DNA from: Candidatus Saccharimonadota bacterium
GTDB taxonomy: Bacteria > Patescibacteriota > Saccharimonadia > Saccharimonadales > Saccharimonadaceae
DNA: 64,000 bases
Direction of reading: 5' to 3'
NCBI GenBank assembly: GCA_017540545.1
Contig: JAFYAV010000001.1
Span: 1-64,000, forward strand
Part shown: piece by piece, positions 1 to 64,000 of the stretch
How positions within the stretch are numbered: position 1 is the first letter of the stretch
How the letters are laid out: each line of letters begins with the position of its first letter
Made by a program: the position numbers and the translations under genes
The notes under the pieces: generated by a model
The model's input: the letters and a program-made list of their open reading frames with translations, nothing else
Database searches by the model: none
What the model was told of the DNA's origin: nothing

Positions 1-28
1 CCTGAGCCAGGATCAAACTCTCCATAAA
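1..28 (-). rRNA. rrs: 16S rRNA, 5' end only
   Basis: The first bases are the reverse complement of the conserved 16S 5' segment (AGAGTTTGATCCTGGCTCAG on the minus strand). Only the first ~28 nt lie in the window; the gene runs leftwards off the edge. The mature 5' end is estimated by analogy with E. coli, so the boundary is uncertain by a few bases. Confidence 0.95.
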
Positions 29-111
29 ATGCTACCCAATTGGGCAGACTTTGAAAATTTGATTTTACTCAAATAAAAGACTGACGATGATAATTAATTG
101 CACAACTAAAT

Positions 112-217
112 TGTTAAAAAACGTATTTTTTAAAGCTCGCCTAAGAGAGTGCTTAAAATAATAGCTCCCTCGCAGATGAACTGTTCTTATCTTATATTAC
201 CCGTTTTCAGCTGTCAA
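112..217 (-). promoter_or_regulatory. rRNA operon promoter and leader
   Basis: On the minus strand a TTGACA -35 (212-217) and TAAGAT -10 (189-194) are 17 bp apart, a strong sigma70-type promoter pointing at the 16S gene. The ~150-nt leader contains CGTTTTTTAACA (112-123), resembling the boxA antitermination element usual in rRNA leaders. No ORF is seen between this region and the 16S start. Confidence 0.8.
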
Positions 218-250
218 GGGCTTTTTTAGACTTTTTTTTCAATAACTCCA

Positions 251-697
251 CTAAAACAGCGCACTACAGATGAAACCTAGCAAAATTCCGAGTATTGCAC
301 CCACGCAAACCTGCGGAATCGTATGCCCCTCCACCACTTTCATGCTGCGCGTTTTCTTATTATTGTCCGACTCGGCAATAATATTAAGCAACTTCCCCTG
401 CTCTCCCACCGCATAACGTACATTAACAGCGTCATAAACCACTATAATTGTCATTGCTAGAGCCAGAACGAACAAACCCGACGTAAAGCCTGTCTTTAGC
501 CCCAAGAAGGTCGTCAAGCCCAAAAAACTAGCCGTATGCCCGCTTGGCATCCCCCCGCTCCGCGTATAGCAGTCAAGCAACTCCTTAAAATCCAATGGAC
601 GCTTCTTTACGAAAAGATCCCCAATCAGTTTACCAGTTTGCGCGAAAAACCACCCCAACACAAACGCAATCAAACCTCCCACACAATTCAAATCCAT
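251..697 (-). CDS. Divergent PAP2 (DUF212/YuiD-like) membrane protein
   Basis: A 148-residue hydrophobic protein with the signature MPSGHT (about residue 50) inside a sequence typical of the divergent PAP2 family (DUF212, B. subtilis YuiD type); the family is related to membrane phosphatases, but its reaction is not established. Several membrane segments are visible. An earlier in-frame ATG at 703 lies between a TATAGT -10 box (704-709) and the ATG at 697; the 6-bp spacing to 697 matches the leaderless pattern elsewhere in the window, so 697 is chosen. It is monocistronic, between the rRNA promoter and gyrA. Confidence 0.85.
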   Translation of the reverse strand: MDLNCVGGLIAFVLGWFFAQTGKLIGDLFVKKRPLDFKELLDCYTRSGGMPSGHTASFLGLTTFLGLKTGFTSGLFVLALAMTIIVVYDAVNVRYAVGEQGKLLNIIAESDNNKKTRSMKVVEGHTIPQVCVGAILGILLGFICSALF

Positions 698-702
698 AAT
701 CA

Positions 703-825
703 TACTATAGCATAACCGTCACAGATTTCCGTAACAACTGGCTAGCATCGGAAGCTGGCAAACCGTTCTGGACTTTTGGCCACAAACTCGCCGTTCAATC
801 TCCTACTGCCAAAGAACTAAAATAA
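703..825 (+). other. Short open frame, possible gene remnant
   Basis: The plus strand here reads as a protein-like stretch containing WLASEAGKPFWTFGHKLAVQ, ending in TAA at 823-825, but without a start codon and cut upstream by a stop. It could be the leftover C-terminus of a decayed gene or chance. I do not recognise the family. Confidence 0.2.
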
Positions 826-831
826 TCACCA

Positions 832-862
832 AAAAGACGACCATAATGGGTCGTCTTTTTTG
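832..862 (-). terminator. gyrA terminator
   Basis: A perfect inverted repeat GACGACC / GGTCGTC flanked by A and T runs lies directly after the gyrA stop. It would work in both directions, but only gyrA transcription reaches it. Confidence 0.85.
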
Positions 863-869
863 ATAGTGC

Positions 870-3494
870 CTATTCTTTAGTAGCCGGCTTTGCGTCGTCT
901 TCTGCTTCTGCAGCTTCTTCTTCCTCGTGTGGGATAATTCCGATTGAAGCTACAGTATCATTATCATTTAGCCGCATCACGCGCACGCCCTGCGTAGCGC
1001 GACCAAGCGTTGGAATATCCTTTACGGCTACCCTAATCGCCTGCCCGCCAGTCGACATCATAATAATTTCCTTCGCCTCCGGATCGAGCGTATGTACAGC
1101 TGCAATTGGACCGGTCTTGGCCGTTACGGCTGCTACCTTAACGCCCACGCCACCTCTCTTATGCGGCGGGAAGTTCGTTGCTGCCGTCATCTTGCCGTAA
1201 CCCTTCGTCGAAATCACAATTAGCTTCTGACTCTTCGGATCAGATACGACATCCATACCGACTACTGTATCGTTCGGACGTAGACGCACACCACGTACAC
1301 CGCGCGCCGAGCGACCCATCGGACGCACATCTTTCTCGTTGAAACGTACCGCCTGGCCGGCTGAAGTCGAAATGATAATATCATTCTCGCCCGTCGTACC
1401 GCGCACCCAACGCAATTCATCGCCGTCATCTAACTTAATTGTGATCAAACCATTCGTGCGGATATTTGCATAGTCTTTCAAAGAGGTCTTCTTAATTGTG
1501 CCCTTTGAGGTGGTCATAAAGAGATAGCCATCTTCGCCCGCCTCATCGCCTTGCTTAATAACAGCCGTAATCTTCTCTTCTGGATGCAAATTCAACAGAT
1601 TAACCGAAGCCGTACCCTTCGCCACTAGTGATGATTGCGGAATTTCATAGGCCTTAATGCGGAAAATTCGCCCCTGATTCGTAAAGAACAACAGATAGTC
1701 ATGCGACGACGCCGTAATAATTGTATCAATCACGTCTTCTTCTTTTGTTGTCATGCCACGACGACCTTTGCCGCCCCTGTTCTGCTTCTTAAAGTCATTC
1801 TGCAAAACGCGCTTGACGTAACCTTGCGCGGTTAACAATACAACACTCTCTTCGTCCGGAATCAAATCCTCCTCGGCAAACTTACCCAGCTCATGATTAA
1901 AGATCTTACTACGACGCTTATCGCCGTATTTCTCTTTCATGGCGAGCAACTCTTCCTTAATTACATCAAGAATTGCTTGTTCCGAAGCCAAAATGCCTTC
2001 GAGCTTCTTAATCAAATCAAGTAGCTCTTTCAATTCGTTCTCGATTTTATCGCGCTCGAGTCCTTGGAGACGACGAAGCTGCATAGCCAAAATAGCCGCC
2101 GCCTGCACCTCAGATAGCCCAAAGCGTTCCATCAAACGCTTATCCGCATCATCATAGGATTCACGAATTGTCTTAATTACTTCATCAATATGATCAAGCG
2201 CAATCTTCAAACCTTCTAAGATATGTGCACGTTCTTTTGCCTTGTTGAGATCAAATTCCGTTCTGCGACGAATCACTTTCTGGCGATGCTTAATAAACTC
2301 CGCCAAGATTTCTTTGAGGCCCATCACTTTTGGCTGAATTCCATCAACCAGCGCCAATACGTTGTAATGGAATGAAGTTTGCAAACCAGTCAACTTATAG
2401 AGCTGATTTAAAATCTTCTTCGGGAAAGCATCTTTCTTGAGCTCTACCACCACGCGAATCTTGCCGCGTGCCGATTCGTCACGCGCATCTGCGATGTGAT
2501 CTAGTTTCTTCGCGAGCACCAACTCACGCACCTTGTCGACGAAGGCTTCCTTGCTCATGCCGTACGGCACTTCGGTAATCACGATATTGAAGCGGCCATT
2601 CTTGCGCTCCTCGATATTCGCAACTGCACGAATTGTCACCGAACCGCGACCAGTTTCGTAAGCCTGCACCATTGGGGCACCACCGTAAACTTCCGCACCA
2701 GTTGGGAAATCCGGCCCCTTTACATACTTCATTAGCTCTTTCAGAGTAATGTCTGGGTTATCTATCTGCGCGATCGTTGCATCGACCACTTCACCAAGGT
2801 TATGTGGTGGGATATTGGTTGCCATACCGACCGCAATACCCATCTGGCCATTCAAAAGGATGTTCGGGACTGCTGCTGGAAGCACCACTGGCTCCTGTTC
2901 GGTACCGTCAAAGTTGTCGCGAAAATCAACTGTATTTTTCTCAATATCAGCCAATAACTCTGCGCCCACCTTATCCATACGAGCCTCGGTATAACGCGAA
3001 GCGGCCGCTTCATCACCGTCCATTGAGCCGAAGTTACCCTGCCCCTCAACTAGCGTATAACGCATCTTCCAAGGCTGCGCCAAATTCACCATTGATTCGT
3101 AAATCGAGGAATCACCGTGTGGGTGGTACTTACCCATTACTTCACCGACGATACGAGCGGACTTTACAGTTGCGTGTGGCGCCTTCCAGCCGTTCTTATT
3201 CATCGCATAAAGAATACGGCGATTCACTGGCTTCAAGCCATCCCGCACATCCGGCAAAGCGCGATCAATCAAGACCGACATCGAATAGCGCAAGAAGCTA
3301 TCCTCCATCACGTTTTCGACTGTTAGCTCTTCTACGCCATCTTCGGCCACATGCGCCTTCAAATTGCCAACTTTTACGATTTCTTCTTCGGACTCAGTCT
3401 TATAATCACCCAAAGTCTCGTCGACCCCCTTGTCGTCACTTGCGTCCGGCACGCCCCCCACTTTACTTGTATCTTTTTCGTCTTTATCTGCCAT
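870..3494 (-). CDS. gyrA: DNA gyrase subunit A
   Basis: GyrA breaks and rejoins DNA during ATP-driven negative supercoiling, as A2B2 with GyrB. The 874-residue product has the winged-helix/tower core with catalytic Tyr168 in ASRYTEARM, and a C-terminal pinwheel domain marked by the gyrase box QNRGGKG, which separates it from topoisomerase IV ParC. The quinolone-contact helix reads [10 protein letters not shown]: Ser at the E. coli 83 position and Glu at the 87 position. The N-terminus carries an acidic extension of about 50 residues and the C-terminus an acidic tail. It starts 13 nt after the gyrB stop with a GGAGGAATG-type ribosome site, so the two are cotranscribed. Confidence 0.98.
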
Positions 3495-3507
3495 CTCTCA
3501 TTCCTCC

Positions 3508-5505
3508 TTAGAAGTCCAAATCATCCAAGTTTACTGTTGCGGCGCGGGATTGAATGAAATTCTTACGCAATTCTGCCTCTGAACCCATCAACTTCGTAAA
3601 GATTGCATCCGCTTTCTCGGCATCCTCAATATTTACCCGAATTAACGTACGGTTCTTTGGATTCATCGTGGTCTCCCAAAGTTGAGCAGCATCCATCTCG
3701 CCCAAACCTTTAAAACGTTGTTGCGCCGTATAACCGGCCTGTTTAAAGCGTTCGTCTTCCGGATTAATCTTCGTGCCAGCCGCTTTGCGCTCCTCAATCT
3801 TCTTCGTCAAAGTATGCTCAAGCGCCTCTTCGTTATAGATATATTCAATTTTGCGCTGCGAACCTGTACCTTTTATCAAGCCAAATAGCGGCGGTTTCGC
3901 CAGATAAACATGACCAGCCTTAATCACCTCTGGCATATAACGGAAGAAGAAAGTCAAAAGCAAAGTCGAAATATGCGCGCCATCCACATCAGCATCCGTC
4001 ATAAATACAATCTTGTAATAGCGCAAGCCGTTGATATCAAAGGAGTCGCCAATACCTACACCCATCGCCTTAATCAGGGATACAATCTCCGCATTTGCGA
4101 ACATCTTATCTAAGCGTGCGCGCTCAGTATTCAACACCTTACCGCGCAAAGGCAAAATAGCCTGGATCTTGCTGTCGCGCCCCTCCTTTGCCGAACCGGC
4201 TGCCGAATTACCCTCTACGATAAATAGCTCACACTCAGTCCGGTCACGCGATGAGCAATCCGCCAACTTCGAAGGCAAATTCAAACCCTCGAACGCACCC
4301 TTACGAATGACATTGTCGCGCGCCGCTCGTGCCGCTTTGCGTGCTCGTGCCGCCAAAGTGGCTTTCTGGACAATCTTCTTTGCAACTTCCGGATGTTCCT
4401 CAAGATAATATGCAAAATATTCGCTCGTCACCTTATCGACATAACCACGCACTTCTGGGTTGCCGAGCTTATTTTTGGTCTGACCTTCAAACTGCGGATC
4501 CGGCAATTTCACCAGCACTACTGCCGTCAAACCTTCTTTAATATCATCACCGGTTAGGTTGTCTTCTTTTTCTTTCAAAAGCCCATTCTTACGTGCATAA
4601 TCGTTAATCGTGCGATTTAGAGCAGTACGAAAACCGACCACGTGCGTACCGCCATCTGGCGTCAATACGTTATTGGCGAATGGGCGAATCGTCTCCGAAA
4701 AACTGTCGTTATATTGCACTGCGACTTCCACAACACTATCCGCAATCTCCTTCTCGGCGTAGAAAATATCATCCGACAGAACTTCCTTGCCCTCATTCAA
4801 ACGACGTACGTAGCTCTTAATTCCACCCTCAAAGTAAAAGGACTCGCTCTTCCCGGTACGTTCATCATGTACGCAGGTCAAAATGCCCTTCGTTAGATAT
4901 GCCTGATGTCGTAAATAATTCACTACCCAGTCGTAATCAAATACTATGGTTTCCTTAAAAATAGTCTCATCTGGGTAGAACGTAATGCTCGTACCGTGAC
5001 GCTCGGTGCTACCAGTCACCCCAAATGGCACCACTGTCTTGCCATAATCAAACTCAATATGGTGAACCTTCCCCTCTTTGTATACCTCGGCCACCATATG
5101 CTTAGATAATGCGTTTACTACCGATGAACCCACACCGTGCAAACCAGATGACACCTTATAGCCACCGCCGCCGAACTTACCACCGGCATGCAAGATGGTT
5201 AATACCGTTTCTAAAGCAGACATTTTTGTTTTAGGATGAATATCGACTGGAATACCACGACCATCATCATCAACTCGACAGCCGCCATCCGCTAGCAATG
5301 TGACCGTAACGCAAGTTGCATAACCCGCAATCGCCTCATCGATTGAGTTGTCGGCAATTTCCTTGATTAAATGATGTAAGCCATCATAGCCAGTCGAGCC
5401 AATATACATACCAGGGCGCTTACGCACTGGCTCAAGCCCTTCAAGAACCTGAATCTCCTCAGCATTATACTCATCCGCCCCACCGGACTTCTTCGTTGCA
5501 GTCAT
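3508..5505 (-). CDS. gyrB: DNA gyrase subunit B
   Basis: The ATPase subunit of gyrase, 665 residues. The GHKL ATP site is seen in EIADNSIDEA, DDDGRGIPVD and GLHGVGSSVVNAL; the TOPRIM domain follows with CELFIVEGNSAAGSA and the acidic metal motif DADVDGAHI; the C-terminus ends in the usual QRFKGLGEM and DLDF region. It is first in a gyrB-gyrA operon. The start ATG follows GAGGTAAG, a plausible ribosome site, in a ~40-nt leader. Confidence 0.98.
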   Translation of the reverse strand: MTATKKSGGADEYNAEEIQVLEGLEPVRKRPGMYIGSTGYDGLHHLIKEIADNSIDEAIAGYATCVTVTLLADGGCRVDDDGRGIPVDIHPKTKMSALETVLTILHAGGKFGGGGYKVSSGLHGVGSSVVNALSKHMVAEVYKEGKVHHIEFDYGKTVVPFGVTGSTERHGTSITFYPDETIFKETIVFDYDWVVNYLRHQAYLTKGILTCVHDERTGKSESFYFEGGIKSYVRRLNEGKEVLSDDIFYAEKEIADSVVEVAVQYNDSFSETIRPFANNVLTPDGGTHVVGFRTALNRTINDYARKNGLLKEKEDNLTGDDIKEGLTAVVLVKLPDPQFEGQTKNKLGNPEVRGYVDKVTSEYFAYYLEEHPEVAKKIVQKATLAARARKAARAARDNVIRKGAFEGLNLPSKLADCSSRDRTECELFIVEGNSAAGSAKEGRDSKIQAILPLRGKVLNTERARLDKMFANAEIVSLIKAMGVGIGDSFDINGLRYYKIVFMTDADVDGAHISTLLLTFFFRYMPEVIKAGHVYLAKPPLFGLIKGTGSQRKIEYIYNEEALEHTLTKKIEERKAAGTKINPEDERFKQAGYTAQQRFKGLGEMDAAQLWETTMNPKNRTLIRVNIEDAEKADAIFTKLMGSEAELRKNFIQSRAATVNLDDLDF

Positions 5506-5545
5506 AGAATTATACTTACCTCAACTTGTTTTTAATACCTATATA

Positions 5546-5574
5546 ATAATAGGCTATTTCCCCCATAAAATCAA
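5546..5574 (-). promoter_or_regulatory. gyrBA promoter
   Basis: The minus strand has TTGATT (5569-5574), a 17-bp spacer and TATTAT (5546-5551). Transcription would start near 5539, giving a short leader with GAGGTAAG before the gyrB ATG. Confidence 0.65.
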
Positions 5575-5609
5575 GTTTAAGCCCCCTATTTTCGCGTCTA
5601 ATGGCCGTT

Positions 5610-8600
5610 TCAGCGCCAACGCAGTACAGTACCGTCTTCAGTGTCCTGAACGCTCATAGAACCGCTCTGGTTGGCTTGTTTGGCCGGCTCCGCCGGCGCA
5701 ACCTGCGCTTTTTCCGTCTGCACTCTCTGCACACTCCCAGCCGTTACAGCCTCAGGGCTCACGTTCAACACCTTACGTGGTTCGCTTTGCGGTTTTTTAG
5801 ATTCAACCTTTGGTTCATGCTTAATCTTAAGTTTTGCTTCTGTCCTCAAGAAATCATTCGTTGCTTTCTTATTCTCAGCCTTAGTCGTAGTCGCCGCATT
5901 CTGCGCCGCCGTAGTTGTCCAGGTCGACCCCGTCGTCATTTCGTCCAACTCCTCTGCTGCACTTGTTGGCGCGGGCTCTATTGCGGCCTTCGGCTCCACC
6001 ATCGGCGCAGGCTGTTTTACTGAAGCTGCAGTCGCCTCTGCTACCGGCGCAGGCTGCGCCATTTTCGGCGCTGGCGCACTTCCGGCCGCTAACGATGTTG
6101 TCGGAGCAACCGGTTCGGCTTTCGGCGCCGGCACGTCTAGCACTGCAGGCACTGGCTCCGCCTCCATCTTTGGCTGAAGCTTTTCGGGCGAAGCCCCCGG
6201 CCTCCGCGCCGAAGCCAACGCCTCCTTCTCCTCCATCATCTTTGCAGCATCCTCACGCGTCTGCTTACTCAACTTAGCCTTCTTTTCTAACCAAGAATCC
6301 AAGAAATTCTTCTTTGGCTTAGCTGACGCCGCACCGGCAGCACCTGCTGCCACGCCAGCAGCCCCTCCTGCGGCCACCCCGCCCGCCGACTTCGCTCCAC
6401 TACTCTTGGTATCATTTGCTGCCAAGCGTGCATCAATCTCCGCTTCAACCTCTGCGCGCGGCCGACCATACTTCGTCAAAGCGTATGCCTTCATGCGCTT
6501 CATTAATTCTTCATTATCCTCGCCCATAGGTGGCAAAGATTTCATCGTAAACGGCGCTGTCGGCGTGTCAAACATCATCACTGTCGCAATCCAGTTATAG
6601 TTCGGCTGCTTATGCAAATCCTCTGCAGTAAATACCGGCGAGAAAGCTTTTTCCATCAATTCCGCATCCGTCACACCAATACGACCAGATAGTAAGGTAC
6701 CCACGTTGCCCAACAAAGCCTCGCGAATCTTATCCGTCAGCTGCGTCATAAACTGGTTAGCCAAAATCAGGTTCAAGCGATATTTGCGCGCCTCAGACAG
6801 AATTGACTCAAAGCTCTCTGTCGCAAAGTTCTGAAACTCGTCTACAAAAAGACAGAAATCGACACGTTCATCTTCTGGCGTATCTTGGCGGCTCATTGCT
6901 GCCGCTTGGAATTTCATCACGAAAATCATACCAAGCAACTTCGCATTCAACTCGCCCGTCTTACCCTTCGACAGATTCACGAGTAAAATCTTTTTACTAT
7001 CCATGATTTCACGAATATTAAATCCAGATTTCGGTTGGCCTAAAATATTGCGCATCATTTTATTCGAAAGGAATGGCCCCCATTTCGACACGAACCAGCT
7101 CGTCACTTCGCCTGCATCGTTCGATTTCTGCGATGCTGGGAACTCTTTCGTCCAATAATCATAAACCGTCTTATCTGTCACATATTTGAGTTTTCCCTTC
7201 ACAAACTCTGGGTCAATAAAGCAACGCGGAATATCTATAAAAGTACCACCGGCCGGATCGCTCATCAAAAGCAACGCCGCGTTGCGGAACATGTGCTGCG
7301 CACGCGGGCCAAAAATACCCTGATTCTGTGGATCGTACAAAGAAGTTAGCATATTAATACCTTCCTGTACGATAAAGTCTTTTTGGTCTTCAGACTGGAA
7401 TTCGAACATATTCATACCAACCGGATTGTCCATATTGCCCGGCTCGAATAAAATCACATCATCCATCCGTTCTTGCGGCACCCGACTGAGCAACCATTCA
7501 ACCGCATCGCCGTGCGGATCAATGAAGGCAAAGCCACGCCCGTCGCACATATCTTGATACGCCAAGTTCTCCAAAAGTACCGACTTACCAGAACCCGTAG
7601 CACCAATTGCGTAAGTATGGCGACGGCGGTCTTTCTCTCTCAGGCGAATCACTTTCTTCTCGCCGCGGAATTCATTGACACCCAAGATAATGCCATCCTC
7701 TGCCAACTTCGCTGGGCCATCTACCTGCTTTACCGCCTGCCGTTCAACCTGCGATGTCGGAATAGCATTCTGCGCTGGCAAATGAAATAGGCTCGCCATC
7801 TCTACGCTATTCAAAATCATGCTCTTTTGTGTCTGCGGAAATATTCTCAATATATAATCGCGCACCAATTCATCCGAACGATTCATAATATCGTAACGGA
7901 AACCATTATATTGAGGCAGGTCAAATTGCGAGAAAATCGACACTATCCCATTCAATAGCGATTCCGAGCGCACTTTATTACTCGAACTGGCAACTACTCT
8001 GATCAGCACCTCAAAGCCAGGATATTTAGTCTTCTCCTCTATCTTCTGAATCTCTTCTTGCTGCAAGTTGGTCAACTGTTTATCCATATCTTTGTATGGA
8101 TCATGCGCATCTGGCGGTTCCCACAGTGCCTTTGCAATATCACCAACTAAATTACCCACATTGTACAAAACGCGATTAAGAAAATTACCCGTACTATCTC
8201 GCCATTTCTTCCCATCTTTTATATTTTGTACTCGCTCCAATGATTTTGCTACCCATTTCCCGTCCGTCGGGCGGAACAATATTTGTAGGCCAATTCCATC
8301 ACCTTTTTTTGCTACGGACATTGCATTGATTAAACCCAATGCCACATCGCGTTTCGAATCCTCATAGGTTGCAATCGGATACCAGTAGCTCTCTTTCATC
8401 CTCAGCTCACCCCCAGATACCGCATCGAGCTTCCCCTCTGCGCTAAAGAAGTTTGGATCCTCCACCTCCTCTAGGCGCGCCGTCGGATATGCTGCCGTGA
8501 TAGCCTGCTTAATCGTCTCTGTTAATATTCCTGGTACTACGGCGTAATATTTAATAAAACCATCATGCGCCACTATTTCGAAGCTAATATGCTTCTGGCC

Positions 8601-8876
8601 GTACAACTTCGCCCTCAATCCTTTCTTTAGGGTCGAAGAAATAATACTATACATCACCTGAGCCTCGGATAGCTGCTCGTTAATTACATCACGCTCATCG
8701 CGCCCGCCCACCTCAATATCGTCAGTGCTCGGCGGTAGATGAATTAACATCGGCACCATCTTTAATGCCCGCGCAATATTCTTCTTGTCCCGTTTACTCT
8801 CCGCCCACATCTTCCAAACAAGCACCAAAAAGACAATCGCCACCACTGCCGCAATCGCTATCGTCCAAATATCCAC
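5610..8876 (-). CDS. TraG/VirD4-like type IV secretion ATPase, membrane anchored
   Basis: A 1088-residue protein: one N-terminal membrane helix (residues 4-22), a long region of mixed structure, then a HerA/VirD4-type ATPase with Walker A GATGSGKSVLLE near residue 425 and Walker B LFVDEFQNF near 675, followed by SEARKYRLNLILANQF, typical of coupling-protein/DUF87 ATPases. The last ~250 residues are a low-complexity Ala/Pro/Lys tail. Such proteins move DNA or protein through type IV secretion channels; the substrate here is unknown. Translation starts at GTG, sharing its G with the upstream TAG stop (TAGTG), so it is coupled to the 8876-9337 gene. Confidence 0.85.
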   Translation of the reverse strand: MDIWTIAIAAVVAIVFLVLVWKMWAESKRDKKNIARALKMVPMLIHLPPSTDDIEVGGRDERDVINEQLSEAQVMYSIISSTLKKGLRAKLYGQKHISFEIVAHDGFIKYYAVVPGILTETIKQAITAAYPTARLEEVEDPNFFSAEGKLDAVSGGELRMKESYWYPIATYEDSKRDVALGLINAMSVAKKGDGIGLQILFRPTDGKWVAKSLERVQNIKDGKKWRDSTGNFLNRVLYNVGNLVGDIAKALWEPPDAHDPYKDMDKQLTNLQQEEIQKIEEKTKYPGFEVLIRVVASSSNKVRSESLLNGIVSIFSQFDLPQYNGFRYDIMNRSDELVRDYILRIFPQTQKSMILNSVEMASLFHLPAQNAIPTSQVERQAVKQVDGPAKLAEDGIILGVNEFRGEKKVIRLREKDRRRHTYAIGATGSGKSVLLENLAYQDMCDGRGFAFIDPHGDAVEWLLSRVPQERMDDVILFEPGNMDNPVGMNMFEFQSEDQKDFIVQEGINMLTSLYDPQNQGIFGPRAQHMFRNAALLLMSDPAGGTFIDIPRCFIDPEFVKGKLKYVTDKTVYDYWTKEFPASQKSNDAGEVTSWFVSKWGPFLSNKMMRNILGQPKSGFNIREIMDSKKILLVNLSKGKTGELNAKLLGMIFVMKFQAAAMSRQDTPEDERVDFCLFVDEFQNFATESFESILSEARKYRLNLILANQFMTQLTDKIREALLGNVGTLLSGRIGVTDAELMEKAFSPVFTAEDLHKQPNYNWIATVMMFDTPTAPFTMKSLPPMGEDNEELMKRMKAYALTKYGRPRAEVEAEIDARLAANDTKSSGAKSAGGVAAGGAAGVAAGAAGAASAKPKKNFLDSWLEKKAKLSKQTREDAAKMMEEKEALASARRPGASPEKLQPKMEAEPVPAVLDVPAPKAEPVAPTTSLAAGSAPAPKMAQPAPVAEATAASVKQPAPMVEPKAAIEPAPTSAAEELDEMTTGSTWTTTAAQNAATTTKAENKKATNDFLRTEAKLKIKHEPKVESKKPQSEPRKVLNVSPEAVTAGSVQRVQTEKAQVAPAEPAKQANQSGSMSVQDTEDGTVLRWR

Positions 8877-9337
8877 TACTTAGCCCTCATGCCGTTCAGG
8901 CCATCACCAAGTTTTCTCGAAAACGCTTTTTCCATCAAATCCCACCGTGCAATATCCATTTCTCTCACTAACCGAAAAGGATCTTTTCTATTTCTGGCCA
9001 GAATATCCCTGACGGCCTTCTCGTATGCGCTCGGCAACATCCCCGCATTCCCAGAGACCTTTAGTTTCTCTAACTGCTCTCTTACCTCGGCATCCTTTTT
9101 CGCATCGTCATCCACCGAATCGTCATCCGTCGTCGCGGCCGGTTGGCCAACTGGCTGCGCCTCGCCGGCCGCCTCTGCGGAATTATCATTATCAATCAGT
9201 TCGGCCGGCATCTCGATTTGCGGTTTCAAATCTTCGCGCGAGCCCATAAAAGCATCAAAATTTTCGCCAGTCTCTACTGCCCCAAAAAATTGTTCAGTCT
9301 CGCCAGAATTACCCTGCGCGCCGCCCTTATTATCCAT
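8876..9337 (-). CDS. Acidic hypothetical protein coupled to the secretion ATPase
   Basis: A 153-residue protein that I do not recognise. The first ~90 residues are acidic and low in complexity (probably disordered); the last ~60 are helical and charged (EKAVRDILARNRKDPFRLVRE) and look like the conserved part. A TATAAT -10 box (9345-9350) leaves 7 bp to the ATG at 9337; an upstream ATG at 9343 would sit 1 bp after the -10, so 9337 is preferred. The stop overlaps the start of the ATPase gene by one base, which suggests a partner role in the same secretion system. Confidence 0.7.
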   Translation of the reverse strand: MDNKGGAQGNSGETEQFFGAVETGENFDAFMGSREDLKPQIEMPAELIDNDNSAEAAGEAQPVGQPAATTDDDSVDDDAKKDAEVREQLEKLKVSGNAGMLPSAYEKAVRDILARNRKDPFRLVREMDIARWDLMEKAFSRKLGDGLNGMRAK

Positions 9338-9350
9338 AAGCATTATTATA

Positions 9351-9716
9351 TCATAAGACGTTGCGAGATACTAAGAAACATAGCAACAATTCGAGTGCCG
9401 CAATTGCCACTACCTCATAGACCAACAAACCTCCAAACGTTTGCCCTACCAATAAAAATAACGGCGCCAAAGCAATAACTGGGCCGTAGTAATAGCTCTT
9501 TTTCTTAATATTCCCCGCCGTCGCACGATTCAACTTCGCTTTCAAAACGAAGAATACCCTGCAGCCAAAAACTGCAAGACCTAAACACAAAACGTACACG
9601 AGTGTAAAAAATACTAGAACCCCTAGAGCGCCCACCCCGCTCGGGCTAGTAAAAAACATCATCACCGTCAGAAAGAAGAAAGCAGTAATCGCAGCAATCA
9701 GCAACAACTTATCCAT
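9351..9716 (-). CDS. Small polytopic membrane protein
   Basis: A 121-residue, mostly hydrophobic protein with about four predicted membrane segments and a basic loop (KAKLNRATAGNIKKKSYYYG) in the middle. Family not recognised. The open frame extends upstream to 9839, but a TATAAT box (9723-9728) lies 6 bp before the ATG at 9716, so the upstream part is taken as non-coding. Its stop codon abuts the -10 box of the next gene. Confidence 0.65.
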   Translation of the reverse strand: MDKLLLIAAITAFFFLTVMMFFTSPSGVGALGVLVFFTLVYVLCLGLAVFGCRVFFVLKAKLNRATAGNIKKKSYYYGPVIALAPLFLLVGQTFGGLLVYEVVAIAALELLLCFLVSRNVL

Positions 9717-9839
9717 AAGCGAATTATAGCACAAAAGCACCCCTCCAATGCCCTTGCCCTTCATCGCTCGTCGCGCGAAAAACAAGTCATCGCCTTCAGA
9801 AATCCAGTAAGTATTTTCTTCCCCAAGACCGTGGGCCAA

Positions 9840-10154
9840 AGGTAGAGGAGTTTATCCGGCAAATATATACATTACTTATAGCCGCAAACTTATTCTCTAC
9901 CCTTAGCTTGATTGACCGCCTCTCGTATAGAGAGGCATCGTCCTTGCAAATCTCCGTACTTCTCTGTTTCGGGTATCTAATGTGCTAGTTGTATCGTCGA
10001 TTTACGCGCTCTACGCTCCTTACCTCTCGGTAAGTCTTTGGCGGAGCTTAGCTTACTCCTAGGTTGTAATTTATGGCTAGAAATAAGCTATTACTACGCC
10101 AAATTTCTTACACACCTTGTTTTGTTTTTGTACTTTTTGTTTTTCATTAAGTAC
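9840..10154 (-). ncRNA. Candidate structured non-coding RNA (unassigned)
   Basis: A ~315-nt stretch without a convincing ORF, downstream of a good promoter (10161-10189). On the minus strand it shows successive hairpins: a 26-nt interrupted stem at 10075-10100, GGAG/CTCC at 10043-10059, CTTACC-GAGA-GGTAAG with a GNRA loop at 10019-10034, GCCTCTC/GAGAGGC at 9918-9936, and a long terminal hairpin at 9841-9901 (GGTAGAG/CTCTACC plus inner pairs GTTT/AAAC and GGC/GCC). It lacks the signatures of tmRNA, RNase P RNA, SRP RNA or common riboswitches. No clear terminator follows, so it may read into the membrane-protein gene. Confidence 0.55.
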
Positions 10155-10160
10155 AGTCTA

Positions 10161-10189
10161 AATATAGCAAATATTTATTCAAAAGTCAA
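10161..10189 (-). promoter_or_regulatory. Promoter of the structured RNA candidate
   Basis: TTGACT (10184-10189), 17-bp spacer, TATATT (10161-10166) on the minus strand; predicted start near 10154. Confidence 0.7.
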
Positions 10190-10211
10190 TAACCTATTTG
10201 CTCAAAAATCA

Positions 10212-10606
10212 TTGTAGTTTTTACAACAGACTCCCCCGCTCCAGAGGCAAACCGAACAAAATGTTTATTGTATTTATTACAACGTTACGTATATATCGCT
10301 TCGATCCATTCCGCAGGGATATCTTGAATTATTTCGACGCTTTAACGCATGCAGCACCCGAAAAAAGCAAATCTACACCCACCCCAATTATTAAACTGTT
10401 TATGTATTTTTTACAGATACAGATACCACCTCTAGTAGCCGTATTTAGCCACACCACGCGCGCCGCCCGTCTTTATCGCGTCTTGCGCTTATTTATCATT
10501 TTTTGCCCACAAATAATACAAAATTACATTATTCAAACACTCCATAATGCAGCAATTCATTACCTAAGCCTCACTTATCTGTACATAAATGTTGCAAATA
10601 TTACAA
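10212..10606. promoter_or_regulatory. Cluster of four 15-bp palindromes between divergent promoters
   Basis: Four sites fit TTGTA-N5-TACAA or a close variant: 10212-10226 (TTGTAGTTTTTACAA), 10268-10282 (TTGTATTTATTACAA), 10402-10416 (ATGTATTTTTTACAG), 10592-10606 (TTGCAAATATTACAA). The first lies 22 bp upstream of the leftward -35 box, the last 11 bp upstream of the rightward one. The 7-1-7 arrangement recalls Fur-family operators. A 142-codon open frame across this region has no start signal and an implausible composition; I see no gene here. Confidence 0.45.
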
Positions 10607-10617
10607 CACTATTTTTA

Positions 10618-10646
10618 TTGACATGAGCATTTTAAGGCCTTATTAT
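10618..10646 (+). promoter_or_regulatory. Promoter of the rightward small RNA candidate
   Basis: A consensus TTGACA (10618-10623), 17-bp spacer and TATTAT (10641-10646); predicted start near 10653. Confidence 0.7.
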
Positions 10647-10652
10647 AGAGGT

Positions 10653-10775
10653 AGCTTTTGAATAAAATTATTATCCAGAGGCCAAAAACAAACATCGATT
10701 CCAAAATATATAACTCCACACTCCACACAGAAGATCCGGTTTTCCTCGCAGTTACCGGATCTTCTCTTTTGTCTT
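10653..10775 (+). ncRNA. Candidate small RNA with own promoter and terminator
   Basis: About 120 nt between the promoter at 10618-10646 and an intrinsic terminator made of a perfect 12-bp stem (10729-10740 with 10754-10765) followed by CTTTTGTCTT. No ORF of note is inside. It is convergent with tmRNA, whose terminator begins a few bases further on. Function unknown. Confidence 0.5.
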
Positions 10776-10788
10776 GATAACCTACAAA

Positions 10789-10810
10789 AAAACGCCCGTC
10801 TGGGCGATTT
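10789..10810 (-). terminator. tmRNA terminator
   Basis: On the minus strand CGCCC-AGAC-GGGCG is followed by seven T, about 20 nt after the tmRNA CCA end. Confidence 0.85.
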
Positions 10811-10827
10811 TTTCTACTTGAGCGATT

Positions 10828-11193
10828 TGGTGGAGCTGCCGGATACTGCCTCCGGGTCCGAACTACCTCTGGTATGCAATCTACGGACATAGTTCATTCT
10901 TTCATCTCGACAAACTCACTAGAGCTGGAATAAACAAAACTCAGCGAAGTCATGACTAAATTTTCGTGCTAACCACTGTCAGAAGGTCAACCTTATTACC
11001 ATGTGTATGATATTATCCGAAGTTATGGTATCTCACCGAGGATAACAGACCTAGGTATATCTTAGGCCAAAGCGTAAGCAGGCATATAAGCTACATGCTT
11101 ACTAGCAGTTTTGTCTGCATTTATGAAAACACTTACGGTGTTAATCGATCCGCATGCATATTGTTAATAATCCGTCTAAGCTTTGTCAGCCCC
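10828..11193 (-). ncRNA. ssrA: Transfer-messenger RNA (tmRNA)
   Basis: tmRNA rescues stalled ribosomes and tags the nascent protein for degradation. The 5' end GGGGCTG pairs with CAGCTCC before the 3' ACCA, giving the tRNA-like acceptor stem, and the T-arm reads GTTCGGACC. Length is 366 nt. The tag frame starts most plausibly at GCA 11118-11116 and ends at TAA 11064-11062, encoding ADKTASKHVAYMPAYALA. The resume codon is inferred; the C-terminal YALA and the stop are clear. It shares a divergent promoter region with comM (TAAAAT for tmRNA, TATACT for comM). Confidence 0.95.
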
Positions 11194-11258
11194 AACTAGT
11201 ACATATTTTATCATACTCACGCTTTATTTGAAAGAGTACACCCCTTATACTGCCCTGT

Positions 11259-12776
11259 ATGAAAATCTCAAAAGTATATTCCGCTATTCCCCATGGCTAC
11301 ACTGGCCGCTTTGTTACAGTCGAAGGCGACCACTCTCGCGGCCTGCCTTGTTTTAATATCGTTGGACTTGCTAGCAAAATCATCGACGAAAGTCGCGACC
11401 GTATCCGTTCCGCCCTTCGCAATTCTCTCTTCGACTTCCCAAGAGAGAAAGTAATTATTAATCTCGCCCCCGCCGAATTGCGCAAAGATGGCACCCACCT
11501 CGATCTCCCTATCGCCCTAGCCATTCTCGGGCTTTCTCAGCAACTTTTACCGGCCGACCTGCACCAACGCATGTTCGTCGGCGAACTATCATTAAATGGC
11601 GATATTAAGCCCGTAAAAGGCATTTTAAACATAGTCGAGATCGCAAAGTCGCATCACGTCAAACAGTTAATTATCCCATCTGGTAATCTTCCGCAAGCAT
11701 CCCTGCTCGCTCGCGATATCGACCTTATTCCAGCCAATAATTTGCGCGAATTATGACTTTTCTTGAAGGGCAAAATCGCCCTCAATACTTCATCTTTTTC
11801 TGTCAAAAATACACAAAAAGATAAGCATGAGCATATAGTGCTAGACGATATTCTCGGCCAAACCAGCGCCAAGCGCGCACTTACCATCGCCGTCGCCGGT
11901 CGCCACAATATTCTCTTTACCGGTCCGCCCGGTACTGGCAAAACACTCCTCGCCAAGGCTTCTGCCAGCCTTCTACCTCCACCATCACTCGATGAACAAA
12001 TAGCCATCACGAAACTCCACTCGCTCAATACTCTCTGCACACAAATAATCACCGAGCGCCCCTACCGCGCTCCGCACCATAGCGCCAGCCTTGCTGCGCT
12101 TCTTGGTGGTGGCCCTAATCTCATTCCAGGCGAAATATCTCTCGCCCACCTCGGCATCCTTCACCTTGATGAATTGCTCGAATTTCCGCGCGATCGCATC
12201 GAAGCGTTACGCCAACCTCTTGAAAGCCATTCCATTACGCTTAGCCGTCTCGGTCGCCACATTAGTTATCCTGCCGATTTCATGCTTATTGCCACCACTA
12301 ACCCCTGCCCTTGTGGCTATTATGGTTCTGACGCCAATACCTGCACCTGCACGCCATCTGCACTCTATAATTATCGCCGCAAGCTCTCGGGACCACTCCT
12401 AGATCGTATTGATATCGCCGCCGAACTCCGCTGCGAACAGAATACTCTCCCTCAAAGTCACCCAGACGGCATTCCTGAACAATCTATGGCTGAAAAGCTG
12501 ATTAAGGGCGCTCAGGCGCAACAATTCAAACGCTATCACGACCCAACCAAATTTAACGGCCGCCTCTCGTCTTCCGAGGTTATCGGATTCTGTCAGCTCA
12601 GTGCTCCAGCGCGCCATCTTCTCGATGAAGCTTCAAAACGCTACCAACTCTCCGCACGTTCTTTCTTCAAAATAATTAAGCTCGCTCAAACCATCGCCGA
12701 CCTCACAGCAACCCAAGAAATCGCACCCGAACACATCGCTGAAGCTATTCACTATCGCCCACACTTCACCCCATAA
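11259..12776 (+). pseudogene. comM: ComM/YifB Mg-chelatase-like AAA ATPase, interrupted by one in-frame TGA
   Basis: ComM is a hexameric branch-migration helicase that aids recombination of DNA taken up by transformation. The N-terminal ChlI-like domain (165 codons, to 11753) is followed in the same frame by TGA at 11754-11756 and then the AAA domain: Walker A GPPGTGKTLLAK, LHLDELLEF, ATTNPCPCGYYG with its cysteine cluster, and the C-terminal YQLSARSFFKIIKLAQTIADL motif. The junction NLREL-stop-LFLKGK aligns residue for residue with the NLKEVxxFLNG linker of intact homologues, so only one codon is changed. It may be a nonsense mutant, a readthrough site, or two polypeptides (the downstream frame could start at TTG 11763). 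TATACT (11246-11251) sits 7 bp before the ATG. Confidence 0.85.
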
Positions 12777-12796
12777 GCAACCAGAGGTGCCACCTC

Positions 12797-12825
12797 TTGC
12801 ATTCTCGGAAGCATTTTGCTATAAT
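12797..12825 (+). promoter_or_regulatory. infC-rpmI-rplT promoter
   Basis: TTGCAT (12797-12802), 17-bp spacer, TATAAT (12820-12825). Transcription would begin near 12832, downstream of the only upstream GTG start, which supports the AUC start of infC. Confidence 0.75.
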
Positions 12826-12864
12826 TTGCGCCATAACAAGTCTAATTTTTTGAGGAGCACTGCC

Positions 12865-13380
12865 ATCGGTACCAACAATTCGAAAACACGCATTAATGGA
12901 GATATTCGTTATCCGGAGGTGCGCGTTATCAGCGCCGAAGGCGCGCAGTTAGGTATCATGTCTAGTCGCGATGCTCAGCTCATGGCTCGTGATGCCGGTT
13001 TAGATTTAGTGGAAATCTCCCCTAATGCTAATCCGCCCGTCGTCAAAATCATCGACTGGGGCAAATATCAATACCAAAAGATGAAAGAGCAATCACGTGC
13101 CAAGAAAAAAGCTAAGAGTTCCGAACTCAAGCAAATCAGACTTGGTTTGAAAATTGGGGAAAACGACCTCAATATTAAATGCCGCAAAGTTCTCGAATTG
13201 CTCGACGATGGCGATCGTGTCAAAATTATGATTGTCTTTCGTGGCCGCGAAATGGCCCACAAAGAAATTGGCACCGAGCTCATGAATCGCATTATCGAGA
13301 AGCTTGGCGAAACCGTCGTCGTCGACGGCAAGTCTCAAATGAGCGGCCGCAACCTCACTTTTATGGTTCGCCATAAGTAG
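12865..13380 (+). CDS. infC: Translation initiation factor IF-3, AUC start
   Basis: IF3 binds the 30S subunit, prevents premature 50S joining and checks start codon choice. The 171-residue product has the N-domain (RINGDIRYPEVRVIS ... GLDLVEISPNANPPVVKIIDWGKYQYQK) and the C-domain ending SGRNLTFMVRHK. No ATG fits: GAGGAG at 12852-12857 is followed after 7 nt by ATC GGT ACC, and the promoter excludes earlier starts. A non-canonical AUU/AUC start is the known basis of infC autoregulation in other bacteria, so the same control is likely here. It heads infC-rpmI-rplT. Confidence 0.93.
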   Translation: MGTNNSKTRINGDIRYPEVRVISAEGAQLGIMSSRDAQLMARDAGLDLVEISPNANPPVVKIIDWGKYQYQKMKEQSRAKKKAKSSELKQIRLGLKIGENDLNIKCRKVLELLDDGDRVKIMIVFRGREMAHKEIGTELMNRIIEKLGETVVVDGKSQMSGRNLTFMVRHK

Positions 13381-13457
13381 ATTGCACACATAACGCCCAC
13401 CGGTTCCCTACACCCCAAAGCGTTCAATAATACTAACTAAAGTAGGAAAGGTATCAT

Positions 13458-13652
13458 ATGCCAAAAATGAAGACCCACAAGGGTACCGCTAAGCGCGTCC
13501 GCATTACCAAAACCGGTAAAGTCATGCGCGAACGTGCGTTTGGTAACCACATCTTGGCCAAAAAGTCCAAGGCGCGCAAACGCAACATGAAAACTGCTGC
13601 CACTATCCGCGGCAAAATCAAGAAAAACGTTAAAACTGCATTAGGAGCTTAA
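13458..13652 (+). CDS. rpmI: Ribosomal protein bL35
   Basis: A 64-residue, very basic 50S protein with the bL35 opening [22 protein letters not shown] and central [14 protein letters not shown] ribosome site (AGGAAAGG) precedes the ATG. It lies between infC and rplT in the standard order, with only 2 nt between its stop and the rplT start. Confidence 0.96.
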
Positions 13653-13654
13653 TC

Positions 13655-13996
13655 ATGAGAGTTAAACGTGGAGTTGCTGCTCGCGCAAAGCACAAAAAGA
13701 TTCTTAAAGCTGCCAAAGGTATGCAGCACTATCGCACCCGTAGTTTCCGCCTCGCGAAACAAGGTGTAATTAAATCATTGCGCTATTCCTATCGTGACCG
13801 CCGCAATCGCAAACGCGATCTGCGCGCACTCTGGATTACTCGCATCAATAATGCCGCCCGTGAAAACGGCGTCAGCTATAGCCGACTGATCAATGGTATG
13901 AAGACTAAGGGCATCGAGCTCGATCGCAAAGTTCTCGCCGAACTCGCCGTCAGCGACCCGAAAGCCTTCACTGCTATTTGCGAAAGCGTCAAATAG
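13655..13996 (+). CDS. rplT: Ribosomal protein bL20
   Basis: A 113-residue basic 50S assembly protein: [22 protein letters not shown] at the N-terminus, RSFRLAKQ and [27 protein letters not shown] in the middle. Length is normal for bL20. It is last in the operon and followed by a terminator. In other bacteria bL20 represses this operon; no matching leader structure was identified here. Confidence 0.97.
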
Positions 13997-14013
13997 AGCG
14001 AAAAGCCAATTTT

Positions 14014-14046
14014 AAAATATCTCCCATTTCCGGGAGATATTTTTTG
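14014..14046 (+). terminator. infC-rpmI-rplT terminator
   Basis: ATATCTCCC / GGGAGATAT stem-loop followed by a T run, 17 nt after the rplT stop. Confidence 0.9.
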
Positions 14047-14122
14047 TCACCATCTGTAAAATCGCCACAATAAGCATTAGCACTCCCGCATAGGCGTCTG
14101 CTAATCTTATCGCCCTAGACGA

Positions 14123-14154
14123 CAAAAAATACTCACTTTCAAATGAGTATTTTC
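14123..14154 (-). terminator. RNase P RNA terminator
   Basis: On the minus strand AATACTCA-TTTGAAAG-TGAGTATT is followed by T residues just after the rnpB 3' end. Confidence 0.8.
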
Positions 14155-14158
14155 CAGT

Positions 14159-14511
14159 AAGCTCGTCTCATAAGCCGGGTTCTGTAACTCAGCACCGAAG
14201 CGCCAAGCCTATAGTCATCTATCTAGCCACACAATTGCTTATGCAGTCTAGCGGTGAGCGACCATCCGCGGATCACGGTATCTAGGTCTCCTTGCAGCCG
14301 GTAGAGTTTACCCCACCCTGATGTCGCCACCAGGATCTGTGGGCTCTTGCCCCACTCTTTTCACCCTTACTCCAATCAAAGATCGAAGCGGTATCGTTTC
14401 TGTGGCACTTTTCCTACGCTTACGCGCGGTTGCCGTTAGCAACTACCGTATCCTATGCTGCCCGGACTTTCCTCTCGCCAAAATGGCCAGCGACTATATT
14501 AACGAGCTTGC
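14159..14511 (-). ncRNA. rnpB: RNase P RNA (class A)
   Basis: The catalytic RNA that trims tRNA 5' leaders. The minus strand carries GAGAGGAAAGTCCGGGC near the 5' end and ACAGAACCCGGCTTAT near the 3' end, the universal P4/J regions. The ends AAGCTCGT (14502-14509) and ACGAGCTT (14159-14166) are exact complements and form P1, which sets the boundaries to within a few bases. Upstream TTGCTA, 17 bp, TAGAAT is the likely promoter. Confidence 0.96.
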
Positions 14512-14555
14512 CCTTAATTCTATCAAAAATTGACAGAAATAGCAATTATTGCCTA

Positions 14556-15443
14556 CTAGTAAGTCCCCCGTCGCGTATTTGCGTCTATTACTTTATTTAC
14601 TTCCATATCCGCTTCAACATTCTGCGAACGCGGCACATGCGCAAAACTATACGCCTCCAACCCCTCCAATAATTTCAATACGTCGGCATGCACTTGAATC
14701 AAATCGTGGTTTTTTACCTTATATACACCATTCATTTGGTTGACCATCATCAAACTATCGCTCTTGAAATGTACTTTTTTGAGCCCAAGCTCAAGCGCCT
14801 GCTCTAGCCCTTCTTTCAGTCCATAATACTCTGCTACCCGCGACGTCGAAAAGCCCAGAAATTCCCCGCCCCTCTTTATCTCTTTTCCGTCTGGACCAAT
14901 AATATAATAGCCCAAACCGCTTGGCCCCGGATTTCCACGCGAACCACCATCGGTATATATCGTCGCAAAATCGCTTGCCGGCAGTACTTGTTCGCCCTCG
15001 CCCACTTGCATAATTCGCGTCGCCGGCGCACCCACTTTCGTCGCAATAATCTGCAATAGCATCCCCGTCGCTTCTTCTAATGGAACTAGGCCTACATCAG
15101 AAAGCTTTACCCATTTATACGCCGAGTAACGCTCATTTGTAATTTTTACACCTTCATCTGTAATTTTAATCTCATATATGATATATAGATTTCCCAACTC
15201 AGAAGCGCCTTCCAAATTAGTGAAAGTCACCACATCAGATAGCTGAATGCTCATCGTCTGTATGCCGATATTTTCGTATATCACCCGCGTCATAGCCTCT
15301 TCGGGCTGCTCCCCGAAGATAATCTTCCCCTGGGGCAATTCATAATTTGGCGAACCGCCTTCTAAGCGCCCCCCTGCCCGCTTCAAAAGTAAGACCTCAT
15401 CGCCTTTCCTGCATATCGCCGTCACCCGAATGCGTTGTTTCAT
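14556..15443 (-). CDS. Nudix-like domain fused to an RNase H-type domain
   Basis: A 295-residue two-domain protein. Residues 1-130 fold like a Nudix hydrolase, but the Nudix box is degenerate: GKIIFGEQ...RVIYENIG has Val and Asn where the consensus has catalytic Glu residues, so hydrolase activity is doubtful. Residues ~160-290 are an RNase HI-like domain with the acidic set intact: YTDGGSRGNPGP (Asp), RVAEYYGLKEGL (Glu), FKSDSLMMVNQMNG (Asp) and HVPRSQNVEADMEVNK (Asp). It probably cuts RNA in RNA-DNA hybrids, with the first domain as a binding module. TAAAAT lies 8 bp before the ATG, giving a leaderless mRNA. Confidence 0.85.
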   Translation of the reverse strand: MKQRIRVTAICRKGDEVLLLKRAGGRLEGGSPNYELPQGKIIFGEQPEEAMTRVIYENIGIQTMSIQLSDVVTFTNLEGASELGNLYIIYEIKITDEGVKITNERYSAYKWVKLSDVGLVPLEEATGMLLQIIATKVGAPATRIMQVGEGEQVLPASDFATIYTDGGSRGNPGPSGLGYYIIGPDGKEIKRGGEFLGFSTSRVAEYYGLKEGLEQALELGLKKVHFKSDSLMMVNQMNGVYKVKNHDLIQVHADVLKLLEGLEAYSFAHVPRSQNVEADMEVNKVIDANTRRGTY

Positions 15444-15493
15444 ATGTACCTATTTTACCATAAGCATATCTCATTAAGGGTACTCATACCATC

Positions 15494-15630
15494 AAAAAAG
15501 TCCCAAGTTGCATCGTTTTCCCGTGATAAGAACACGGTGGGTAAACTCTCTCGCGCTAGACCCACGGGTCTAGTGTGTCAAGTTCCCTAAAACATGATTA
15601 TTCAGGAAAATCATGCGCAACTTGAGACAC
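15494..15630 (-). ncRNA. Candidate small RNA with paired ends
   Basis: A ~135-nt minus-strand transcript predicted from TAAAAT (15635-15640) to a T run at 15494-15499. Its first 12 nt (15617-15628) pair with 12 nt just before the T run (15500-15511), two of the pairs being G-U. Inside are three hairpins: CATGATT/AATCATG, CTAGACC/GGTCTAG and CCGTG/CACGG. The 5' strand can also pair with AACTTG-A-CAC further along, so two exclusive folds are possible. It lies between the M50 gene and the Nudix-RNase H gene; it could be a free RNA or an attenuator for the latter. SRP and 6S signatures were not found. Confidence 0.5.
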
Positions 15631-15640
15631 TTTTATTTTA

Positions 15641-16321
15641 TCATGCACCAACTAGCGCCGTAAAGAGGCGGATAATTCCGCCTGTTGCGCCGGCCATATA
15701 AGCACTCAGTACGGTTCCAAAGAATAATAAACAGACATAAATTACTGCAATGCCGTATCGCTCAATGCTATCCATAAAATCCCTAATCCCGCCCTCTGGC
15801 GCAATCGCATATAGCACTCTTGAACCATCCAATGGCGGAATCGGTATGATATTAAACAACATAAAACCTAAATTAACGTGAACCCCCAAATATGCAAACG
15901 TGCTCCAAAAGCTACCTGGCATATATGCGGCTTCGCCGCCTATTATAGTTATCAATCCGGCCCAGTATCCCACCAAGAAAAAAGCCAACGCCAAAGCAAA
16001 ATTCGTCAACGGCCCCGCTATCGCCACCAGCGCAAAGCCCCATTCACCGTGTTTAAGTTTATATTTATTAACCGGCACTGGCTTTGCCCCACCAAAAATC
16101 GGCCCACCCGCTATCGCTAGTAGCACCGGCACCAAAATCGTCATCACCGGATCAATATGCTTCAGCGGATTCAAAGTTAAGCGCCCACTGTATTTCGCCG
16201 TATTGTCGCCAAGCTTTAGTGCCACGAAACCATGCATCAACTCGTGCAAAATCATCGAAAATAACGTGATTATAAAAATCGAGAAAATGTAGCCAATAAT
16301 TTGCCCCGCATCATCATTCAT
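15641..16321 (-). CDS. M50 family (site-2 protease-like) membrane metallopeptidase
   Basis: A 226-residue polytopic membrane protein with the zinc motif HELMHG in the first long helix (about residue 27) and the second metal motif NIIPIPPLDGSRVLYA. This is the compact, PDZ-less type of site-2 protease, which cuts substrates within the membrane; the substrate is unknown. TATAAT lies 6 bp before the ATG, so the mRNA is leaderless. The TGA stop overlaps the -10 box of the downstream small RNA candidate. Confidence 0.92.
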   Translation of the reverse strand: MNDDAGQIIGYIFSIFIITLFSMILHELMHGFVALKLGDNTAKYSGRLTLNPLKHIDPVMTILVPVLLAIAGGPIFGGAKPVPVNKYKLKHGEWGFALVAIAGPLTNFALALAFFLVGYWAGLITIIGGEAAYMPGSFWSTFAYLGVHVNLGFMLFNIIPIPPLDGSRVLYAIAPEGGIRDFMDSIERYGIAVIYVCLLFFGTVLSAYMAGATGGIIRLFTALVGA

Positions 16322-16349
16322 ATATCCATTATATCATGAGCAAAATACA

Positions 16350-16381
16350 CAAAAAGAGCCCCATTCCAGGGCTCTTTTTTG
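16350..16381. terminator. Bidirectional terminator after rpmB
   Basis: AGAGCCC / GGGCTCT stem flanked by A and T runs; it ends rpmB transcription on the minus strand. The only adjacent gene reading towards it is rpmB. Confidence 0.85.
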
Positions 16382-16393
16382 TTTAAAGGCTAA

Positions 16394-16612
16394 TTATTTC
16401 TCGTCCTTCTTGGATGCACCATTCTTAATTACGCCCTTCTTGCGAAGCGTGCGTAGCGTCGAGGCGGCAACATTCAACTTAACTTTGCGACCGTCGATAA
16501 TAAAAGTGCGCTTCTGAACATTCGGCTTAAAAACCTTGCGAGTCTTATGCTGAGAGAAGCTCACATTATGACCATACATCTTGCCTTTACCGGTAATTTC
16601 ACATACTGCCAT
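16394..16612 (-). CDS. rpmB: Ribosomal protein bL28
   Basis: A 72-residue 50S protein with MAVCEITGKGKMYGHNVSFSQHKTRKVFKPNVQ and the C-terminal VAASTLRTLRKKGVI typical of bL28. It is monocistronic: TTGCGA, 17 bp, TATAAT lies upstream on the minus strand with a ~28-nt leader, and a terminator follows. Confidence 0.96.
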   Translation of the reverse strand: MAVCEITGKGKMYGHNVSFSQHKTRKVFKPNVQKRTFIIDGRKVKLNVAASTLRTLRKKGVIKNGASKKDEK

Positions 16613-16679
16613 ATCTATATCTCTTATTATTGTTTAAAACTTGCTCTATTATATCTTATAATCGGCTTTTTCGCAAGTG

Positions 16680-17129
16680 TTAATCCAGCTTCCAGACTTC
16701 CATCACTACCGGCAGCGAACTTGCATTCTTTATCTTCAGCTTTTTCTCTACCTTAATTGTAGCTTTTATCTCGGCTATATCCATATTCCCCATCGGAATC
16801 ACAATCTTTGGCTCTACAATCGGAACAGTCTTCGGATTGCTCGTTCCCAGAATTGCTACTGGCCCAAGATTATCAAGGTCTTCCGTCTTCGCTGTATTGC
16901 CAACGATACCAATCTTTACGCCATCTACATCTACACGATACATAATGCCGCCTTCCTTCAGGCTCGAACCAACAATTGTAATATCGCCAATCTCAAACTC
17001 GCCCGCGCCACCAATCGTCCCCACCTTCAAATCAGAGCTCACCGTTGATTGTGCGACATTAATGTTTACGACTCTTTCCTTAGCTTTTATTACCATTTCG
17101 TCAGGATTTTTTAATTCAATTTCAAACAT
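16680..17129 (-). CDS. Hypothetical protein, possibly a reduced metallo-beta-lactamase-like fold
   Basis: A 149-residue protein rich in beta strands, with segments GAGEFEIGDITIVG, GIMYRVDVDGVKIGIVGN and VAILGTSNPKTVPIVEPKIVIPMGN that recall the metallo-beta-lactamase family of the UlaG/YtkL type. The metal-binding HxHxDH motif is absent, so it is unlikely to be a hydrolase. It starts 22 nt after the winged-helix gene with a strong GGAGAGGAGAG ribosome site, so the two are probably cotranscribed and may act together. Assignment is tentative. Confidence 0.55.
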   Translation of the reverse strand: MFEIELKNPDEMVIKAKERVVNINVAQSTVSSDLKVGTIGGAGEFEIGDITIVGSSLKEGGIMYRVDVDGVKIGIVGNTAKTEDLDNLGPVAILGTSNPKTVPIVEPKIVIPMGNMDIAEIKATIKVEKKLKIKNASSLPVVMEVWKLD

Positions 17130-17151
17130 TTCTCTCCTCCTCTCCTGCTAT

Positions 17152-17751
17152 TTATAGAATTCTATCTGGATCATACGTTTCGCTAATCTTTAGAGACCAC
17201 AAATCTGCTAAGAACCGATCACGTACACTCTTCCGATATAAATAATCCTCGCGACTCATAATAGCATAATTTAATGGCTTACCCTGCCGTTTCTCTACTA
17301 CCTCCGCCCATCGTGTTAATTTCCGTTGATAATCATCGCCAACAATCAGTAAATCTAAGCCGTCCTGCCCCGGAATCCGATTCGTCACCACTAAAGCACT
17401 AATCAAATTCGCCACTGGCCTGACGTAATCTTCCCACGTCGGACGATGTACTTCAACTTCCTGAGCATTTTCAATACGGCGCGAAAAAATTTCCGTCATC
17501 GGCCGTGCGAATGGATGTTTTGTATTTGCCGAGTAATAAACTTTATTCTCGTAGTTCTCAATTTTAACAAGTCCGAGTGAATTTAGGTTAGTCAGCTCTC
17601 GACGCACTGAATTAATCTGTTCTTCAATGACGCGTGTTATCTCGCGCACATAATAAGATTTATCTGGATTCTCGAAGAACAATGCCAATAGTTTTGCTCT
17701 GGTTTTTGAACCAAATAGTTTTTCTAGTGGCATCGCTTTTTCTTTACTCAT
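17152..17751 (-). CDS. Winged-helix regulator with C-terminal nucleotidyltransferase-like domain
   Basis: A 199-residue protein. Residues 8-80 form a winged helix (KLFGSKTRAKLLALFFENPDKSYYVREITRVIEEQINSVRRELTNL), of the kind found in ArsR/MarR-like regulators. The C-terminal part (LDLLIVGDDYQRKLTRWAEVVEKRQGKPLNYAIMSREDYLYR) resembles nucleotidyltransferase-like domains seen in some wHTH proteins, but a catalytic GS...DxD pattern is not evident. TATAAT stands 6 bp before the ATG. It leads a two-gene unit with the 16680-17129 gene. Target unknown. Confidence 0.7.
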   Translation of the reverse strand: MSKEKAMPLEKLFGSKTRAKLLALFFENPDKSYYVREITRVIEEQINSVRRELTNLNSLGLVKIENYENKVYYSANTKHPFARPMTEIFSRRIENAQEVEVHRPTWEDYVRPVANLISALVVTNRIPGQDGLDLLIVGDDYQRKLTRWAEVVEKRQGKPLNYAIMSREDYLYRKSVRDRFLADLWSLKISETYDPDRIL

Positions 17752-17784
17752 CTTATAATTATAGTAACATACTTTTACTGCAAA

Positions 17785-18603
17785 TTATTTGGATAAGTAA
17801 AAATTAATTATACGCTCTTTCGCCCCCTCAAGTGGCAACCATTTAATATCTTTGTTTCTCTTAAACCAAGTTAACTGCCGTTTTGCTAAATGCCAATCGT
17901 CTAGCACAAACAACCTAATGGCCTCGTCGCGAGTAATGCTCCCGCGCATCATTTCCCAGCAAATTGGATAAATATTCGACTTCATCGCCTGGCTTTCCCA
18001 ACCATATTGCTCCACCATTCGCGCCGTCTCATCCTCAATTGACTGTATAAATAATTTATACGCTCTATCCGTGATTCTTTCGCGTAATTTTTCGCGCGGC
18101 CAATCGATTCCAAAAACTACAAAATCCGAACTCATCTCTTGTCGGTCTGAATAATTATTTTTCACAACATCATTGAATTGGTAGCCATAAATCAACGCAT
18201 CAACATAAAGCCCCGTCCCGCCCGCTACAATAGGCAAACGGCCACGCGCTCGTATTTCCGCAATCTTCTCACGCGCATACTTACAAAAATCAACCACAGT
18301 GAACCTATCATTTGGCTCCACCAAATCGATTCCCCAATGCAGCACGCCCATCATCTCATCGATGGTCGGCTTTGCCGTACCAATATCCATTCCTTTATAA
18401 ATTGCCCTTGAATCTGCCGAAATAATTTCGCAATCGCAAACCCCACGCCGAGCCAATTCTAACGCTATGTCAATTGAAAGCCCCGTCTTTCCGCTTGCGG
18501 TCGGCCCTACTATTACCAGTACCGGCCAACTTGAAACATCAAAAACAGCAGAGCCATTCCCCGCTCTACTGTTTTCTTGCTTTGTCTTATTTTTGGCGCT
18601 CAC
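17785..18603 (-). CDS. miaA: tRNA dimethylallyltransferase
   Basis: MiaA transfers the dimethylallyl group to A37 of tRNAs reading UNN codons. The P-loop GPTASGKTGLS, SADSRAIYKGMDIGTAKPT and VAGGTGLYVDALIYG are present, and the C-terminus has LAKRQLTWFKRNKDIKWL. At 272 residues it is shorter than usual (about 300 or more), with a reduced insertion domain. It starts at GTG inside the end of efp (17-nt overlap) and is last in rpsF-ssb-rpsR-efp-miaA. Confidence 0.93.
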   Translation of the reverse strand: MSAKNKTKQENSRAGNGSAVFDVSSWPVLVIVGPTASGKTGLSIDIALELARRGVCDCEIISADSRAIYKGMDIGTAKPTIDEMMGVLHWGIDLVEPNDRFTVVDFCKYAREKIAEIRARGRLPIVAGGTGLYVDALIYGYQFNDVVKNNYSDRQEMSSDFVVFGIDWPREKLRERITDRAYKLFIQSIEDETARMVEQYGWESQAMKSNIYPICWEMMRGSITRDEAIRLFVLDDWHLAKRQLTWFKRNKDIKWLPLEGAKERIINFYLSK

Positions 18604-19147
18604 GATAAGCGTAAGTCTCCGTATCGACAGAAATTACATCGCCCGTCTTGATGAAAGCAGGCACCTTTACCTCTACGCCAGTCTCGAGCTTTGCGTCTTT
18701 CTGAACGGAAGAGGTAGTATCACCCTTCACGACACTCTCGGTATAAGTAACCTCTAGCCACACATTCTTTGGCAACACCAAATTAATTGGACTATCGTTA
18801 TAAAACTGGATGTCAAAATTTTCGCCCTCTTTCATAAAATCCTTCGAATCGCCAACCATATCAGCCGAAAGCTCATACTGGTTAAAAGTCTCCGGATTCA
18901 TGAAATAGAATTTTTCACCATCATTATAGAGGTACTGTACCGTTTGGTTTGATACCTCTGCTGGTTCAATCTTTTCCTGACCCTTAAAGGTTTTTGGAAG
19001 CAACGCGCCCGTAATCAAATTTTTCACTTTGACGTTTACGATGCTACCACCCCGCCCCATCACCTTTTGCGAGTATTCCACCACTTTGTATGGCTGACCA
19101 TCCAAAGTGATAAGCGTATTTTTCTTCAAATCTGTTGGTCCATACAT
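18587..19147 (-). CDS. efp: Elongation factor P
   Basis: EF-P helps ribosomes form bonds at polyproline stretches. The 186-residue protein has the KOW-like N-domain and two OB domains (LEVTYTESVVKGDTTSS, ALLETGVEVKVPAFIKTGDVISVDTETYAYRERQ-type C-terminus). The loop that enters the peptidyl transferase centre reads KVMGRGGS with Arg32 at the tip, as in arginine-type EF-P; the lysine-type loop has KPGKG. No modification enzyme is in the window. Part of the rpsF operon. Confidence 0.96.
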   Translation of the reverse strand: MYGPTDLKKNTLITLDGQPYKVVEYSQKVMGRGGSIVNVKVKNLITGALLPKTFKGQEKIEPAEVSNQTVQYLYNDGEKFYFMNPETFNQYELSADMVGDSKDFMKEGENFDIQFYNDSPINLVLPKNVWLEVTYTESVVKGDTTSSVQKDAKLETGVEVKVPAFIKTGDVISVDTETYAYRERQK

Positions 19148-19165
19148 GCCCAGGAACCTCCAAAA

Positions 19166-19363
19166 CTATACGCTTGCTACGAATGGCATTAAAGCTAGAT
19201 GACGCGCGCGCTTCACGGCTACTGCAAGTTGACGTTGCTGCTTAGCCGAAAGACCAGTCTTGCTGATTGGCTCAATGCGGCCATACGCATCGACATAACG
19301 CTGCAAAGTCTTCACATCGCGATAATCGAAATACGTATTTGGATCATTCTTATATCTCTTCAT
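19166..19363 (-). CDS. rpsR: Ribosomal protein bS18
   Basis: A 65-residue 30S protein with [51 protein letters not shown], the bS18 core; it pairs with bS6 on the platform of the 30S subunit. It lies in the conserved rpsF-ssb-rpsR order. Confidence 0.96.
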
Positions 19364-19382
19364 ATCTTCCTTTCTTAATTAT

Positions 19383-19838
19383 CTAAAATGGGATTTCGCT
19401 TAAATCGATTGGTTCATCCGAAATGTCGTCTGGCGCAACATCTTGCGCTTCATTAGAGCCAGTGCTGCTCTTGCTGCTACCAGAATAATTACCGCCGTCA
19501 CTATTACCACCGCCAATGAAGTTGAAATCTTCAACTACAATTTCGACACGGGAGCGCTTTTGGCCTTCTTTATCTTCCCAACTACGCTGCTCAATGCGGC
19601 CGGATACCAAAATCCCACTACCTTTCTTAGCATATTGCGCGATAATCTCCCCGGATCTCCCCCAAGCTGAACAATCTATAAAGGAAACTTGTTCTTTATT
19701 CCCGCCCGAACCATCTTTATAATTACGGTTTACCGCCACCGTGAAACCACAGACCTGGGTACCACTTGGCGTCGTGCGCAACTCTGGGTCGCGCGTCATG
19801 TTCCCTACGATAATTGCTTTGCTAAATCCCCGCGCCAT
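19383..19838 (-). CDS. ssb: Single-stranded DNA-binding protein
   Basis: A 151-residue SSB: an OB fold (residues 1-110, with IIVGNMTRDPELRTTPSGTQVCGFTVAVNR and RIEQRSWEDKEGQKR), a Ser/Gly-rich linker and the acidic protein-interaction tip ending DLSEIPF. It protects single-stranded DNA and recruits repair proteins through the tip. It starts a few bases after the rpsF stop. Confidence 0.97.
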   Translation of the reverse strand: MARGFSKAIIVGNMTRDPELRTTPSGTQVCGFTVAVNRNYKDGSGGNKEQVSFIDCSAWGRSGEIIAQYAKKGSGILVSGRIEQRSWEDKEGQKRSRVEIVVEDFNFIGGGNSDGGNYSGSSKSSTGSNEAQDVAPDDISDEPIDLSEIPF

Positions 19839-19841
19839 ATG

Positions 19842-20192
19842 TTATTCCTCCTCTTTTGATTCTTCTTGAACTTTGCGTTCTTGGCGTTTTGCCAACATCT
19901 TTTCACGACGTGGATCCTTCGCAACTAGCAAATAGCGAATTACTTCATCGGTAATATTAAGTACCGAAGAAATCTTCGCCGGTGCGGCTGCTGGGAGCTC
20001 CAACTCGTAATAGTAATAGATCGCAAAATCTTGGCCTTTAATCTGGTAAGCAAGCTTTTTCTTGCCTTCATTGGCTTCCTTGGTGATTTTGCCACCGTTC
20101 GCCTCGATCAAAGCCTTGATCTTGTCGGTCGCCGGCTCAAGATTCATCTCTAAATCAGGGTGAATGAGCGCGGTTAACTCGTATTCTCGCAT
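19842..20192 (-). CDS. rpsF: Ribosomal protein bS6
   Basis: A 116-residue 30S protein: MREYELTALIHPDLE, KKKLAYQIKGQDFAIYYYYELELP, and a charged C-terminal tail (EERKVQEESKEEE type). First gene of rpsF-ssb-rpsR-efp-miaA. The leader between promoter and start has an 8-bp inverted repeat AGCAAGAG/CTCTTGCT (20212-20219, 20241-20248), a possible site for bS6:bS18 autoregulation, though the known motif was not confirmed. GGAG precedes the ATG. Confidence 0.96.
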   Translation of the reverse strand: MREYELTALIHPDLEMNLEPATDKIKALIEANGGKITKEANEGKKKLAYQIKGQDFAIYYYYELELPAAAPAKISSVLNITDEVIRYLLVAKDPRREKMLAKRQERKVQEESKEEE

Positions 20193-20265
20193 AGAACACT
20201 CCTTTGGTTAAAGCAAGAGCGCAATGTTTTCTTTACTAGCCTCTTGCTGAGTTAATATTGAGCAC

Positions 20266-20294
20266 ATTATACCATATGCCACCCCTGTTAGCAA
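20266..20294 (-). promoter_or_regulatory. rpsF operon promoter
   Basis: TTGCTA (20289-20294), 17-bp spacer, TATAAT (20266-20271) on the minus strand; leader of about 70 nt. Confidence 0.75.
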
Positions 20295-20300
20295 GCCATT

Positions 20301-20330
20301 TAAAAAGCCCCCGGGTTTGCGCCCGGGGCC
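20301..20330 (-). terminator. pcrA/small-ORF terminator
   Basis: CCCCGGG-CGCAAA-CCCGGGG followed by CTTTTTA on the minus strand, after the small ORF downstream of pcrA. Confidence 0.75.
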
Positions 20331-20362
20331 GGTTGATTCTTTTTGTCTTTCAGCTTAATTGG

Positions 20363-20539
20363 TCAGGACGGGAAATCCTCCTCATCGTTCTCGTCATCCG
20401 CGAAGCAGTCCTCCATGTCAGGATACTTCTCCACGAAAGCGCCGATGTGATCATCGAACTCGTTTTTCAGATCATAGGCGTGATCCAGCAGCGCGTCCGC
20501 TTCCTCGCTGAGGCCATATTCAAATAAATAAGTCAACAC
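20363..20539 (-). CDS. Small acidic protein coupled to pcrA
   Basis: A 58-codon frame starting at GTG 20539, which shares its G with the pcrA stop (TAGTG), the same coupling seen at 8876. The product is acidic, with one helical stretch (LSEEADALLDHAYDLKNEF) and a run of Asp/Glu at the end (DDENDEEDFPS). Codons such as repeated CTG and GAG make it richer in GC than its neighbours. A terminator follows 33 nt later. No family recognised; it could be a helicase partner or an acquired piece. Confidence 0.5.
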   Translation of the reverse strand: MLTYLFEYGLSEEADALLDHAYDLKNEFDDHIGAFVEKYPDMEDCFADDENDEEDFPS

Positions 20540-22560
20540 TACTCGTATACTGGCAAATCTGGCGGGAACGGATCGTAGCCATCTTCGCCATAATCTTCCG
20601 GCGCGAAGCTACGTTTGCTTGGTTTTCGCGTCCATAAACCATCCGAACCACCATCAAAATCATCTTCACCATAGTCATCATCCGTAAAACCATCACCGTC
20701 CAAATCGTGACTACCATATGGATTAAAACCCAAATCTTGCAAAAATCGCGACGGGAAATTATAATTCCGCCCGCCATAAGTAAACCTCGACTGCGCATAG
20801 GTCAAGAATAGTTCTTGCATTGCTCGCGTCATGCCCACGTAAGCCAAACGGCGCTCTTCTTCAACATCTTCTGCCGATTCATCCATCGAACGTACGTGCG
20901 GCAATAAACCTTCTTCCATGCCGACCAAGAATACAATCGGAAATTCCAAACCTTTCGCCGCATGTAAAGTCATCAACGTCACCGCATCCTTCCCTGCTTC
21001 TTCGTCCGCCGACGACATCAGGGCCGCATCGGCCAAAAATTCATCTAAAGTCGCATACGCGCCAGCTTCGCCAATCAAAACCGTCAAGTTCTCATTTCGC
21101 TCTTCGGCCTTCAACTTGTCGCCATCGTTTAAATACCCTCTATAATCTATCCGCCGCAACAAATCCTCGATAATATCCGCCGGATTCATTCCATCGGCAT
21201 TCTTCTTTCGTAGCGCCTCTAATGTATCTGCAAATTTCAAATATGCCTTCGCCGCCTTCCCTGCCAAACCATCAATATCCCCTTCCAAAATCTTCTGCAC
21301 CGACTTCTCGCCAATCCCCCGCGCCGGCACATTCACTACTCTCGTAAAAGCAATAATGTCACGCGGATTCACAATCAAATGCAGATATGCCACAATGTCT
21401 CGAATTTCCTTACGATCATAAAAGCGTACCCCGCCGACTAACTTATATGGAATCCGATATTCCATAAACGCTTTTTCAAAAGCTTGTGATTGCGCGTTTG
21501 TTCTATATAGTATCGCAAAATCATTCAGAGGCCGCCCACTCTTTTTTATCATTCCTGCTACATAGCGCGCCTCATCCTGTTCGTCGCGCGCACCATGTAT
21601 CTCTACCGGCGCACCTTTTCCAATCTCCGTAAATAACTCTTTGTCACTCCTCTGCGTATTCTTCGTAATCACTTTCTGCGCCGCATCAAGAATATTCTGC
21701 GTCGACCGATAGTTTTGCTCTAGCTTAATTACTTTCGCCCCCGGAAAATCCCGTTCAAAATTCAGAATATTCGTAAAATCTGCGCCACGCCACGAATAAA
21801 TCGATTGCCAGTCATCGCCCACGCAGCAAATATTCATCTGATCATTCACGAGTAACTTTACAATCTCGTACTGAATATGGTTTGTATCCTGATACTCATC
21901 AATCAGAATATGCTGAAATTTTCGACACCACTTAGCTCGAATGTCTGTACGCTGACACAATAACTTCGCTACATATAGAAGCAAGTCGTCAAAATCCACC
22001 GCGTCCGCTTTCATGCGCATATCTTCGTAACGCTCATAGACTTCCGCAATCTGCTTCTGATTCGGGTAAAACGCCTTCGCCAACATTTCTTCTGGACCTT
22101 CCCCCTCATTCTTCGCCTTCGAAATCGCCGCCTCACATGCACGCGGTTTAAGATTCTTGTCATTAATATGCAGCTCTTTCATCGCTCGCTTTATCAAAGC
22201 CAATCGGTCATCCGTATCGTAAATCACAAAGCTCTTCGATAGCCCTACATTCTCGGCCTCAATCCGCAAAATCTTCACACAAATCGAGTGGAAAGTTCCC
22301 ATCCATGGCATAAAACTGAAACTATTATCCATGTCGAGCAACCGCGCCAAACGCTCCCGCATCTCACGCGCGGCTTTATTAGTAAAAGTCAGAGCCAAAA
22401 TCTCGTATGGAGCCACTCCATTCGCAATCAAATTCGCAATTCGATGCGTCAAAGTCTTCGTTTTTCCCGAGCCAGCCCCCGCCAAAATCAACACTGGCCC
22501 AGACAAAGTCTCGACAGCCTCTTTTTGCGCGGTATTTAGCCCCTCCATTATTTTCAGCAT
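20539..22560 (-). CDS. pcrA: UvrD/PcrA-type 3'-5' DNA helicase
   Basis: A 673-residue superfamily 1A helicase acting in repair and replication. Motifs in order: LNTAQKEAVE (Q motif), ILAGAGSGKTKTL (Walker A), LTFTNKAAREMRERL, DFDDLL, IDEYQDTNHIQYE (Walker B), VGDDWQSIYSWRGAD, LEQNYRST, VTLMTLHAAKGLEFPIVFLVG and RRLAYVGMTRA. The C-terminal tail is acidic and lacks a long Tudor-like extension. TAAAAT is 6 bp before the ATG. Confidence 0.96.
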   Translation of the reverse strand: MLKIMEGLNTAQKEAVETLSGPVLILAGAGSGKTKTLTHRIANLIANGVAPYEILALTFTNKAAREMRERLARLLDMDNSFSFMPWMGTFHSICVKILRIEAENVGLSKSFVIYDTDDRLALIKRAMKELHINDKNLKPRACEAAISKAKNEGEGPEEMLAKAFYPNQKQIAEVYERYEDMRMKADAVDFDDLLLYVAKLLCQRTDIRAKWCRKFQHILIDEYQDTNHIQYEIVKLLVNDQMNICCVGDDWQSIYSWRGADFTNILNFERDFPGAKVIKLEQNYRSTQNILDAAQKVITKNTQRSDKELFTEIGKGAPVEIHGARDEQDEARYVAGMIKKSGRPLNDFAILYRTNAQSQAFEKAFMEYRIPYKLVGGVRFYDRKEIRDIVAYLHLIVNPRDIIAFTRVVNVPARGIGEKSVQKILEGDIDGLAGKAAKAYLKFADTLEALRKKNADGMNPADIIEDLLRRIDYRGYLNDGDKLKAEERNENLTVLIGEAGAYATLDEFLADAALMSSADEEAGKDAVTLMTLHAAKGLEFPIVFLVGMEEGLLPHVRSMDESAEDVEEERRLAYVGMTRAMQELFLTYAQSRFTYGGRNYNFPSRFLQDLGFNPYGSHDLDGDGFTDDDYGEDDFDGGSDGLWTRKPSKRSFAPEDYGEDGYDPFPPDLPVYE

Positions 22561-22586
22561 GTATCCATTTTACCCCAAATCTCATC

Positions 22587-22613
22587 AAAAAGCGCCCCTC
22601 TCGGGGGCGCTTT
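22587..22613 (-). terminator. Terminator after the 22619-23431 gene
   Basis: AGCGCCCC-CGAGA-GGGGCGCT followed by TTTT on the minus strand. Confidence 0.8.
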
Positions 22614-22618
22614 CCGCG

Positions 22619-23431
22619 TCATTCCTCGGCTGAGTCTAAACCTTCAAGTTTAGTTAGCAGTTCGTAATCCATCCACTCCTGACCGCCGTCTTTCTTTATG
22701 ACTAAAACTCTCCTAGTCCCTCCAGCTGGGCTTGTCGACATTACGCCGGCTACATTCTCGTAGCCTTCAACGTTTTTCGTCAGCAACGCTGAAGCCTTCA
22801 TATTCGAATCGCCCGGCGTCAATATTAACCAGCCCATCGTACCGTCGCTCTTAACTAGAGCAAAATTATAGCCGTTAAATGCATGCCCGAACGAAACCCC
22901 ATACATTGCCACTACACCATCAATATCGATCTTATATCCATCAAAAGTTACCTTATAATCCTCCTGCACCATATCGGTCGGACCAGCACTGAAACCTTCA
23001 ATGTCATCCTCGGTAATCGTATACTTGCCACGAACTCCCGGCAATTTATTCTGATCATAATCAGACACGCGCATCAGAAATGGCCAATCATTATCTTTCT
23101 CTGTTTCGGTAGTCGGCGACAAATATACTTCCCCCTTCTTCGTCACGTATAACACGCCAAAATAGTCTCTGATAGCAAAACCCTTCATATCCGAATCGGA
23201 TACATTATTATTTTTCCCATCATCAATCTTGCTCTCATTGCACTTCAAGCTACTATCCGGCTTCTTAACCAACTCTTTATCAATTACTACGAAACTCAAA
23301 GCTCCAATCGCAACCAACGCGAACACCACAGTTGCTGCAATCCACCCAGTCGGCTTCCGCCTCTCCAAAGGAACTGGCACCGCCTCTTTAACTACCGGAC
23401 GCTCTTCAAATTCACCCACCTTTTTTGTCAT
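22619..23431 (-). CDS. Single-pass membrane-anchored protein, paralogue of the next gene
   Basis: A 270-residue protein: a basic/proline cytoplasmic N-terminus (~30 residues), one membrane helix (WIAATVVFALVAIGALSFVVI) and a beta-rich outer domain. Segments such as FGVLYVTKKGEVYLSP, KYTITEDDIEGFSAG and FDGYKIDIDGVVAM line up with the neighbouring 250-residue protein (KYIVTKDGSLYFEP, FTFEQDDIGYEVSG, TIDGYKLNVSNVQ), so the two are tandem paralogues. Function not recognised. Confidence 0.65.
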   Translation of the reverse strand: MTKKVGEFEERPVVKEAVPVPLERRKPTGWIAATVVFALVAIGALSFVVIDKELVKKPDSSLKCNESKIDDGKNNNVSDSDMKGFAIRDYFGVLYVTKKGEVYLSPTTETEKDNDWPFLMRVSDYDQNKLPGVRGKYTITEDDIEGFSAGPTDMVQEDYKVTFDGYKIDIDGVVAMYGVSFGHAFNGYNFALVKSDGTMGWLILTPGDSNMKASALLTKNVEGYENVAGVMSTSPAGGTRRVLVIKKDGGQEWMDYELLTKLEGLDSAEE

Positions 23432-23449
23432 ACAACCTTTCCCTCTCCT

Positions 23450-24190
23450 TTATTCAAGTACTTTATCATCAAGCTTTTTCGAGCCGCCATCGCGGAAATA
23501 AACTACGGCATACCTATAGCTCCAAGCATAAGCTGTTCCCACGCTCGCGACATTCTTCTCAACGTTCTTCTCAAGAACCAGTTCCACATTTTCGCCAAAT
23601 TCGTCCTTAGTCTTCAAAATACTCAAATTCCCGTCCTTATCAATAATCGCGAGAAGGATGCCAACTTTTTGCTGACCGTGACCTATTTCTATCACAGACT
23701 GCACATTACTCACATTCAGTTTATAGCCATCAATGGTAACAGGAGTATCAAGGGCACCGCTAACTTCATAACCGATATCGTCTTGTTCAAATGTAAACTT
23801 GCCCTTCGTACCAGTCTCATCATTTACTAGATATGACGTCTTTACGGTACTTTCTTCCGACCAGCTAATCTCGCTATTCGGCTCAAAATAAAGACTTCCA
23901 TCCTTGGTTACGATATATTTTCCATAATCAATATATGTGCCAATCGGACTAGTATCATATACGAACCCAATATTCTCGGTTGCAGTCTTTTCGTTGCCAG
24001 CAGTAACGCACTTATTCGTTCCATTATCAGAGTCGTGCGCCAGGACAGTCTTGTCTAGTATCAAATAAGTTCCTAAACCAAGCGTCATTATCGCTAACGC
24101 AACACAAGCTATCTTCAAACCACCGCAACCGCTCGAACTCTCTACCGACTTCTCAATAGCCGACGTCACGGTTTGCTGTTCTTTCCCCAT
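23450..24190 (-). CDS. Single-pass membrane-anchored protein, tandem paralogue
   Basis: A 246-residue protein with a short cytoplasmic part, a membrane helix (IACVALAIMTLGLGTYLIL) and an outer domain related to the 22619-23431 product. The ATG at 24190 is chosen because GGAGGG lies 5 nt upstream; an in-frame ATG at 24202 lies before that site. The intervening 18 nt suggest cotranscription with its paralogue. Function not recognised. Confidence 0.65.
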   Translation of the reverse strand: MGKEQQTVTSAIEKSVESSSGCGGLKIACVALAIMTLGLGTYLILDKTVLAHDSDNGTNKCVTAGNEKTATENIGFVYDTSPIGTYIDYGKYIVTKDGSLYFEPNSEISWSEESTVKTSYLVNDETGTKGKFTFEQDDIGYEVSGALDTPVTIDGYKLNVSNVQSVIEIGHGQQKVGILLAIIDKDGNLSILKTKDEFGENVELVLEKNVEKNVASVGTAYAWSYRYAVVYFRDGGSKKLDDKVLE

Positions 24191-24258
24191 TTTTCCCTCC
24201 ATAATTACTACTTATCAAAATAATACCACACCATTTCACAGCCGCCCATTAGCATAAT

Positions 24259-24296
24259 CAAAAAGGCAAAATCCCCCACACGAATGAGGGATTTTA
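24259..24296 (-). terminator. thrS terminator
   Basis: AAAATCCC / GGGATTTT imperfect stem-loop followed by CCTTTTTG on the minus strand, shortly after the thrS stop. Confidence 0.65.
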
Positions 24297-24322
24297 ACTA
24301 TTATCAAACGACTCTTTGCTAA

Positions 24323-26095
24323 TTAAAAGCTTTTTTCAATATTTTCGACTAAATATTTTTTCAAATCTTTCAAGTCAATCTTGGCTTCGTTGCCATCTTC
24401 CGTCCAACGTACCGAAACCTGTTCCGCCTCGGCATCTTTAGGGCCGACAATCAAGACGAACGGAATCTTCATCTTTGTAGCTTCTCGAATCTTTTTACCA
24501 AGGCTCTCATTGCGATCGTCTACGGTGTAACGTATTTTATAATCTCTATCGAAGAAGTGAGTTCGAACTAGCTTCAACTCTTCCTCTACTTTCTTTACGT
24601 AATCCGCAACATCGTCATTGAGCGTCAGGATGCGCATCTGCTCTGGCGCACACCAACACGGGAACCAGCCAGCCGTATGCTCAATATATACACTCAAGAA
24701 GCGCTCAATTGAGCCCAATAGTGCGCAATGAATCATGATCGGCGTCTTTTTCGAGCCATCTTCTGCAGTATATTCAAGACCAAAACGCGTTGGCATCGCA
24801 TAATCCAACTGGACCGTCGCCAACTGCCACTCGCGCCCTAAGGCATCCACGGCCATAAAGTCCATCTTCGGACCATACATTGCAGCCTCGCCCTCGCCAA
24901 TCGAATAATCCATCTCAAACTTTTCGGCCATTTCTTTGATGGAATTCTGCGCCTTCTCCCACATTTCCGGCGTACCAATATAACCATCGCCGTCGTCGCG
25001 GAACGATAGGCGCAATTTTAGTTGCATATCTATATGTTTGTACAAATCCTTCGCTGACTCAATCAATTCGCCGAAGATATCGCCAACCTGCTCCTCCGTA
25101 CAAAATACATGCGAATCATCCTGCGTAATTGCGCGTACGCGGCTCAAACCGCCCAATTCGCCTTTGCGCTCATCGCGATACACCATCGTCGTCTCAAGAA
25201 ATTTAACTGGCAATTCTTTATATGAACGCGGCACGCTTGCAAAAATCTGACTATGATGCGGACAATTTACTGGCTTCAAAGCTAGCTCATCGCCGCTCTC
25301 AGAACTCGTAAAACGTAACATTTCTGGGAACTTCTCAAAGTGGCCGGAGGTCTTGTATAAATCAATATTTGCAATATGTGGAATACATACCTTCTGGTAG
25401 CCACAACGCTCACGGTAGCTATTCGCCAAAGCTGCTACCATATCGCGAAGCACTGTGCCGCGCGGCGTAAATAGCGGCAAACCAGCACCGACTAATTCAG
25501 AGTAGCAGAATAACCCTAGCTCTTTGCCAAGCTTACGATGATCGCGTTTCTTCGCTTCCTCTTGTCGTTTAAGATAATCGTTCAACTCTGCCTCAGTGTC
25601 AAAAGCTAAACCATAGATGCGCGTCAACATCTCGCGTTTTTCATCGCCCCGCCAATACGCGCCCGCAACCTTATCGAGCTTAAAGACGCCCACTTCGCTC
25701 GTATTATCGACATGCGGACCACGACACAAATCTTCGAAATCGCCCAATTTATAGAAGGAAATTGTCTCTTCTTCCGGCAAATCGTTGATTAGCTCTTCTT
25801 TATATTTCTGCTTGTTATCCCTCGCCCACTTCAGTGCTTCCGCGCGAGTTTTTTCACTACGCTCAATCGGTAACTTCTGCGCAATAATCTTACGCATTTC
25901 CTTTTCAATCTTCTTAAAATCGTCTTCCGACACTTTTACGCCACCAAAATCAATGTCATAATAAAAACCATTATCAATTGCCGGGCCAATCCCAAATTGA
26001 ATTGTTGTTGTGCCAGCATACAAATTCTTTACCGCTGCAGCCATAATATGGCTAAGCGAATGACGCATTTTTTCTATCGATTGTATATCTGACAT
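24323..26095 (-). CDS. thrS: Threonyl-tRNA synthetase lacking the TGS domain
   Basis: Class II synthetase charging tRNA-Thr, 590 residues. It begins directly in the editing domain (MRHSLSHIMAAAVKNLY, then DLCRGPHVDNTSE); the N-terminal TGS domain of the usual ~640-residue enzyme is missing. Catalytic motifs: TTMVYRDERKGELGGLSRVRAITQDDSHVF, zinc ligands Cys in KPVNCPHH, His in DDSHVF and His in MIHCALLGS, followed by SIERFLSVYIEHTAGWFPCW and a C-terminal anticodon-binding domain. The family-typical IHRA is IHCA here. TATAAT lies ~40 nt upstream. Confidence 0.96.
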   Translation of the reverse strand: MSDIQSIEKMRHSLSHIMAAAVKNLYAGTTTIQFGIGPAIDNGFYYDIDFGGVKVSEDDFKKIEKEMRKIIAQKLPIERSEKTRAEALKWARDNKQKYKEELINDLPEEETISFYKLGDFEDLCRGPHVDNTSEVGVFKLDKVAGAYWRGDEKREMLTRIYGLAFDTEAELNDYLKRQEEAKKRDHRKLGKELGLFCYSELVGAGLPLFTPRGTVLRDMVAALANSYRERCGYQKVCIPHIANIDLYKTSGHFEKFPEMLRFTSSESGDELALKPVNCPHHSQIFASVPRSYKELPVKFLETTMVYRDERKGELGGLSRVRAITQDDSHVFCTEEQVGDIFGELIESAKDLYKHIDMQLKLRLSFRDDGDGYIGTPEMWEKAQNSIKEMAEKFEMDYSIGEGEAAMYGPKMDFMAVDALGREWQLATVQLDYAMPTRFGLEYTAEDGSKKTPIMIHCALLGSIERFLSVYIEHTAGWFPCWCAPEQMRILTLNDDVADYVKKVEEELKLVRTHFFDRDYKIRYTVDDRNESLGKKIREATKMKIPFVLIVGPKDAEAEQVSVRWTEDGNEAKIDLKDLKKYLVENIEKSF

Positions 26096-26286
26096 CGCTG
26101 CCCTTTCTTTTAGTTATTTATATCTGTTATTATACTATATTTTCCCCACATCGCCCAGATTACATACCGACCACCTTTACTACCCAAAGACATATAACGC
26201 AATATGATTGACAAATTCGCAATTACATGCAAAAATATTACAAATTCGGAACAAGTACATTTACATTTTTCCTAGGAGGTTCCCAC

Positions 26287-27549
26287 ATGGAATTGCAAAA
26301 CATTCTACACGAATTGGCGTCAATTAATTTGAGCGCGCTCAAGATAACAACGCCGTCAAACCAAAACGACCTAAAAAAGGCATTCATCGAAGCCTTTAGT
26401 AGAGGGCGCTTCACCAATCCACTCTTCACCTATAACCTAGACGCAAACGAAACAACAGCAAAAAGAAGGTTATTAACCCAGCTTAAAGACGAAACAAATC
26501 GCGCAATCGACAATATTGCAGATTCACCCGAGCGCCTTGCATACTGCCTGCTCAAATCAGCCATCGCAAAGAAGCTCACGCTATGCGACGTTTCCGATTC
26601 TATACTGAGAGGAGACGACACCTCGACTAAGGTCCTCATCGCGAAATTCTACGGAAAAATAACCGACGAGTTACTGAATGTCGCAAGAGACTTGGCGTCA
26701 GGAAAATCCATCGCAAACCCATACTTGGAACAAACGATGCGAATCGTATCTCCGGAACGCGCCGACCGCTGCGCCAAGAAGTATACGCCCGAAGAGATGA
26801 AAGAAGTGTTCGATTATGCACTCGACATTTATGGATTATCGAAAGAGTGGCAAGCCATCGTAACCAATGAACCCCGGTACACGAGCATTACGGTAAACGC
26901 AAACGACGAACGAGGACGCGTTATCGCAATTCCGGCAACAAGAAAACCGGAAAACATCCTCAAAGTCATCCAGTTAGCGGCGCACGAGATAGAAACACAC
27001 GTAAGGCATAATGCGAATTGCTATTATTTACTTTACGAAACATGCGGCAGTATTTCGCTACTCAACGCAACCACACTGGAATGCGTAGCCCTCGACTCGC
27101 CCTACATTGAAGGGCTTGCAAAAATCGCCGACGCCATCACGACTAAAAGATGTCTCGGCGACGAAAGCGGCGCTCCTCATCCATGGTATGTGCTCGCCGC
27201 CCAAAAAGCAGCCGAAGGTAATACCTTCGCTCAGGTGGCGGAGTATATCTATGAAAACTGCGGTAGGAATCCCGAAGAGTGTTGGAAAATTACAACGCGC
27301 ACTTTCCGCGGGTGTAGTGATCCCAGTACCCCTTCCGGATTTGCGAATCCAAACGGAATACAGTACCTGGATGGATACGTGCGGGCAATCGCTCACTACA
27401 ACGACCCCGCCGTATTCAACTATGGAAAATTTAATCAACAGAACATTCAATTGTTCAGAGAAACCACAGGTAAGGATCTTGGCACTTTTCCGCCCCACCT
27501 GGCATATCAGGATTTCGTTCCGTTGCTTCTCAATCAATTTTGTAACTAA
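26287..27549 (+). CDS. DUF1704 (MATCAP-like) putative zinc carboxypeptidase
   Basis: A 420-residue protein. HEIETHVRHNAN fits the HExxxH zinc motif of the DUF1704/MATCAP family, and YIEGLAKIADAI matches the region of its QEGLA motif, which supplies a further ligand. The family includes tyrosine carboxypeptidases; the bacterial substrates are not known. AGGAGG sits 7 nt before the ATG at 26287, so the longer frame from 26227 is not used. Unlike its leaderless neighbours it has a true leader, its own terminator and frequent AGA/AGG codons, which suggests separate acquisition. Transcribed against thrS. Confidence 0.72.
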   Translation: MELQNILHELASINLSALKITTPSNQNDLKKAFIEAFSRGRFTNPLFTYNLDANETTAKRRLLTQLKDETNRAIDNIADSPERLAYCLLKSAIAKKLTLCDVSDSILRGDDTSTKVLIAKFYGKITDELLNVARDLASGKSIANPYLEQTMRIVSPERADRCAKKYTPEEMKEVFDYALDIYGLSKEWQAIVTNEPRYTSITVNANDERGRVIAIPATRKPENILKVIQLAAHEIETHVRHNANCYYLLYETCGSISLLNATTLECVALDSPYIEGLAKIADAITTKRCLGDESGAPHPWYVLAAQKAAEGNTFAQVAEYIYENCGRNPEECWKITTRTFRGCSDPSTPSGFANPNGIQYLDGYVRAIAHYNDPAVFNYGKFNQQNIQLFRETTGKDLGTFPPHLAYQDFVPLLLNQFCN

Positions 27550-27566
27550 AACCGAAGTACATTTAT

Positions 27567-27605
27567 CGCCCGAACCAGCGAATTGGCTCGGGCGGTTTTT
27601 CTTTT
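27567..27605 (+). terminator. Terminator of the DUF1704 gene
   Basis: CGCCCGA / TCGGGCG stem-loop followed by GTTTTTCTTTT. Confidence 0.88.
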
Positions 27606-27641
27606 CCCCAAAATATGCTATTATTTACCTATCCGACAAGT

Positions 27642-27718
27642 GGGTCGCTAGCTCAGTTGGCTAGAGCGCCTCGTTTACACCGAGGAGGTCGGGGGTTCGA
27701 GCCCCTCGCGACCCACCA
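27642..27718 (+). tRNA. tRNA-Val (TAC)
   Basis: Complete cloverleaf with acceptor GGGTCGC/GCGACCC, anticodon loop TTTACAC (anticodon TAC), T-loop TTCGAGC and an encoded CCA. It is the first tRNA followed by the 3'-end repeat element. Confidence 0.96.
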
Positions 27719-27905
27719 AACCAAGAAAAATGCCCAGAGGGTATTTTTTGTTGGTTTGCTTAGTTTCAGAGCGTGGGGCGAGAACCCGCAGGGTTCGTGC
27801 GAACAAGGAGCCGAGGCAAGCAAAAAATGCTTGCATTTTTATTTGCGAGGCGACGCAGTGAATCAAGGCTCCATCAGGAGCCGCTGCCCCTCGCGACCCA
27901 CCAAA
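27701..27905 (+). mobile_element. tRNA 3'-end repeat element, copy A (tRNA-Val)
   Basis: After tRNA-Val comes a terminator-like hairpin (TGCCC/GGGTA + T run), then hairpin 1 GAACCC-gca-GGGTTC, the conserved block AGGAGCCGAG, hairpin 2 (GC-rich ends enclosing A- and T-rich arms), CGAGGCGACGC, hairpin 3 GGCTCC/GGAGCC and finally a direct repeat of the tRNA 3' end (27701-27720 repeated at 27886-27905; period 185 bp). A second terminator (CACTCAA/TTGAGTG) follows the copy, as expected if it is the original tRNA flank pushed away by an insertion. No ORF inside. Confidence 0.75.
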
Positions 27906-28027
27906 GAAAGCACTCAATCGAAAGGTTGAGTGTTTTCTATGCTCAATGGTAAAAAGTAGAAGCCAACAGGATTTGGACACCCAGAACTCCGTTTTAAACA
28001 TTTTTTAACTTGTAGTACAATCAAAGC

Positions 28028-28189
28028 ATGAGCCAACTCAAAAACAAACAGACCAAAGAATCAAACCTTTGGATGATTGGCATGATTAGCGTGGTTATCG
28101 CGGTCGTACTATTCGTAGCCATCGCAATTTTCATACAACATCAACAACTCGCCGCAGAAGCCGTTGCTGCTAGAACCATCCAAAAATAG
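28028..28189 (+). CDS. Small single-pass membrane protein (53 aa)
   Basis: A 54-codon frame: polar N-terminus (SQLKNKQTKESN), one strong membrane helix (ISVVIAVVLFVAIAIFI) and an Ala-rich tail. TACAAT (28016-28021) stands 6 bp before the ATG, the leaderless spacing seen across the window, which supports it being real despite its size. It lies between two tRNA-element units. Function unknown. Confidence 0.55.
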   Translation: MSQLKNKQTKESNLWMIGMISVVIAVVLFVAIAIFIQHQQLAAEAVAARTIQK

Positions 28190-28250
28190 CCCAAACCTTT
28201 CCCTAATATCATTTTTTCGACGATTAGTGCTATAATTAATCCATCCACTT

Positions 28251-28326
28251 GGGGTGTTAGCTCAGTTGGTAGAGCGATTGGTTCGCAATCAATAGGTCAG
28301 GAGTTCGAATCTCCTACACTCCACCA
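28251..28326 (+). tRNA. tRNA-Ala (CGC)
   Basis: Cloverleaf with acceptor GGGGTGT/ACACTCC including the G3-U70 pair that identifies alanine tRNAs, anticodon loop TTCGCAA (CGC), encoded CCA, and TATAAT upstream (28231-28236). It is the second tRNA followed by the repeat element. Confidence 0.95.
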
Positions 28327-28573
28327 AAAAACGAAAAGATGGCCGTCAGGTCATATTTTTGTTTTTTAATGCAGGAGATGAGAACTCGCAGAGTTCGGTA
28401 GCAAAAGGAGCCGAGCGAAGCAAAAAAGCTTGCTTTTTTATTTCCGAGGCGACGCCTTGCTATGTCTCGAGCTTAGCGAGAGATATATCTCCTACACTCC
28501 ACCAAAAAACGAAAAGATGGCCGTCAGGTCATATTTTTGTTTTTATATCCAGGAGATGAGAACTCGCAGAGTT
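28309..28573 (+). mobile_element. tRNA 3'-end repeat element, copy B plus truncated second copy (tRNA-Ala)
   Basis: Same order as copy A: terminator hairpin, hairpin 1 GAACTC-gca-GAGTTC, AGGAGCCGAG, hairpin 2 (AAAAAAGC/GCTTTTTT), CGAGGCGACGCC, hairpin 3 TCTCG/CGAGA, then the tRNA-Ala 3' end again (28309 repeated at 28487; period 178 bp). Here the repeat continues through the terminator for 58 nt and, after a short variable gap, through hairpin 1 (28373-28395 = 28551-28573), where it stops. So a second, truncated element stands in tandem. Confidence 0.75.
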
Positions 28574-28625
28574 AAACCAATTCCATTCTTTCGACCATCT
28601 TGCTATTATTAAAATAAGCATAATT

Positions 28626-29126
28626 ATGAAAACCGACATCGTTTTATATAATACCGAGGAGGAAAGCGTAAAAAAAGAAAAACGACGCTTCAAGATTCTC
28701 ATCGCCGTTGCTTTTTTCTTCGTTCTGGCTTCTTTTGTTACATTAATAATCAGGATAATCATACGCAACAACGCAATCAGCGCCGAACCACCAAAAATTA
28801 GCGTCGAAGACCCAGACAATTCTGACGTTATCCACGTCATAGAGAATGACGACTTTGAAATCCCTAAGTTCGAACAAATAAATACAACTTGGTCCTGCGG
28901 AAACGGCGCATCTATAATTCAAATTACTAATGAGCGTCTATATAGGAATCTAACCACCGGTGCGCAAAGCAGCTACTCCTACGATGCAGAAAATGGCATT
29001 CTGTCTATAAATTCCCCAATTAGCACCGAGTATTACTTAACAATTGACGGTTCCCTACTACGGATGACCAACTCGACAACCGACGCCGTAATCGAATGTG
29101 AACGGAGAGAAAACTATGAAAAATAA
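28626..29126 (+). CDS. Single-pass membrane protein of unknown function
   Basis: A 166-residue protein: charged cytoplasmic N-terminus (~25 residues), a long membrane helix (ILIAVAFFFVLASFVTLIIRIII), then an outer region with a small beta-rich domain (TTWSCGNGASIIQITNERLYR ... YDAENGILSINSP). The final codons overlap the start of the pilin-GH114 gene by 11 nt, so the two are an operon and may work together at the surface. Confidence 0.6.
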   Translation: MKTDIVLYNTEEESVKKEKRRFKILIAVAFFFVLASFVTLIIRIIIRNNAISAEPPKISVEDPDNSDVIHVIENDDFEIPKFEQINTTWSCGNGASIIQITNERLYRNLTTGAQSSYSYDAENGILSINSPISTEYYLTIDGSLLRMTNSTTDAVIECERRENYEK

Positions 29127-31626
29127 ATATTTCTTACTCAGCGCCCTCTTTATTGCCCTATTCTGTTCGTTTCTACTCACCAATAACTGCCACGCGCTAA
29201 ACAGTTATAGTGGACAAATCAAGTTAGTCAAACATTTCAAGACCGGCAATAAATGCGGCGTCGGAACTGATTGTTTATATGACGACGGCAGCGGAGAGAT
29301 GCAGAGCTTTGCCCTGACGCCGAGACATATCGTGCTATCATATCTAATTGACTCTGGCAGCGCCAAAGATTACAAGGAAACGACGCGTAGTCGTATCTAT
29401 TTCATCGACCGTAAAACTTTCAAAATTGCAAAAATCCTACCAGATAAAAAGAACTTCACATGCAACAAATACGGCAATCCGGGCTGCTACAATCACCCAG
29501 GTAGTCTTGCCTACAATAGCAAAACCGGAAAACTACTTCTGGCCACCCAAGCCGGCACTTTCGTTTTTGATGACGTAACTATGCAATATGAAAGCAGAAT
29601 GACTGGCCTGCACAATACCAAAATCGCCTACAATCAAGTACGCAACTGGTATTGGACCGGCTTTGAGGGCAATACGATTAAAGATGTCAAAATGAGCACT
29701 ATCCAAAAAACAAGCGTTTCCAAATATCCAAACGCAAAATACGAGGAGAATCCTTCAACCTGGAAAGATTACCTGGTAGTAAACAACTACATGGGCGGCA
29801 AAGACGCAATTCTGCGTTTCTATAATTATAAAAATTCCAAACTAGTAAAAGATATCGGCATCTCTCAAAAAGCCATCAAGACGGACGTCGTAAAAAGTGT
29901 TCAATTCGATAGCGATGGCACCGCTTTCCTCATGACGCCACTAAATAACGAAGGTAACGCACGCGGCCGAGGTGCCGCAATATATGCCATTAGCGGCAAA
30001 GACCTCGGCATTAGCGAATCTACAAATACAGACCCTAACAGCAAGCCGACCTCGGGCAATAATACCGGTTCTAGCGACAACTGCGGAAGCGGCGACGAAT
30101 CGTGCGATTGCGGCGTCGAGTCTACTAAAAGAGCCGCCGGAGCCAAGTCTAACGAGCCTGAAATAGAATTCGGCGTAACGCGAGACGTCAAATGTACATC
30201 CATCCTGCCAGACAGCCTCTGTAATCCAAATGGTGGCGGTCAACAAATAGCAGATATTCTCGATCTTGGCATCAATACTATGACTTTCGGCGTCGGCATA
30301 ATTGGCTCTTTCGCAATCATTATTTGTGGCTTTATGGTAATGTCGGCCGGTGGCAACTCATCACAAGTCGAAGCGGCGAAAAAACGTTTTTACGGCGTCG
30401 TCATAGGCTTAATAACATGGTGTGTTTTCTCAATGGCGCTAAATCTGTTTATCGTTACGGAATCGAGCAAGCCTTCGCAGGTCTCTACTAGCTCCGGAGG
30501 AAGCAGTAGCAACACTAGCTCTGGAGGCAAAGCTAGCAGTGGTAGCACAGGAAGCGGCGGCTCTAGCGGTTCAGCGTCGAAGCAAGGAAAAACGGCCGCT
30601 CAGACCGAAATTCTTCCAACCTGCATCAAGTTAACCGTCGACTCTATCGTCGTAGCAGTCGGTAAAACTAAAACAATCGGCTATACCATCTACCCCGCTA
30701 ATGCGACTAATAAAGATGTCATTTGGTCTTCAAAAAACTCCAAAATTGCCACCGTCAATAAAAAAGGCGTTGTGACCGGCGTATCGGCAGGAACAACCAC
30801 GGTAGAAGCAAAAACCAAAAACGGCAAAACTGCTACGGTTTCCGTAACCGTTGGCAGCCAAACCTCCACTCCAGAAAAAAGCTACGGCGTATTCTTAGGG
30901 CTCGACTACGAGGATGGCGAAAAAGTGCTAAGCAAAATGTACAAGTATAAACTTATCGTAATTGATTTCCAGGAGCATTACCCGAAATCATACATCGACA
31001 AGTTACATGCTAAAGGTATCAAGGTATACTCCTATCTAAATATTGGCTCTGTCGAAATGCACGGTCGATACTATTCGAACCGATTTAATGATTACTATCT
31101 GGATCACTATGAAAACTGGAAGGACGAAATGTGGGTCGACGTATCTAAAACCAAATTCCAAACTTTCATCACTGACGAATTAGAGCCATCCATCCGCAAA
31201 AAAGGCGTTGACGGCTACTTCATCGATAATACTGATGTTTATGCAAATTACAAAAAAGACAAAATCTACAAAGGCCTCCAGACCATGCTAAGAAAAATCC
31301 ACAGCTACGGCCTGCCAGTCCTAATCAATGGTGGCGACGAATTCGTCTCGCGCGCTATATCCGACGGCAGCTACACAAGCCTATTCGATGGTGTCAATCA
31401 GGAAGAAGTATTCACCCTAATCAACTTCGACAACAAAACTTACCACAAACAGAAGTCAGATGAAACTAAGTATTACAAAAATTATCTCCAGACCGTTAAA
31501 AAAGCCGGACTCATGGTTTATCTGCTAGAATACGGCTCCGATCCTAACCTAGAAAAACAAATGAAAAGCTACTGCAACCTTAATGGCTTTTCATATTATT
31601 ACGCCAAGACCCTGAAGCTAGAATAA
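29116..31626 (+). CDS. Pilin-helix protein fused to Big_2 and GH114-like domains
   Basis: An 836-residue multidomain surface protein. Residues 1-28 are a signal peptide (FLLSALFIALFCSFLL); 30-310 look like repeated beta blades; ~388-448 are two membrane helices flanking AAKKRF, the T4SS pilin (VirB2/TrbC-like) pattern; a Ser/Gly linker follows; ~498-582 are a bacterial Ig-like Big_2 domain (KLTVDSIVVAVGKTKTIGYTIYPANAT); ~588-836 form a TIM-barrel like GH114 endo-alpha-1,4-polygalactosaminidases (YSYLNIGSVE, GVDGYFIDNTD, LINGGDEF). The ATG at 29116 follows GGAGAG and gives a clean signal peptide. It would place a glycan-cutting domain on the cell surface or a secretion structure. The catalytic activity is inferred. 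Confidence 0.75.
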   Translation: MKNKYFLLSALFIALFCSFLLTNNCHALNSYSGQIKLVKHFKTGNKCGVGTDCLYDDGSGEMQSFALTPRHIVLSYLIDSGSAKDYKETTRSRIYFIDRKTFKIAKILPDKKNFTCNKYGNPGCYNHPGSLAYNSKTGKLLLATQAGTFVFDDVTMQYESRMTGLHNTKIAYNQVRNWYWTGFEGNTIKDVKMSTIQKTSVSKYPNAKYEENPSTWKDYLVVNNYMGGKDAILRFYNYKNSKLVKDIGISQKAIKTDVVKSVQFDSDGTAFLMTPLNNEGNARGRGAAIYAISGKDLGISESTNTDPNSKPTSGNNTGSSDNCGSGDESCDCGVESTKRAAGAKSNEPEIEFGVTRDVKCTSILPDSLCNPNGGGQQIADILDLGINTMTFGVGIIGSFAIIICGFMVMSAGGNSSQVEAAKKRFYGVVIGLITWCVFSMALNLFIVTESSKPSQVSTSSGGSSSNTSSGGKASSGSTGSGGSSGSASKQGKTAAQTEILPTCIKLTVDSIVVAVGKTKTIGYTIYPANATNKDVIWSSKNSKIATVNKKGVVTGVSAGTTTVEAKTKNGKTATVSVTVGSQTSTPEKSYGVFLGLDYEDGEKVLSKMYKYKLIVIDFQEHYPKSYIDKLHAKGIKVYSYLNIGSVEMHGRYYSNRFNDYYLDHYENWKDEMWVDVSKTKFQTFITDELEPSIRKKGVDGYFIDNTDVYANYKKDKIYKGLQTMLRKIHSYGLPVLINGGDEFVSRAISDGSYTSLFDGVNQEEVFTLINFDNKTYHKQKSDETKYYKNYLQTVKKAGLMVYLLEYGSDPNLEKQMKSYCNLNGFSYYYAKTLKLE

Positions 31627-31629
31627 AGA

Positions 31630-32583
31630 TTAACCTAGCGCAGCTATAACGAAGTTCGTAATTGCAAATGCGGCTAAAGTTACAATCAAACCAATAACAG
31701 CATAAAGAATCGTCTTCTGGGCAGACTGAATTTTTTGCGGATTACCAGCAGATACCATGTAGCGGACGCCGCCAATTACTATAACAATCACAGCGACAAT
31801 ACCAATCCATGTATACACGGTAGAAATCACATTCATCGTCACATTCTGAAGTTGCTTTTCGCCACCGCTGACCGGCGAATAAGCACAATAGTATTTCTCT
31901 AAATCGGTCAAATCAGCCCCTCCGCAATCAAGATTATCGCGCACAATCTTCTCCGGCTTATAAGACTCATACGGCTTCGACGTCTCAGCCTTTTTCGCTG
32001 ACGAATTCTGAGTCCTTTGTTGTGTAGTTTGAGTTTTCTTACGACTACTAACACTTTCATCACTACGCGAAGTCGAATTGCTCCCTGAGCTACTGCTCTT
32101 GCCATCTATCTTTGGATCATATCGCCACACAATCGACCAACTTCGACGTTTATACTTCTTAATTGATATTTCTTTGCCTGAACTATCACCTTGCTTTCCG
32201 TCGTAATTCTTTGTAGCTTCCGCGAGCTTACAGTCACCAATATACTGCGCCGTATGCGTATGGCCATGCATTAAAATATCGCCACGCTTAAGCGTATTAC
32301 AATCGTTGAGATTTACCTTCTTTGTGACATTCGTAAAATCTTTATCCTTTTTAAGATATCCGTCCAACTGCCCAGTACCAGCCATCCATTTTTTTTGCGT
32401 CGTAGGCTTATCTTTCAGAGTGCCCGCACCGGCATAATGCCAACCGAAAAATACAAGTGTCGAACATTTATAATCCGGCCCAGTTGGATGCTTGAGGTCA
32501 TAACCATGCTCTTTACTATTGGCAGTATCAATAATCCAATTAACTGCCTTATCGATGGTGGCTTGTTTTTCCGCTTCTGTCAT
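31630..32583 (-). CDS. NlpC/P60-like hydrolase fused to a T4SS pilin helix pair
   Basis: A 317-residue protein. Residues 1-150 resemble an NlpC/P60-type cysteine peptidase with Cys40 in DYKCSTLVFFGWHY and His110 in RGDILMHGHTHTAQYIG; 160-225 are a Ser/Lys/Thr linker; 245-315 contain two membrane helices with GGVRYMVSAGNPQKIQSAQKTI between, the T4SS pilin (PF18895-like) pattern. There is no N-terminal signal peptide, so how the enzyme domain crosses the membrane is unclear. Such enzymes cut peptidoglycan stem peptides. The start overlaps the upstream gene by 4 nt (ATGA). It is convergent with the pilin-GH114 gene, 3 nt away. Confidence 0.78.
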   Translation of the reverse strand: MTEAEKQATIDKAVNWIIDTANSKEHGYDLKHPTGPDYKCSTLVFFGWHYAGAGTLKDKPTTQKKWMAGTGQLDGYLKKDKDFTNVTKKVNLNDCNTLKRGDILMHGHTHTAQYIGDCKLAEATKNYDGKQGDSSGKEISIKKYKRRSWSIVWRYDPKIDGKSSSSGSNSTSRSDESVSSRKKTQTTQQRTQNSSAKKAETSKPYESYKPEKIVRDNLDCGGADLTDLEKYYCAYSPVSGGEKQLQNVTMNVISTVYTWIGIVAVIVIVIGGVRYMVSAGNPQKIQSAQKTILYAVIGLIVTLAAFAITNFVIAALG

Positions 32584-33443
32584 TTCAATTGCTCCATAAT
32601 GTCATAACTCATTGCCGCAACGCTTGTCGCACATAAACTTGGTGCATAGAGGAAATCGTCGTATGATTCGTTAATATATTCCTCGTCTACTTCTGAAAGG
32701 TCAATAGCATCTTCGCAATTATAGCTTTCACAACCATTAATAATCTTTTGAGAAGCCTCATAAATATCATATTGGATTGACGTCAAATAACTATGCGCAT
32801 ATTGGCTAGCATAATCCGATCCTATACCCTCAAGTTTGTCCATATACTCAACAATAATCGGAATATCATATCGACTCTCTTCTTCACCGACCCCATCGTC
32901 TTCGACCTCCTTATCGCCAAGTATATCGTAGTATCGTTGTCCGAACTCTTTATAGGTAAGCTCTAACGAATCAAAAACATCGTCTAGTGTCGGCGCAGGG
33001 TTATTAATATAAAAATCTAAAAACTCAATATCGGCCTTCTGCTTATTAATTAGTTCCTGCGCTCGTTCATTCAAGCCGTCGCCAATACTGTCGGTAAAAA
33101 TCTTGTTCAAAACGCGAGCACGGCCGATGTACTCTTTTGCCTCTTCCTTGTCGCCGCCCATAATAACATCATATATTTTATATTTTTGATTTTCCTCATA
33201 GGGCGGAAGCTTCTCGTTCGACTCTTCGCCGCTAATAAGATAATTAAAAAAATTGAGCGCAACTTGACTTTTTACCATCTTCTGACTAGCGATTTTTCCC
33301 GAAAACACAACAACTACAATCAGTACGAGAGCTACCAAAGGTAAAACGATAAACCACGCCTTTTGGTGCCCCTTCGTTTTTGTTGCTGCGAACTCAGGAT
33401 TGTGCATCTGGTTCATAAATGATTGTTGAAAATTATCTTGCAT
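32580..33443 (-). CDS. Membrane-anchored helical protein of unknown function
   Basis: A 287-residue protein: a Gln/Asn-rich cytoplasmic N-terminus, one membrane helix (WFIVLPLVALVLIVVVVF) and a long, acidic, mostly helical outer domain. Family not recognised. It overlaps the NlpC-pilin gene by 4 nt (ATGA), so it is cotranscribed and probably a partner of that enzyme. Confidence 0.65.
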   Translation of the reverse strand: MQDNFQQSFMNQMHNPEFAATKTKGHQKAWFIVLPLVALVLIVVVVFSGKIASQKMVKSQVALNFFNYLISGEESNEKLPPYEENQKYKIYDVIMGGDKEEAKEYIGRARVLNKIFTDSIGDGLNERAQELINKQKADIEFLDFYINNPAPTLDDVFDSLELTYKEFGQRYYDILGDKEVEDDGVGEEESRYDIPIIVEYMDKLEGIGSDYASQYAHSYLTSIQYDIYEASQKIINGCESYNCEDAIDLSEVDEEYINESYDDFLYAPSLCATSVAAMSYDIMEQLK

Positions 33444-33480
33444 ATCCTCTTATGATTATACTCGATAATTAAAACGCGCG

Positions 33481-34182
33481 CTATTTCCTAATCCCCACTA
33501 GCAGTACGTCGCGTTTATTCTTCTCGCTCCCATCACACGTCGAAAGCAATATATATCTTTCTGAAATTACATCTTCCCTAACTATTTCAGATCGTTCAAC
33601 TATATAGGCTACTACATTATCGTCCTTCCGGCTTCTTTCGACATTATATATCTCCCAATCATCCGCCTGCACCTCCGCATAAGCAATCACCGAAATAGTT
33701 AAATCGCCATTTTTTGTCTTCAACACGCCACTGTCATGCTCATCAAAGAAAACACTGTCCTTAAACTTACCGACATCCGAGAACATCTCCCCATTCCCCA
33801 TTCTATGACCATAAATAATCGAAAAACCGTCCATAAACTTCCCATTATTCCGATAGTCCAAGAATAGACTTCCCGCCGTCGCAAATTCGCCCTTATAATT
33901 CCTATTCAAAAACCAGCTATTATCTTTGCCCTGCGTTACTGGATAATTAATATTCGTATCACGAATCGTCAGTCACGCCACTACATATTCAGACTCCGCA
34001 TCAAGCTTTTCAAATAGACTACTGCTGCCGTCATTAATTGCGGCTACTTCAATCAACTTTTTGTCTATCTTCGCACTCGAAGACGCTATCATTGCATCTA
34101 TTAACGCGAATAGCCCAACGCACAACAATGGTATTGTTGCTATATATAGCGCCATATCGAGTAATTTATTCACTAACCTCAT
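33481..34182 (-). pseudogene. Class B-type sortase interrupted by one in-frame TGA
   Basis: Sortases join surface proteins or pilin subunits by transpeptidation. The N-terminal membrane helix (LLDMALYIATIPLLCVGLFALI) and the catalytic His (IIYGHRM), Cys (LLSTCDG) and Arg (KRDVLLVGIRK) are all present across 234 codons. At 33973-33975 the frame has TGA: ESEYVVA-stop-LTIRDTNINYPVTQGKDNSWF. In related sortases this position is usually Trp (VVGWIxIPGTNIxYPV), and the frame is otherwise intact. It is either a nonsense mutation or a recoded/readthrough codon. The ATG at 34182 overlaps the upstream gene by 17 nt. Confidence 0.85.
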
Positions 34183-34477
34183 ATTTAAAACCTCGTACAC
34201 TTAATTTGGCAATTACCTTGCCGACCACCACTCCGTCACCATCATCGCCATCACCTCCGTATTCTATCGCTTCCCCGTTCGCCATTAACATTACATCGCC
34301 CACATCAAAATTTCGACATACCCGACAAAACAGCAATAAACTTCCGTCTTCTGCGCCGGCGCCTCTAGACAAGCCAAACCAGACGCCGAATAACAAAAAA
34401 CACACACTCGCAACGAACCCCGCCTTCAAAAGTAGGCGCACCCCCCTGCGCCATTTTTGTTGTTTTATTTTAAGCAT
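34166..34477 (-). CDS. Reduced signal-peptidase-like protein of the pilus cassette
   Basis: A 103-residue protein with one membrane helix (AGFVASVCFLLFGVWFGL) and a short outer region EDGSLLLF...NFDVGDVMLM that recalls the start of type I signal peptidases (DGSMxP...GDxxLV). The catalytic lysine region is not seen. Pilus islands of Gram-positive bacteria often contain a SipA-like, non-catalytic signal peptidase relative, which fits its place between pilin and sortase. Assignment rests largely on context. Confidence 0.5.
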   Translation of the reverse strand: MLKIKQQKWRRGVRLLLKAGFVASVCFLLFGVWFGLSRGAGAEDGSLLLFCRVCRNFDVGDVMLMANGEAIEYGGDGDDGDGVVVGKVIAKLSVRGFKYEVSE

Positions 34478-35544
34478 TTTGTTTTACGTTGTTTCTTTTT
34501 GTTTGTATGAATAATCGCTAAAGCAATTCCCGTAAATGCTACCGCAAACACGTACGGCATTACGTTTATTACAATACCAGTTAATATACTCCCCTCTTTA
34601 TGGTTCAAAAACTCAACCACATTGCTTAACGATTCTTCGTCGACTACTACGGTTTTTGTCTCCGATAACGAACCCACCACGCCATCTACATATTGCACGT
34701 AACCATTATCATCGACTTCTTCCAAACTATACCTCAAGCCAATTGGCAGCTCATCCCTATTGCCATCGAAACCTATCCATACAGTCTGTCCATCCTTTAG
34801 ATAAATGTAGTCCTCGTCGGCATCTATTGTAATCGCACTGTTCGTTGTTATACTTTCGCCACCATAATCAACAACATCCGACTGGCCATACACCGAAAAC
34901 ACATCACCTTCATGCGCACCATCAATCACTACCCTAAACTTGAAGTATTCATTAGTATTAGCCAAATTACCGGATACAGTTTTCGTAACTTTTACACGAC
35001 TCCGCGTCGCGTCGGATTCAAATACTGGGTAAACTTTGTCACCAGTGTCATGGTCTTTAACCTGCGCCGCCATCGTTGCGATATACTCCCCAGTCGGCTG
35101 TCCATTCTCTAGCTTATTTCGCACGCTAACATAAAAATAGTATTCCTTCTCGTCATCAATCGGATAATTAATCGAATCCGCAGAAGCCGTTTCTCGCACA
35201 ATAAACTTATAATCGCCCAATGCCGTAAATTCATAATCCGTGAGAACCGGCCCACCATATGCTACAACCTCACTATTCGCATCGGGCATACCTACTACGC
35301 TCAATTCAAATTCGTCAGGCATACCATTTACTACTGCTGGATTCCCGGGATCCTGAACCAACGAATAAGTGAACTCGTTATCTACATAACTCTTCGTATT
35401 ATGTATTATGCGCGTAATCTCTATTCAACTCGGGCTATCCAGATTATCCCCCAAAGTCGTACTCGTTGCGTATGTTGCCGACGACGAAGCAAAGCTCGCC
35501 ACCAATAAGCCGAGAATCGCCCCAATTTTCAATATTTTTTTCAT
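34465..35544 (-). pseudogene. Sortase-type pilin (FctA/Spy0128-like) interrupted by one in-frame TGA
   Basis: A 359-codon gene for a secreted, wall-anchored pilin. It has a signal peptide (MKKILKIGAILGLLVASFA), an FctA-like domain (EFTYSLVQ ... YKFIVRETA ... YYFYVSVRN), a second Ig-like domain (VKVTKTVSGNLANTNEYFKFRV) and a C-terminal SILTGIVINVMPYVFAVAF + KKKQRK sorting region of the DUF7601 type. TGA at 35425-35427 (codon 40, LDSPS-stop-IEITRII) falls between signal peptide and first domain. GGAGG precedes the ATG at 35544. It heads pilin - signal-peptidase-like - sortase, and both the pilin and the sortase contain in-frame TGA. Confidence 0.82.
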
Positions 35545-35670
35545 GTTTCCTCCGCTTAGTTTTATACTTAAAACATCAAAAATCATGGCCCAGATTTCAT
35601 ACTTACCTCCACATTAATTACTGGTTATTACTTTAAGCCAAAAATAAACTCACAAAAAGCATGAGTATAA

Positions 35671-37293
35671 TTATTTCTTTACCGACTTCTCCGTGACGTC
35701 GAACTTCTCCATATAGAGCGCTAACATCAGTCTTGTCTGCGAATAAAAAGCACAAGCCGAAGAATAAACAATTGCGATAACGGGTGCAATCACCCATTGC
35801 ACGGCCATCCAAATCTTTTTGCTCTTCTTATAACGCGCCGGACGCTCTGGCAACAGCTTCAAGGACAAAATCAACGAAACAAACAAACCAATCGCCGCCA
35901 CCGTCTGAATTCGCCCCACCACCAACGGCAAATTATGCGATAGTAAATCGCGTGAACCGTAATGGAAGAATAGTGGTATCCAACCGCCAAATGCTACAAT
36001 CGGCGCCGTCGCCGCCAATGTCACATGGCCATCCAAAAGTCGCAAAAACTTCGGAATCAGCACCGTCAGTTTTACTGTTCTTTTCTTTGAAAACATATAC
36101 TCCCCCACATATGCCACATCACTAGCGCCATAATCCCACCGCCTCAACTGCACCCATTGCGCCTTTAATGTCTTCCAAAGAGTATCAGACAACACGGCAT
36201 CCTGCCCAATCGGCACCCTTATTGGTAGCACATCATAGTCGCCATTAAAATAAGTCAAACTCCGCCAGTATTGATGCCCATCCTCAACTATCGTATGAAC
36301 ACTCCAGAAATTCATCTCCACTAAGGCATCTAGAGGCTGCGAATGTGAAGCAAAGTTTCTTAGTGTGTGTGGACGCATTGTACAAATTAGATTCCAAAAC
36401 GAATTCGTCGATGCTACCACGCGCGTCACGGCTGGTGCGTCCCAAATATTATTCGTAAACAAAGAGACTGGCTGATAACTTAATCTCTTGCGATCCTCAT
36501 GTACGATATATTCATACGCCACCACATCGAAATAACTCTTATGCGGCCTGTTATCGCAGTCTAACGTCGTTACGATTACGTTACTGTATCGGATGCCTTT
36601 TTCTTTCACGTACGACTTCAACACATGGCCAGCATTCGTAATATTACTACCTTTACCAACCACTTCCCCTTCTATTCCATCCGGATGCTTGGCGAGTATA
36701 AAATGTCCAAAACGTTTCTTATAGTTCTTCTCTAACGTCTTAGCGACTTTTTCGGCATCCTCTCCGCCCCTTTCTTCATAAGCGACTATCACAATCATGC
36801 GCTCTTTCGGATAGGTAGTCTTCAGAAGCGACTCCATCGTCGGCACCAATACATCTAACGATTCGTTATACATCGTCACAATCACTGCATGGTATATTTC
36901 GCTCGGCTTCGGAAAGTATCCATCTTCTGCCGCCGCCACCATGCATAGGTTTTCCAAATGCTGGCGATACTCATACGAACTCCGTTTAGTGCCGGCTAAT
37001 CTCTCGTAGTTTTCCTGCGCATTCTCTAATGCACTCAACCTCTTAGCCCAGTTTACCCTCGAGCACTTCTTCATCATTCTATACCCCCTAACCGTAGTGA
37101 AAGCAATTCCCACCGCCTTCACTAAATTGATAATCACAATCAATAATATATAGCAGGATCCCAGTATCGGATTAATGGCCGATAACACAAACAACAGTAT
37201 GATCATGCCGTAACTCAAAAGCCCAGGCAGTACCTCAAAAAAACGATACAGTGGCGCCCTTTTTCCCACCGGTATCTCAACAACTTTCGGCAT
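35671..37293 (-). CDS. Membrane-bound family 2 glycosyltransferase
   Basis: A 540-residue protein with two N-terminal membrane helices, a GT-A catalytic domain and several C-terminal helices. Visible motifs are IVTMYNES near the nucleotide-sugar site, the metal motif TTLDCDNRP (DxD), IVEDGHQYWR and QLRRW, which matches the Q(Q/R)xRW motif of processive GT2 enzymes. It probably makes or exports a cell-surface glycan. It starts directly after the stop of the 37294-37659 gene (TAG-ATG). Confidence 0.85.
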   Translation of the reverse strand: MPKVVEIPVGKRAPLYRFFEVLPGLLSYGMIILLFVLSAINPILGSCYILLIVIINLVKAVGIAFTTVRGYRMMKKCSRVNWAKRLSALENAQENYERLAGTKRSSYEYRQHLENLCMVAAAEDGYFPKPSEIYHAVIVTMYNESLDVLVPTMESLLKTTYPKERMIVIVAYEERGGEDAEKVAKTLEKNYKKRFGHFILAKHPDGIEGEVVGKGSNITNAGHVLKSYVKEKGIRYSNVIVTTLDCDNRPHKSYFDVVAYEYIVHEDRKRLSYQPVSLFTNNIWDAPAVTRVVASTNSFWNLICTMRPHTLRNFASHSQPLDALVEMNFWSVHTIVEDGHQYWRSLTYFNGDYDVLPIRVPIGQDAVLSDTLWKTLKAQWVQLRRWDYGASDVAYVGEYMFSKKRTVKLTVLIPKFLRLLDGHVTLAATAPIVAFGGWIPLFFHYGSRDLLSHNLPLVVGRIQTVAAIGLFVSLILSLKLLPERPARYKKSKKIWMAVQWVIAPVIAIVYSSACAFYSQTRLMLALYMEKFDVTEKSVKK

Positions 37294-37659
37294 CTATCCC
37301 TCTCCAAGAATACTCATCAAAAAACGCAACGCAACAATAGTGATTGCGATGCTTACACCCAAAAACAATCTTGCTATATCTTTGCCACGCTTCATAAATA
37401 ATTTCGCACCTACTACTGTGTGTCCAATTCCTAACGCTAGCGCAACCAATGAGAAAGAAAACAAATACCACCAATTACTTTGCTCGTAACCGCTACTTAT
37501 ATCTGAATATCGCGCCCAAATCTTTGGACGCCCCGGATCAAAATTAACAATCGGTAACAAAAAGAGCCAGACATTCAGCAGTAAATTTACCGCCATCCAA
37601 CACAACAGGCCGCGATCTTTCTTCCAAATCGCCTTAAAATCTTCGGCTAGCTCTTTCAT
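37294..37659 (-). CDS. Small three-helix membrane protein next to the glycosyltransferase
   Basis: A 121-residue membrane protein with about three hydrophobic helices and a WARYSDISSGYEQSNWWY outer loop. Family not recognised. Its stop abuts the glycosyltransferase start with no gap, so they are translated from one mRNA, and a supporting role in glycan synthesis is likely. Confidence 0.65.
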   Translation of the reverse strand: MKELAEDFKAIWKKDRGLLCWMAVNLLLNVWLFLLPIVNFDPGRPKIWARYSDISSGYEQSNWWYLFSFSLVALALGIGHTVVGAKLFMKRGKDIARLFLGVSIAITIVALRFLMSILGEG

Positions 37660-37663
37660 AGCT

Positions 37664-39154
37664 TTACATTATTTTACCATAAACCACGAAAAGACACAGC
37701 GTCGCCGCAATTGCCATTCCTCCACCTACCCAATAGAAAACGTTGGAGTCAGCATCGTTGCCATCCTCATCGTCAATAGCCTTAGTAATTTCTTTTGCCA
37801 CCGGATGCAAGTTACTATGCGCCACCAAAGTACCTTTCGCCACACTTAGCCTCACTACATCCTTCGACTCTTCATCTTCACTCTTTTCGGCGTAGTAACT
37901 TTCACCGCGCACCGAATAGTCCGCCTCAGACTTAACAGTAGTAACAAAGGCCCGATAGCCTTTCGGCAACTCCATCTTATAAGCCTCGCTCTTATCCCCA
38001 AACTTCACGACCTCAAAATTTGTCTCCTCATTTGTATCTACGGTTTCCGACAACACAACTTGCAGCACACTTCCCTCTACGCTCGCCCCCTCTTCTAGAG
38101 GCATTTTCTCGCCATCGGTATACAAACGCGTAATTTGCGCATCTTTCCCTACTGTCACATCGCTAAGATCATCGTTGCCAGCACCACCACCAATGCCGGA
38201 AGCACCCCAACCGGCCACCGCATTTTTTATTACGCCATCATTAACCGCAACCATCGTTTTCGCATCAGTTTCGCAAACTTTCGCACCAGATCCAATCACT
38301 GCCCCACCTAGAGCTTCCTCGGCACTACTTTCGTATCCATAAATACCATCAAAAACGCCGCCATCAATCTCAACGGATACATCTCTACTACAGCTACCAC
38401 CGCCAATGCCGGCGGCAAAATCACCACCACGTACTTCCTTCAAAGTTCCACCTTTGATTTCTATCTTTGCTCCAACATAATTGCCACCACCAATTCCTGC
38501 GCTTCCGCCATTCCCAGTAGCCGACACACTTCCTTCATTTATCACAATCTCACCAGCCGTATAGTCTTTTTCAAGCAACTTTTCCTCACCAGTACCACCA
38601 CCAATACCAGCACTATTTGCGCGCGCCTCAGCTATAATCGTGCCCCCTTCAATCACTATCTTGCCATTAATAGCCTTCGCATCTTTTGTCCCATTTCCTC
38701 CAATGCCAGCGCCACCATCTGCGCCACCAGTCACAATCAACTCCCCATCGCCGCTAATCGTCAGAGCAGCCATATTATTATTATCAATATAGCCAACCGC
38801 AATACCCGCATTCTTTCCACCACTAGTGACTTTATTTTCGCCAACCAAAATAACTTCCACCTCGACGCCACTATCAATTGAGATTGCCGCATCATCGAGC
38901 GAATTGATATCAACATTATCTAATACAATCCTCGCATTACCCGTGACGTGCAATGGCATATTCGATTTTCCAGACACGAGCACTTCGCCACCACTAATTA
39001 TCACCTTACCGCCAGCTACCAAGTAACTTCCGCCATTTTCGCCGCTCTTAATATCGTATCCCGATACCTTCTCTGCACTTGCGAAAGGCGCAAACAATAC
39101 AGAAATCCCCAAAATAAAAAGTACACTAAAAACAGCGACCCTGCTTTTACGCAT
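37664..39154 (-). CDS. Beta-helix surface protein with AGIGGG repeats
   Basis: A 496-residue exported protein: signal peptide (VAVFSVLFILGISVLFAPFASA), a long parallel beta-helix-like region with repeats centred on AGIGGG (five to six copies spaced 30-50 residues, each after an EGGTI/KGGTL strand), a smaller beta domain and a C-terminal membrane helix (WVGGGMAIAATLCLFVVYG). Similar architectures are annotated as carbohydrate-binding in other bacteria. No LPxTG motif. The ATG at 39154 is preferred over an in-frame GTG at 39163. It heads a run with the glycosyltransferase pair. Confidence 0.75.
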   Translation of the reverse strand: MRKSRVAVFSVLFILGISVLFAPFASAEKVSGYDIKSGENGGSYLVAGGKVIISGGEVLVSGKSNMPLHVTGNARIVLDNVDINSLDDAAISIDSGVEVEVILVGENKVTSGGKNAGIAVGYIDNNNMAALTISGDGELIVTGGADGGAGIGGNGTKDAKAINGKIVIEGGTIIAEARANSAGIGGGTGEEKLLEKDYTAGEIVINEGSVSATGNGGSAGIGGGNYVGAKIEIKGGTLKEVRGGDFAAGIGGGSCSRDVSVEIDGGVFDGIYGYESSAEEALGGAVIGSGAKVCETDAKTMVAVNDGVIKNAVAGWGASGIGGGAGNDDLSDVTVGKDAQITRLYTDGEKMPLEEGASVEGSVLQVVLSETVDTNEETNFEVVKFGDKSEAYKMELPKGYRAFVTTVKSEADYSVRGESYYAEKSEDEESKDVVRLSVAKGTLVAHSNLHPVAKEITKAIDDEDGNDADSNVFYWVGGGMAIAATLCLFVVYGKIM

Positions 39155-39227
39155 AAACTCCACTTACTCCTTTTTCCTAATCACTATTTAACCACAAGCC
39201 ATTTTCAATCGCAAGCATGTTTTTGGC

Positions 39228-39280
39228 TTTACGGATTATACAAAAAACTCTATACTAAATTAGGAATCATTCCCAAATTC
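39228..39280 (+). promoter_or_regulatory. Promoter and palindromic operator of the Fur-family/znu operon
   Basis: TTTACG (39228-39233), 17-bp spacer, TATACT (39251-39256). Immediately downstream lies GGAAT-C-ATTCC (39263-39273), part of a wider 23-bp quasi-palindrome (39258-39280). A repressor bound here would cover the transcription start; the first gene of the operon encodes a Fur-family protein, so autoregulation by metal is likely. Confidence 0.6.
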
Positions 39281-39295
39281 ATTTTTCAATATAAC

Positions 39296-39700
39296 ATGCA
39301 GACAAAATACAATACCCAACATCGCAATCACTTTCTCGAAGCAGCCCAGCTCTTCAAGGAACCATTTACCGCCAAAGACATCGAAGATTCACTTCGCAAC
39401 AGTGGCAATCCCATGGGGCTCAGCACAATCTATCGCCTCCTTAACGATTACTCCGCCGATGGCTCGTTACGTAGGCTTGCCGATAAAGACGGTGTCGTCA
39501 AATATTTCTATTTCAAACCCTGCCATCATGACGACCATTTCTATTTAGAGTGCGAAAAATGCCATCAGCTCACACATGTCGACTGCCGCCACCTACGTGG
39601 CTTTGCTAAACATCTTGCTAAAAAACACTCTTTTGAAATATCGAACTACAATTTAATTGTTTCAGGCATCTGCACATCATGCATGGAAAAAACCAAATGA
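39296..39700 (+). CDS. Fur-family metalloregulator, probably Zur
   Basis: A 134-residue Fur-type repressor: N-terminal winged helix (HFLEAAQLF...SLRNSGNPMGLSTIYRLLNDYSADGSLRRL) and a dimerisation domain with HHDDHFYLECEKCHQLTHVDC and CTSC, giving the two CxxC pairs of the structural zinc site. The znuABC genes follow in the same operon, with ATGA overlap to znuA, so zinc is the likely effector. The long upstream extension of the frame lacks a start and lies before the promoter. Stop is TGA. Confidence 0.85.
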   Translation: MQTKYNTQHRNHFLEAAQLFKEPFTAKDIEDSLRNSGNPMGLSTIYRLLNDYSADGSLRRLADKDGVVKYFYFKPCHHDDHFYLECEKCHQLTHVDCRHLRGFAKHLAKKHSFEISNYNLIVSGICTSCMEKTK

Positions 39701-40644
39701 AAATTCGCCCAAAAACTTTTTTCGTAGCGATAATCGTCTGCCTCCTCATTGCTCTTCTACTTTGGCCTATCAATATCGAGCACACAAAGCCAAAACATAT
39801 TAAGATAGTCACCACGATTTTTCCGGCCTACGATTTTGCGCGCACAATCAGTGCAAATACCGATGTTAGCCTAAAGTTACTTATCAAACCCGGTGTCGAC
39901 TTACATAATTACGAACCAACACCTCAAGATATTATTAATATTAAGGAATCAGACATCTTTATCTATAATGGCGGCGAATCTGAAAAGTGGGTCGAAAAAA
40001 TCATCGCCGACATCAATCAGAGCACTGACGTGATTCGCATGATGGATTTAGTTCAACTCAAAATAGAATCGGACGAACATTCAGACGAGCATTCAGATGC
40101 GCCAGACTACGATGAACACATTTGGACATCGCCCAAAAACGTCATCAAAATATCCAGCGCAATTGCAAACACAATCGCCAACCGCACCCCCAACAATGCC
40201 ACTACGGTCAGGCGCAACTACGATCGATTCGAATCATCACTTAAAAAACTAGACACAAGCTTTCAGGAACTTGCCGCCGCCAAAACCGGCACCCTGGTTG
40301 TCGCCGATCGTTTCCCATTTCGCTATTTTGTCGACGATTACGGCTTCGATTATATTGCCGCATTTCCTGGTTGTGCGGAACAAACCGAGGCCTCACCAAA
40401 AACTATCGCCGAACTTATCGAAAAGGTTAATCAAAACCCAAACAAAATCATTTTTAAACTCGAACTATCCAACGGCAAAACAGCCCAAACTATCGCCGAA
40501 GCTACCAAGTCTAAAATCCTCGTTTGGCATTCGGCGCACAATATCTCTCAGTCCGACTTCGACTCCGGTAAAACCTATCTTGATTTCATGAAAGATAATC
40601 TAACAAATCTCAAAGAGGCACTATATGACTATTCTGCAAGCTAA
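39697..40644 (+). CDS. znuA: Zinc-binding protein of a ZnuABC transporter
   Basis: A 315-residue cluster A-I (ZnuA/TroA-type) substrate-binding protein anchored by an N-terminal helix (FFVAIIVCLLIALLLW); no lipobox is evident. Metal-site residues are in GVDLHNYEPTPQD, the His/Asp-rich loop EHSDEHSDAPDYDEHIWTSPKN, and DRFPFRYFVDDYG, typical of zinc binders. It captures zinc outside the membrane for ZnuB/ZnuC. Start ATG overlaps the regulator stop (ATGA) and the end overlaps znuC by 20 nt. Confidence 0.88.
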   Translation: MKIRPKTFFVAIIVCLLIALLLWPINIEHTKPKHIKIVTTIFPAYDFARTISANTDVSLKLLIKPGVDLHNYEPTPQDIINIKESDIFIYNGGESEKWVEKIIADINQSTDVIRMMDLVQLKIESDEHSDEHSDAPDYDEHIWTSPKNVIKISSAIANTIANRTPNNATTVRRNYDRFESSLKKLDTSFQELAAAKTGTLVVADRFPFRYFVDDYGFDYIAAFPGCAEQTEASPKTIAELIEKVNQNPNKIIFKLELSNGKTAQTIAEATKSKILVWHSAHNISQSDFDSGKTYLDFMKDNLTNLKEALYDYSAS

Positions 40645-41290
40645 AAACCTTAGTCTCAAATATGGCAACCATTACGTTTTCAAGAACCTCTCTTTCAAAA
40701 TAAGCCAAAATGATTTTTTGTGCATCGTCGGCCCCAATGGATCCGGAAAATCCACTCTACTCAAATGCATCCTCGGCGAAATTAAGCCATCTTCCGGCGA
40801 AATAACATTTTGCAAGCATCCGCACACGCAACATATTGGCTATCTACCACAAAACCCCTCCATTAACTTAAATTTTCCAGCCTCAGCTTACGAAGTAGTA
40901 TCCATGGGCGCCCTGAATCAAACTCGCCTATTCTCGCCGTACCCAAAAGCCAAAATCCACACAGCGCTAAAAACTTTGCATATCGACAACATTGCCAAAC
41001 AACAGTTTGGAACTCTCTCCGGCGGACAACGCCAACGCGTCTTATTGGCGCGCGCGCTAGTCGCTAGCACGGGCTTCCTTGTTCTCGATGAACCGTCAAA
41101 TAATCTCGATTACCAGGCGAAAAAAGACTTCTATAAAACACTACAAAATCTTAATTCACGCACTACTATCGTCATGGTCACGCATGATCTCGATCATCAC
41201 AATCTCATTGGTAATACCATCCTATCCCTTGATCCAGATTTTCCTTTCTTTGGCACCACGAATGAATATGTGAGGAAAATCCATGCTTAG
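40625..41290 (+). CDS. znuC: ABC transporter ATPase for zinc/manganese
   Basis: A 221-residue ABC ATPase: Walker A GPNGSGKSTLLKC, Q-loop GYLPQNPS, signature LSGGQRQRVLLARAL, Walker B GFLVLDEPSNNLD and H-loop VTHD. It powers the ZnuB permease. Overlaps at both ends with znuA (20 nt) and znuB (8 nt) show tight translational coupling. Confidence 0.92.
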   Translation: MTILQAKNLSLKYGNHYVFKNLSFKISQNDFLCIVGPNGSGKSTLLKCILGEIKPSSGEITFCKHPHTQHIGYLPQNPSINLNFPASAYEVVSMGALNQTRLFSPYPKAKIHTALKTLHIDNIAKQQFGTLSGGQRQRVLLARALVASTGFLVLDEPSNNLDYQAKKDFYKTLQNLNSRTTIVMVTHDLDHHNLIGNTILSLDPDFPFFGTTNEYVRKIHA

Positions 41291-42098
41291 TATTCTCACT
41301 GAAATGCTCCAATACGACTTCATCCTGCGCGCCTTTATAGTCGGCATCATCATTTCTTTGTGCTCTGCCCTCATCGGTTCTAGTCTTGTTCTGCGCAAAC
41401 AATCCATGATAGGCGATGGCCTTTCACATGTCGCTTTCGGTTCTGTCGCTATTGCCACCATCCTTGGCTTAGCACCCATCGAGTTTTCTATCCCTATCGT
41501 CATCGCAGCATCCATTTTTATCCTTCGCCTAAGCCAAAACTCTAAGATTAATGGCGACGCCGCTATCGCCGCCCTCTCTGCTTCCGCATTGGCAATTGGC
41601 ACTTTTCTCATCTCAACCAATCACGGTACTAATATTGATTTAAACTCTTACCTGTTTGGAAGCATTCTCGCCGTCAGCCAACACGACGCAATTATCTGCT
41701 TTTTCCTCGGCGCAATCGTAATCGCCATATTTCTTATTTTCCGCCGCCAAATATTCGCCATCACTTTTGATGAATTATTCGCTAAAGCCATTGGTATTAA
41801 AGTTAGCGTTCATAATACTATTCTCGCCATTCTCTGCTCGCTCACAATCGCAATCGGCATGCGCACGCTCGGCGCACTATTAATCTCGAGCCTAATCATC
41901 TTCCCATGCCTTTCTGCCCTTCAACTCAGCAAAAACTTTCGCCAAAATACTATCATCGCCACAACCATCTCAATTATTTGTTTCATCATCGGTTTTGCCG
42001 CCTCATATATGCTGAATGCTCCGACCGGCGCCACCGTCGTGCTCGTCAATCTCGTCGCATTTACCCTTTGTTGGATATACAGCAAGCTACCAGAATGA
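41283..42098 (+). CDS. znuB: ABC-3 family metal permease
   Basis: A 271-residue membrane protein with eight or so helices and the ABC-3 family features SSLVLRKQSMIGDGLSHVAF, FDELFAKAIGI and GALLISSLIIFPCLSALQL. It forms the channel of the zinc/manganese importer. Last gene of the operon; the TGA stop is followed at once by TAA and the -10 region of the next gene. Confidence 0.92.
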   Translation: MLSILTEMLQYDFILRAFIVGIIISLCSALIGSSLVLRKQSMIGDGLSHVAFGSVAIATILGLAPIEFSIPIVIAASIFILRLSQNSKINGDAAIAALSASALAIGTFLISTNHGTNIDLNSYLFGSILAVSQHDAIICFFLGAIVIAIFLIFRRQIFAITFDELFAKAIGIKVSVHNTILAILCSLTIAIGMRTLGALLISSLIIFPCLSALQLSKNFRQNTIIATTISIICFIIGFAASYMLNAPTGATVVLVNLVAFTLCWIYSKLPE

Positions 42099-42113
42099 TA
42101 AAATAACCTCATT

Positions 42114-42551
42114 ATGGGAACAATCACTGCTGGAGGAGTACTCAAAAAGGACGGCAAATATCTCCTGGTCCAAGAAGCGAAAGCCGAATATCGTGGCAAA
42201 TGGAATCTTCCGGCCGGACGCGTTCAGCCCGGCGAAACCATATACGAAGGCGCCAAGCGTGAAATTCGCGAAGAGTGTGGTTATGACGTCAATATAACTG
42301 GCATTGTCGACATTCGAAACGACAAGCTCGTCGTAAACGAGCCCTACGTTGGTTTTGTTTTTAGCACAGAAATTATTGGACAAAACTCAAGCTACGACAA
42401 CGTCGAAATCCTCGACACAAAGTGGTTTACTTATGACGAAATACTCCAGATGCGCGACCAGCTTCGCTACCCCGATGCAATCATCGACTCAATCACAGCG
42501 GTCGAAAAGAACACTATCCTAGACCTTAACAATATTAAAATCGTTTCATAG
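42114..42551 (+). CDS. Nudix hydrolase
   Basis: A 145-residue Nudix protein with a fully canonical box GRVQPGETIYEGAKREIREECGY. Family members cleave nucleoside diphosphates linked to another group, such as oxidised nucleotides or nucleotide sugars; the substrate is not evident. TAAAAT is 9 bp before the ATG. It starts a four-gene run (Nudix, HAD, CAT-like, Gfo/Idh) with gaps of 1 to 17 nt. Confidence 0.9.
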   Translation: MGTITAGGVLKKDGKYLLVQEAKAEYRGKWNLPAGRVQPGETIYEGAKREIREECGYDVNITGIVDIRNDKLVVNEPYVGFVFSTEIIGQNSSYDNVEILDTKWFTYDEILQMRDQLRYPDAIIDSITAVEKNTILDLNNIKIVS

Positions 42552-42553
42552 AA

Positions 42554-43294
42554 ATGCACCCGCTCAACCAATTAAACCTCGAATCCAAAAAATACATCAT
42601 TTTCGATATGGACGGGACATTGATCGACTCCGTCGGCGTATGGAATGCCACCGACAAGAAACTAGTCGAAGAATTTTCCAACAACACAATCAGCCTAGAA
42701 ACCGCTCAGCTAGAACGAGATACCTTCCTACACAACAACCAATCTAGCGATAGCTATCTAGCATATTGCGCATACCTCATTGACAAATACGCCCTCCGCA
42801 TACGCGAGCCCGAAAAATTATTACAAATACGTTGGGACAAATCCGGCGAAATTCTCGAGAATGACATGGACTTTAAACCTGATGCCCCGGAACTAATCGC
42901 CAGGCTCAAAGCGCGCAACTTCACGGTTGCCCTGGCCACTATGACAACACAAGTCCAGCTTGACATCTACTCAGAAAAGAATAAACGAATGTTAAGCCAA
43001 ATGAATATTAATGACGCTTTCGATCTCATCACTCGCAAGGAAGACGTCAAGAATAAGAAGCCACACCCAGAAATCTACAATCTAATTATGCGCCACTACG
43101 CCGCCACGCCGAACGAATGTCTTGTTTTTGAGGACTCCTACGCCGGCGTCCTTGCTGCCAAAAACGCCGGCATCGAAGTCATCAACATTTATGATAAACA
43201 TTCCGACGTCGACAGAGACAAAATTGACGCCATTGCAGATTATCGTATCGCAAATTATCGCCAATTTATTAATTTATTAAACAATGGAGGTTAA
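42554..43294 (+). CDS. HAD-superfamily phosphatase (beta-PGM-like)
   Basis: A 246-residue HAD hydrolase with motif I FDMDGTLIDSVGVW, motif II around VALATMT, motif III KKPHPEIY and motif IV VFEDSYAGVLAAKNAG, plus a helical cap, as in the beta-phosphoglucomutase/phosphatase group. Substrate unknown, probably a small phosphorylated sugar or nucleotide. Its stop lies inside the ribosome site of the next gene. Confidence 0.88.
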   Translation: MHPLNQLNLESKKYIIFDMDGTLIDSVGVWNATDKKLVEEFSNNTISLETAQLERDTFLHNNQSSDSYLAYCAYLIDKYALRIREPEKLLQIRWDKSGEILENDMDFKPDAPELIARLKARNFTVALATMTTQVQLDIYSEKNKRMLSQMNINDAFDLITRKEDVKNKKPHPEIYNLIMRHYAATPNECLVFEDSYAGVLAAKNAGIEVINIYDKHSDVDRDKIDAIADYRIANYRQFINLLNNGG

Positions 43295-43295
43295 T

Positions 43296-43949
43296 ATGCA
43301 CGAAATCGAACTAGAAAACTGGCCCAGGCTTAAAACCTATACTTGGTTCAAAAGCTTTTCCAATGGCACCTACGGCATGAACGTTAGATTAGATATAACG
43401 AAACTGCTCAAATATACTAAACAGCACGACCAATCCTTCTTCATCAATATGTTGTACACCGTAATCAACGGATTAAATTCAGTGAAAGAAATGCGCACGC
43501 GCCTAGTCAACGATAATCCAGTCGTCTTCGAAGATATTAACCCGGCCTATACCGTCATGACCGAAGCTGGCACATTTGAAAATGTCCGACATAAAAATTG
43601 CCACGACTACCATGATTTCTACAAAATCGCTTCAGAACATATCGAAAGCGCCAAAAAACAAAAACAAATCAAGAAAGAAAACTTCAATCCCGAAAATTGC
43701 TACAACGAGTACTACATCACTTGCGTACCATGGGTAGACTATACCGAAATTACACACCCAATTCCCGACGACATATCTTCGCAATGCATACCGAGAATCT
43801 GCTGGGGCAAATACGTAGAACAAAATGGCCACTACAAATTGACACTTAATATCACGGTTAGTCACATTTTTGTTGACGGCTTCCACCTTGCCCAAGTCTT
43901 CAATAACATTCAAGAATTGCTCAACAAGCCAGACGAGCTACTGAAATAA
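43296..43949 (+). CDS. Chloramphenicol acetyltransferase-like (CatA family) enzyme
   Basis: A 217-residue member of the CAT fold. The catalytic segment LNITVSHIFVDGFHLAQVFNNIQELL corresponds to the HHxxxDGxH...LQ motif of type A CATs, with His in SHIFVDG; WPRLKTYTWFKSF matches the family N-terminus. It could acetylate chloramphenicol or a different acceptor made by the neighbouring sugar-type enzymes; context favours a metabolic role. GGAGG stands 5 nt before the ATG at 43296; an ATG at 43284 lies inside the HAD gene. Confidence 0.82.
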   Translation: MHEIELENWPRLKTYTWFKSFSNGTYGMNVRLDITKLLKYTKQHDQSFFINMLYTVINGLNSVKEMRTRLVNDNPVVFEDINPAYTVMTEAGTFENVRHKNCHDYHDFYKIASEHIESAKKQKQIKKENFNPENCYNEYYITCVPWVDYTEITHPIPDDISSQCIPRICWGKYVEQNGHYKLTLNITVSHIFVDGFHLAQVFNNIQELLNKPDELLK

Positions 43950-43966
43950 AACGCGGAGACAACATC

Positions 43967-45097
43967 ATGCAAGAAGGCGAACAACAAAAATCACTCGAAA
44001 AAATCAAAATCGGTATTATTGGTACCGGTGTTGGCATCAGAACTCATCTCAAAGGTTTCCGTCTTTTCCAAAACGACGCCGAAGTCTACGCAATTTCTGG
44101 CAGCAGCTTGACCCGAGCAAAACATTTTTCCAAACTCTATAACATTCCAATCGCATGCTCAAACTACAAAGAGCTTTGCGATATGGACGAATTAGATTTA
44201 GTATGCATCGCTTCTCCAAATAAGTACCACAAAGAAATGCTCGAATACGCCATATCTAAACACAAGAACATCCTTTGCGAAAAGCCTATGGTCAATACGG
44301 CTCAAGAAGCGAAAGAGATATATGAAACAACCAAAGACTACGATAAGATACTCATTATCGATCATCAACTTCGATTCAATCCGTACATTGTCGAAATTAA
44401 AAAACTTATCGACAACAATACTCTTGGAAAGATTTACAATGTTCGCCTAAATCAACAAGGTACGAGCTTCGCCAACGAAAACGCCCCTTGGACTTGGAGC
44501 TTCGACGATAAAGAATTCGGCGGCGTTCGTCTTGCCATGGCTTCGCATTTTACCGACCTGATACAGTACTGGTTCGACTCTAAAAATATCGTCAGCGTTA
44601 CGGCTACAATGAACCCCGTCACAAAAGAGAGGCTAGACTCAAATGGCCAACCCCAAATCATCAACGCTAGTACAACTTGCAATGCGCTCATTCAGCTCGA
44701 GAACGAATTGACAATTCAATACTTCATCAATGCAGGCTCCTATATGGGTTCCCGCTTTGATATCGAAATGTTTGGCGATAAAGGCGAATTAACGTTTTCA
44801 TTGGACGAAAAACTAAAACTATATTTACGCTCTGCAGTCGGAGAATCCAACAACATCAACCCAGGCCGCGTATACCCCGACGAGGCCAAGAATGAGGTAT
44901 CCATTTTCTCGGGCTCATTCAGATACTTAGCACCACAAATAATCAGGTCAATCCAAACAAATGATTCAAAATACATTGTTCGAGCAGCTACGCCAAAAGA
45001 CCAAGTATACTGTCTAGAAATTCTTGATGCCATAAAAGAATCCGCCAATAATGGCACTTCTGTTTCTTTCAGCCGAGAAACCAATGAATACTTCTAG
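43967..45097 (+). CDS. Gfo/Idh/MocA-family oxidoreductase
   Basis: A 376-residue NAD(P)-dependent dehydrogenase: Rossmann motif GIIGTGVGIRTHLKGF, IASPNKYHKEM, ILCEKPM (catalytic Lys of the family) and a C-terminal alpha/beta domain with FGGVRLAMASHFTDLIQYW. Such enzymes oxidise or reduce sugars and inositols. It closes the four-gene run, which may make or modify one surface or cytoplasmic sugar; the substrate cannot be read from the sequence. Confidence 0.88.
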   Translation: MQEGEQQKSLEKIKIGIIGTGVGIRTHLKGFRLFQNDAEVYAISGSSLTRAKHFSKLYNIPIACSNYKELCDMDELDLVCIASPNKYHKEMLEYAISKHKNILCEKPMVNTAQEAKEIYETTKDYDKILIIDHQLRFNPYIVEIKKLIDNNTLGKIYNVRLNQQGTSFANENAPWTWSFDDKEFGGVRLAMASHFTDLIQYWFDSKNIVSVTATMNPVTKERLDSNGQPQIINASTTCNALIQLENELTIQYFINAGSYMGSRFDIEMFGDKGELTFSLDEKLKLYLRSAVGESNNINPGRVYPDEAKNEVSIFSGSFRYLAPQIIRSIQTNDSKYIVRAATPKDQVYCLEILDAIKESANNGTSVSFSRETNEYF

Positions 45098-45103
45098 ATC
45101 AGC

Positions 45104-45138
45104 ACAAAAAATATCAACCCAATCAAGAATTGATATTT
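45104..45138 (-). terminator. tRNA-Thr terminator
   Basis: AAATATCAA / TTGATATTT stem-loop followed by T residues on the minus strand, ~30 nt after tRNA-Thr. Confidence 0.75.
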
Positions 45139-45168
45139 CTCTGCATTAAAACCTCAAATAAATCTCGG

Positions 45169-45244
45169 TGGAGCCGTTGACTGGGATCGAACCAGCGACC
45201 TGCTCGTTACGAATGAGCTGCTCTGCCAGCTGAGCTACAACGGC
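45169..45244 (-). tRNA. tRNA-Thr (CGT)
   Basis: Minus-strand cloverleaf with acceptor GCCGTTG/CAACGGC, anticodon loop TTCGTAA (CGT), T-loop TTCGATC and encoded CCA. No repeat element follows it; its terminator is close. Confidence 0.94.
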
Positions 45245-45332
45245 GTCCGTAGCTCACATTATACCACAATAACCTTCTACGCCCCAAATCCCTTGCATAA
45301 TTCGCCTTTTTCGTATATACTAACGAGCACAA

Positions 45333-45409
45333 GGGCTCGTAGCTCAGCTGGTTAGAGCGCCTCCCTGTCACGGAGGAGGTCGCGCGTTCGAGTCGCGTCG
45401 GGCCCGCCA
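45333..45409 (+). tRNA. tRNA-Asp (GTC)
   Basis: Cloverleaf with acceptor GGGCTCG/CGGGCCC, anticodon loop CTGTCAC (GTC), discriminator G73 and encoded CCA, as expected for tRNA-Asp. No repeat element follows. Confidence 0.96.
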
Positions 45410-45411
45410 CG

Positions 45412-45441
45412 AAAAGTCTCCTATTACGGAGTACTTTTTTG
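45412..45441 (+). terminator. tRNA-Asp terminator
   Basis: AAAAGTCTCC-TATTAC-GGAGTACTTTTTT, an imperfect stem with a T run right after the tRNA. Confidence 0.8.
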
Positions 45442-45489
45442 TTTTATACAATCGCAATCACCCTAAACGATGTGCTATAATATACCTAC

Positions 45490-45564
45490 GCGGGTGTCGT
45501 ATAACGGCTATTATGTATCCTTCCCAAGGATAAGACGAGAGTTCGACTCTCTCCACCCGCACCA
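45490..45564 (+). tRNA. tRNA-Gly (CCC)
   Basis: Cloverleaf with acceptor GCGGGTG/CACCCGC, anticodon loop TTCCCAA (CCC), T-stem GAGAG/CTCTC and encoded CCA. It is the third tRNA followed by the 3'-end repeat element. Confidence 0.95.
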
Positions 45565-45749
45565 GCAAAACAAAGACAACCCCAAAGGGGTTATTTTTGT
45601 TTTGTCCCATGCTGAAGCGAAGAGAGGCGAACGTAGTTCGTCCGAAGTAGGAGCCGAGCGAAAACTAGGAACGTAGTTCGTCGTTTTCCGAGGCGACGCC
45701 CTGAGGTATAGCCTTGCGCCAGCAAGGCGCTCTCTCTCCACCCGCACCA
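45547..45749 (+). mobile_element. tRNA 3'-end repeat element, copy C (tRNA-Gly)
   Basis: After tRNA-Gly: terminator ACCCC-AAA-GGGGT with a T run, hairpin 1 CGAAC-gta-GTTCG, AGGAGCCGAGCGA, hairpin 2 GAAAAC...GTTTTC with an inner GAAC-gta-GTTC, CGAGGCGACGCC, hairpin 3 GCCTTGC/GCAAGGC, then the last 18 nt of tRNA-Gly again (45547-45564 = 45732-45749; period 185 bp), and another terminator (ATAACC/GGTTAT). Sequence in the hairpin arms differs from copies A and B, but pairing is kept. Confidence 0.75.
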
Positions 45750-45842
45750 AGATGAACGAAGAATAACCGATTGAGGTTATTTTTTGTTTACCTAAGCCAC
45801 AATTGCCCGCGCCAAACCGTTTATGCTAAAATATAACTAATT

Positions 45843-46844
45843 ATGCAACCAAATAACATGCAAACTCAGCCCGCAATGGCACAAATGCCGACGCCACAAC
45901 CAACTCCAGCTAATTACTCTGCCACGCCAACGTCAGCCCCCATTAAGCCTAAAAAAGCCGGGCGCCTCAGCACTATTTTAGCTATCATCTTCGGCATTAT
46001 AGCTCTCGGAGCAATTGCCTTCATCATTTTTGACAAACTCAAGCCACAAGAAAAGCCCGTCAACACCGATGCGTCAACCGCACCGCTCTCTACGCGCCTT
46101 TCCGAAATTAGTATCCCGGAAGGTTCAGGTGCAGATATTTTCAAGAAGACACTCGCCGGACGTACCTTCACCGTTAACACAGCCTTTGACGAATATATAG
46201 TGTTTACTGACGAATCCAGATACGTATTTTCATACTACGACAAACCGAGCGAAGGGCGTACCGTATTGCAAGCTAGCTCCAAGCCAGGTACCTACACCGT
46301 CAAAGACAAAGTTATCACTCTAGACAATGGCGAATCGTTCGAAATTGTTGGAGACTATCTCGTCAAAAACACGGAGACCATCAGCAAAAACCGCACTGCC
46401 GTATATTTTGACGCTCTCCAACTCGATTCGGTTATTCCAAACATCTCCCTCGCTCTAAATACTTATCTGAAAAACAACAAAAAGACCGAGCTCGGCGACT
46501 TCGAAAAAGCCCGCATCGATCGCTTCTCTTGTCACGCCGACCGCTCATTCAAGAAGATGACCAACGCCGACAGTTATCTCTGTGATACGGAATACAGTTA
46601 CCTTTTCGATCAAAGCAAAATCAAAGCCAAAATGGCGGCCGCCAAACAACACGATTTCATCACCTTCTGTAGAATGAAAGGAACTCCTTTCCTCGGCTTT
46701 CTTAACAACGGCGGTGCTTGCAACCCAGATTACACCGTCTCAAGCTGGTCCTATGTCATCATTCGTACCGACAACGTCAGCTATCGTGTTACCGGCGCCT
46801 TCAACACTATAGAAGGCTCAACCGGCCCTCTCCCTCGCTTCTAA
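45843..46844 (+). CDS. Proline-rich, membrane-anchored protein of unknown function
   Basis: A 333-residue protein: a Gln/Pro/Thr-rich cytoplasmic tail (~35 residues), a basic stretch, one membrane helix (LSTILAIIFGIIALGAIAFIIF) and an outer region with a beta-rich part (RTFTVNTAFDEYIVFTDESRYVFSYYD) and a second part with several cysteines (Cys near 225, 244, 274, 289). Layout resembles the 52743-53501 product, but the outer domains differ. Function not recognised. A TATAAC/TAAAAT -10 lies just before the ATG. Confidence 0.6.
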   Translation: MQPNNMQTQPAMAQMPTPQPTPANYSATPTSAPIKPKKAGRLSTILAIIFGIIALGAIAFIIFDKLKPQEKPVNTDASTAPLSTRLSEISIPEGSGADIFKKTLAGRTFTVNTAFDEYIVFTDESRYVFSYYDKPSEGRTVLQASSKPGTYTVKDKVITLDNGESFEIVGDYLVKNTETISKNRTAVYFDALQLDSVIPNISLALNTYLKNNKKTELGDFEKARIDRFSCHADRSFKKMTNADSYLCDTEYSYLFDQSKIKAKMAAAKQHDFITFCRMKGTPFLGFLNNGGACNPDYTVSSWSYVIIRTDNVSYRVTGAFNTIEGSTGPLPRF

Positions 46845-46883
46845 GCTTGCAAAAATAAGCAATTTGTGGTATAATTAAGTTAT

Positions 46884-47627
46884 ATGAAGTTTTCTCGCTA
46901 CAAGCGCGACATGCCTTTTTCTTACGCATTAGGCGCCACTCTCAGCTACGAATTACTCAAAACTAATCCTAATCTTATCCGTCGCGTTTTTTTGCGCCCA
47001 AACATCAAACACGGCGACGACCTCGCCAAAATTATCAACCAACTTAAAGCTCAAAACATCGACATTAGCGAATCAAACAAAGCTTTTAACGTCTTGGGTG
47101 CCAAAGAAAACTGCCTCCTCATCGCAGAATTCGATAAGCCTACCTCGACACTAAGCTACGATACGACCACTCCACAAATTGCTCTAGTCAACCCGTCCGA
47201 CACCGGCAACCTCGGTACTATCATGCGTTCTGCGGTCGCCTTCGGCTACCAAAACATTGCCATCATCACCCCGGCCGTTGATGCTTATGATCCCAAAACC
47301 ATTCGCGCATCCATGGGCGCCGTCTTTCATCTCAATATTCAAACCTTCCCATCGTTCGACGATTACCTAGAATCTTGCACCAAAAACAACCCCACATCTT
47401 CGCGCACTCTCTATTCGTTCATGCTTGCCAAGACGGCGCACACCCTCCCCCAAGTTACGCCGCAAAACAAAAATTACACCCTCATCTTCGGCAATGAAGC
47501 TTCCGGTCTCCCCGCCGACTTCGCCACAAAAACCCAGCCAGTCTTCATTCCGCAAAGCGAGAACGTCGACAGCCTCAACCTATCTGTTGCCGCAAGCATC
47601 GCAATGTATCACTTTTGCCAAAGATAA
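46884..47627 (+). CDS. SpoU/TrmH-type RNA 2'-O-methyltransferase
   Basis: A 247-residue SPOUT-class methyltransferase: N-terminal RNA-binding part, then the three TrmH motifs NPSDTGNLGTIMRSAVAFG, LIFGNEASGLP and IPQSENVDSLNLSVAASIAMY, which form the knotted S-adenosylmethionine site. It modifies a ribose in tRNA or rRNA; the target is not evident. TATAAT stands 8 bp before the ATG. Confidence 0.92.
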   Translation: MKFSRYKRDMPFSYALGATLSYELLKTNPNLIRRVFLRPNIKHGDDLAKIINQLKAQNIDISESNKAFNVLGAKENCLLIAEFDKPTSTLSYDTTTPQIALVNPSDTGNLGTIMRSAVAFGYQNIAIITPAVDAYDPKTIRASMGAVFHLNIQTFPSFDDYLESCTKNNPTSSRTLYSFMLAKTAHTLPQVTPQNKNYTLIFGNEASGLPADFATKTQPVFIPQSENVDSLNLSVAASIAMYHFCQR

Positions 47628-47646
47628 ATCACCAGAATTGCAGAGC

Positions 47647-48756
47647 TCACTTGCTCTCTTCTGATTCGGGACTCTCTTGCCCCTGGGTTGGCGCAATAAC
47701 CGCCCCGTCATCGCCGGACCCAATTTCTACTTCAATCTTCTCAAGAATTTTACCTTCATCGCGCAATCTCTGCACTTCTTTATCTACCTTTAAAAAGCGC
47801 ACCGAAATCGTCTCATAGCTTACCCGCTTATCGTCTTTTGTGACTAAGCGCACATAATAATATCCATCGCCATTCTTCGACACGAAGCGTTCTGAAACAT
47901 CCCCCTTTTTCTCAAGCTTCATTGCTACCGCCGCGCGACCGCTATCCAAATTCGACACCTCGACCGCATCGCCCGCAGACTCATAGCTCACGAGATCATT
48001 ATCCTTTAAAGCTTCCGACACCTTTACAAAATCATTCTTATTTACTCGCAATGCCTCTTCTACCGCCTCGGCAGCCTTTTTTGCATCCTCGTCAATCTCG
48101 ATCGATAGCTTACGTTTCGCCAACGAAAGCATCACCAAACGACGATACTCCTGCATGCTCAACCCAAAATTATCTCGCACTATCCCCTCAAAGGCTTCAT
48201 CACTCCGTTTCTCGCCATCTATACTCTTATGTTCGTCAATTACTTCATCTATCTCTGACGCCGAAACAGTCAAATCTCGCGCCTCCAACTCAGACAACAC
48301 GTAGCTATACATTTCAGCATTATTCAAAGCTTGCCTCTTGTAGAATAGTTTCAAGGCCTTAACCTCATCATTGCTATCATCTAACTTGCCCTGTTGACGC
48401 TCGATTGATGCAATGCTACTCCTATAAAGCATCAAATAATCGCTATATAGCACTTTATGGCCATCAATTTCCGCCACCGGCAAACCCAACACCTTCGTGA
48501 AGCGATACATCACCTCGCCTGTATTTTGCGCCTTATACAGCTGATACCAACCTACACCCACAAAAGACGCCACCGCTACAATTGCAATCGCGATTGCAGA
48601 AAGGACAATTTTGTGTTTCGCATACTGAAACGGATACTTAAACTTTTTACCTTTCGTCAAAATCTCTTCACGACTCTCCTCAAGATTCTGCTGCGTAATC
48701 GTGATGTCTTTTTTCTTTGCGCGACGCGCCTTAATTTTTTCAACAACTTTGCCCAT
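47647..48756 (-). CDS. Membrane-anchored SurA/PrsA-type chaperone
   Basis: A 369-residue protein: basic cytoplasmic N-terminus, one membrane helix (IVLSAIAIAIVAVASFVGVGWY), a SurA_N-like helical domain (EIDGHKVLYSDYLMLYRSSIASIERQQG ... LNNAEMYSYVLSELEARDLTVSASEIDEVI) and a C-terminal part resembling a parvulin domain without clear active-site residues, then a disordered acidic tail. It probably helps exported proteins fold. It lies 5 nt after the PH-domain gene. Confidence 0.75.
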   Translation of the reverse strand: MGKVVEKIKARRAKKKDITITQQNLEESREEILTKGKKFKYPFQYAKHKIVLSAIAIAIVAVASFVGVGWYQLYKAQNTGEVMYRFTKVLGLPVAEIDGHKVLYSDYLMLYRSSIASIERQQGKLDDSNDEVKALKLFYKRQALNNAEMYSYVLSELEARDLTVSASEIDEVIDEHKSIDGEKRSDEAFEGIVRDNFGLSMQEYRRLVMLSLAKRKLSIEIDEDAKKAAEAVEEALRVNKNDFVKVSEALKDNDLVSYESAGDAVEVSNLDSGRAAVAMKLEKKGDVSERFVSKNGDGYYYVRLVTKDDKRVSYETISVRFLKVDKEVQRLRDEGKILEKIEVEIGSGDDGAVIAPTQGQESPESEESK

Positions 48757-48761
48757 TATCT

Positions 48762-49253
48762 CTATTCTTCTCTCGGTTGCGCGTCGTGACGCGCATTCTC
48801 TATCTCATTATACACTGTTTCAGGATGGCTCACCATGCTCAGCACCAAGTCACCAGCACTCGTTTGTATCAATATTGTGCCGTAATTGAACATCGAGCCA
48901 AACACTCCAGGAACACCAAACGATGCGCTCTGGATATTCTCCAAATCTAAATCTACCACTGTTTTCTTAAATAGACCTTTTTGCCTCGTCTGACGCAACC
49001 GCTGATTCGTCACAATATAGAAGCTAAAATACCATAGCAAATAACTATACCCCATCCCTAGCAGCCCCACAATCACAGCCCCCATCCAGACAAAAACCAT
49101 ATTCTGCTCGCTTGGCCAAATCATCATTGGCACGGAACCGGCCACTATCATAAAAATCAGAAAGAAAAACCCCCTAATTGAAGTCAAAATATGTCGCCGA
49201 AACACATACACGACCTCTTCATTCGTCCGCTGCCCCTCAAAAGTGGTTGCCAT
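48762..49253 (-). CDS. Membrane protein with bacterial PH (bPH2/YdbT) domain
   Basis: A 163-residue protein with two membrane helices (residues ~22-75) followed by a bacterial PH-like domain (FYIVTNQRLRQTRQKGLFKKTVVDLDLENIQSASFG). Function of the family is unclear. TAGAAT lies 6 bp before the ATG and GGAGGT fills the gap. It precedes the SurA-like gene in an operon. Confidence 0.85.
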   Translation of the reverse strand: MATTFEGQRTNEEVVYVFRRHILTSIRGFFFLIFMIVAGSVPMMIWPSEQNMVFVWMGAVIVGLLGMGYSYLLWYFSFYIVTNQRLRQTRQKGLFKKTVVDLDLENIQSASFGVPGVFGSMFNYGTILIQTSAGDLVLSMVSHPETVYNEIENARHDAQPREE

Positions 49254-49431
49254 ACCTCCATTCTAGCATAAACGCAATGCTAATCTCTAAGCTACACAGC
49301 CCCAAAACCATAAACTATCATACTACTTGTGCTTTTTATGATATATTAATAGCATAGCGTCGGGGTTATTTTTGAAAAACTCATCGGCGAAAAAACAATT
49401 AACGTGGCGAATTCTCGCCGAAAGGCATAAA

Positions 49432-49725
49432 ATGCAAGACCCACTAGAAGAATATGTAGTGAACCTACTCAAAGCAAAAGGTGAACCCGACACGCCTGAA
49501 TCACGTTCAGCTTTGCTAGAAAAAGCAAACGAGGCAATTAATAAAGCATTAGTTGAAGCATTGCCGCTAGAGCAACTAACCAAACTCGAAAACTCAACAA
49601 AAGACAACCAGGTAGACGATACTACTATCGAAAAACTCCTCACCGAAGTTGGCGCCGATCCGAGCAAAATTATTAGCGACGCCATGAACGCCTTCAAGAA
49701 TGAATACATGAAAGGAACAAAATAA
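49432..49725 (+). CDS. Small helical protein, first of a two-gene operon
   Basis: A 97-residue, acidic helical protein (DPLEEYVVNLLKAKGEPDTPE ... LEKANEAINKALVEALPLEQLTKLE) that resembles short DUF5663-type proteins of CPR genomes; this is a weak match from memory. An in-frame TTG at 49372 would add 20 residues; the ATG at 49432 has AAAGG upstream. The stop overlaps the next start (TAATG). Confidence 0.55.
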   Translation: MQDPLEEYVVNLLKAKGEPDTPESRSALLEKANEAINKALVEALPLEQLTKLENSTKDNQVDDTTIEKLLTEVGADPSKIISDAMNAFKNEYMKGTK

Positions 49726-51023
49726 TGTCAGCAGAAACCTTTGACCATAGTTCATCATACCCAGAGACCACAGGCGACAATCTAGAAACGAATTCAAAAT
49801 CAACAGGAACCACCTTCGAAGATTTAGCGAATGCAGCCAAAGCATATGAGGCGGATCCTAACTCTCTGCCAGAAAGCGGAGAGCCCACCGAGACAGCAGC
49901 CGGAGAAGCTACAGCTGAAGCACCCATTGATGTCGCTCGACACATCGAAGCCGAAAAGACCAATGGCGAAGAGGCTGAAGAGGATATAGAAGCTGAAGGC
50001 ACCGAGGAAGGCGATGAGTCCGAAGAGACTGAGGAAGCTGAAGAGACTGAGGAAGCTGAAGATACCAAGGAAGCCGGAACAGAAACGCAAGAGCTAAGTC
50101 GCGCCGAACAGCAATTAGCCACCATCGAGGAGCGCCTCAAAAATATCGAAAAGGACATACACTACACTAAGGAAAAGAAGGACAAACTTGAAGAAGAAAT
50201 CTCAGCCTACGAAGAGACTCTTAGCGATAATCTAGAAAAACATAACGAGCTCTCCGACAAATTAAGCGAGCTCAAATTAGAGATCCAAAGAACCAAGCGT
50301 AGCATTATTTCCGGCTTCGCTAATGGATTAAAAATCGCAAAAAACCTCGTACTAGGTAAACACGAGGAGGCCCGTCAGCTAATAACCGATATCAGCGAAA
50401 ACCTGACTAAGAATGAGGAGGCCATAAAAGGTCGTGACGAAACAGAACAAGCGCTTGAGGCAAATGAAGCAGAAAAGACAAAACTCGATAATGATCTCGC
50501 AAATACCACAGACGAAAGAAACAGCTGCGCCAGTAAAATAGCCCGACTAGAACGGCAAAAAGCTGAAGCAATCAAGCAAATCGAAATGTTGAAGGAGCAG
50601 ATTGCTAACGAAGCCTGGACGGAGGCCTGGGCAGACGCCCAAGAAGGCATCAAAAACGAAATGGGCACGAACAATATGGCTGCCTTCAGAAACGAACTTG
50701 CTGCTCAGCAAAAAGAGCTCGACGACGATCTCGATGCCGATCTTGCTGAACTCGATACGTATAGAACGCCATCCCGCGTACAGCGACTCATGATGACCGA
50801 GGAGCAACTCGCACAAAGTGCAGCTCGCGCAGATGAAGTCGAAGCACAACTGACACGAGAGCACGAAGAAGCAAGCAGCGCCATTGATGCTAAGCGCGAA
50901 AAAGTTGATCAATACTTCCCAACATGGCAAAAGCGCGTAAGCGACATTGTAGAAAACAAACTCGTGAGTGGCGCACTCCATACCTTTGGGCGTAAGATAC
51001 TCATGAAAATGCGCGGCCTATAA
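49725..51023 (+). CDS. Long coiled-coil protein with acidic N-terminus
   Basis: A 432-residue cytoplasmic-looking protein. Residues 1-125 are acidic and repetitive (EETEEAEETEEAEDT), then a long coiled coil (~130-400) with heptads such as LATIEERLKNIEKDIHYTKEKKDKLEEEI, and a basic C-terminal helix (FGRKILMKMRGL). No enzyme motif. Possibly a scaffold or cytoskeletal element; coupled to the upstream small protein by TAATG overlap. Confidence 0.7.
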   Translation: MSAETFDHSSSYPETTGDNLETNSKSTGTTFEDLANAAKAYEADPNSLPESGEPTETAAGEATAEAPIDVARHIEAEKTNGEEAEEDIEAEGTEEGDESEETEEAEETEEAEDTKEAGTETQELSRAEQQLATIEERLKNIEKDIHYTKEKKDKLEEEISAYEETLSDNLEKHNELSDKLSELKLEIQRTKRSIISGFANGLKIAKNLVLGKHEEARQLITDISENLTKNEEAIKGRDETEQALEANEAEKTKLDNDLANTTDERNSCASKIARLERQKAEAIKQIEMLKEQIANEAWTEAWADAQEGIKNEMGTNNMAAFRNELAAQQKELDDDLDADLAELDTYRTPSRVQRLMMTEEQLAQSAARADEVEAQLTREHEEASSAIDAKREKVDQYFPTWQKRVSDIVENKLVSGALHTFGRKILMKMRGL

Positions 51024-51038
51024 TAATAGGCTATAGCC

Positions 51039-51074
51039 AAAAAGCATTCCACGATACGCGTGGAATGTTTTTTT
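51039..51074 (+). terminator. Terminator of the coiled-coil operon
   Basis: CATTCCACG / CGTGGAATG stem-loop with a following run of T. Confidence 0.88.
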
Positions 51075-51127
51075 ATGATAGATTATTCAATACCGACAAC
51101 ACTTTTAGGAATCCTCCTTCCCTCTCG

Positions 51128-51203
51128 TGGTGACCCAGGAGCGAGTCGAACGCACAACCTTCTCCTTAGGACGGAGCCGCTCTATCCATTGAGCTACTGG
51201 GCC
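51128..51203 (-). tRNA. tRNA-Arg (CCT)
   Basis: Minus-strand cloverleaf with acceptor GGCCCAG/CTGGGTC, anticodon loop GTCCTAA (CCT), T-loop TTCGACT and encoded CCA. No repeat element is found downstream. Confidence 0.93.
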
Positions 51204-51237
51204 AACGTCTATATTTTAGCACACTTACGCGCTGTCT

Positions 51238-51987
51238 TTATCTACCCGGCATCGGAGTCCTAAATGAATAGCTTTGGAATCTTTCCACTCTACCATCCAA
51301 CTTCCTACCAGCTACACTTCTAAACTTATAGAAATTGGAAACCGTGCGGTCGTAAAACATAAAATCTACATCACCATTCGCTGCCACCATACAACCCAGT
51401 GTTTGCGCTCTATCATCGCCCACAGAAGACCGAGCCTGCCCTATACTGTCATCATATTGAATGATATTATTAAAATCTTCTTTACTGTATGTGCCATAAT
51501 AAGCAGAACGATTCGGATGAGTATGGCCAAAGCATATAATTGCACGACTTCCATCGTTTCTTTTTTGCAATTCCTTTATTCTTTCCTTAAAGTTCGGCTC
51601 CAATTCTTCGTGCTCGCCTAATACCGTTTGTATATCGCACGACATCTCTCCCAATCGACTAGCGCTGCTCTCTCTTACAGTATAAAAATCGTCAAAAAGT
51701 ACTTCATTTGTGTCGTAAACCGTTTCACCAATCATCACGAATGGCACCTCAACTCTTCTTTGCCGTGTAACTTCTATCATTATCTTTAGGTACTCTGCAC
51801 AATTATCGCCCAGCAAGATGCGACCATTCGGCATCTCGTTGATTATTTCGTGCGGTATCGGTGTCATTCCGCCATACCCCATTTCCTCATAACGAGCTAC
51901 AAGATCATCTATGCCATTTCTCTCAAAAACCTTTTGCAGTTTAACCTCGTATGGATCTCTTTGTCTCGCGAATTCACCATTTCTCAT
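51238..51987 (-). CDS. Hypothetical protein with a JAMM-like motif
   Basis: A 249-residue protein. ICFGHTHPNRSAYYGTYSKED resembles the HxHP...SxxD zinc motif of JAB/MPN (JAMM) metalloproteases, with an acidic GETVYD segment upstream that could supply the Glu. The spacing is longer than usual, so the assignment is tentative. The open frame begins at GTG 52011, but TATATT lies 6 bp before the ATG at 51987, which fits the leaderless pattern. Confidence 0.55.
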   Translation of the reverse strand: MRNGEFARQRDPYEVKLQKVFERNGIDDLVARYEEMGYGGMTPIPHEIINEMPNGRILLGDNCAEYLKIMIEVTRQRRVEVPFVMIGETVYDTNEVLFDDFYTVRESSASRLGEMSCDIQTVLGEHEELEPNFKERIKELQKRNDGSRAIICFGHTHPNRSAYYGTYSKEDFNNIIQYDDSIGQARSSVGDDRAQTLGCMVAANGDVDFMFYDRTVSNFYKFRSVAGRKLDGRVERFQSYSFRTPMPGR

Positions 51988-52061
51988 ATTTATAATATAT
52001 ACCCTGTTCACTCTAGCAAAAAAGACATCCCGCCGAACGAGATGTCTTGTATGCCCGATAA

Positions 52062-52679
52062 TTATCGCATAAATTTTTCGTTCAAGGTATGATACATATG
52101 AATCTCTTCCGGCTTAAACCAATAGGAAACTTCCGCTTCCGCCTCATCTAGATTTCCAGAAGCGTGAATTAAGTTCGGCACCGCTTCATCATGCGCATCC
52201 GCATAACCAAAGGTAATATGCGCATAATCTCCACGAATCGTACCCATATCAGCCGCCATCGGCTCCGTCGAACCAACCATTTTACGCACCAACGGCACCG
52301 CCTCTACCCCCTCAAGCACCATTGCAATCACTGGACCCGAAGTCATAAACTTTAGGAGTACATCAAAAGCTTTCTGACCACGGCGCGTAATCATCTTCGA
52401 AATACCCTCGTAATGCTGATAGTAATGGTCTTTATCCGGATTTACCATCTTGGCGCCAACTATCTTCAGACCTACCCGCTCAAAGCGGCTCAAAATCTCC
52501 CCCACAATTCCACGCTGCACGGCATCCGGCTTAAATACAATCAAAGTACGCTGTATCATGCCATTTGGATTATTCTCCTTGGTGAAGCCAACTGAAAATG
52601 CCGTCACCTCTTTTGTTTCTGTTACAGCCTTCGCCGTTGCTGCGCCGATTTTCTTTTTCTCTTCTTTCTTGATTGCCAT
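52062..52679 (-). CDS. ndk: Nucleoside diphosphate kinase with N-terminal extension
   Basis: Ndk balances nucleoside triphosphates by a phospho-His intermediate. The 205-residue protein has RTLIVFKPDAVQRGIVGEILSRFERVGLKIVG, GSTEPMAADMGTIRGDYA and the active-site His in NLIHASGNLDEAE (usual NxxHGSD). It is longer than the ~140-150-residue norm, with ~40 Lys/Ala-rich residues at the N-terminus and an insertion. GGGAG before the ATG at 52679 supports this start. Useful in an organism that must salvage nucleotides. Confidence 0.94.
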   Translation of the reverse strand: MAIKKEEKKKIGAATAKAVTETKEVTAFSVGFTKENNPNGMIQRTLIVFKPDAVQRGIVGEILSRFERVGLKIVGAKMVNPDKDHYYQHYEGISKMITRRGQKAFDVLLKFMTSGPVIAMVLEGVEAVPLVRKMVGSTEPMAADMGTIRGDYAHITFGYADAHDEAVPNLIHASGNLDEAEAEVSYWFKPEEIHMYHTLNEKFMR

Positions 52680-52708
52680 AATATTCTCCCTTTTCCCCAT
52701 TATATAAC

Positions 52709-52730
52709 AAAAAAGCTCCTAGAGGAGCTT
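52709..52730 (-). terminator. Terminator after the 52743-53501 gene
   Basis: AAGCTCC-TCTA-GGAGCTT followed by T residues on the minus strand, directly before the ndk promoter. Confidence 0.8.
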
Positions 52731-52742
52731 ATCTGTTGACTT

Positions 52743-53501
52743 TTAGTGATTATCTTGGCAAATAATCTCGCCAGTAGTTAGCTTGCCCAATACCGCCAAG
52801 GCATTCTCTTTCTCGCTCTTCAGTAGTCTACCGTTACCTCCGCAATAAACATGCGAATACGCATAGAAGCCCTTTATATCTTTTACACTGCTCGACACAT
52901 CGACTAGGCCATCACTATCAAAGGTTAAACCATCGGCTGCCCCATTATAAACTATGAAGAAAGCGCCCCTATCAGAAAAATCCGAAAACTCTGGAGGGCA
53001 ATAGCTAAAACGCGCTTCTTTACCACTGTCGACTGTCGTTTCACATCCTCCTTCAATATAGACTTTTACGAAGTCCTCACCTATTTTCACACCATCACCA
53101 AATGGCAATTTGCCATCGTGATCCAATTGATAGCTCTCGGCCGCCGCGACTAAACGCATCAAGTTGCCATTTCGATCAATATCCGCCAACGAATAATCCT
53201 CGGAATCTCCTTCTATCACCGTCTCCGTCGGCTCAATCTTCGCCGTTTTTTGCGTTTCACTACCAGACTTCCCCCTCGCAAATAAGATCACGGCAACCAC
53301 AATTGCAATCATTATAACAACCGCGGCTACTATCGCAAAAATAAGTGGCACCCTATTCTTATGCAATGATCCACTCGGAGCAGGCGCAATCGGCGGATTC
53401 GCCACCCCAGACACTTGCGGCATCTGCGACCCCATTGATGGCAGTTGCGGTTGCGGTTGCGGTGAATAAGCTTGGCTACCTATATTATTTGAATTATCCA
53501 T
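52743..53501 (-). CDS. Membrane-anchored protein with pilin-like C-terminal domain
   Basis: A 252-residue protein: a Pro/Gln-rich cytoplasmic tail, one membrane helix (VPLIFAIVAAVVIMIAIVVAVILFA) and an outer domain starting with RNGNLMRLVAAAESYQLDHDGKLPFG, as in pseudopilins after their first helix, and ending ALAVLGKLTTGEIICQDNH. The major pilin at 55320 ends in VALLYVEEGGAVICNDNH, so the two share a C-terminal fold although this one lacks a prepilin peptidase site. GGAGGG precedes the ATG. Possibly an accessory surface pilin-like protein. Confidence 0.68.
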   Translation of the reverse strand: MDNSNNIGSQAYSPQPQPQLPSMGSQMPQVSGVANPPIAPAPSGSLHKNRVPLIFAIVAAVVIMIAIVVAVILFARGKSGSETQKTAKIEPTETVIEGDSEDYSLADIDRNGNLMRLVAAAESYQLDHDGKLPFGDGVKIGEDFVKVYIEGGCETTVDSGKEARFSYCPPEFSDFSDRGAFFIVYNGAADGLTFDSDGLVDVSSSVKDIKGFYAYSHVYCGGNGRLLKSEKENALAVLGKLTTGEIICQDNH

Positions 53502-53517
53502 TTGCCCTCCTTTTATA

Positions 53518-54453
53518 CTATTCTACTTCACTATGAAACTTTTCGTGTACTTCTCGCAAATGTGGGTCAGTCACATGCGTATATATCTGCGTCGTCGAGA
53601 TATTTGAATGTCCTAGCAAAGATTGCACTGAGCGCAAGTCTGCCCCATTCATTAATAAATCCGTCGCAAATGAATGCCTTAGCGTATGTGGTGTTACGTG
53701 TTTCGTGATGCCCGCCGCTCGCACATATTTATTAATAATTCTCTCAATGCTCCGCGGCGATAGTCTTCGGTAGTCTCCCGAAGTCCCCGCCGCTGGCTGA
53801 TTACGCGAATTATTCAAAAACAAAGCCGGTAAAGAATCTTTACGTTCATCTAAATAATCTTTTACCGCATCCGCCGCCGATTGTGATACGAAAACTGGAC
53901 GATCTTTTTGCCCCTTTCCGCGCACCATAAATTCCCGTCGCGCCAAGTTTACGTGATCACGATTCAAGTTTGTCAATTCCGACACGCGCAAGCCCGTCGA
54001 AAACAGCAACTCGAAAATCGCTTTATCCCTCAAACCATCTTCGGTATCCAACGGAATCTCCGCCAATATTCTATCAATTTCATCTACATGTAAGAATGTT
54101 ACTTGTGCCCGATGTGTTCGCGGCAGCTCAACCAACACGGGATCAAGTGACTTAATTCCCCGTTTCGCTAAATATTTCAGAAACCCCCTCATCGCCACCA
54201 AATGATAATTTTGCGTCATCACTGATAGCCCCTTCCCCTTCTCGGTCACATAACGATTTAGCCAAAGTCGATACTTCCTCAGCCACTCAGGTGTCAAATC
54301 CGCCGGTCTTAAATCATTCTCCGGATTTGACTCCTGACTAAATTCGATTATCCTCGATAAATACAGCTCATAGTTACGTGTTGTATATCTGCTTCTGCCA
54401 TTCTCTACCTCTAGTGACTCGAGAAACTCGTTGATTAAATCTGCGACGTACAT
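53518..54453 (-). CDS. xerD: Tyrosine recombinase XerC/XerD
   Basis: A 311-residue integrase with the SAM-like N-domain and the catalytic set: Arg in STGLRVSELTNL, His-x-x-Arg in TPHTLRHSFATDLL, His in LLGHSNISTTQIYTHV and the nucleophile Tyr in the same segment. Xer recombinases resolve chromosome dimers at dif. Length and sequence fit the single-Xer type. It starts within the pilD stop (TAATG), an unusual partner. It could also act on the tRNA-end elements, which is speculation. Confidence 0.9.
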   Translation of the reverse strand: MYVADLINEFLESLEVENGRSRYTTRNYELYLSRIIEFSQESNPENDLRPADLTPEWLRKYRLWLNRYVTEKGKGLSVMTQNYHLVAMRGFLKYLAKRGIKSLDPVLVELPRTHRAQVTFLHVDEIDRILAEIPLDTEDGLRDKAIFELLFSTGLRVSELTNLNRDHVNLARREFMVRGKGQKDRPVFVSQSAADAVKDYLDERKDSLPALFLNNSRNQPAAGTSGDYRRLSPRSIERIINKYVRAAGITKHVTPHTLRHSFATDLLMNGADLRSVQSLLGHSNISTTQIYTHVTDPHLREVHEKFHSEVE

Positions 54454-55256
54454 TAAATAATCACCAAACTAAGAATCTGCGCCTGCAAGAAAAAGACCAT
54501 CAAAAACCCCAATATCAAAAATGGCCCAAACGGAATTGCCGCCTTAATCCCTTTTTTCTTCACCAAAAGCGGCACCGATACTGCACTTCCGATAATATTT
54601 GCTGCAAATAGTGTAAAAATTGCCAACCAGAAATTCCCCAACATCAGTGTTAGCGGAACGCATAGTATCCAATCCCCGCCACCAACCCATGTCTCGTTGC
54701 TTACGCGATACATCAGATAATAAAAACCCGGCAAAATCACCAAAGCCCCTGCCAGGCTGATCCAATCAAACGGCCTCCCCAACCCATAGCTCATATATAC
54801 ATTTATCCCCAGAAACACCACCGCTATCGCCGCTGAAACTATCATTAAATTCACCGGTAGCTCTTTCCACTTTGCATCATATACAAACAAAATCAGCAAA
54901 ATCACCAAGTTAATCAAAAACAGACAGAACTTACATACTTCCGCAAAATTCTCAATCACCAAACCCCCTTTTATGGGCCAAAGCCAAAAGCTCAACGCAA
55001 ACATAATTCCCAGACCCACTTCGGACAATAATTCCGCCCAACCGATCGGTTTACGACATTTTCTGCACTTCCCACCTAACGTCAGCCAACTCACAATCGG
55101 AATATTATCGTACCACTTCAGTTTATACTTACACTTCTCGCAGTGTGACCATTTCGATTTATCTTTATCGTGAATCCGCCAGGCCTGACAACACGCAAAA
55201 GACCCAAGGGCCGCACCCAATACGAAAAATAGAATCATCATGCCTACGCTTTCCAT
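54453..55256 (-). CDS. pilD: Prepilin peptidase (A24)
   Basis: A 267-residue membrane peptidase that cuts and methylates type IV prepilins. The cytoplasmic zinc motif is present as CEKCKYK...CRKCRKPI, and the two catalytic Asp lie in YDAKWKELP and GGGDW. Eight hydrophobic segments. TAATAT stands 7 bp before the ATG. It is transcribed downstream of the pilin it presumably processes. Confidence 0.93.
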   Translation of the reverse strand: MESVGMMILFFVLGAALGSFACCQAWRIHDKDKSKWSHCEKCKYKLKWYDNIPIVSWLTLGGKCRKCRKPIGWAELLSEVGLGIMFALSFWLWPIKGGLVIENFAEVCKFCLFLINLVILLILFVYDAKWKELPVNLMIVSAAIAVVFLGINVYMSYGLGRPFDWISLAGALVILPGFYYLMYRVSNETWVGGGDWILCVPLTLMLGNFWLAIFTLFAANIIGSAVSVPLLVKKKGIKAAIPFGPFLILGFLMVFFLQAQILSLVII

Positions 55257-55272
55257 ATACTTTATATTACCA

Positions 55273-55304
55273 CAAAAAGGAGCCCCACTGGGGAGCTCCT
55301 CTTG
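55273..55304 (-). terminator. Major pilin terminator
   Basis: AGGAGCTCCCC / GGGGCTCCT stem-loop followed by TTTTT on the minus strand. Confidence 0.88.
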
Positions 55305-55319
55305 GATATCTAGCAGATA

Positions 55320-55859
55320 TTAGTGGTTATCGTTGCAGATAACTGCGCCACCTTCCTCGACGTAAAGCAAAGCAACGTTGCGCGCACCGGCATAGTACTC
55401 AACCGAACCTTCAGTAGAGCCACAGCCAGCTGCCTGATAGACATAGATCTTGTGGTCAACATCAGTACCAGTAACAGTAGCCGTACCGCCGCTAGCCAAA
55501 GCAGTATCATTAACGCTCCACTCATACTGAGTACCATCTGGGTCAGTAAACTGAGCATCACAAGAGCTGGCAGTTACCTTCCTCGCATCGCTGGCATCAA
55601 CAGTACACTTATCGTCAATATAGCGCTTAGTGAAGCCACCCTCATCCTTGTTCTGGAATGGCGTCTTACCTGAGTTATTAGTTTGGTAATCGGAAATCGC
55701 CGTCAAGAAACGGGAGATATCATCCTCACGCTGAGTGTTACGTTGCGAACGCTGCAAAGCAGGAAGCGCAATGAATACCATCAAGAAGATAAGACCCGCG
55801 ATAGCGAGAACCAAGACTACTTCGATAATCGTAAAGCCTTTTTTGTTTTTTGTTGTCAT
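55320..55859 (-). CDS. Type IV pilin
   Basis: A 179-residue prepilin: short leader MTTKNKKG, cleavage before FTIIEVVLVLAIAGLIF (with Glu at +5), a long hydrophobic helix and a globular domain with Cys residues and the C-terminal VICNDNH. AGGAG 7 nt before the ATG at 55859 sets the start; the longer frame to 55919 adds a sequence without a signal. Isolated from PilC by ~165 nt and followed by a terminator, as for a strongly expressed major pilin. Confidence 0.92.
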   Translation of the reverse strand: MTTKNKKGFTIIEVVLVLAIAGLIFLMVFIALPALQRSQRNTQREDDISRFLTAISDYQTNNSGKTPFQNKDEGGFTKRYIDDKCTVDASDARKVTASSCDAQFTDPDGTQYEWSVNDTALASGGTATVTGTDVDHKIYVYQAAGCGSTEGSVEYYAGARNVALLYVEEGGAVICNDNH

Positions 55860-56024
55860 TTTATGCTCCTTTTTTATTTTTGCAACCAGTAATTGCCCTT
55901 TGGCTACTGAGATACCCACTCAGTGATTACCAATTGCAAAACTGCATCTGAAATCACTATACATAATTCTTATGCTAAAATCAAGCTTTATTTTTATTAA
56001 AAACTATTTTTCGTTTTTTGCCCA

Positions 56025-57224
56025 CTAGCCGATCGAGTTCACCAAAGAGTAGATCGGAAATAGAACACCACCGACGAGAAGGCCAGCCACTATCGCCAAC
56101 AAGATCATCATTATCGGCTCAATCATTGCCGAAATCGTCGCAATCTTCTCATCAAGCTGGTCCTCAAACACCTGCGCAGCCTTGCCTAACATCTCGTCCA
56201 TCTTACCAGATTGTTCGCCAATTGCCGCCATCTGATAAATCAATGGCAGGATATACTCTTGCTCCTTCAATGCGTCCGACATCGTCCGCCCAGACTGCAC
56301 CTTCTCTGCCGCCTTATCTACATTTGCTTGCACTACTACATTTGCTGTCGACTCACCCGCAATATGCATCGTATCGAGCACTGCCACACCGGTTGACAAT
56401 AAAATCTGTGCAATCCTTGCAAAACGAGCCATATATAGAATCCTAAACAAACCATTGAACATTGGTACATTCAGCTTGAAAACCGCCATCGCCTTTATGC
56501 CCGACTCTGTCTTCATCCATTGAATCAAAAAAGCCACCAAAATCACAATCGCTATAATACAAAGCCACCAATAACCAAGTATGAAATCCTTAATCCCCAC
56601 CATAATTACAGTCAAAATCGGCAATTCTTCGCCCAAATCATCATATAAAGATTCCACGTGCGGCACGACCTCGAGCATCATATATATGAACACCACAATA
56701 ATTACGCCGAGCGTAATCAATGGCATCGCCAAAGCGCTCTTAATCTTGCTCATCATCTTCTGATCTTTCTCTTCCTGATCCGCAATCCTACGCAAACTCT
56801 GATCGAGCGTACCAGAAGCCTCACCAGCTTTGATCAAAGACAGATACACCTTGTCAAAAGTGTCCGGATGCTTCTCAAATGCCGTGCTCAATGAACGACC
56901 AGCTTCAATATCCGCGAGAATTTCCTCGATAATGCTTTTCATCGCTTTATTGCTAGTCTGTTCACTCACAGTCCTCATCGACTGCGCAATCGGCAAACCT
57001 GCACCAACTAGAGTGGCAAACTGACGCGTGAAGTTAATTCGGTCAGCCGAAGTAACTCTATTCATCTTGTCGGCAAAACCGCCACCTTCCTCTTTCAACG
57101 ATTCCGGCACATAGCCACGATCCACCAACAACTTACCAGCGACACGCTCGGTTTCGGCCTGAATCGTGCCCTTAATAACTTTACCAGTACTATGCTCTTT
57201 AGCTTTGTAGGTAAAGCGTTTCAT
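56025..57224 (-). CDS. pilC: Type IV pilus inner-membrane platform protein
   Basis: A 399-residue GspF/PilC protein with two repeats of the GspF domain (TRQFATLVGAGLPIAQSMRTVSEQ and ARFARIAQILLSTGVAVLDTMHIAGE) and three membrane helices. It links the pilus ATPases to pilin assembly. It overlaps pilT by 4 nt (ATGA). Confidence 0.95.
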   Translation of the reverse strand: MKRFTYKAKEHSTGKVIKGTIQAETERVAGKLLVDRGYVPESLKEEGGGFADKMNRVTSADRINFTRQFATLVGAGLPIAQSMRTVSEQTSNKAMKSIIEEILADIEAGRSLSTAFEKHPDTFDKVYLSLIKAGEASGTLDQSLRRIADQEEKDQKMMSKIKSALAMPLITLGVIIVVFIYMMLEVVPHVESLYDDLGEELPILTVIMVGIKDFILGYWWLCIIAIVILVAFLIQWMKTESGIKAMAVFKLNVPMFNGLFRILYMARFARIAQILLSTGVAVLDTMHIAGESTANVVVQANVDKAAEKVQSGRTMSDALKEQEYILPLIYQMAAIGEQSGKMDEMLGKAAQVFEDQLDEKIATISAMIEPIMMILLAIVAGLLVGGVLFPIYSLVNSIG

Positions 57225-58453
57225 CCACGTGCCAACCTTTCAAATTCTTGCAAATCTACTGCAAACTCACGTGCATTATCGTAAGTAATCACGCCTGTCT
57301 GGATTAATTTCACCAAAGTACGGTCCATCGTCTGCATACCTTGATCAGCACCTGTTTGGATAATTGTGTCTAGCTGATGTGTCTTTCCCTCACGAATCAC
57401 CGAACGCACGGCCGGATTTGCAATCAAAATCTCCGCCGCTACTACGCGCCCGCCGCCAATCGCCGGTACTAAGCGTTGTGCGCAAATTGCCTGCAAAATA
57501 TTAGATAACTGCGAACGCACCTGTGGCTGCTGATGTGGCGGGAAAACGTCAATCATACGGTCAATACTCTGCGAGGCTGAGTTTGTGTGCAATGTCGCAA
57601 ATACTAAGTGACCCGTTTCTGCAATCGTAATTGCTGCAGAAATCGTCTCTAGATCACGCATCTCACCAATCAATACCACGTCTGGATCCTCGCGCAATGC
57701 GCTACGCAAAGCCGCCGAGAACGAATAGGTATCATAATGCACCTCGCGTTGCACTACCACAGAGCGCAATGATTTGTGCGTGAACTCAATCGGATCTTCA
57801 ATCGTAATAATATGAACAGATTTTTCTCGGTTAATCTTATCTACCAGAGCCGCCAAGGTTGTAGATTTTCCCGAACCAGTCGGACCAGTCACCAACACTA
57901 AACCGCGCGGAAAATCCGCAAAGCTTGACACTACTGTCGGCATCCCCAATTCACTAATCGATTGCACTTCATTCGGAATCAAACGAAAAGCGCCCGCCAA
58001 GTTGCCTTTCTCATGGAAAGCGTTCACACGAAAACGACCCAAGTCGCCAAACGAGAACGAATAATCAAATTCCTTATCCTTAATCAGAATCTGCTTCTGA
58101 TCTTCTTCCAAAGTTGAAAACACTAAGCGTTCAACTGCTGCTTCATCCAGATTCCCATAACCCGAAACTGGCTGCAATGCACCATCAATACGCAAAATTG
58201 GCGGTAAACCAACCTGCAAATGTAAATCGCTTGCTTTCGTGCGTACACACTCCTCCAATAGGCTCTCTATTCTAACTTCAGAATTAGATATCGTCGTCAT
58301 TGCCACAGCATTACCCATTGGCGCCACTGGCTCTGCTGGCGCATTTGCCACTGGATTTGCCGAATTTGCCGTAGTATTTCCTGCCGGATTCGCACTCTGA
58401 TTCATTACCGAACCTGTCGAAAAAGCATCGTTCACCTGCCCACTTTGTTCCAT
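57221..58453 (-). CDS. pilT: Type IV pilus retraction ATPase
   Basis: A 410-residue PilT: an Asn/Ala/Pro-rich N-terminus (~55 residues), N-domain (KASDLHLQVGLPPILRIDGALQPV), Walker A VTGPTGSGKSTTLAAL, Asp box IITIEDPIEFTH, Walker B DPDVVLIGEMRDLETI, His box ATLHTNSASQSIDR, and the PilT-specific AIRS-like end. It drives pilus retraction, which underlies twitching and DNA uptake. TACAAT lies 6 bp before the ATG. An extension ATPase (PilB) is not in the window. Confidence 0.95.
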   Translation of the reverse strand: MEQSGQVNDAFSTGSVMNQSANPAGNTTANSANPVANAPAEPVAPMGNAVAMTTISNSEVRIESLLEECVRTKASDLHLQVGLPPILRIDGALQPVSGYGNLDEAAVERLVFSTLEEDQKQILIKDKEFDYSFSFGDLGRFRVNAFHEKGNLAGAFRLIPNEVQSISELGMPTVVSSFADFPRGLVLVTGPTGSGKSTTLAALVDKINREKSVHIITIEDPIEFTHKSLRSVVVQREVHYDTYSFSAALRSALREDPDVVLIGEMRDLETISAAITIAETGHLVFATLHTNSASQSIDRMIDVFPPHQQPQVRSQLSNILQAICAQRLVPAIGGGRVVAAEILIANPAVRSVIREGKTHQLDTIIQTGADQGMQTMDRTLVKLIQTGVITYDNAREFAVDLQEFERLARG

Positions 58454-58508
58454 AACACTATTGTACTTATGTTTAACGCAAAAATCAAACCAAAAACAAA
58501 CTTTTTTG

Positions 58509-59480
58509 CTATTTTAAGTACTCGTGCAGTTTCTTCGTATCTTTATTTTTGCGCAATTTCGCCAAAGCCTTCGCTTCGATCTGGCGAATTCGTTCGCGCG
58601 TCACCGAAAATTCCGCACCAACTTCTTCCAAAGTATGGCTCTTCCCACCGCCAATACCAAAGCGCATCTTGATAATTTTCTGTTCACGGTCGGTTAGGGT
58701 TTGCAAAATCGAAGCAATCTGCTCCTTCAAAAGTTGCGTTGCCGCCGAATCTTCCGGCGAAACCCTATCCTCATCTTCAATAAAATCGCCCAACGAAGAG
58801 TCATCGTCTTCGCCATCGCGACCAACCGAAGCATCAAGTGATGCGATATCCTGCTTAATCTTCATCACATACTCAATCTTTTCCGGCTCCATCCCCATCG
58901 CCTTCGCGATTTCTTCTGTCGACGGTTCACGATTCAGCTCTTGCGTCAAACGACGTTGCGTACGCAAAACTTTATTAATCGTTTCTACCATGTGTACTGG
59001 AATCCGGATCGTACGCGCCTGGTCAGCAATCGCACGGGTAATCGCCTGACGAATCCACCAAGTTGCATAAGTCGAGAACTTAAAACCTTTGTCCGGATCG
59101 AACTTCTCTACCGCCCGCAAAAGCCCCGTATTACCTTCCTGAATCAAATCCAAGAAATCCAAACCGCGACCAGAATAGCGTTTCGCAATCGATACTACCA
59201 AGCGCATATTTGACTCGGCCATTTTGTCCTTGGCTTTCTTCTTTTCTTTTTCGGTACCACTAATAATCTTTTGTGCCAATTCATATTCTTCCTCGGCCGT
59301 CAAAAGTGGAATCTTACCAATCTCGCGTAAGTATAATTTCACTGAATCGTCCGCAACCTCATCATAGGTCGCCGACTCCAGGTCAATATTAAAATCTTCC
59401 TCGCCCTCTTCGCCCATCTCGTCAAGCGTAGGCTCGTCTAGTTCGTCATCTAGGCGCAAATCTTTTTCGTCTTCGTCCAT
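58509..59480 (-). CDS. rpoD: Primary sigma factor (sigma70/SigA)
   Basis: A 323-residue sigma factor with an acidic N-terminus instead of region 1.1, region 1.2 ([19 protein letters not shown]), 2.1-2.4 ([54 protein letters not shown]), 3 and 4.2 ([29 protein letters not shown]). Length fits a compact housekeeping sigma. A promoter (TTTGGT, 17 bp, TATAAT) lies in the 160-nt gap to dnaG, which also holds an inverted repeat TATGCTA/TAGCATA near 59616-59637. AGAGGAAGGG precedes the ATG. The dnaG-rpoD order is the usual macromolecular synthesis arrangement. Confidence 0.97.
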
Positions 59481-59637
59481 TCCCTTCCTCTATTATTTAG
59501 CGCACAAAAGCACCGTGCGTTTGCAATTTTTGTGTCGAAAAGTTTTTGTATATTCTTGATCAATATTATACTTCTCCTGGATGGACTACCAAAATAAGCC
59601 CGCCGTCCAGTTAATATGCTAGAGTTATAGCATAGTT

Positions 59638-61260
59638 TTATTTACGGCGCAACATTTTACTTAGTTTTTGCATTAATTCACCCTCAAGCTGTTCGTTGCC
59701 ATCTTTTTCTGCTTGTCGTATCTGCTCTTCTAAAGTTTTGCGTTCCTCATTTAGCCGCTCCGACTCGACTTTTTCTATTAGCGCCGTCGCTTCCCGCGCC
59801 AATTCCTCGCTACCCCAACCGCCATATTTTTCATCAAAGATAAAACTCAATTCATCTTGATCGAACTTTTTTACCTCAAATCCACCCAAATCCACCTTAC
59901 CCGACTGCGCCAAGGCTGCCAGGCTCTTTTCCGCCCTGCTCTCTACTGTTGTATTTTTCACAACGGTAGTCTTCTTCAATCGTTTTTTCTCCGGTTGCGC
60001 CACTTTTTTTGCCCGAAAAGCTTCTAGGGATATCCCCAAACGCTCAGACACTATCCTCTCATACTTCTCTCGCAACACTGCATCTTCTGCATCAATCTGA
60101 TCTATCAATCGCTTCGCCTCAGTCGCGTATTCCTGAAAACCCTTTTCTGTTTTCAAATCGTATTTGGCCACATATTTCTCAAGTAACCATTCTAAAGCCG
60201 GTCGATATTTTTGCACCGCCTCCTGCCACAGAGCCGGATCCTTTTGAATCAATTCATCCGCGTCCTTGCACCCATGATAATCGTCAATCACCGACAAATA
60301 TATCCCAAACTTCGACGCCATCGAAATTGCCCGCTCTGCCGCTCGCACCCCCGCCTCGTCGCCGTCATATGCCAACCGAATATCATTCGTCAACCGCGCA
60401 AAACTTTTTAGGTGCATTTCCGTCATCGCCGTCCCTGCCGTCGCCACCGCCTGGCATACGCCCGCCTGATGCGACGAAATCACATCCATATTCCCCTCCA
60501 CCACCACCACAAAATCCGACCTCCGAATTGCATCTTTCGCCTGAGAAAGACCAAAAATATGCCTCCCCTTGTTATAGATAATCGTCTCCGGCGTATTCAA
60601 GTATTTTGGAGAGTTGTCGTCCGCCTCAATTATCCTTCCCGTAAAACCAATTACACCGCCTGATATATCCATTAATGGCACCGTCATCCGCCCCTTAAAT
60701 AAATCACCCCCAAAACGGTTCACCAAGCCAGCATCCTCAATCTCTTTCTCCGTAAAACCTCGCTTCTTCAAAAAATCCACCAAAGCTCGCCCCGATTTTG
60801 GCGCGTAACCAATTCGAAACTTCTCAACCGTCTTCTTATTTAGATTTCGCTTATAAAACACGTACTGCATAACGGCCTTATTCTTCGTCAGACACACCTG
60901 GAAGTACCGCGTCGCTAGCTCCAAACAATCCCGAATCCGCTGCTTATGCGCCGCCTGCTTTCTATCGTCCGCCGAGTATTTTTTTAGTTCCACTCCAGCC
61001 TGTTGCGCCAATTTCTCCAACGCCTCGCGGAAAGTGCACCCCTCCATCTCCATCACGAAAGTAAAAATGTCCCCACCTTTATTGCTCGAGAAATCATGCC
61101 AGATTCCCTTTTCTGGTGACACCATAAAACTCGGCGTTCTATCCGTCCCCCAAGGTGAATGCCCTTTGAAATTCCGCCCTGCTCGTTTCAGCTCGATGTA
61201 TTGCCCAACAACGTCCTCAACTGCTAGCCGCGCACGAATCTCTTCCTTAGCATCCTCCAT
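59638..61260 (-). CDS. dnaG: DNA primase without zinc ligands
   Basis: DnaG makes RNA primers for replication. The 540-residue protein has the N-terminal CHC2-fold region (FKGHSPWGTDRTPSFMVSPEKGIWHDFSSNKGGD), the TOPRIM catalytic core (VVVEGNMDVISSHQAG, AYDGDEAGVRAAERA) and a helical C-terminal part for helicase contact. All four zinc-binding residues of the family pattern (C, H, C, C) are replaced (Ser, Gly, Asp, Ser). TATAAT (61267-61272) is 6 bp before the ATG at 61260; the frame to 61326 is not used. Confidence 0.94.
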   Translation of the reverse strand: MEDAKEEIRARLAVEDVVGQYIELKRAGRNFKGHSPWGTDRTPSFMVSPEKGIWHDFSSNKGGDIFTFVMEMEGCTFREALEKLAQQAGVELKKYSADDRKQAAHKQRIRDCLELATRYFQVCLTKNKAVMQYVFYKRNLNKKTVEKFRIGYAPKSGRALVDFLKKRGFTEKEIEDAGLVNRFGGDLFKGRMTVPLMDISGGVIGFTGRIIEADDNSPKYLNTPETIIYNKGRHIFGLSQAKDAIRRSDFVVVVEGNMDVISSHQAGVCQAVATAGTAMTEMHLKSFARLTNDIRLAYDGDEAGVRAAERAISMASKFGIYLSVIDDYHGCKDADELIQKDPALWQEAVQKYRPALEWLLEKYVAKYDLKTEKGFQEYATEAKRLIDQIDAEDAVLREKYERIVSERLGISLEAFRAKKVAQPEKKRLKKTTVVKNTTVESRAEKSLAALAQSGKVDLGGFEVKKFDQDELSFIFDEKYGGWGSEELAREATALIEKVESERLNEERKTLEEQIRQAEKDGNEQLEGELMQKLSKMLRRK

Positions 61261-61359
61261 ACCAAAATTATAACACCCCACCAACAGATATGCGACACCT
61301 AGGCCCCACCCGCACAATCCAACCAACCTGCTTCATCTCGCTTGTGATATAATTAACTT

Positions 61360-61980
61360 ATGGATAACCAAACTTATCTCAACCAGATTGCCGTCAAAGG
61401 TAAAAGGACCGCTAACGGCGAACCTCTTCTTAGCCCCCTCATGATTAAGCTCCTCATTGCCGGAGCCATCATGCTTATCACTATCATTGTCGTTGGTATT
61501 ATGGTTAGTAGCGCAAACTCTAAGGTCACTCAATCCTACGAACGTCTTTATCTTCGCATTTCCCAAATGAGCGGTAGCAAAGGCCCCTACAATAAATACG
61601 CTAAATACATCAACTCTTCCAATCTCGCCGGCCATGCCGTTCGCCTCGAAACTTCTGTCGCTAAAACCAGCAAAAGTCTTGAGCCTCTCCTCGACAAGCT
61701 CGGCGTCAAAAAAGATGGCATCACTAAAGATATCAAAAACGCCGAAACATCTTCTTTTAGTACATATATGAATAAGCTCGAGCGTGCTTCTATGAGTGGT
61801 CAAATGGATCTCTATTATTCCAGCCAAACTGCCGAACGCATCATGCAAATCATCACGGTCGAAAAGCAAGTCTTAACCAAAACCAATAACGACAGTCTCA
61901 AGTCTATCATCAACGACTCTCTCAACGACCTCGAAACTCTCTACGAGAACTTCCGCGACTTCAGCAACTCACTCGACTAA
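61360..61980 (+). CDS. Single-pass membrane protein with helical outer domain
   Basis: A 206-residue protein: ~28 residues inside, a membrane helix (MIKLLIAGAIMLITIIVVGIMV) and a helical outer region (SQSYERLYLRISQ ... LETLYENFRDFS). No enzyme motif, family not recognised. TATAAT lies 6 bp before the ATG. Divergent from dnaG. Confidence 0.65.
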   Translation: MDNQTYLNQIAVKGKRTANGEPLLSPLMIKLLIAGAIMLITIIVVGIMVSSANSKVTQSYERLYLRISQMSGSKGPYNKYAKYINSSNLAGHAVRLETSVAKTSKSLEPLLDKLGVKKDGITKDIKNAETSSFSTYMNKLERASMSGQMDLYYSSQTAERIMQIITVEKQVLTKTNNDSLKSIINDSLNDLETLYENFRDFSNSLD

Positions 61981-61987
61981 AAGCAAC

Positions 61988-62020
61988 AAAAAAAATATCC
62001 CCAAATCGGGATATTTTTTT
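61988..62020 (+). terminator. Terminator of the 61360-61980 gene
   Basis: AATATCCC / GGGATATT stem-loop followed by a T run, close to the stop. It may also serve the convergent MmcQ/YjbR-like gene. Confidence 0.85.
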
Positions 62021-62339
62021 ATTCCACCTCCGGCTTCGACATCTCAAAACTATGTCGAACTAGATCCAATACTTCTCCATCAGCCAGCTGACCACTGCAG
62101 ATAATTTCAACACCATTACGCCCCAAAGAACGACTTTCCATCACGCTCTCGTAGCGCTCTTGCAGTACCTTGCTTAACTTTCGGTCGCAACGCGTCTCAA
62201 TTCTCAAAGGCGAGGTCCCCTCTTCTATAATCAGAAAAATTCTCTCGCCCCGCTCAAAAATACGCAAATTCTTCTCGCGCCGCTCCGTAACATCATCAAG
62301 CCCTAAAGCGTATTCTACGAGATCATCTTCCGATACCAC
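62019..62339 (-). CDS. MmcQ/YjbR-family protein
   Basis: A 106-residue protein of the MmcQ/YjbR (DUF419) type, seen in KLSKVLQERYESVMESRSLGRNGVEIICSGQLADGEVLDLVRHSFEM. The family has a double-stranded DNA-binding-like fold and unknown function. GAGGAG lies 5 nt before a GTG start, inside the end of orn (25-nt overlap), so it is translated from the orn mRNA. Confidence 0.75.
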   Translation of the reverse strand: MVSEDDLVEYALGLDDVTERREKNLRIFERGERIFLIIEEGTSPLRIETRCDRKLSKVLQERYESVMESRSLGRNGVEIICSGQLADGEVLDLVRHSFEMSKPEVE

Positions 62340-62851
62340 TTCAACTCCTCAATACTTCCCCGAATATCGTCTAATGCCCGATGATTCTCTGGCTTCGCAA
62401 AACTCCGATGCAAAGCATTCTCGAAATAAATTTTCCATGCACTCACATCCAACATTCGATAATGCAACTTCGCATCCAACTTTGGCCATTCCCGCTCAAT
62501 AAACTTTCGGTCCTGATGAATCGAATTTCCAGCTAGATACACCGTGTCGCCAAAGTTTTTCTTCACAAACTTCAGCAATTCTTTTTCGACCACCTCCGGC
62601 GCCTTACCGTCGCTATTCTGCGCCATTAAAGCCTCAAAAGACTCGCGGTTTTTTTCCCAAAATTCACCCACCATCCGCTCGCGCATCAGTTTCTCGTCGC
62701 ACTTTACGACCGCCGTAAAAGTATCAAACTCATTAAAATCCCAATCCGTCGCAATCGCCGCCACCTCAAGAATCCTGTCATCTACCGGCGACAGCCCAGT
62801 CATCTCCAAGTCGACCCACAACAGTGTCGCTTTGTTAGCGGAGTCTGCCAT
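62315..62851 (-). CDS. orn: Oligoribonuclease
   Basis: A 178-residue DEDDh 3'-5' exonuclease that degrades two- to five-nucleotide RNAs, including pGpG. Motifs: WVDLEMTGL (Asp, Glu), LAGNSIHQDRKFI (Asp) and ENHRALDDI (His, Asp). Length is normal. It lies between mscL and the MmcQ/YjbR gene on one mRNA. Confidence 0.95.
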   Translation of the reverse strand: MADSANKATLLWVDLEMTGLSPVDDRILEVAAIATDWDFNEFDTFTAVVKCDEKLMRERMVGEFWEKNRESFEALMAQNSDGKAPEVVEKELLKFVKKNFGDTVYLAGNSIHQDRKFIEREWPKLDAKLHYRMLDVSAWKIYFENALHRSFAKPENHRALDDIRGSIEELKWYRKMIS

Positions 62852-62854
62852 GGG

Positions 62855-63235
62855 CTATTTCTTAATATCCAACTTCAGGAGTTTGACCACAAAGTAAACC
62901 ACAAGCGCCAAAACCAAGAAGTTAATTAAATCGTTAATAAACTGACCGTAGCGCAGCACCGCCGTATCGCCAGCTGGCGTCTTGCCCATCACAAGCTCTA
63001 GTCCACGAATACCATCAGCACTGCCAAGTAGGAAACCAAGCGGCGGCATAATAATATTGTTAATCAACGAATTAACCAATCCACTCGCAGCCGTACCAAG
63101 TACCAAACCAATTGCCAAGCTTACAACATTCTGTTCCTTAATAAATGCGATGAAGCCACTGCCCGCCCCCTTCACTTTACTCAAGCCTTTGCTCGCTAGT
63201 TCCTTGCGTGAAATTTTTTCCTTTTCCTCAGCCAT
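62855..63235 (-). CDS. mscL: Large-conductance mechanosensitive channel
   Basis: A 126-residue MscL: two membrane helices, the first with VVSLAIGLVLGTAASGLVNSLINNIIMPPLGFL, the conserved pore helix, and a basic C-terminus. It opens at high membrane tension to release solutes. The N-terminus carries a Lys/Glu-rich extension. Stop is 3 nt before the orn start. Confidence 0.95.
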   Translation of the reverse strand: MAEEKEKISRKELASKGLSKVKGAGSGFIAFIKEQNVVSLAIGLVLGTAASGLVNSLINNIIMPPLGFLLGSADGIRGLELVMGKTPAGDTAVLRYGQFINDLINFLVLALVVYFVVKLLKLDIKK

Positions 63236-63284
63236 ATTTTTTCCTCTGTTAACTTATCTTTACTATATCACACCCCCCAAAAGA

Positions 63285-63314
63285 TTGACAAACCACCAGC
63301 AAGCATGATATAAT
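63285..63314 (+). promoter_or_regulatory. Promoter of the 63383-63997 gene
   Basis: TTGACA (63285-63290), 18-bp spacer, TATAAT (63309-63314); ~60-nt leader with GGAGGAGGTGA before the ATG. Confidence 0.75.
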
Positions 63315-63382
63315 TCGCCAGCACTTTTACACAATTAGCAATGTTAAAATCTTACCATTATGCACGGGAGGAGGTGACAGAT

Positions 63383-63997
63383 ATGTGTAAGATACTGCAA
63401 TTCCCAACCACGCCAACGACGCAATCAACCAACGCCCCTACATCTGTCGCCGCCAATGGCTATGCAACCGTCTCTTCGGAGTTACTCAAGGAATATTGGG
63501 TTGCCGAAGGATTTCCGGTAACAGATAACCTTTTCGCTGCTGGCCTTCTCGAGTTTAACGAAGATGGCAGCATGAAACCGGCCGCCACAATGTCTGGAGG
63601 TCTTTGCCATAATGACAGTAAGCGCGAATTCGCCGAAAAGTACCAACCCATAATGTTGGCCAAACTCGCTTCATTCGCGAAAGAATGTTGCCTGAGGAGC
63701 GATTCCACGATTATTATCGACGGTGACGACGAAAAAACTGCATTGATCGCTGCACCCAGCGATCGAGGAATATATGTTTCCGTATGGTTCACCGAGTCAG
63801 CCGACATCTACCTCGCAAGACAGATGCTAGCATTCATGCTGTACTGTTTTGCCGCAATGAACTGCAGCGAGGCATCAGGAGAAATAAGAGACAAGAAACT
63901 ATGGGAAACATATTTCAAAGTGCAGAACGACCTGCGCCTTGGTCTAGACAAGACTACTGCCAGACGCGTCCTGACTGAATACTACGACATTGCCTAA
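63383..63997 (+). CDS. Hypothetical cytoplasmic protein
   Basis: A 204-residue protein that I do not recognise. It has a Thr/Pro-rich N-terminus, an alpha/beta middle (TIIIDGDDEKTALIAAPSDRGIYVSVWF) and a helical C-terminus (LWETYFKVQNDLRLGLDKTTARRVL); six Cys residues are spread along it. The strong ribosome site GGAGGAGGTGA sets the start at 63383. Like the DUF1704 gene it has a full promoter and leader, unlike the leaderless genes around it. Confidence 0.6.
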   Translation: MCKILQFPTTPTTQSTNAPTSVAANGYATVSSELLKEYWVAEGFPVTDNLFAAGLLEFNEDGSMKPAATMSGGLCHNDSKREFAEKYQPIMLAKLASFAKECCLRSDSTIIIDGDDEKTALIAAPSDRGIYVSVWFTESADIYLARQMLAFMLYCFAAMNCSEASGEIRDKKLWETYFKVQNDLRLGLDKTTARRVLTEYYDIA

Positions 63998-64000
63998 ACC

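Follow-up and report, generated by a model that had tools for sequence, protein, structure and literature searches.

What is the segment of about 180 bp that follows some tRNA genes in Candidatus Saccharimonadota and ends in a second copy of the 3' end of the preceding tRNA, and is it maintained as DNA or as RNA? The question arises at three of the six tRNA genes that ARAGORN recognises in the window, the whole stretch of 64,000 nucleotides analysed here.

Three tRNA-associated elements in the window

The last 18 nt (nt 59–76) of tRNA-Val, tRNA-Ala and tRNA-Gly recur at 18 of 18 positions with periods of 185, 178 and 185 bp, and the copies end at 27903, 28504 and 45749, respectively. Instead of A58, another base precedes the copy in each of the three elements, so the copy begins exactly at nt 59. 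The blocks AGGAGCCGAG and CGAGGCGACGC are common to the three elements. Terminator-like hairpins, read from the sequence, lie 3' of each of the three tRNAs and 3' of each copy; the tRNA genes for Thr, Asp and Arg are without an element. The sequence-only reading of this DNA had proposed one design with these periods, an exact 18-nt repeat, shared blocks, two terminators and three unoccupied tRNAs, and it holds in each of these points. The coordinates are listed below, with helices P1–P6 named as in the fold described in the next section.

27642–27718, + strand: host tRNA-Val(tac) (ARAGORN), with nt 59–76 at 27701–27718
27719–27759, + strand: first terminator-like palindrome of the Val unit (sequence)
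27771–27787, + strand: Val 5' arm, which copies the host T-arm in inverted orientation (P1 strand GCGTGGGGC, GA, P2 strand GAACCC)
27791–27797, + strand: GGGTTCG of the Val element, direct copy of host tRNA nt 51–57 (3' strand of P2 and G57)
27798–27885, + strand: Val core, P3–P6, occupying the place of A58
27806–27815 and 27846–27856, + strand: Val core blocks AGGAGCCGAG and CGAGGCGACGC, respectively
27886–27903, + strand: Val tail, 18-nt direct copy of tRNA-Val nt 59–76 (18/18)
27904–27940, + strand: second terminator-like hairpin of the Val unit (sequence)
28251–28326, + strand: host tRNA-Ala(cgc) (ARAGORN)
28371–28504, + strand: Ala element from 5' arm to 18-nt tail (tail 28487–28504); 101.9 bits with covariance model R2
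28505–28573, + strand: truncated second tandem unit at the Ala site, with terminator 28505–28545 and 5' arm 28550–28573 (sequence)
45490–45564, + strand: host tRNA-Gly(ccc) (ARAGORN)
45618–45749, + strand: Gly element from 5' arm to 18-nt tail (tail 45732–45749, 18/18); 97.3 bits with R2
45750–45790, + strand: second terminator-like hairpin of the Gly unit (sequence)

Two earlier statements need amendment. The Ala element does repeat the tRNA tail, but an exact repeat of 40 nt follows that tail, comprising another terminator and the truncated 5' arm of a second unit, so the Ala site is a broken tandem array. The claim that no open reading frame lies inside is not literally correct, as mechanical ORFs traverse the Val element on both strands (27615–27929, +; 27675–28001, –); nothing suggests that they are real genes, and the element, of about 160 bp, holds no gene. 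In a scan of the window at the gathering score, Rfam reports only tRNA, tmRNA and RNase P. The exact core pattern (GGAGCCGAG together with CGAGGCGACG) occurs at just three places in the 795-kb genome, which are the three described above, and R2 adds three further elements behind the Gly(tcc), Tyr and Val(cac) tRNAs.

Anatomy of the unit and pairing on the two strands

The fold was derived from a structure alignment of 18 well-behaved copies, gap-free after loop padding. A closing helix, P1, joins the 5' strand of the element to nt 1–9 of the tail. Two linker bases, mostly GA, lead to hairpin P2 (GAAC...GTTC). A long arm, P3–P5, whose tandem G-A loops are conserved, comes next, and then hairpin P6. 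In this alignment 90% of the cells are paired, compared with 70% for shuffled letters, and 120 cells are changed on both sides, compared with 40. The covariation score reaches 0.54, against 0.16 for shuffled letters and at most 0.14 when the partners are slid. The core holds GAG/CGA and GA/GA loops, that is, a tandem G-A motif. In two copies, L178 and L188, one tandem G-A step is replaced by Watson–Crick pairs (CTTCC/GGAAG).

The outer parts of the unit follow the host tRNA. The 5' arm, from the P1 strand through two bases to the P2 strand, repeats host nt 67 to 51 in inverted orientation. Of its 17 positions, 12.6 on average agree with the reverse complement of the own host and 9.3 with that of other hosts, and the own host is strictly the best match in 58 of 83 elements. 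On the 3' side of P2 stands NNGTTCG, like host nt 51–57, followed by a core of about 90 nt with three hairpins in place of A58 and then by nt 59–76. The tRNA is thus followed by a terminator, the inverted T-arm, the direct T-arm into which the core is set, and the tail. Features new here include a 5' arm that is an inverted T-arm of the host, and a second, direct copy of this arm in which the core has taken the place of A58; the strand-symmetric pairing and the sister-genus arrangement, both described below, are new as well. In one tRNA-Gly(ccc) gene (L058, genome G016), the T-loop reads TCCG instead of TTCG, and the arm of the element behind it follows the change.

A sense strand folded as RNA can accommodate G-U pairs but not A-C mismatches. 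In 76 tRNA genes at the same loci, taken as a control, the acceptor and T stems contain 48 G-U and 2 A-C. The helices of all elements contain 58 G-U and 56 A-C, those of the best 45 copies 23 and 26, and counting by distinct local context gives 19 and 19, all of these being counts over related sequences rather than independent events. As G-U is no commoner than A-C, whatever maintains the Watson–Crick pairing acts equally on the two strands. This pattern points to DNA hairpins, or to the copying of one arm from the other, as the probable source of the pairing, and it seems to speak against the folding of a sense RNA as the main constraint. Helices P2–P6 alone have 27 G-U and 15 A-C, which leaves room for some selection at the RNA level.

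Distribution and relation to RtT

The exact core pattern was found in 26 of 37 genomes of the genus (own included) and in none of the 24 other genera of the order, each represented by one genome. With R2, at least one element was detected in 32 of 41 genomes of the genus (one marginal partial hit excluded), and nine were without. The census comprises 93 distinct elements, 91 from the genus and two (L082, L083) from a sister genus. Directly 3' of an ARAGORN tRNA lie 83 of them, with hosts of ten amino acids (Gly, Leu, Tyr, Val, Ala, Ser, Glu, Lys, Asn and Met) and 16 isoacceptors. The tail agrees with host nt 59–76 at 18 of 18 positions in 47 elements, at 17 or more in 57 and at 15 or more in 65; the median period of single copies is 181.5 bp. 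A search of related genomes for the core had been suggested as a check on the tRNA link, and its matches mostly lie after tRNAs, in many cases ending in the tail of that tRNA; a chance origin of the link is ruled out by the 93-element census. Some copies are tandemly repeated (L025/L068, L079, L169 and the Ala site of the window), and many are decaying or truncated. Among the ten elements without a recognised tRNA, three (L170, L178, L188) follow an apparently decayed tRNA, and the others lie mostly near contig ends with tRNA remnants visible. These three retain fold and tail although the tRNA is decayed or missing, and L178 and L188 have the tail GCCCAGTAAGATCCACCA in common.

In a survey of the phylum, ten of 380 genomes carried the element; in other families, elements behind Gly, Thr and Ser tRNAs likewise have an 18/18 tail, with a strongly diverged core. 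Over 85,000 species, the core pattern returned mostly GC-rich chance matches, and on the loci chosen by this pattern R2 scored high only for Saccharibacteria, with weak scores for a few others. Viral contigs gave 24 core-pattern matches, none of them convincing. Searching phages and plasmids with the E. coli unit yielded mainly phage tRNA-Tyr genes and E. coli or Klebsiella sequences.

The sequence-only reading knew of no described family with this structure, and in this it was mistaken. Databases have listed RtT (RF00391) for decades as an RNA found at E. coli tRNA operons, its role unclear. The gammaproteobacterial RtT is reported as a transcribed RNA that ends in a tRNA-like 3' half and to modulate the stringent response. 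The rtT repeats of E. coli K-12 at tyrT/tyrV (rttR, tpr) are 178-bp units behind tRNA-Tyr that end in the tRNA 3' end and share the plan described here: a 5' arm GGGGAAGGAT-GA-GAACCTT resembling the reverse complement of the T-arm, a GUUCG hairpin, and tandem copies of which the last is truncated. The elements described here differ from them in the sequence of the P3–P6 core, in that most follow a terminator, and in occupying 16 tRNA types within one genus. In the RtT units at proK (tRNA-Pro) of E. coli and Salmonella, every part is planned as in our elements: the tRNA is followed by a terminator, an arm, a core and an exact 18-nt tail, and the unit recurs, its last copy truncated. The core sequence is gammaproteobacterial. 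The RtT units checked in E. coli and Salmonella lie behind a tRNA and end in the 3' end of that tRNA. In the argV-argY-argZ-argQ cluster of E. coli K-12 (L138), free 18-nt copies of the tRNA end stand 133–135 nt after argV, argZ and argQ; the Rfam RtT model reports none of these three.

The RF00391 model matches the Saccharibacteria elements over its full length (positions 1–130), with E values down to 3.4e-5 per genome and 18.3 bits, again full length, for the Ala element. The best score, 34 bits, is below the gathering cut-off of 45, which none of 61 genomes exceeds. Reciprocally, R2 matches exactly the four rtT repeats of E. coli (E 2.5e-5 to 1.7e-4), these matches resting mainly on P1, P2 and the tail. 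With full-length reciprocal matches below the cut-off, the elements are RtT-like and not formal members of RF00391; judging from these matches, we regard them as a divergent RtT-like branch that is far more widespread. No earlier description in Saccharibacteria was found in the open-access literature. The tandem G-A motif noted in RtT (PMC7657543) is present in the core here too. RtT reportedly lies near Asn and Lys tRNAs and is expressed in Actinobacillus (PMC4986893), expression is also reported in Thioalkalivibrio (PMC8092127), and Salmonella serovars differ in rtT copy number (PMC2658671). rtT has been likened to BIMEs and BIME-associated elements (PMC2965389). BIME/REP sequences with their RAYT (Y1) are likewise small, palindromic and non-autonomous; unlike them, the elements analysed here are nearly all tRNA-bound (83 of 93) rather than dispersed between genes. 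A Y1 transposase (Y1_Tnp) occurs in just 3 of 42 congeneric genomes, not in that of the window, and does not correlate with the element.

The main rival to a DNA element is a small RNA gene of the RtT kind, read through together with the tRNA and trimmed at the CCA copy by the enzymes of tRNA 3' maturation. The reciprocal model matches, the conserved and strongly covarying fold with its CCA end, the shared tandem G-A feature and the reported expression of RtT in two other genera all fit such a gene. An RNA with a tRNA-like 3' half, which had been offered as the second reading of the locus, is what is reported for RtT itself. A small RNA gene accords poorly with the equal numbers of G-U and A-C in the helices, with the terminator-like hairpin that separates tRNA and element in most copies, with the nine congeneric genomes lacking any element and with the many copies in decay. 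We consider an RNA gene less probable than a palindromic DNA element, the reading suggested by the same plan at 16 isoacceptors, the host-copying arms and the strand-equal pairing.

Movement between tRNAs and possible mechanisms

Transfer between tRNAs is seen within single genomes. In G014, L170 and L190 stand behind different tRNAs with near-identical cores and different arms and tails, and in G026 a Glu-tailed unit, L154, stands behind tRNA-Lys. The Pro-Gly(tcc) locus has constant flanking genes, and the site between them is variously occupied, empty, tandem or deleted. Comparison of empty and occupied sites had been named as a second check, and both exist at orthologous positions (L211 against L208/L209, with flanking genes at 91.6% and 94.1% over 393 aa). 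Homology of T1/T2 is inconsistent between empty and occupied sites, and the inserted unit may be terminator+core+tail or core+tail+terminator. Taken together, these sequence comparisons support movement of the element, which would nevertheless be rare: the core tree groups by tRNA type (30 changes, 61 when shuffled) and not by genome (76 compared with 77), so most copies are inherited in place. In the sister genus g27, the core stands right after the CCA of the tRNA in L090, L096 and L097 (class II); two of the three end in a short ...TACCA copy, which puts ACCA on either side as a short duplication, and in L090 a terminator-like hairpin comes next after the element. L096 also has a coreless set of arms and tail (period 84), and L102 of the same genus looks nested.

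Part of the original proposal, a non-autonomous element that integrates site-specifically into tRNA 3' ends, stands: the tRNA link, the 18-nt rule and the many hosts are observed, whereas integration by a site-specific recombinase is hypothetical. In its strict form this would be a minimal integrative element whose 18-nt repeats serve as att core for a tyrosine recombinase acting in trans. Integrative elements of that kind likewise leave a direct repeat of the tRNA 3' end and a restored tRNA, and the exact repeats from T-loop to CCA and the orthologous empty and occupied sites agree with it. They differ from the present unit, which is of only about 160 bp, showed no integrase in or beside it, has a repeat core that changes with the host and carries arms inverted to the tRNA, which is not an att feature. 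One recombinase would not accept the cores of 16 isoacceptors, nor would a Glu tail behind tRNA-Lys be expected, and we judge this mechanism improbable. Still less probable is an old duplication at a few tRNA loci that left only vertically inherited relics without mobility; the clustering of the tree by tRNA type and the remnants at the Gly(tcc) locus (L221, L230, L231) suit immobile relics, and the same core at many tRNA types, the recent intragenomic and cross-tRNA cases and the class II insertions oppose them. A retroelement or other RNA-borne insertion into tRNA 3' ends, to which the CCA-ended unit and the class II copies right after CCA would conform, is very unlikely given the strand-symmetric pairing and a reverse transcriptase domain (RVT_1) confined to 5 of 42 congeneric genomes, absent from most element-rich ones and uncorrelated with the element.

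Our leading explanation, favoured tentatively and with somewhat less than even confidence, is a non-autonomous DNA element of RtT-like kind: a palindrome that resides at tRNA 3' ends, with arms and tail re-templated by template switching and a core that is occasionally moved. As single-stranded DNA, on the lagging strand or in a cruciform, the unit would fold into a four-way hairpin. Template switching, which we infer from the shape of the unit, may then rewrite the arms and tail to the host tRNA, acting within the palindrome and with the neighbouring tRNA and terminator palindromes, and could also yield the tandem and truncated copies. Now and then a recombination activity would carry the core to another tRNA end, leaving the tRNA intact. 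Against this explanation count the absence of a recombinase or polymerase partner among the candidates examined, the grouping of cores by tRNA type, the excess of G-U in P2–P6 and the reported transcription of gammaproteobacterial RtT. Tandem inversion duplications and quasipalindrome template switching produce a direct–inverted–direct order with palindromes at both junctions. The same order, with terminator and T-arm palindromes at both junctions, is found here; the homologous core across loci is a difference, and a simple local rearrangement each time would not account for it. If the explanation is correct, the element would provide a case in which template switching builds host-matched sequence.

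A wider reading, which we put forward as doubtful, is a class of DNA elements that colonises natural palindromes and places a conserved hairpin core in their loops; RtT would then be its gammaproteobacterial branch and not, in the first place, an RNA gene. The targets would include tRNA T-arms, tRNA CCA/terminator junctions, CIRCE operators and terminators. With arms and tail continually re-templated from the tRNA, one core could stand behind any tRNA without damage.

The core motif also occurs in other settings. In L241 (Saccharibacteria, JAFWHT010000002.1), the core at 4413–4474 on the minus strand stands between TTAGCACT and AGTGCTAA, the half-sites of a CIRCE-like inverted repeat that precedes a DnaK-like gene (dnaK), so the core may insert into palindrome loops generally. 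L262 and L304 (Eremiobacterota), and likewise L343 and L349, contain long intergenic hairpins that carry the tandem G-A core motif and have no tRNA close by; these are weak R2 matches at loci chosen by the pattern. In L249 (Rouxiella aceris, about 4535–5087), tandem repeats of about 122 bp with the core motif adjoin a tsaD-looking gene, with no tRNA near. In L285 (Fibrobacter) and L246 (Clostridiales), the GGAGCCGAG/CGAGGCGACG motif stands at the stop codon or about 100 nt past it, within a larger conserved stretch, and the upstream genes of these two distant phyla are closely similar (MYYE.IKVLDCTIRDGG..., aldolase-like by eye).

Follow-up and report, generated by a model that had tools for sequence, protein, structure and literature searches.

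The tRNA-Ala(CGC) gene of the window, the whole 64,000-nt stretch of DNA that was analyzed, is followed by a tRNA-linked repeat (TLR) and a broken-off second unit, here called copy B (Table 1). The window belongs to a Saccharibacteria genome of 795 kb in two contigs (G000). Positions 28309-28395 and 28487-28573 match over 87 nt with 97% identity at a spacing of 178 nt; no other direct repeat in the window reaches 40 nt. The match consists of 58 identical nucleotides, 6 variable nucleotides containing three mismatches, and 23 identical nucleotides, and it stops at 28573; the original prediction of a tandem with a partial second element at 28309-28573 was exact to the base. The repeat opens with 18 nt that are the 3' end of tRNA-Ala(CGC), and a terminator hairpin was scored in both copies (28339-28354 and 28517-28532). 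The full unit measures 178 nt, and the partial second unit ends 11 nt short of the position of the P3 core. The window contains two further units, one behind tRNA-Val(TAC) (copy A) and one behind tRNA-Gly(CCC) (copy C). The second tRNA 3' end of copy A (27887-27903) is followed by a different terminator at about 27904-27939, and that of copy C lies at 45732-45749; all three window units carry the closing repeat of 17 or 18 nt.

Table 1. Features of the tRNA-linked units in the window
Feature	Position	Strand	Evidence
tRNA-Ala(CGC), anchor gene; last 18 nt (28309-28326) are the first repeat copy	28251..28326	+	ARAGORN, Rfam RF00005
Terminator 1 of copy B unit	28327..28366	+	hairpin and T run; fold z -5.9
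Inverted tRNA T-stem/acceptor end (P1 5' strand; AGGAGAT 28373-28379) and hairpin P2 (GAACTC-GCA-GAGTTC)	28371..28396	+	sequence; P1 pairs in fold
P3 arm core, GGAGCCGAG ... CGAGGCGACG, two tandem G-A motifs around 3 bp, hairpin cap	28407..28454	+	pattern, covariation, covariance model
Hairpin P4 of copy B	28464..28484	+	sequence; genus-wide P4 follows tRNA type
Second tRNA-Ala 3' end, 18/18; closes P1 of unit 1 and opens partial unit 2	28487..28504	+	sequence, repeat search
Partial unit 2: terminator 28505-28544, 6-nt variable gap 28545-28550, inverted tRNA end and P2 28551-28573	28505..28573	+	sequence, repeat search, terminator scoring
Copy A, unit behind tRNA-Val(TAC) 27642-27718	27719..27903	+	covariance model, 97.7 bits
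Copy C, unit behind tRNA-Gly(CCC) 45490-45564	45565..45749	+	covariance model, 103.5 bits

Each unit consists of a terminator, an inverted tRNA 3' end, the hairpins P2, P3, and P4, and a closing 18-nt repeat of the tRNA 3' end in direct orientation, after which the next terminator begins. The direct copy is predicted to pair with the inverted copy, forming P1. P2 has the pattern GAAC..GTTC, and at the foot of P3 the sequence GGA-NNN-GAG stands opposite CGA-NNN-GAC, giving two tandem G-A motifs that flank three base pairs. The invariance of GGAGCCGAG and CGAGGCGACG in the alignment used (A1) is partly due to selection since its 49 sequences were picked by exact pattern. The proposed pairs covary, with 220 cells changed on both sides when 75 were expected (none of 500 shuffles was as high), and the signal was lost when the pairing partners were slid. 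In a second genus the three base pairs between the G-A motifs change in step; GAC/GTC, GTC/GAC, and GGT/ACC occur there in relatives. The covariance model matches copy B at 28371-28503 with 104.9 bits. The fold z-scores of the window units are -4.6 for A, -3.6 for B, and -1.9 for C, and the minimum-energy fold of copy B contains the P1 pairs while pairing P2 differently from the model. P1 to P4 never appeared all together in single-sequence folds of A and B, so the fold model rests on sequence comparison. The tRNA-sense strand gave the better fold in 61 of 80 elements, compared with 26 of 82 control flanks.

The inverted copy scored a mean of 8.7 against its own tRNA and 5.8 against shuffled tRNAs (80 elements; 0/2000 as high), and the own tRNA was strictly the best match in 45 of the 80, isoacceptors often being tied. 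The closing repeat is identical to the tRNA end at 18/18 positions in 49 of 81 elements and at 15/18 or more in 64. Control scans at +400 nt found no tRNA 3' end match better than 11/18 (n = 77), which excludes chance as the source of the repeat. Elsewhere in G000, a 67-bp unit is repeated 2.4 times at 100% identity behind tRNA-Lys(TTT) (L017 1566-1729, on contig G000:C2); it consists of a tRNA 3' end, a short terminator, and an inverted tRNA end without the P3 core and is thus a minimal version of the same design. Degenerate or core-altered elements lie behind tRNA-Lys(CTT), tRNA-Arg(TCG), and tRNA-Val(CAC) of the same genome (L015, L022, and L023), and one of these consists of a terminator, an inverted end, and P2 only.

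The covariance model (R1) was run on 45 genomes of this Saccharibacteria genus and gave 110 matches in 36 of them. Thirteen weak matches (24 to 36 bits) were left out of further counts, leaving 97 strong ones. The position that defines a TLR, behind a tRNA or rRNA gene on the same strand, is occupied by 81 of these 97, which lie 24 to 91 nt behind a tRNA in 31 genomes and with 15 anticodons, and also by 5 that are second units; of the 11 others, 8 are no more than 112 nt from a contig end. Across the order, 392 genomes in 156 genera were covered, and a match at E <= 1e-4 was found in 110 of the genomes and 19 of the genera, mostly in another genus of this family that shares the architecture. 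The exact pattern occurred in 26 of 61 genomes, all from this genus, and a reversed-pattern control gave no match. A scan of genome contigs with a short pattern returned, among the matches listed, mostly GC-rich sequences of other phyla and at least six Saccharibacteria loci. In a plasmid search with the unit, the matches span only the tRNA part of the query in the 20 of 89 records listed.

Not all cores lie near tRNA genes. In two genomes from sheep it was found at a CIRCE palindrome before dnaK and in coding genes, within palindromic inserts, as well as directly behind CCA. One sheep Saccharibacterium carries a palindromic insert, resembling the palindromic elements of Rickettsia, in frame in both trmD and obgE (L075 4800-5200 and 6500-7000); in trmD the insert has itself received the TLR core, and the obgE copy is empty. 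At another locus the core separates the two arms of a CIRCE-like palindrome that precedes dnaK, beside an intact CIRCE (L080 4375-4491). Where the core directly follows a tRNA (L407, G416:C9:3864-3998; L400, G417:C29:51001-51140), the P3 stem uses the tRNA's own CCA. A purely tRNA-processing role does not explain the cores at CIRCE and in coding genes.

TLRs were described in 1978. We know of no agreed function or origin for them. The closest known kind of unit to those of Saccharibacteria is the E. coli TLR (RtT RNA, RF00391). Stenum and coworkers (2021, PMC8144298) count 22 TLRs at ten E. coli loci, one to five at each, with a last 18 to 19 bp that match the 3' end of the tRNA or rRNA gene ahead of them; no known function is given except for the TLRs of the rrn operons. 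The two groups share a location behind tRNA genes, the same strand, and a closing 3' end repeat of 18 to 19 nt, and tandem arrangement as well, with one to five units in E. coli (PMC8144298) and single, two-unit, and partial second copies in Saccharibacteria. What sets the Saccharibacteria units apart from those of E. coli is the pair of tandem G-A motifs in P3, the terminator carried by every unit, the range of 15 anticodons, a presence that varies between close relatives, and cores that also occur outside tRNAs. Among the matches listed in the open-access literature, bacterial TLRs were reported for E. coli only.

Behind E. coli tyrV, repeats of the tRNA 3' end lie at +178, +356, and +534, and the order of an inverted tRNA end, GAGAA, and the 3' end repeat is that of the Saccharibacteria units, with GAGAA in the same place. 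The inverted end scored 11, a value reached by 0 and 2 of 500 shuffles in two scans. Among 11 E. coli RNA genes scanned, only tyrV showed both an exact repeat and a clear inverted copy; the exact repeat behind leuP is the next tRNA gene, and behind rrfB a repeat of 13/18 was present and an inverted copy was not found. The RF00391 model detected its E. coli control, scoring the four tyrT/V units at 133 to 138 bits, and reached its gathering score of 45 bits in none of the 45 genus genomes (best, 34.0 bits). At E <= 1 it matched 16 places in the genus, 13 of which are these elements, ranked first genome-wide with a best E of 3.4e-5; copy B is among them (E 0.2). The best RF00391 matches are raised by tRNA-Tyr, which is common to RF00391 and these elements. 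In the opposite direction, the model built here ranked the four tyrT/V units first within 7.7 kb, as weak matches. No Rfam family was assigned to the element at the gathering score, nor to the first five loci when the limit was relaxed to E 5. This resemblance to E. coli TLRs and the RF00391 matches below the cutoff are the reason for the name TLR-type elements, which marks a relation in design and does not imply common descent.

Several other known systems resemble the units in part. The small RNAs rrA, rrB, and rrF, encoded in the rRNA operons of E. coli, are likewise units between two terminators with a 3' end that repeats the upstream RNA gene and expression by read-through (PMC8144298); binding to Hfq and CsrA has been reported for them. 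They differ in lying behind 5S rRNA, and no inverted copy was found behind rrfB. REP/BIME palindromes and Rickettsia-type palindromic elements are also short gene-less hairpin units (partly after PMC3733652), and the core in coding sequence and inside palindromes of other Saccharibacteria is a similar trait, as is the GTAG that precedes the core in many copies. The Saccharibacteria elements differ from REP/BIME in being anchored to tRNAs, and no RAYT-type transposase was found in 41 of the 45 genomes (PF01797 is present in 4, not including G000). Elements that use a tyrosine integrase insert at tRNA 3' ends, leave a direct repeat on both sides and the tRNA intact, and can stack at the recreated site. 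The TLR units share the direct tRNA 3' end repeats, the intact tRNA, and the stacking but are unlike these elements in being only about 180 bp, in containing neither gene nor integrase, and in carrying an inverted tRNA end inside. A search with PF00589 found no recombinase gene in the units and one Xer-like gene in most genomes; in G000 the only tyrosine recombinase found is an Xer-like protein of about 316 amino acids (window 53566-54096). Searches of the 45 genomes with PF00589 and PF01797 found no recombinase dedicated to the units.

The tRNA-Ala(CGC) locus was read in 33 cases, of which 24 are empty, 8 are filled, and 1 holds a remnant, an outcome that speaks against the old fixed duplication that a comparison of relatives might have revealed; the empty sites rule out a simple old duplication. 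The filled state does not cluster on a tree of 38 ThrS proteins and needs at least eight changes for its eight rows, and the filled locus of G034 has near-identical empty relatives in G011 and G035. P4 and the terminator follow tRNA type and not genome (0/300 permutations), so jumps between tRNA types are rare. The proposal that the cores follow the genome rather than the tRNA held for the P3 hairpin only, which follows both. One tRNA-Glu(CTC)-type element lies behind tRNA-Lys(CTT) in G026 (C3:55790-55925, L066) and is likely a secondary-site or recombined copy. Element identity tracks ThrS identity for Ser (r 0.92) and Leu (r 0.59), weakly for Tyr, and hardly at all for Gly(TCC), Ala, and Val.

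Among units with a clear right repeat, 16 of 66 have a second copy that extends past the terminator; 14 of 80 units were dropped from this count for a right repeat below 14/18 or for a contig end. The second copies tend to stop at the same place. Fourteen of the 16 tails end between -26 and +6 nt of the P3 core, a span of 32 nt that includes the tail of copy B at -11; this clustering had been noticed before it was counted, and three of the 14 (the Tyr tails of G036, G026, and G031) represent one shared event. Of the other two tails, one reaches the end of P3; the second is a full copy, matching at 182/182 positions in G020, where it lies at a contig end. In the Tyr element of G000, a second copy of 90 nt is 100% identical; the P3 hairpin is then missing and the sequence resumes on the 3' side of P3, as though the hairpin had been jumped over. 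The original prediction supposed a deletion after the second insertion; deletion at random positions is unlikely because so many second copies end near the P3 core. The break point at the foot of P3 belongs to the mechanism.

Three of the eight filled Ala(CGC) loci carry truncated tails (G000, G003, and G015), and each fits its own first unit best, clearly in G000 (81 versus 39 to 46) and G015 (65 versus 43.5 to 44) and slightly in G003 (44.5 versus 38.5 to 41). The tail of copy B is absent from the relatives read and is therefore recent. The original prediction of a second insertion at the recreated site therefore holds as to recency, but its two units are of one lineage (97% identity), which tandem duplication explains as well as re-insertion does. 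That a copied tRNA end can serve as a new target finds its support elsewhere. Behind tRNA-Gly(TCC), the order of two element lineages is reversed between the sister genomes G024 and G015, a finding in favor of re-use of the copied end. Identity is 83% between the first unit of G024 and the second of G015 (at most 75% and 68% in the other comparisons) and 80% in the reverse pair (at most 80% and 79% in the others); the former pairing is decisive and the latter is not.

On balance, the TLR is probably an insertion in a tRNA gene whose number changes at the 18-nt repeats, and any RNA made from it would come from read-through. At the DNA level, the unit would sit in the tRNA gene bounded by the direct repeats, recombination between the repeats would remove or duplicate it, and the repeated tRNA end would accept further units. 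The second unit of copy B may have arisen as a recent tandem duplication or as a re-insertion of the same element and would then have lost all sequence beyond the base of the P3 arm, which we propose occurs because replication skips a strong hairpin (P3, P4). The clustered tail ends could instead mark the end of an insertion product. RNA of the unit would be made only when terminator 1 is read through and would fold into P1 to P4, with its 3' end produced by tRNA-trimming enzymes, by analogy with what has been proposed for the rrn TLRs of E. coli. The placement of a terminator ahead of the unit argues for a low predicted level of this RNA. The presence of the inverted-copy design at E. coli tyrV and not behind rrfB counts against this explanation as a whole.

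A possible but doubtful alternative sees each unit as a non-autonomous mobile cassette that recombines at tRNA 3' ends in the form of a single-stranded or circular copy. P1 would fold the single strand into a double-stranded copy of the target, so that units insert, stack, and are lost, with a resident Xer or a visiting integrase helping in trans; the units would behave like integron cassettes for which the tRNA gene is the fixed site, and the second unit of copy B would be a second insertion with a product ending at the P3 hairpin. Empty and filled sites among close relatives, units bounded by 18-nt repeats, the Glu-type element behind a tRNA-Lys, the opposite order of the two Gly(TCC) lineages, and the preferred end of the partial copies are all consistent with this. 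Element identity that hardly follows thrS within Gly, Ala, and Val points the same way, but Ser and Leu elements do follow thrS, P4 and the terminator keep to their tRNA type, and most genomes have one conserved Xer and no further integrase, PF01797 being limited to 4 of 45.

It is unlikely that the unit is an old, vertically inherited regulatory RNA, kept by selection and often lost, whose tandem and partial copies are meaningless slippage. Such an RNA would account for the covarying structure on the sense strand, for the P4 specific to tRNA type, and for Ser and Leu elements that follow the species. However, the unit is missing from most Ala(CGC) sites without clustering on the tree, the end points of second copies are nonrandom, and cores occur in unrelated places. 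An artefact of assembling a metagenome-derived genome is very improbable, for although repeats are hard to assemble and the identical G020 pair lies at a contig end, the window copies differ at three positions and independent second copies with their own differences occur in many genomes and behind many tRNAs.

The Saccharibacteria genomes contain, in another phylum, a large and isoacceptor-diverse set of TLRs that is still changing and that ranges from empty sites through single and partial units to stacks. In general terms, TLRs might conceivably form a single class of mobile cassettes without genes, with tRNA 3' ends serving as their attachment sites and the P3-P4 core as a module able to settle in other palindromes too, though this is a tentative suggestion. 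The P1 to P4 design provides a structural signature for searches elsewhere, and the Saccharibacteria set allows the question of whether TLRs are RNAs, mobile cassettes, or both to be tested.

Follow-up and report, generated by a model that had tools for sequence, protein, structure and literature searches.

The locus analysed here raises the question of whether an epibiotic bacterium joins the helices of a type IV secretion system (T4SS) pilin covalently to a glycoside hydrolase, and, if so, whether such a protein would be part of the secretion apparatus or simply be held in the membrane by its helices. The window, a stretch of 64,000 nucleotides from a Candidatus Saccharimonadota genome, contains in its list of open reading frames a frame at 29116–31626 on the forward strand, which starts with an ATG at 29116 and encodes 836 amino acids. 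The preliminary description had read this frame as one polypeptide composed, in order, of a signal peptide, a beta-repeat region, a helix pair, a Ser/Gly linker, a Big_2 domain and a GH114-like barrel, and this order is borne out by the reading frame, the Pfam matches and the orthologues. The features of the region are as follows:

28626–29126 (+): partner gene encoding 166 aa, with one transmembrane (TM) helix at aa 24–42 (ORF list, TM prediction)
29104–29109 (+): likely ribosome binding site, GGAGAG, 6 bases ahead of the ATG at 29116 (sequence)
29116–29196 (+): signal peptide, aa 1–27 (MKNKYFLLSALFIALFCSFLLTNNCHA), judged by eye from the sequence
29197–30015 (+): N-terminal all-beta domain, aa 28–300, probably a beta-propeller (paralogue alignment, weak model, Foldseek)
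30196–30471 (+): T4SS-pilin hairpin, aa 361–452, with TM helices at about 392–410 and 434–452
30472–30615 (+): Ser/Gly linker, aa 453–500 (sequence)
30616–30864 (+): Big_2 domain, aa 501–583 (Pfam and fold match)
30871–31623 (+): GH114-type (beta/alpha)8 barrel, aa 586–836 (Pfam, alignment, fold overlay)
31225–31227 (+): codon of D704, the predicted catalytic nucleophile, equivalent to Ega3 Asp189 (alignments)
31402–31404 (+): codon of E763, the predicted general acid/base, equivalent to Ega3 Glu247 (alignments; invariant in Chloroflexi GH114 too)
31630–32583 (-): second pilin fusion, with an N-terminal ELLD (endolysin-like) domain and a C-terminal type-A pilin hairpin (Pfam, NF045849)
32580–33443 (-): partner gene encoding 287 aa with one TM helix, overlapping the ELLD-pilin gene by 4 bases (ORF list, TM prediction)

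The signal peptide was recognised by eye from positive charges at its start, a hydrophobic core and a CHA sequence resembling a cleavage site. Pfam matched the Big_2 domain at aa 504–575 (46.6 bits, E 3.4e-12), and its model matched a solved Big_2 domain with a Z of 15.3. Recurrence of the fusion in other Saccharibacteria, a point raised in the preliminary description, was confirmed in four further genomes of the genus: full-length relatives sharing 54–55% identity are present there in independent assemblies, which rules out an assembly chimera as the source of the fusion. The named records of these relatives are rumen or uncultured Saccharibacteria (RUI495, SRR10912535_bin.78, Tb.RUG.403 and UBA3225); in the contig search, a single-protein query found nothing and an alignment query recovered them.

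The C-terminal barrel had been described as GH114-like, and both the Pfam result and the structural model agree with that assignment. The Glyco_hydro_114 profile matched aa 611–832 with 74.2 bits, against a gathering score of 27 (E 1.2e-20). The AlphaFold model of the barrel, which is good over most of aa 610–760, could be overlaid on PelA (GH166; Z 19.4), Thermotoga TM1410 (GH191; Z 19.3) and Ega3 (GH114; Z 16.5); Pfam and sequence favour GH114, and the fold Z slightly favours GH166/GH191. The catalytic pair of Ega3 consists of Asp189, verified experimentally as the nucleophile, and Glu247 (PMC12054363). Both acids are kept in the window protein: D704 and E763 align with D189 and E247 of Ega3 and are invariant in the 10 aligned sequences, Chloroflexi GH114 included. 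The domain is likely to be an active endo-galactosaminidase-type enzyme. GH114 enzymes degrade secreted galactosamine polymers (PMC12054363), and a polymer of this kind is the predicted substrate. Since the GH114-pilin fusion occurs in only 5/45 genomes of the genus, it is not a core function. GH114 proteins were also seen in two other genera of the family (G137 and G048), in frames of 453 and 335 aa. The source genome encodes another protein with the same GH114 domain (L049:3874-6969, minus strand; G000:C1:362873-365968), of 1031 aa with one TM helix and many Big_2 repeats, that has no pilin hairpin.

Less can be said of the N-terminal domain. The preliminary description had called it a beta-repeat region, and its all-beta nature stood up in the AlphaFold model; the matches found by Foldseek were mainly beta-propellers, at TM-scores of only 0.2–0.4 and with a poor model as the query (pLDDT 48, low confidence in two runs). 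A sequence profile of the domain gave no convincing match against the PDB. According to the paralogue alignment, the domain is common also to pilin fusions that have no enzyme. A 926-aa protein encoded elsewhere in the genome (L048:9771-12551, minus strand; G000:C1:331770-334550) combines the same propeller-like N-domain with Big_2 repeats and a metallo-beta-lactamase-like motif, HFDGDHWGN, and lacks the pilin hairpin.

The central issue is whether the two helices are those of a pilin. They had been described as having the VirB2/TrbC arrangement; the Pfam evidence for this fell short, and the comparison with array pilins supported a pilin origin. The T4SS_pilin profile (PF18895) matched aa 393–433 with 16.9 bits, under its gathering cut-off of 26.6, and the Pfam scan of the window protein listed no match to TrbC/VirB2 (PF04956), a profile that did match 15 of 57 scanned sequences of the hairpin set at E < 0.001. 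The case for a pilin therefore has to be made from the family. With an HMM built from 32 array type-B pilins only, the window frame scored 86.9 bits (E 4.6e-26); the best of 500 block-shuffled decoys reached 20.7 bits, which rules out a chance hairpin. Profiles of type-B and type-A hairpins were aligned by hhalign with a probability of 97.4; the decoy result carries more weight, because hhalign can be generous on membrane helices. The window hairpin has a C..ILxxxLC motif, and a basic loop (...NSSQVEAAKKRFYG..., loop sequence VEAAKKRF) joins its two TM helices; a net loop charge of +1 or more is found in 92% of type-B hairpins. It could be aligned with other fused copies and with the standalone type-B pilin adjoining a VirB6-like gene. 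Among the four orthologues, pN/pS was 0.07 for the hairpin, equal to the 0.07 of the enzyme domain, and 0.30 for the linker, the fastest-changing part. The window hairpin is nonetheless one of the more diverged copies, ranking 20/32 in likeness to its own array and having neither the ARD motif in the loop nor the terminal proline, both of which are retained in most copies. Taken together, these comparisons support a T4SS-pilin ancestry for the helix pair.

The genome also carries the apparatus to which such a pilin would belong. It has 14 PF18895 matches, and its pilin fusions were counted from searches together with individual stretches. Several of the PF18895 genes make up an array at C1:172.5-175.6 kb, which adjoins a VirB6-like gene; genes for PrgI (PF12666) and a VirB4-type ATPase (PF19044/PF12846) come next, and the locus extends to recF, dnaN and dnaA. 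The first gene of the array (C1:175098-175571) encodes a type-B hairpin with a C..IL...C motif. Such a gene order has been described for Patescibacteria (PMC12102498), and the pilins and the T4SS have been reported to be essential for epibiotic growth of S. epibionticum (PMC10633639). Between the VirB4-type ATPase region and recF-dnaN-dnaA lie genes for a lysozyme-plus-GDSL protein (L136:5750-8457) and then a single-TM protein with a PEGA domain. The window gene is about 140 kb from this cluster on the same contig, and its product is not of the small size of an ordinary pilin.

The window protein is one of dozens of T4SS-pilin/enzyme fusions. Type-B hairpins were found in 44/45 genomes of the genus, many of them in frames of 250–850 aa. 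The 57 sequences scanned with Pfam were the standalone array pilin and 56 hairpin proteins that carry additional domains or extensions; VanY was found in 9 of them, C39_2 in 6, NAGPA and S9/esterase in 2 each, and lysozyme, tyrosine phosphatase, ELLD and GH114 in one each, with Big_2 spacers in 15. Hairpin-enzyme fusions are known from the window's genus and at least two other genera of the family, those outside the genus having been recovered with type-B queries only: genus g2 has GDSL, alpha/beta hydrolase and NlpC/P60 fusions and genus g17 a tyrosine-phosphatase fusion. The source genome encodes a protein with a signal peptide, a tyrosine-phosphatase-like domain (CX5R) and a type-B hairpin (L051:3036-4331; G000:C2:207035-208330), and a similar fusion from another genus (L225) has the opposite domain order. 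Among long frames with strong PF18895 matches in other genera, those examined (L138-L143) were rejected as enzyme fusions, as they consist of a pilin and a polytopic VirB6-like part; their neighbours are a gene for a short pilin and genes for small TM proteins, and they apparently represent a second T4SS type.

The window itself holds a second member of the class. The ELLD-pilin gene is convergent with the GH114 fusion gene, 3 bases apart, and all its matches are over the respective cut-offs (ELLD 43.1 bits, T4SS_pilin 41.1 bits, NF045849 47.4 bits); its product has no obvious signal peptide. Two other genes of the window deserve mention in their own right. The frame at 26227–27549 (+) encodes 440 aa with a match to MATCAP (tyrosine carboxypeptidase) 44 bits over its cut-off, which is unusual in a reduced epibiont genome, and that at 34465–35361 (-) encodes a surface protein with a C-terminal TM helix and repeats resembling Gram-positive pilin isopeptide domains (VTKTVSGN...).

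We then considered how the fused hairpins relate to those of the arrays. In the hairpin tree, which has 103 columns and little resolution, fused and array pilins intermingle, and supported branches force at least 5 changes for the group with C-terminal enzymes. Some fusions pair with an array pilin of their own genome (L102 with L081, support 100/98; L107 inside the L079/L080 group, 95/87), and L087 and L091, labelled as dispersed, are actually array genes. Dispersed hairpins tend to resemble the array pilin of their own genome (mean rank 4.8 of 32; p 0.0005 by shuffling), an effect to which shared species history adds, the species not being independent. On this evidence the fusions appear to have arisen repeatedly from array pilins. 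Column conservation in fused and array hairpins was closely correlated (Pearson 0.90; 2.04 against 1.87 bits per column), and judged by these alignments the conservation of fused hairpins exceeds what a membrane anchor needs.

A further tie to the secretion system is provided by the neighbouring genes. The 166-aa partner of the window protein has a short N-terminal tail, its TM helix and a small extracytoplasmic domain, and its gene overlaps the fusion gene by 11 bases; a homologue likewise overlaps the start of the fusion gene in 4/4 orthologues, and another precedes an enzyme-free propeller-pilin paralogue in L022. An overlapping or abutting gene of 120–330 aa with one N-terminal TM helix was found beside 30/47 fusion genes, as compared with 3/64 of the other genes encoding at least 300 aa (p 6.5e-12), by a criterion set after the first pairs had been seen, with species that are not independent, and with one of the three background matches being in fact the window gene, read from an alternative start. 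The outer domains of the partners cluster by cargo or fusion class, into C39-type, mainly-VanY, CHAP-like and GH114/propeller families. The PEGA-domain gene of the T4SS locus belongs to the mainly-VanY family, which ties the fusions directly to the T4SS machine. The window partner is probably a class-specific membrane partner, acting as a chaperone or docking factor; a role as an immunity protein is disfavoured, since members of its family are found with enzyme-free propeller-pilins too.

Based on these results, we propose, with about even confidence, that the window protein is a derived, VirB2-like pilin that carries cargo and that, via a T4SS structure, places a propeller and an endo-galactosaminidase at the point of contact with the host. 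The signal peptide would route the protein through Sec; the hairpin would lie in the membrane and its basic loop on the inner side, leaving the propeller-like N-domain and the Big_2-GH114 C-domain to face outwards. The hairpin would then be taken into, or docked on, the pilin-based T4SS structure that epibionts need for growth on their host, thereby placing the probable host-binding propeller and the enzyme at the contact site, where the latter may trim galactosamine-rich surface polysaccharide of the host or of the rumen biofilm. Display of the enzyme on the surface is well supported, and the outward topology is predicted from the loop charge and the signal peptide. Assembly of the protein into a T4SS pilus is a likely prediction, and from the conservation and the links to the T4SS locus we infer that the hairpin has kept its contacts with T4SS pilins, with the tip or base of the pilus as the most likely site rather than its shaft. 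Such a position would be needed because the ~90-aa hairpin is preceded by about 360 aa and followed by another 380, which makes the protein unfit as an ordinary pilus subunit. The proposal is favoured by the match to the array-pilin HMM, the low pN/pS, the conservation shared with array hairpins, the likeness to the genome's own array, the pairing with partners and the retained catalytic acids; it is weakened by the divergence of the window hairpin, the distance of its gene from the T4SS locus, the bulky flanking domains and the small number of genomes that carry the fusion.

The main rival to pilus assembly is a plain membrane anchor, in which the hairpin was recruited only to hold enzymes and binding domains on the outside of the cytoplasmic membrane and has no role in a pilus. 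We regard this as a quite possible explanation, though not the preferred one: a positive-inside hairpin would suffice for it, the fusion genes lie dispersed at a distance from the T4SS locus, a filament could hardly accommodate large domains on both sides of the hairpin, and the window copy has diverged. However, an anchor requires hydrophobicity only, and a single TM helix would be simpler, yet the fused hairpins retain those polar and loop residues that are conserved in array pilins, arise repeatedly from them in the likeness of their own genome's array, and share a partner family with the T4SS locus. A second alternative concerns the enzyme, which could serve nutrition by acting on the epibiont's own polymer or on the rumen matrix and have nothing to do with attachment to the host. 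The polymers known to be degraded by GH114 enzymes (PMC12054363) and the second GH114 protein of the genome, with Big_2 repeats and no pilin, would fit such a role, but the pilin fusion and the propeller suggest placement at a contact structure, and we consider nutrition rather unlikely as the explanation. Least probable, and in our estimate quite improbable, is that the fused pilins are effectors resembling polymorphic toxins, with the hairpin guiding the enzyme by way of the T4SS to the surface or the interior of the host and the neighbouring small TM proteins conferring immunity: a constant hairpin with variable enzymes, many of which attack cell walls, and class-specific partners would suit this idea, but the family of the window partner also stands beside enzyme-free propeller-pilins that need no immunity, the signal peptides indicate Sec export first, and GH114 is not an obvious toxin.

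Extending the proposal of a cargo-carrying pilin from the window protein to the whole class, we suggest only tentatively that the Saccharibacterial T4SS pilus carries effectors as covalent pilin fusions. Genes of array pilins would have been duplicated time and again and joined to those of enzymes that cut walls, lipids or glycans, every class having its own membrane partner, and the pilus would serve as a holder that presses exchangeable enzymes to the host, in analogy to the specialised tip proteins of type VI secretion. Pilins fused to enzymes that attack walls, glycans and esters are a direct and testable clue to the function of the T4SS in epibionts, and the set offers numerous named targets whose active sites are predicted. 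Should the fused pilins enter the pilus, they would, to our knowledge, be the first case of a T4SS with an arsenal of enzymes borne on its pilus. The set is apparently undescribed: the accessible text of the papers on the Patescibacteria T4SS describes pilin arrays and their essentiality (PMC12102498; PMC10633639), and no description of pilin-enzyme fusions was found in the literature searched, to which subscription papers and preprints mostly did not belong, a result that is not proof of novelty.

Compared with known systems, the window hairpin is homologous to the VirB2-like pilins of Patescibacteria (PF18895), among them those of the S. epibionticum and N. lyticus arrays (PMC12102498; PMC10633639), and has a basic loop as they do; the source genome likewise has a pilin array together with VirB4, VirB6-like and PrgI genes adjoining recF-dnaN-dnaA. 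Array pilins are mostly of about 90–250 aa and encoded in the T4SS locus, whereas the window pilin has 836 aa, is encoded elsewhere and bears large domains on both sides, one of them including an enzyme. Its barrel shares the fold and the Asp/Glu pair of the GH114/GH166/GH191 endo-alpha-1,4-galactosaminidases (Ega3, the PelA hydrolase domain and TM1410; PMC12054363); unlike the window protein, a predicted enzyme, none of the characterised members covered in PMC12054363 has a T4SS pilin. The VirB1-like hydrolases of monoderm T4SSs (PrgK, TraG and TgaA) are likewise cell-wall-active enzymes tied to a T4SS, and the T4SS locus of the window genome has its own counterpart in the lysozyme-GDSL gene with its PEGA partner. 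We know of no VirB1-type enzyme fused to a pilin, in contrast to the many enzyme classes fused in the Saccharibacterial set. In the type VI secretion system, specialised ('evolved') Hcp, VgrG and PAAR proteins are structural subunits covalently fused to variable enzymes and accompanied by class-specific neighbouring genes. The pilin fusions, known here from sequence, follow the same principle of joining a subunit to an enzyme, with a different machine and unrelated proteins.

Follow-up and report, generated by a model that had tools for sequence, protein, structure and literature searches.

A phage-type NlpC/P60 domain on a T4SS pilin module in a Saccharibacterium, one of a genus-wide repertoire of pilin fusions, several with partner genes

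The gene at 31630-32583 of the window, by which we mean the whole 64,000-nucleotide stretch of DNA analysed here, joins an N-terminal NlpC/P60 domain of the phage endolysin/tail-lysin type to a C-terminal T4SS (VirB2-like) pilin module. It belongs to a repertoire of pilin fusions that is genus-wide in rumen-type Saccharibacteria and several members of which have matched partner genes; its own layout, in which the enzyme precedes the pilin, is rare there, being seen in 2 of 45 genomes. The genus-wide set suggests that cell surfaces are attacked or reshaped with a modular toolkit. The parts of the gene and of its partner, with what each assignment is based on, are as follows; G243 is a further genome of the genus, which carries the orthologue.

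31630..32583, minus strand: NlpC/P60-pilin fusion gene, 317 aa, ATG start (ORF, domains, AlphaFold model)
32104..32583, minus strand: phage-type NlpC/P60 (endolysin-like) domain, aa 1-160, without signal peptide (PF25309, phage relatives, model)
32464..32466, minus strand: codon of Cys40, putative nucleophile (invariant in 38/38 aligned rows; Gly in the G243 orthologue)
32254..32256, minus strand: codon of His110, putative catalytic base (invariant in 38/38; substituted in the G243 orthologue)
32206..32208, minus strand: codon of Asn126, putative third catalytic residue (Asn in 32/38 rows)
31864..32103, minus strand: linker, aa 161-240, mostly disordered, with Cys220/Cys233 (pLDDT, Cys positions)
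31633..31863, minus strand: T4SS (VirB2-like) pilin helix hairpin, aa 241-317 (PF18895, NF045849, model helices)
32580..33443, minus strand: partner gene on the upstream side, 287 aa, with a single transmembrane helix at its N-terminus (shares the 4 nt ATGA with the fusion gene)

A convergent fusion of a pilin with an NlpC/P60 enzyme had been proposed for this locus in a first-pass annotation made from the sequence alone, and the open reading frame and the domain matches bear this out. The endolysin-like domain ELLD (PF25309) is matched with 43.1 bits against a cut-off of 27 (E 5.6e-11), T4SS_pilin (PF18895) at aa 243-312 with 41.1 bits against 26.6 (E 1.9e-10) and the NCBIfam pilin-like family NF045849 with 47.4 against 40, so that the similarity to T4SS pilins on which that annotation had made its reading depend is found above both cut-offs. 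The gene converges with its neighbour at 29098-31626 (plus strand), with 3 nt between the two stop codons. Its frame extends just six codons 5' of the ATG (open frame 323 aa) and thus offers no signal peptide by way of an earlier start; a signal peptide hidden by a misplaced start is thereby ruled out, and the absence that the first-pass annotation had noted is real. Structure prediction, which it had named as a check, models an NlpC/P60 fold and the pilin helices: in the AlphaFold model, for which viral sequences were used, pLDDT is mostly above 90 in the N-terminal domain and falls below 50 at aa 165-217 and 236-242 of the linker, and helices span aa 241-279 and 282-316.

Several lines of evidence place the enzyme module with phage endolysins and tail lysins. 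Its best phage relatives by tblastn lie in 11 records (six of Bifidobacterium phage, two of Eggerthella phage and three unassigned human faecal ones) and carry, in some records, a tail protein or tail lysin annotation. As a single-sequence query the N-terminal domain retrieved no viral relative; with a five-sequence profile, 211 of the 232 candidate stretches on viral contigs proved to hold one, and the best 80 of these were retained. Cys40 and His110, already proposed as the active site in the first-pass annotation, are invariant in all 38 rows of an alignment of the target with 37 viral homologues, 32 rows of which have Asn at the position of Asn126. The profile also matches solved NlpC/P60 structures, e.g. 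CwlO and RipA, among which the single sequence found nothing relevant. As to the fold, Foldseek returned 13 matches at E<=0.001, with NlpC/P60 at the top. Among the NlpC/P60 structures listed by VIA-align, first place goes to a phage endolysin, Lys2972 (8tw1), aligned over 131 residues with Z 14.6 and rmsd 2.6; RipD, entitled a non-catalytic NlpC/P60 protein in its entry, is also in the list. The domain also contains Cys95 and Cys118, which are both present in the G243 orthologue and co-occur in only one of the 37 viral rows, and which would fit a disulphide. We infer from these relationships that the domain is a putative peptidoglycan hydrolase of the NlpC/P60 (C40) kind.

The C-terminal module is 61% identical to a plain pilin from the same genome, and the cysteine pair ahead of it, Cys220/Cys233, is typical of its pilin family and kept in relatives. 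By hydrophobicity (helices at aa 252-270 and 295-313) and by the model it has the two-helix membrane hairpin of VirB2-like pilins. Compared with the PDB by Foldseek, the hairpin alone gave no significant match, with no VirB2 pilin among the matches listed, a result that rules nothing out, and no close relative of the whole fusion protein was found among named genome contigs. VirB2-like pilins are small subunits, and since 240 residues precede the pilin module here, the target carries such a module and is not a canonical pilin. Nor does it adjoin virB4. The T4SS cluster of the genome lies at 171-188 kb of the same contig, about 140 kb from the target at 31.6 kb, and contains near its pilin array (171-175 kb) a PrgI family/VirB3-like protein, a TraG/VirB4-type ATPase and a phage-lysozyme-like protein (PF18013). 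This cluster resembles, as far as the published descriptions go, the T4SS locus of cultured S. epibionticum, whose T4SS and pilins are reported to be essential for growth on the host (PMC10633639; PMC12857230).

On which side of the membrane would the enzyme lie? Among the fetched loci, a signal peptide is present in 42 fusions that carry a C-terminal domain and in 11 in which a long domain lies between it and the pilin; with signal peptides accompanying domains on either side of the pilin, the hairpin seems to have both its ends outside. The sample comprised 262 pilin ORFs from loci chosen partly for fusions, 27 of which were set aside because they are cut by locus ends. Of 204 modules, 187 have a net positive loop between their helices, the target among them, and 198 have an N-side flank that is not positive. 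Of six ORFs scored as lacking a signal peptide and having an N-terminal domain, only the target and the one at L020 are credible, those at L030, L042, L054 and L160 looking like start-codon overshoots or a broken frame. The N-terminal tail of the 65 plain pilins without signal peptide has a median of about 39 and a maximum of 95 residues. The conserved pilin topology together with the two cysteine pairs suggests that the enzyme faces outside, and on this sequence evidence it is likely to be located outside the cell, although no signal peptide accounts for its export. VirB2 itself is described as being pulled from the membrane by VirB4 and VirB11 (PMC9259494).

The partner gene directly upstream has an orthologue in the same place in G243 (34-36% identity), where the overlap with the fusion gene is 11 nt. 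As the offset of the ATG in the overlap thus differs between the window and G243, the relative frame, and hence a frameshifted fusion of the two genes, is not conserved, and a frameshift fusion with the upstream signal-anchor gene is ruled out. Partner genes, defined as lying within 40 nt on the same strand, encoding 110-320 aa and having a single N-terminal transmembrane helix, are found beside 19 of 57 distinct fusions as compared with 7 of 166 control genes not near fusions (Fisher p 7e-8, with orthologous loci that are not independent); the count leaves out the partners at L017 and in G243, which the script missed. Only one of 56 plain pilins has one. The partner families track the enzyme families, in that the CHAP-like fusions (also that at L080), the C39-like fusions, the GH114 fusions and the target with its orthologue have partners of four distinct families, and none of the SGNH-, alpha/beta-hydrolase- and GDPD-type fusions among the 57 scanned has a partner gene. 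Because partner genes are linked to fusions and their families are matched to the enzymes, the pattern looks like effector-immunity or effector-chaperone pairing.

A full-length relative of the target was seen only in G243, at 41% identity, and a query of the N-terminal 215 residues matches in 2 of the 45 genus genomes, one of them that of the target itself. The G243 orthologue has lost the catalytic Cys (replaced by Gly), His and Asn, but its fold region, linker and pilin module are still there, as is the partner upstream. G243 can therefore do without catalysis, and immunity alone would not account for the retained partner; a partner kept beside an inactive-looking enzyme speaks against a purely protective role of the partner in the target pair. 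The 3' neighbour in G243 is a gene for a VirD4-type coupling ATPase; such a gene is also present in the window at 5610-8876. In a wider profile search the enzyme domain was detected in 20 of 394 genomes of the family and on a pilin only in G000 and G243, with no pilin in the fetched loci of the 18 others. In G162 (L244:88-1977) the same phage-type NlpC domain is not on a pilin but at the C-terminus of a 630-aa frame, in which a signal peptide and an SGNH-like region were recognised by eye. Any mechanism proposed for the target has to account both for its lack of a signal peptide and for an orthologue that looks inactive.

The convergent neighbour and its own partner gene comprise the following features.

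29098..31626, plus strand: convergent neighbour, 842 aa; its start may be the ATG at 29116
30241..30465, plus strand: divergent pilin module of the neighbour (PF18895 at 16.9 bits, below cut-off; local HMM)
30946..31611, plus strand: GH114 domain of the neighbour (PF03537, E 1.2e-20)
28626..29126, plus strand: partner gene beside the neighbour, 166 aa with one transmembrane helix (ORF, partner scan)

The first-pass annotation had described the two genes as a pair in which the same kind of pilin module is combined, in reverse order, with two different wall-degrading domains. The order holds for the target, with its N-terminal enzyme and C-terminal pilin; the neighbour is built differently, from a signal peptide, an N-terminal domain, a pilin, Big_2 and GH114, a layout also seen at L057:8581-11034. 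The pilin module of the neighbour is divergent and stays below the Pfam cut-off; the local pilin HMM that detects it was made from 14 segments of this genome with target and neighbour among the seeds. GH114 is, to our knowledge, not a peptidoglycan-degrading family, and a wall-degrading domain in the neighbour is not supported. The two genes are, moreover, no special pair but two of six fusions in the genome. The partner of the neighbour has a homologue beside the GH114 fusion at L057 (35% identity, E 5.9e-30). The N-terminal domain of the neighbour, about 300 residues long, has related domains in L017:530-1894 and L018:1909-3267, which likewise precede a divergent pilin; the domain has no Pfam match and no PDB sequence match, and for want of the latter we leave it unclassified.

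Other genes of the window deserve mention in their own right. Just upstream of the fusion operon, at 33481-35361, lie genes for a sortase-domain protein (PF04203) and for a DUF7601 protein with a C-terminal membrane segment, which perhaps belong to a separate sortase-linked surface structure. A MATCAP-type metallopeptidase (PF08014, 44 bits), of a family named for a microtubule carboxypeptidase, is encoded at 26227-27549 of this Saccharibacterium, and the region 37664-39163 encodes a 499-aa protein with glycine-rich repeats, an N-terminal hydrophobic segment, a C-terminal membrane helix and no Pfam match.

PF18895 occurs at 14 places in the genome, six in fusions, two as one double pilin and six as plain pilins, and was found in all of the 11 other genomes examined from the genus. 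The six fusions are the target, the neighbour, two on contig C2 and one each at 232 kb and 327 kb of C1, the contig of the target. The recurrent layout of such fusions, beside which there are others, consists of a signal peptide, a Cys-Cys segment, the pilin, a Gly-rich or acidic linker, two Big_2 domains and a variable enzyme. Pilin fusions with NlpC/P60, CHAP-like, C39-like, phage-lysozyme, SGNH-like, alpha/beta-hydrolase, NAGPA and GH114 domains occur in the genus. NlpC/P60, C39-like peptidase, phage tail lysozyme and NAGPA, as well as GH114 in the neighbour and a prolyl oligopeptidase-like alpha/beta-hydrolase in the fusion at L067, score above the Pfam cut-off; CHAP, SGNH (DUF4886), metallo-beta-lactamase and other alpha/beta-hydrolase labels are below it, and GDPD was assigned by eye. 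Similar fusions, the second thing on which the first-pass annotation had made its reading depend, are therefore abundant in relatives, and the modular part of the 'modular weapon or host-entry system' that it suggested is strongly supported, with one pilin module combined with many hydrolases; its use as a weapon or for host entry is conjectural.

These fusions are mostly confined to one genus. In a class sample with five candidates scored per genome a pilin-Big_2 profile matches 145 of 392 genomes, yet among the matches listed those that run from pilin into Big_2 are, within this genus, in G000, G094, G136, G144, G152, G159, G171 and G199 and, outside it, only in G469 and G210, which belong to a single sister genus. 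When 379 genomes were sampled across the phylum, with six candidates scored in each, such matches were found only in G000 and G094. Named relatives are Saccharibacteria MAGs, several of which are, by title, from yak, buffalo or other ruminant material. Some individual loci may be added. At L016:5151-9972 lie two tandem pilin-Big_2-CHAP-like fusions, and behind each of them comes a gene for a single-pass exported protein that overlaps or adjoins it. These two small genes are paralogues (29% identity), and the first fusion is also preceded by a single-pass gene, a homologue of which precedes the matching fusion at L057. A short pilin without signal peptide is joined to a phage tail lysozyme (PF18013, E 5e-17) at L061:1718-2803, a second phage-type wall enzyme on a pilin, and L263:7233-11408, close to the pilin array of its own genome, encodes a protein of 1391 aa in which there are five Big_2 domains.

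How might such a protein work? We propose that the target is a modular T4SS pilin, i.e. a phage-derived hydrolase displayed on the surface or on a pilus together with a cognate partner, an explanation which is putative as to location, pilus incorporation, substrate and partner role and which, taken whole, we give about an even chance of being right. A phage-derived NlpC/P60 peptidoglycan hydrolase domain would have been grafted onto a VirB2-like pilin module via a flexible linker. The hairpin would sit in the membrane with both ends outside, so that the enzyme would be displayed on the cell's outer face or, should the pilin module be able to co-assemble, on the T4SS pilus. In either place it may cut peptidoglycan where the host cell is contacted, or locally in the wall of its own cell, and the translationally coupled single-pass partner may be a cognate inhibitor (immunity protein) or a chaperone/adaptor. 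We count against this explanation the long N-terminal domain without signal peptide, given that the N-tails of plain pilins that also lack one do not exceed 95 residues, the loss of the catalytic residues in G243, and also the distance of about 140 kb to the T4SS cluster and the finding of just two orthologues in 45 genomes. A bolder version, in which the T4SS pilus carries polymorphic contact enzymes, i.e. interchangeable hydrolases on pilin subunits which it would display or deliver against host envelopes, many with a cognate membrane-anchored immunity or adaptor protein, we offer tentatively, as possible but well short of an even chance. If it were true, the effector of an effector-immunity system would itself be a subunit of the secretion pilus, and the target would be the case in which the enzyme is phage-derived, N-terminal and without signal peptide.

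Alternatively, the module might be a membrane anchor only, a pilin-derived hairpin that tethers a surface enzyme to its own membrane and never enters a pilus or T4SS. The fusions are scattered, mostly outside the T4SS cluster, and the fused modules are bulky, as such a role would allow. However, a single helix would do as an anchor, yet the fused modules retain pilin positions: a set of 34 pilins, both fused and plain, shows no variation at G47, G57, G58, Y61, S64, G66, G84, F92 and I94 (numbering of the target segment), and the 61% identity of the target module to a plain pilin points the same way. On balance we think this rather unlikely. Less likely still, in our estimation, is that the enzyme is a helper of the VirB1 type that opens the cell's own peptidoglycan for passage of the T4SS and does not act on the host at all. 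Most Patescibacteria with VirB2 homologues are described as lacking VirB1 (PMC12102498), for which a pilin-borne hydrolase could substitute; the T4SS cluster, however, already has a phage-lysozyme-like protein of its own, modules of the esterase, SGNH and GH114 types have no obvious role in opening the own wall, and the target fusion is rare within the genus.

The two facts singled out above enter into two further readings. If the N-terminal domain stayed in the cytoplasm, with the topology of the hairpin inverted and the domain acting as a regulator or binding module, then neither the lack of a signal peptide nor the loss of the catalytic residues in G243 would be surprising. Against this stand the positive charge of the loop, as in other pilins, the conservation of the pilin Cys pair, the presence of Cys95/Cys118 in both orthologues and the absence of peptidoglycan inside the cell, and we hold it to be improbable, a shade more so than the helper role. 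The target might, finally, be a decaying recent fusion in which a phage endolysin domain was caught beside a pilin without any selected function, which would agree with its presence in 2 of 45 genomes and with the inactive-looking G243 copy; but both copies have intact frames at about 41% identity and retain pilin and upstream partner in the same order, so that this is very unlikely and the least probable of the readings weighed here. The modular T4SS pilin is our preferred explanation.

Several known systems may be compared with it. The catalytic domain is homologous, with the same Cys and His, to those of phage tail lysins and endolysins (Eggerthella and Bifidobacterium phages; Lys2972, 8tw1); in phages it is part of tail proteins or endolysins, whereas here it is found on a pilin and in a chromosomal gene. 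A peptidoglycan hydrolase linked to T4SS is familiar from the VirB1-type hydrolases, e.g. PrgK, TraG of pIP501 and CwlT. VirB1 proteins, however, are not pilins, and the target has no lytic transglycosylase domain by Pfam and is far from the T4SS cluster. PrgK and TraG of pIP501 are also named in an account of the Patescibacteria (PMC12102498), which describes VirB2-like pilins in arrays of 2-11 genes. The likeness to these arrays lies in PF18895, in the phylum and in the position of arrays beside VirB4; the description of the arrays in that account mentions no enzyme fusions, and the fusions reported here are outside the array.

A further parallel is provided by the modular type IV pilins, PilB of Streptococcus sanguinis and its relatives, among whose frequent modules a peptidase is listed (PMC8179133). 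There, as here, a module is grafted on a pilin, many modules are interchangeable and display on a filament has been proposed. Those pilins, however, have a class III signal peptide, whereas the pilin here is of the unrelated two-helix T4SS (VirB2-like) type and the target has no Pfam match for a class III signal peptide/N-methylation motif and no N-terminal hydrophobic segment. Unlike in the modular type IV pilins as described there, enzymes outnumber adhesins, and cognate exported partner genes are present. Modular pilins are thus already known for type IV pili, and for the T4SS-pilin version a survey of titles and abstract openings found no report of enzyme fusions. With these fusions the principle of the modular pilin, so far one of type IV pili, reaches a pilin family unrelated to theirs. 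The enzymes carried on T4SS pilin modules, peptidoglycan hydrolases, esterases and glycosidases, are testable candidates for display at the host surface, and their matched partner genes hint at self-protection or dedicated assembly.
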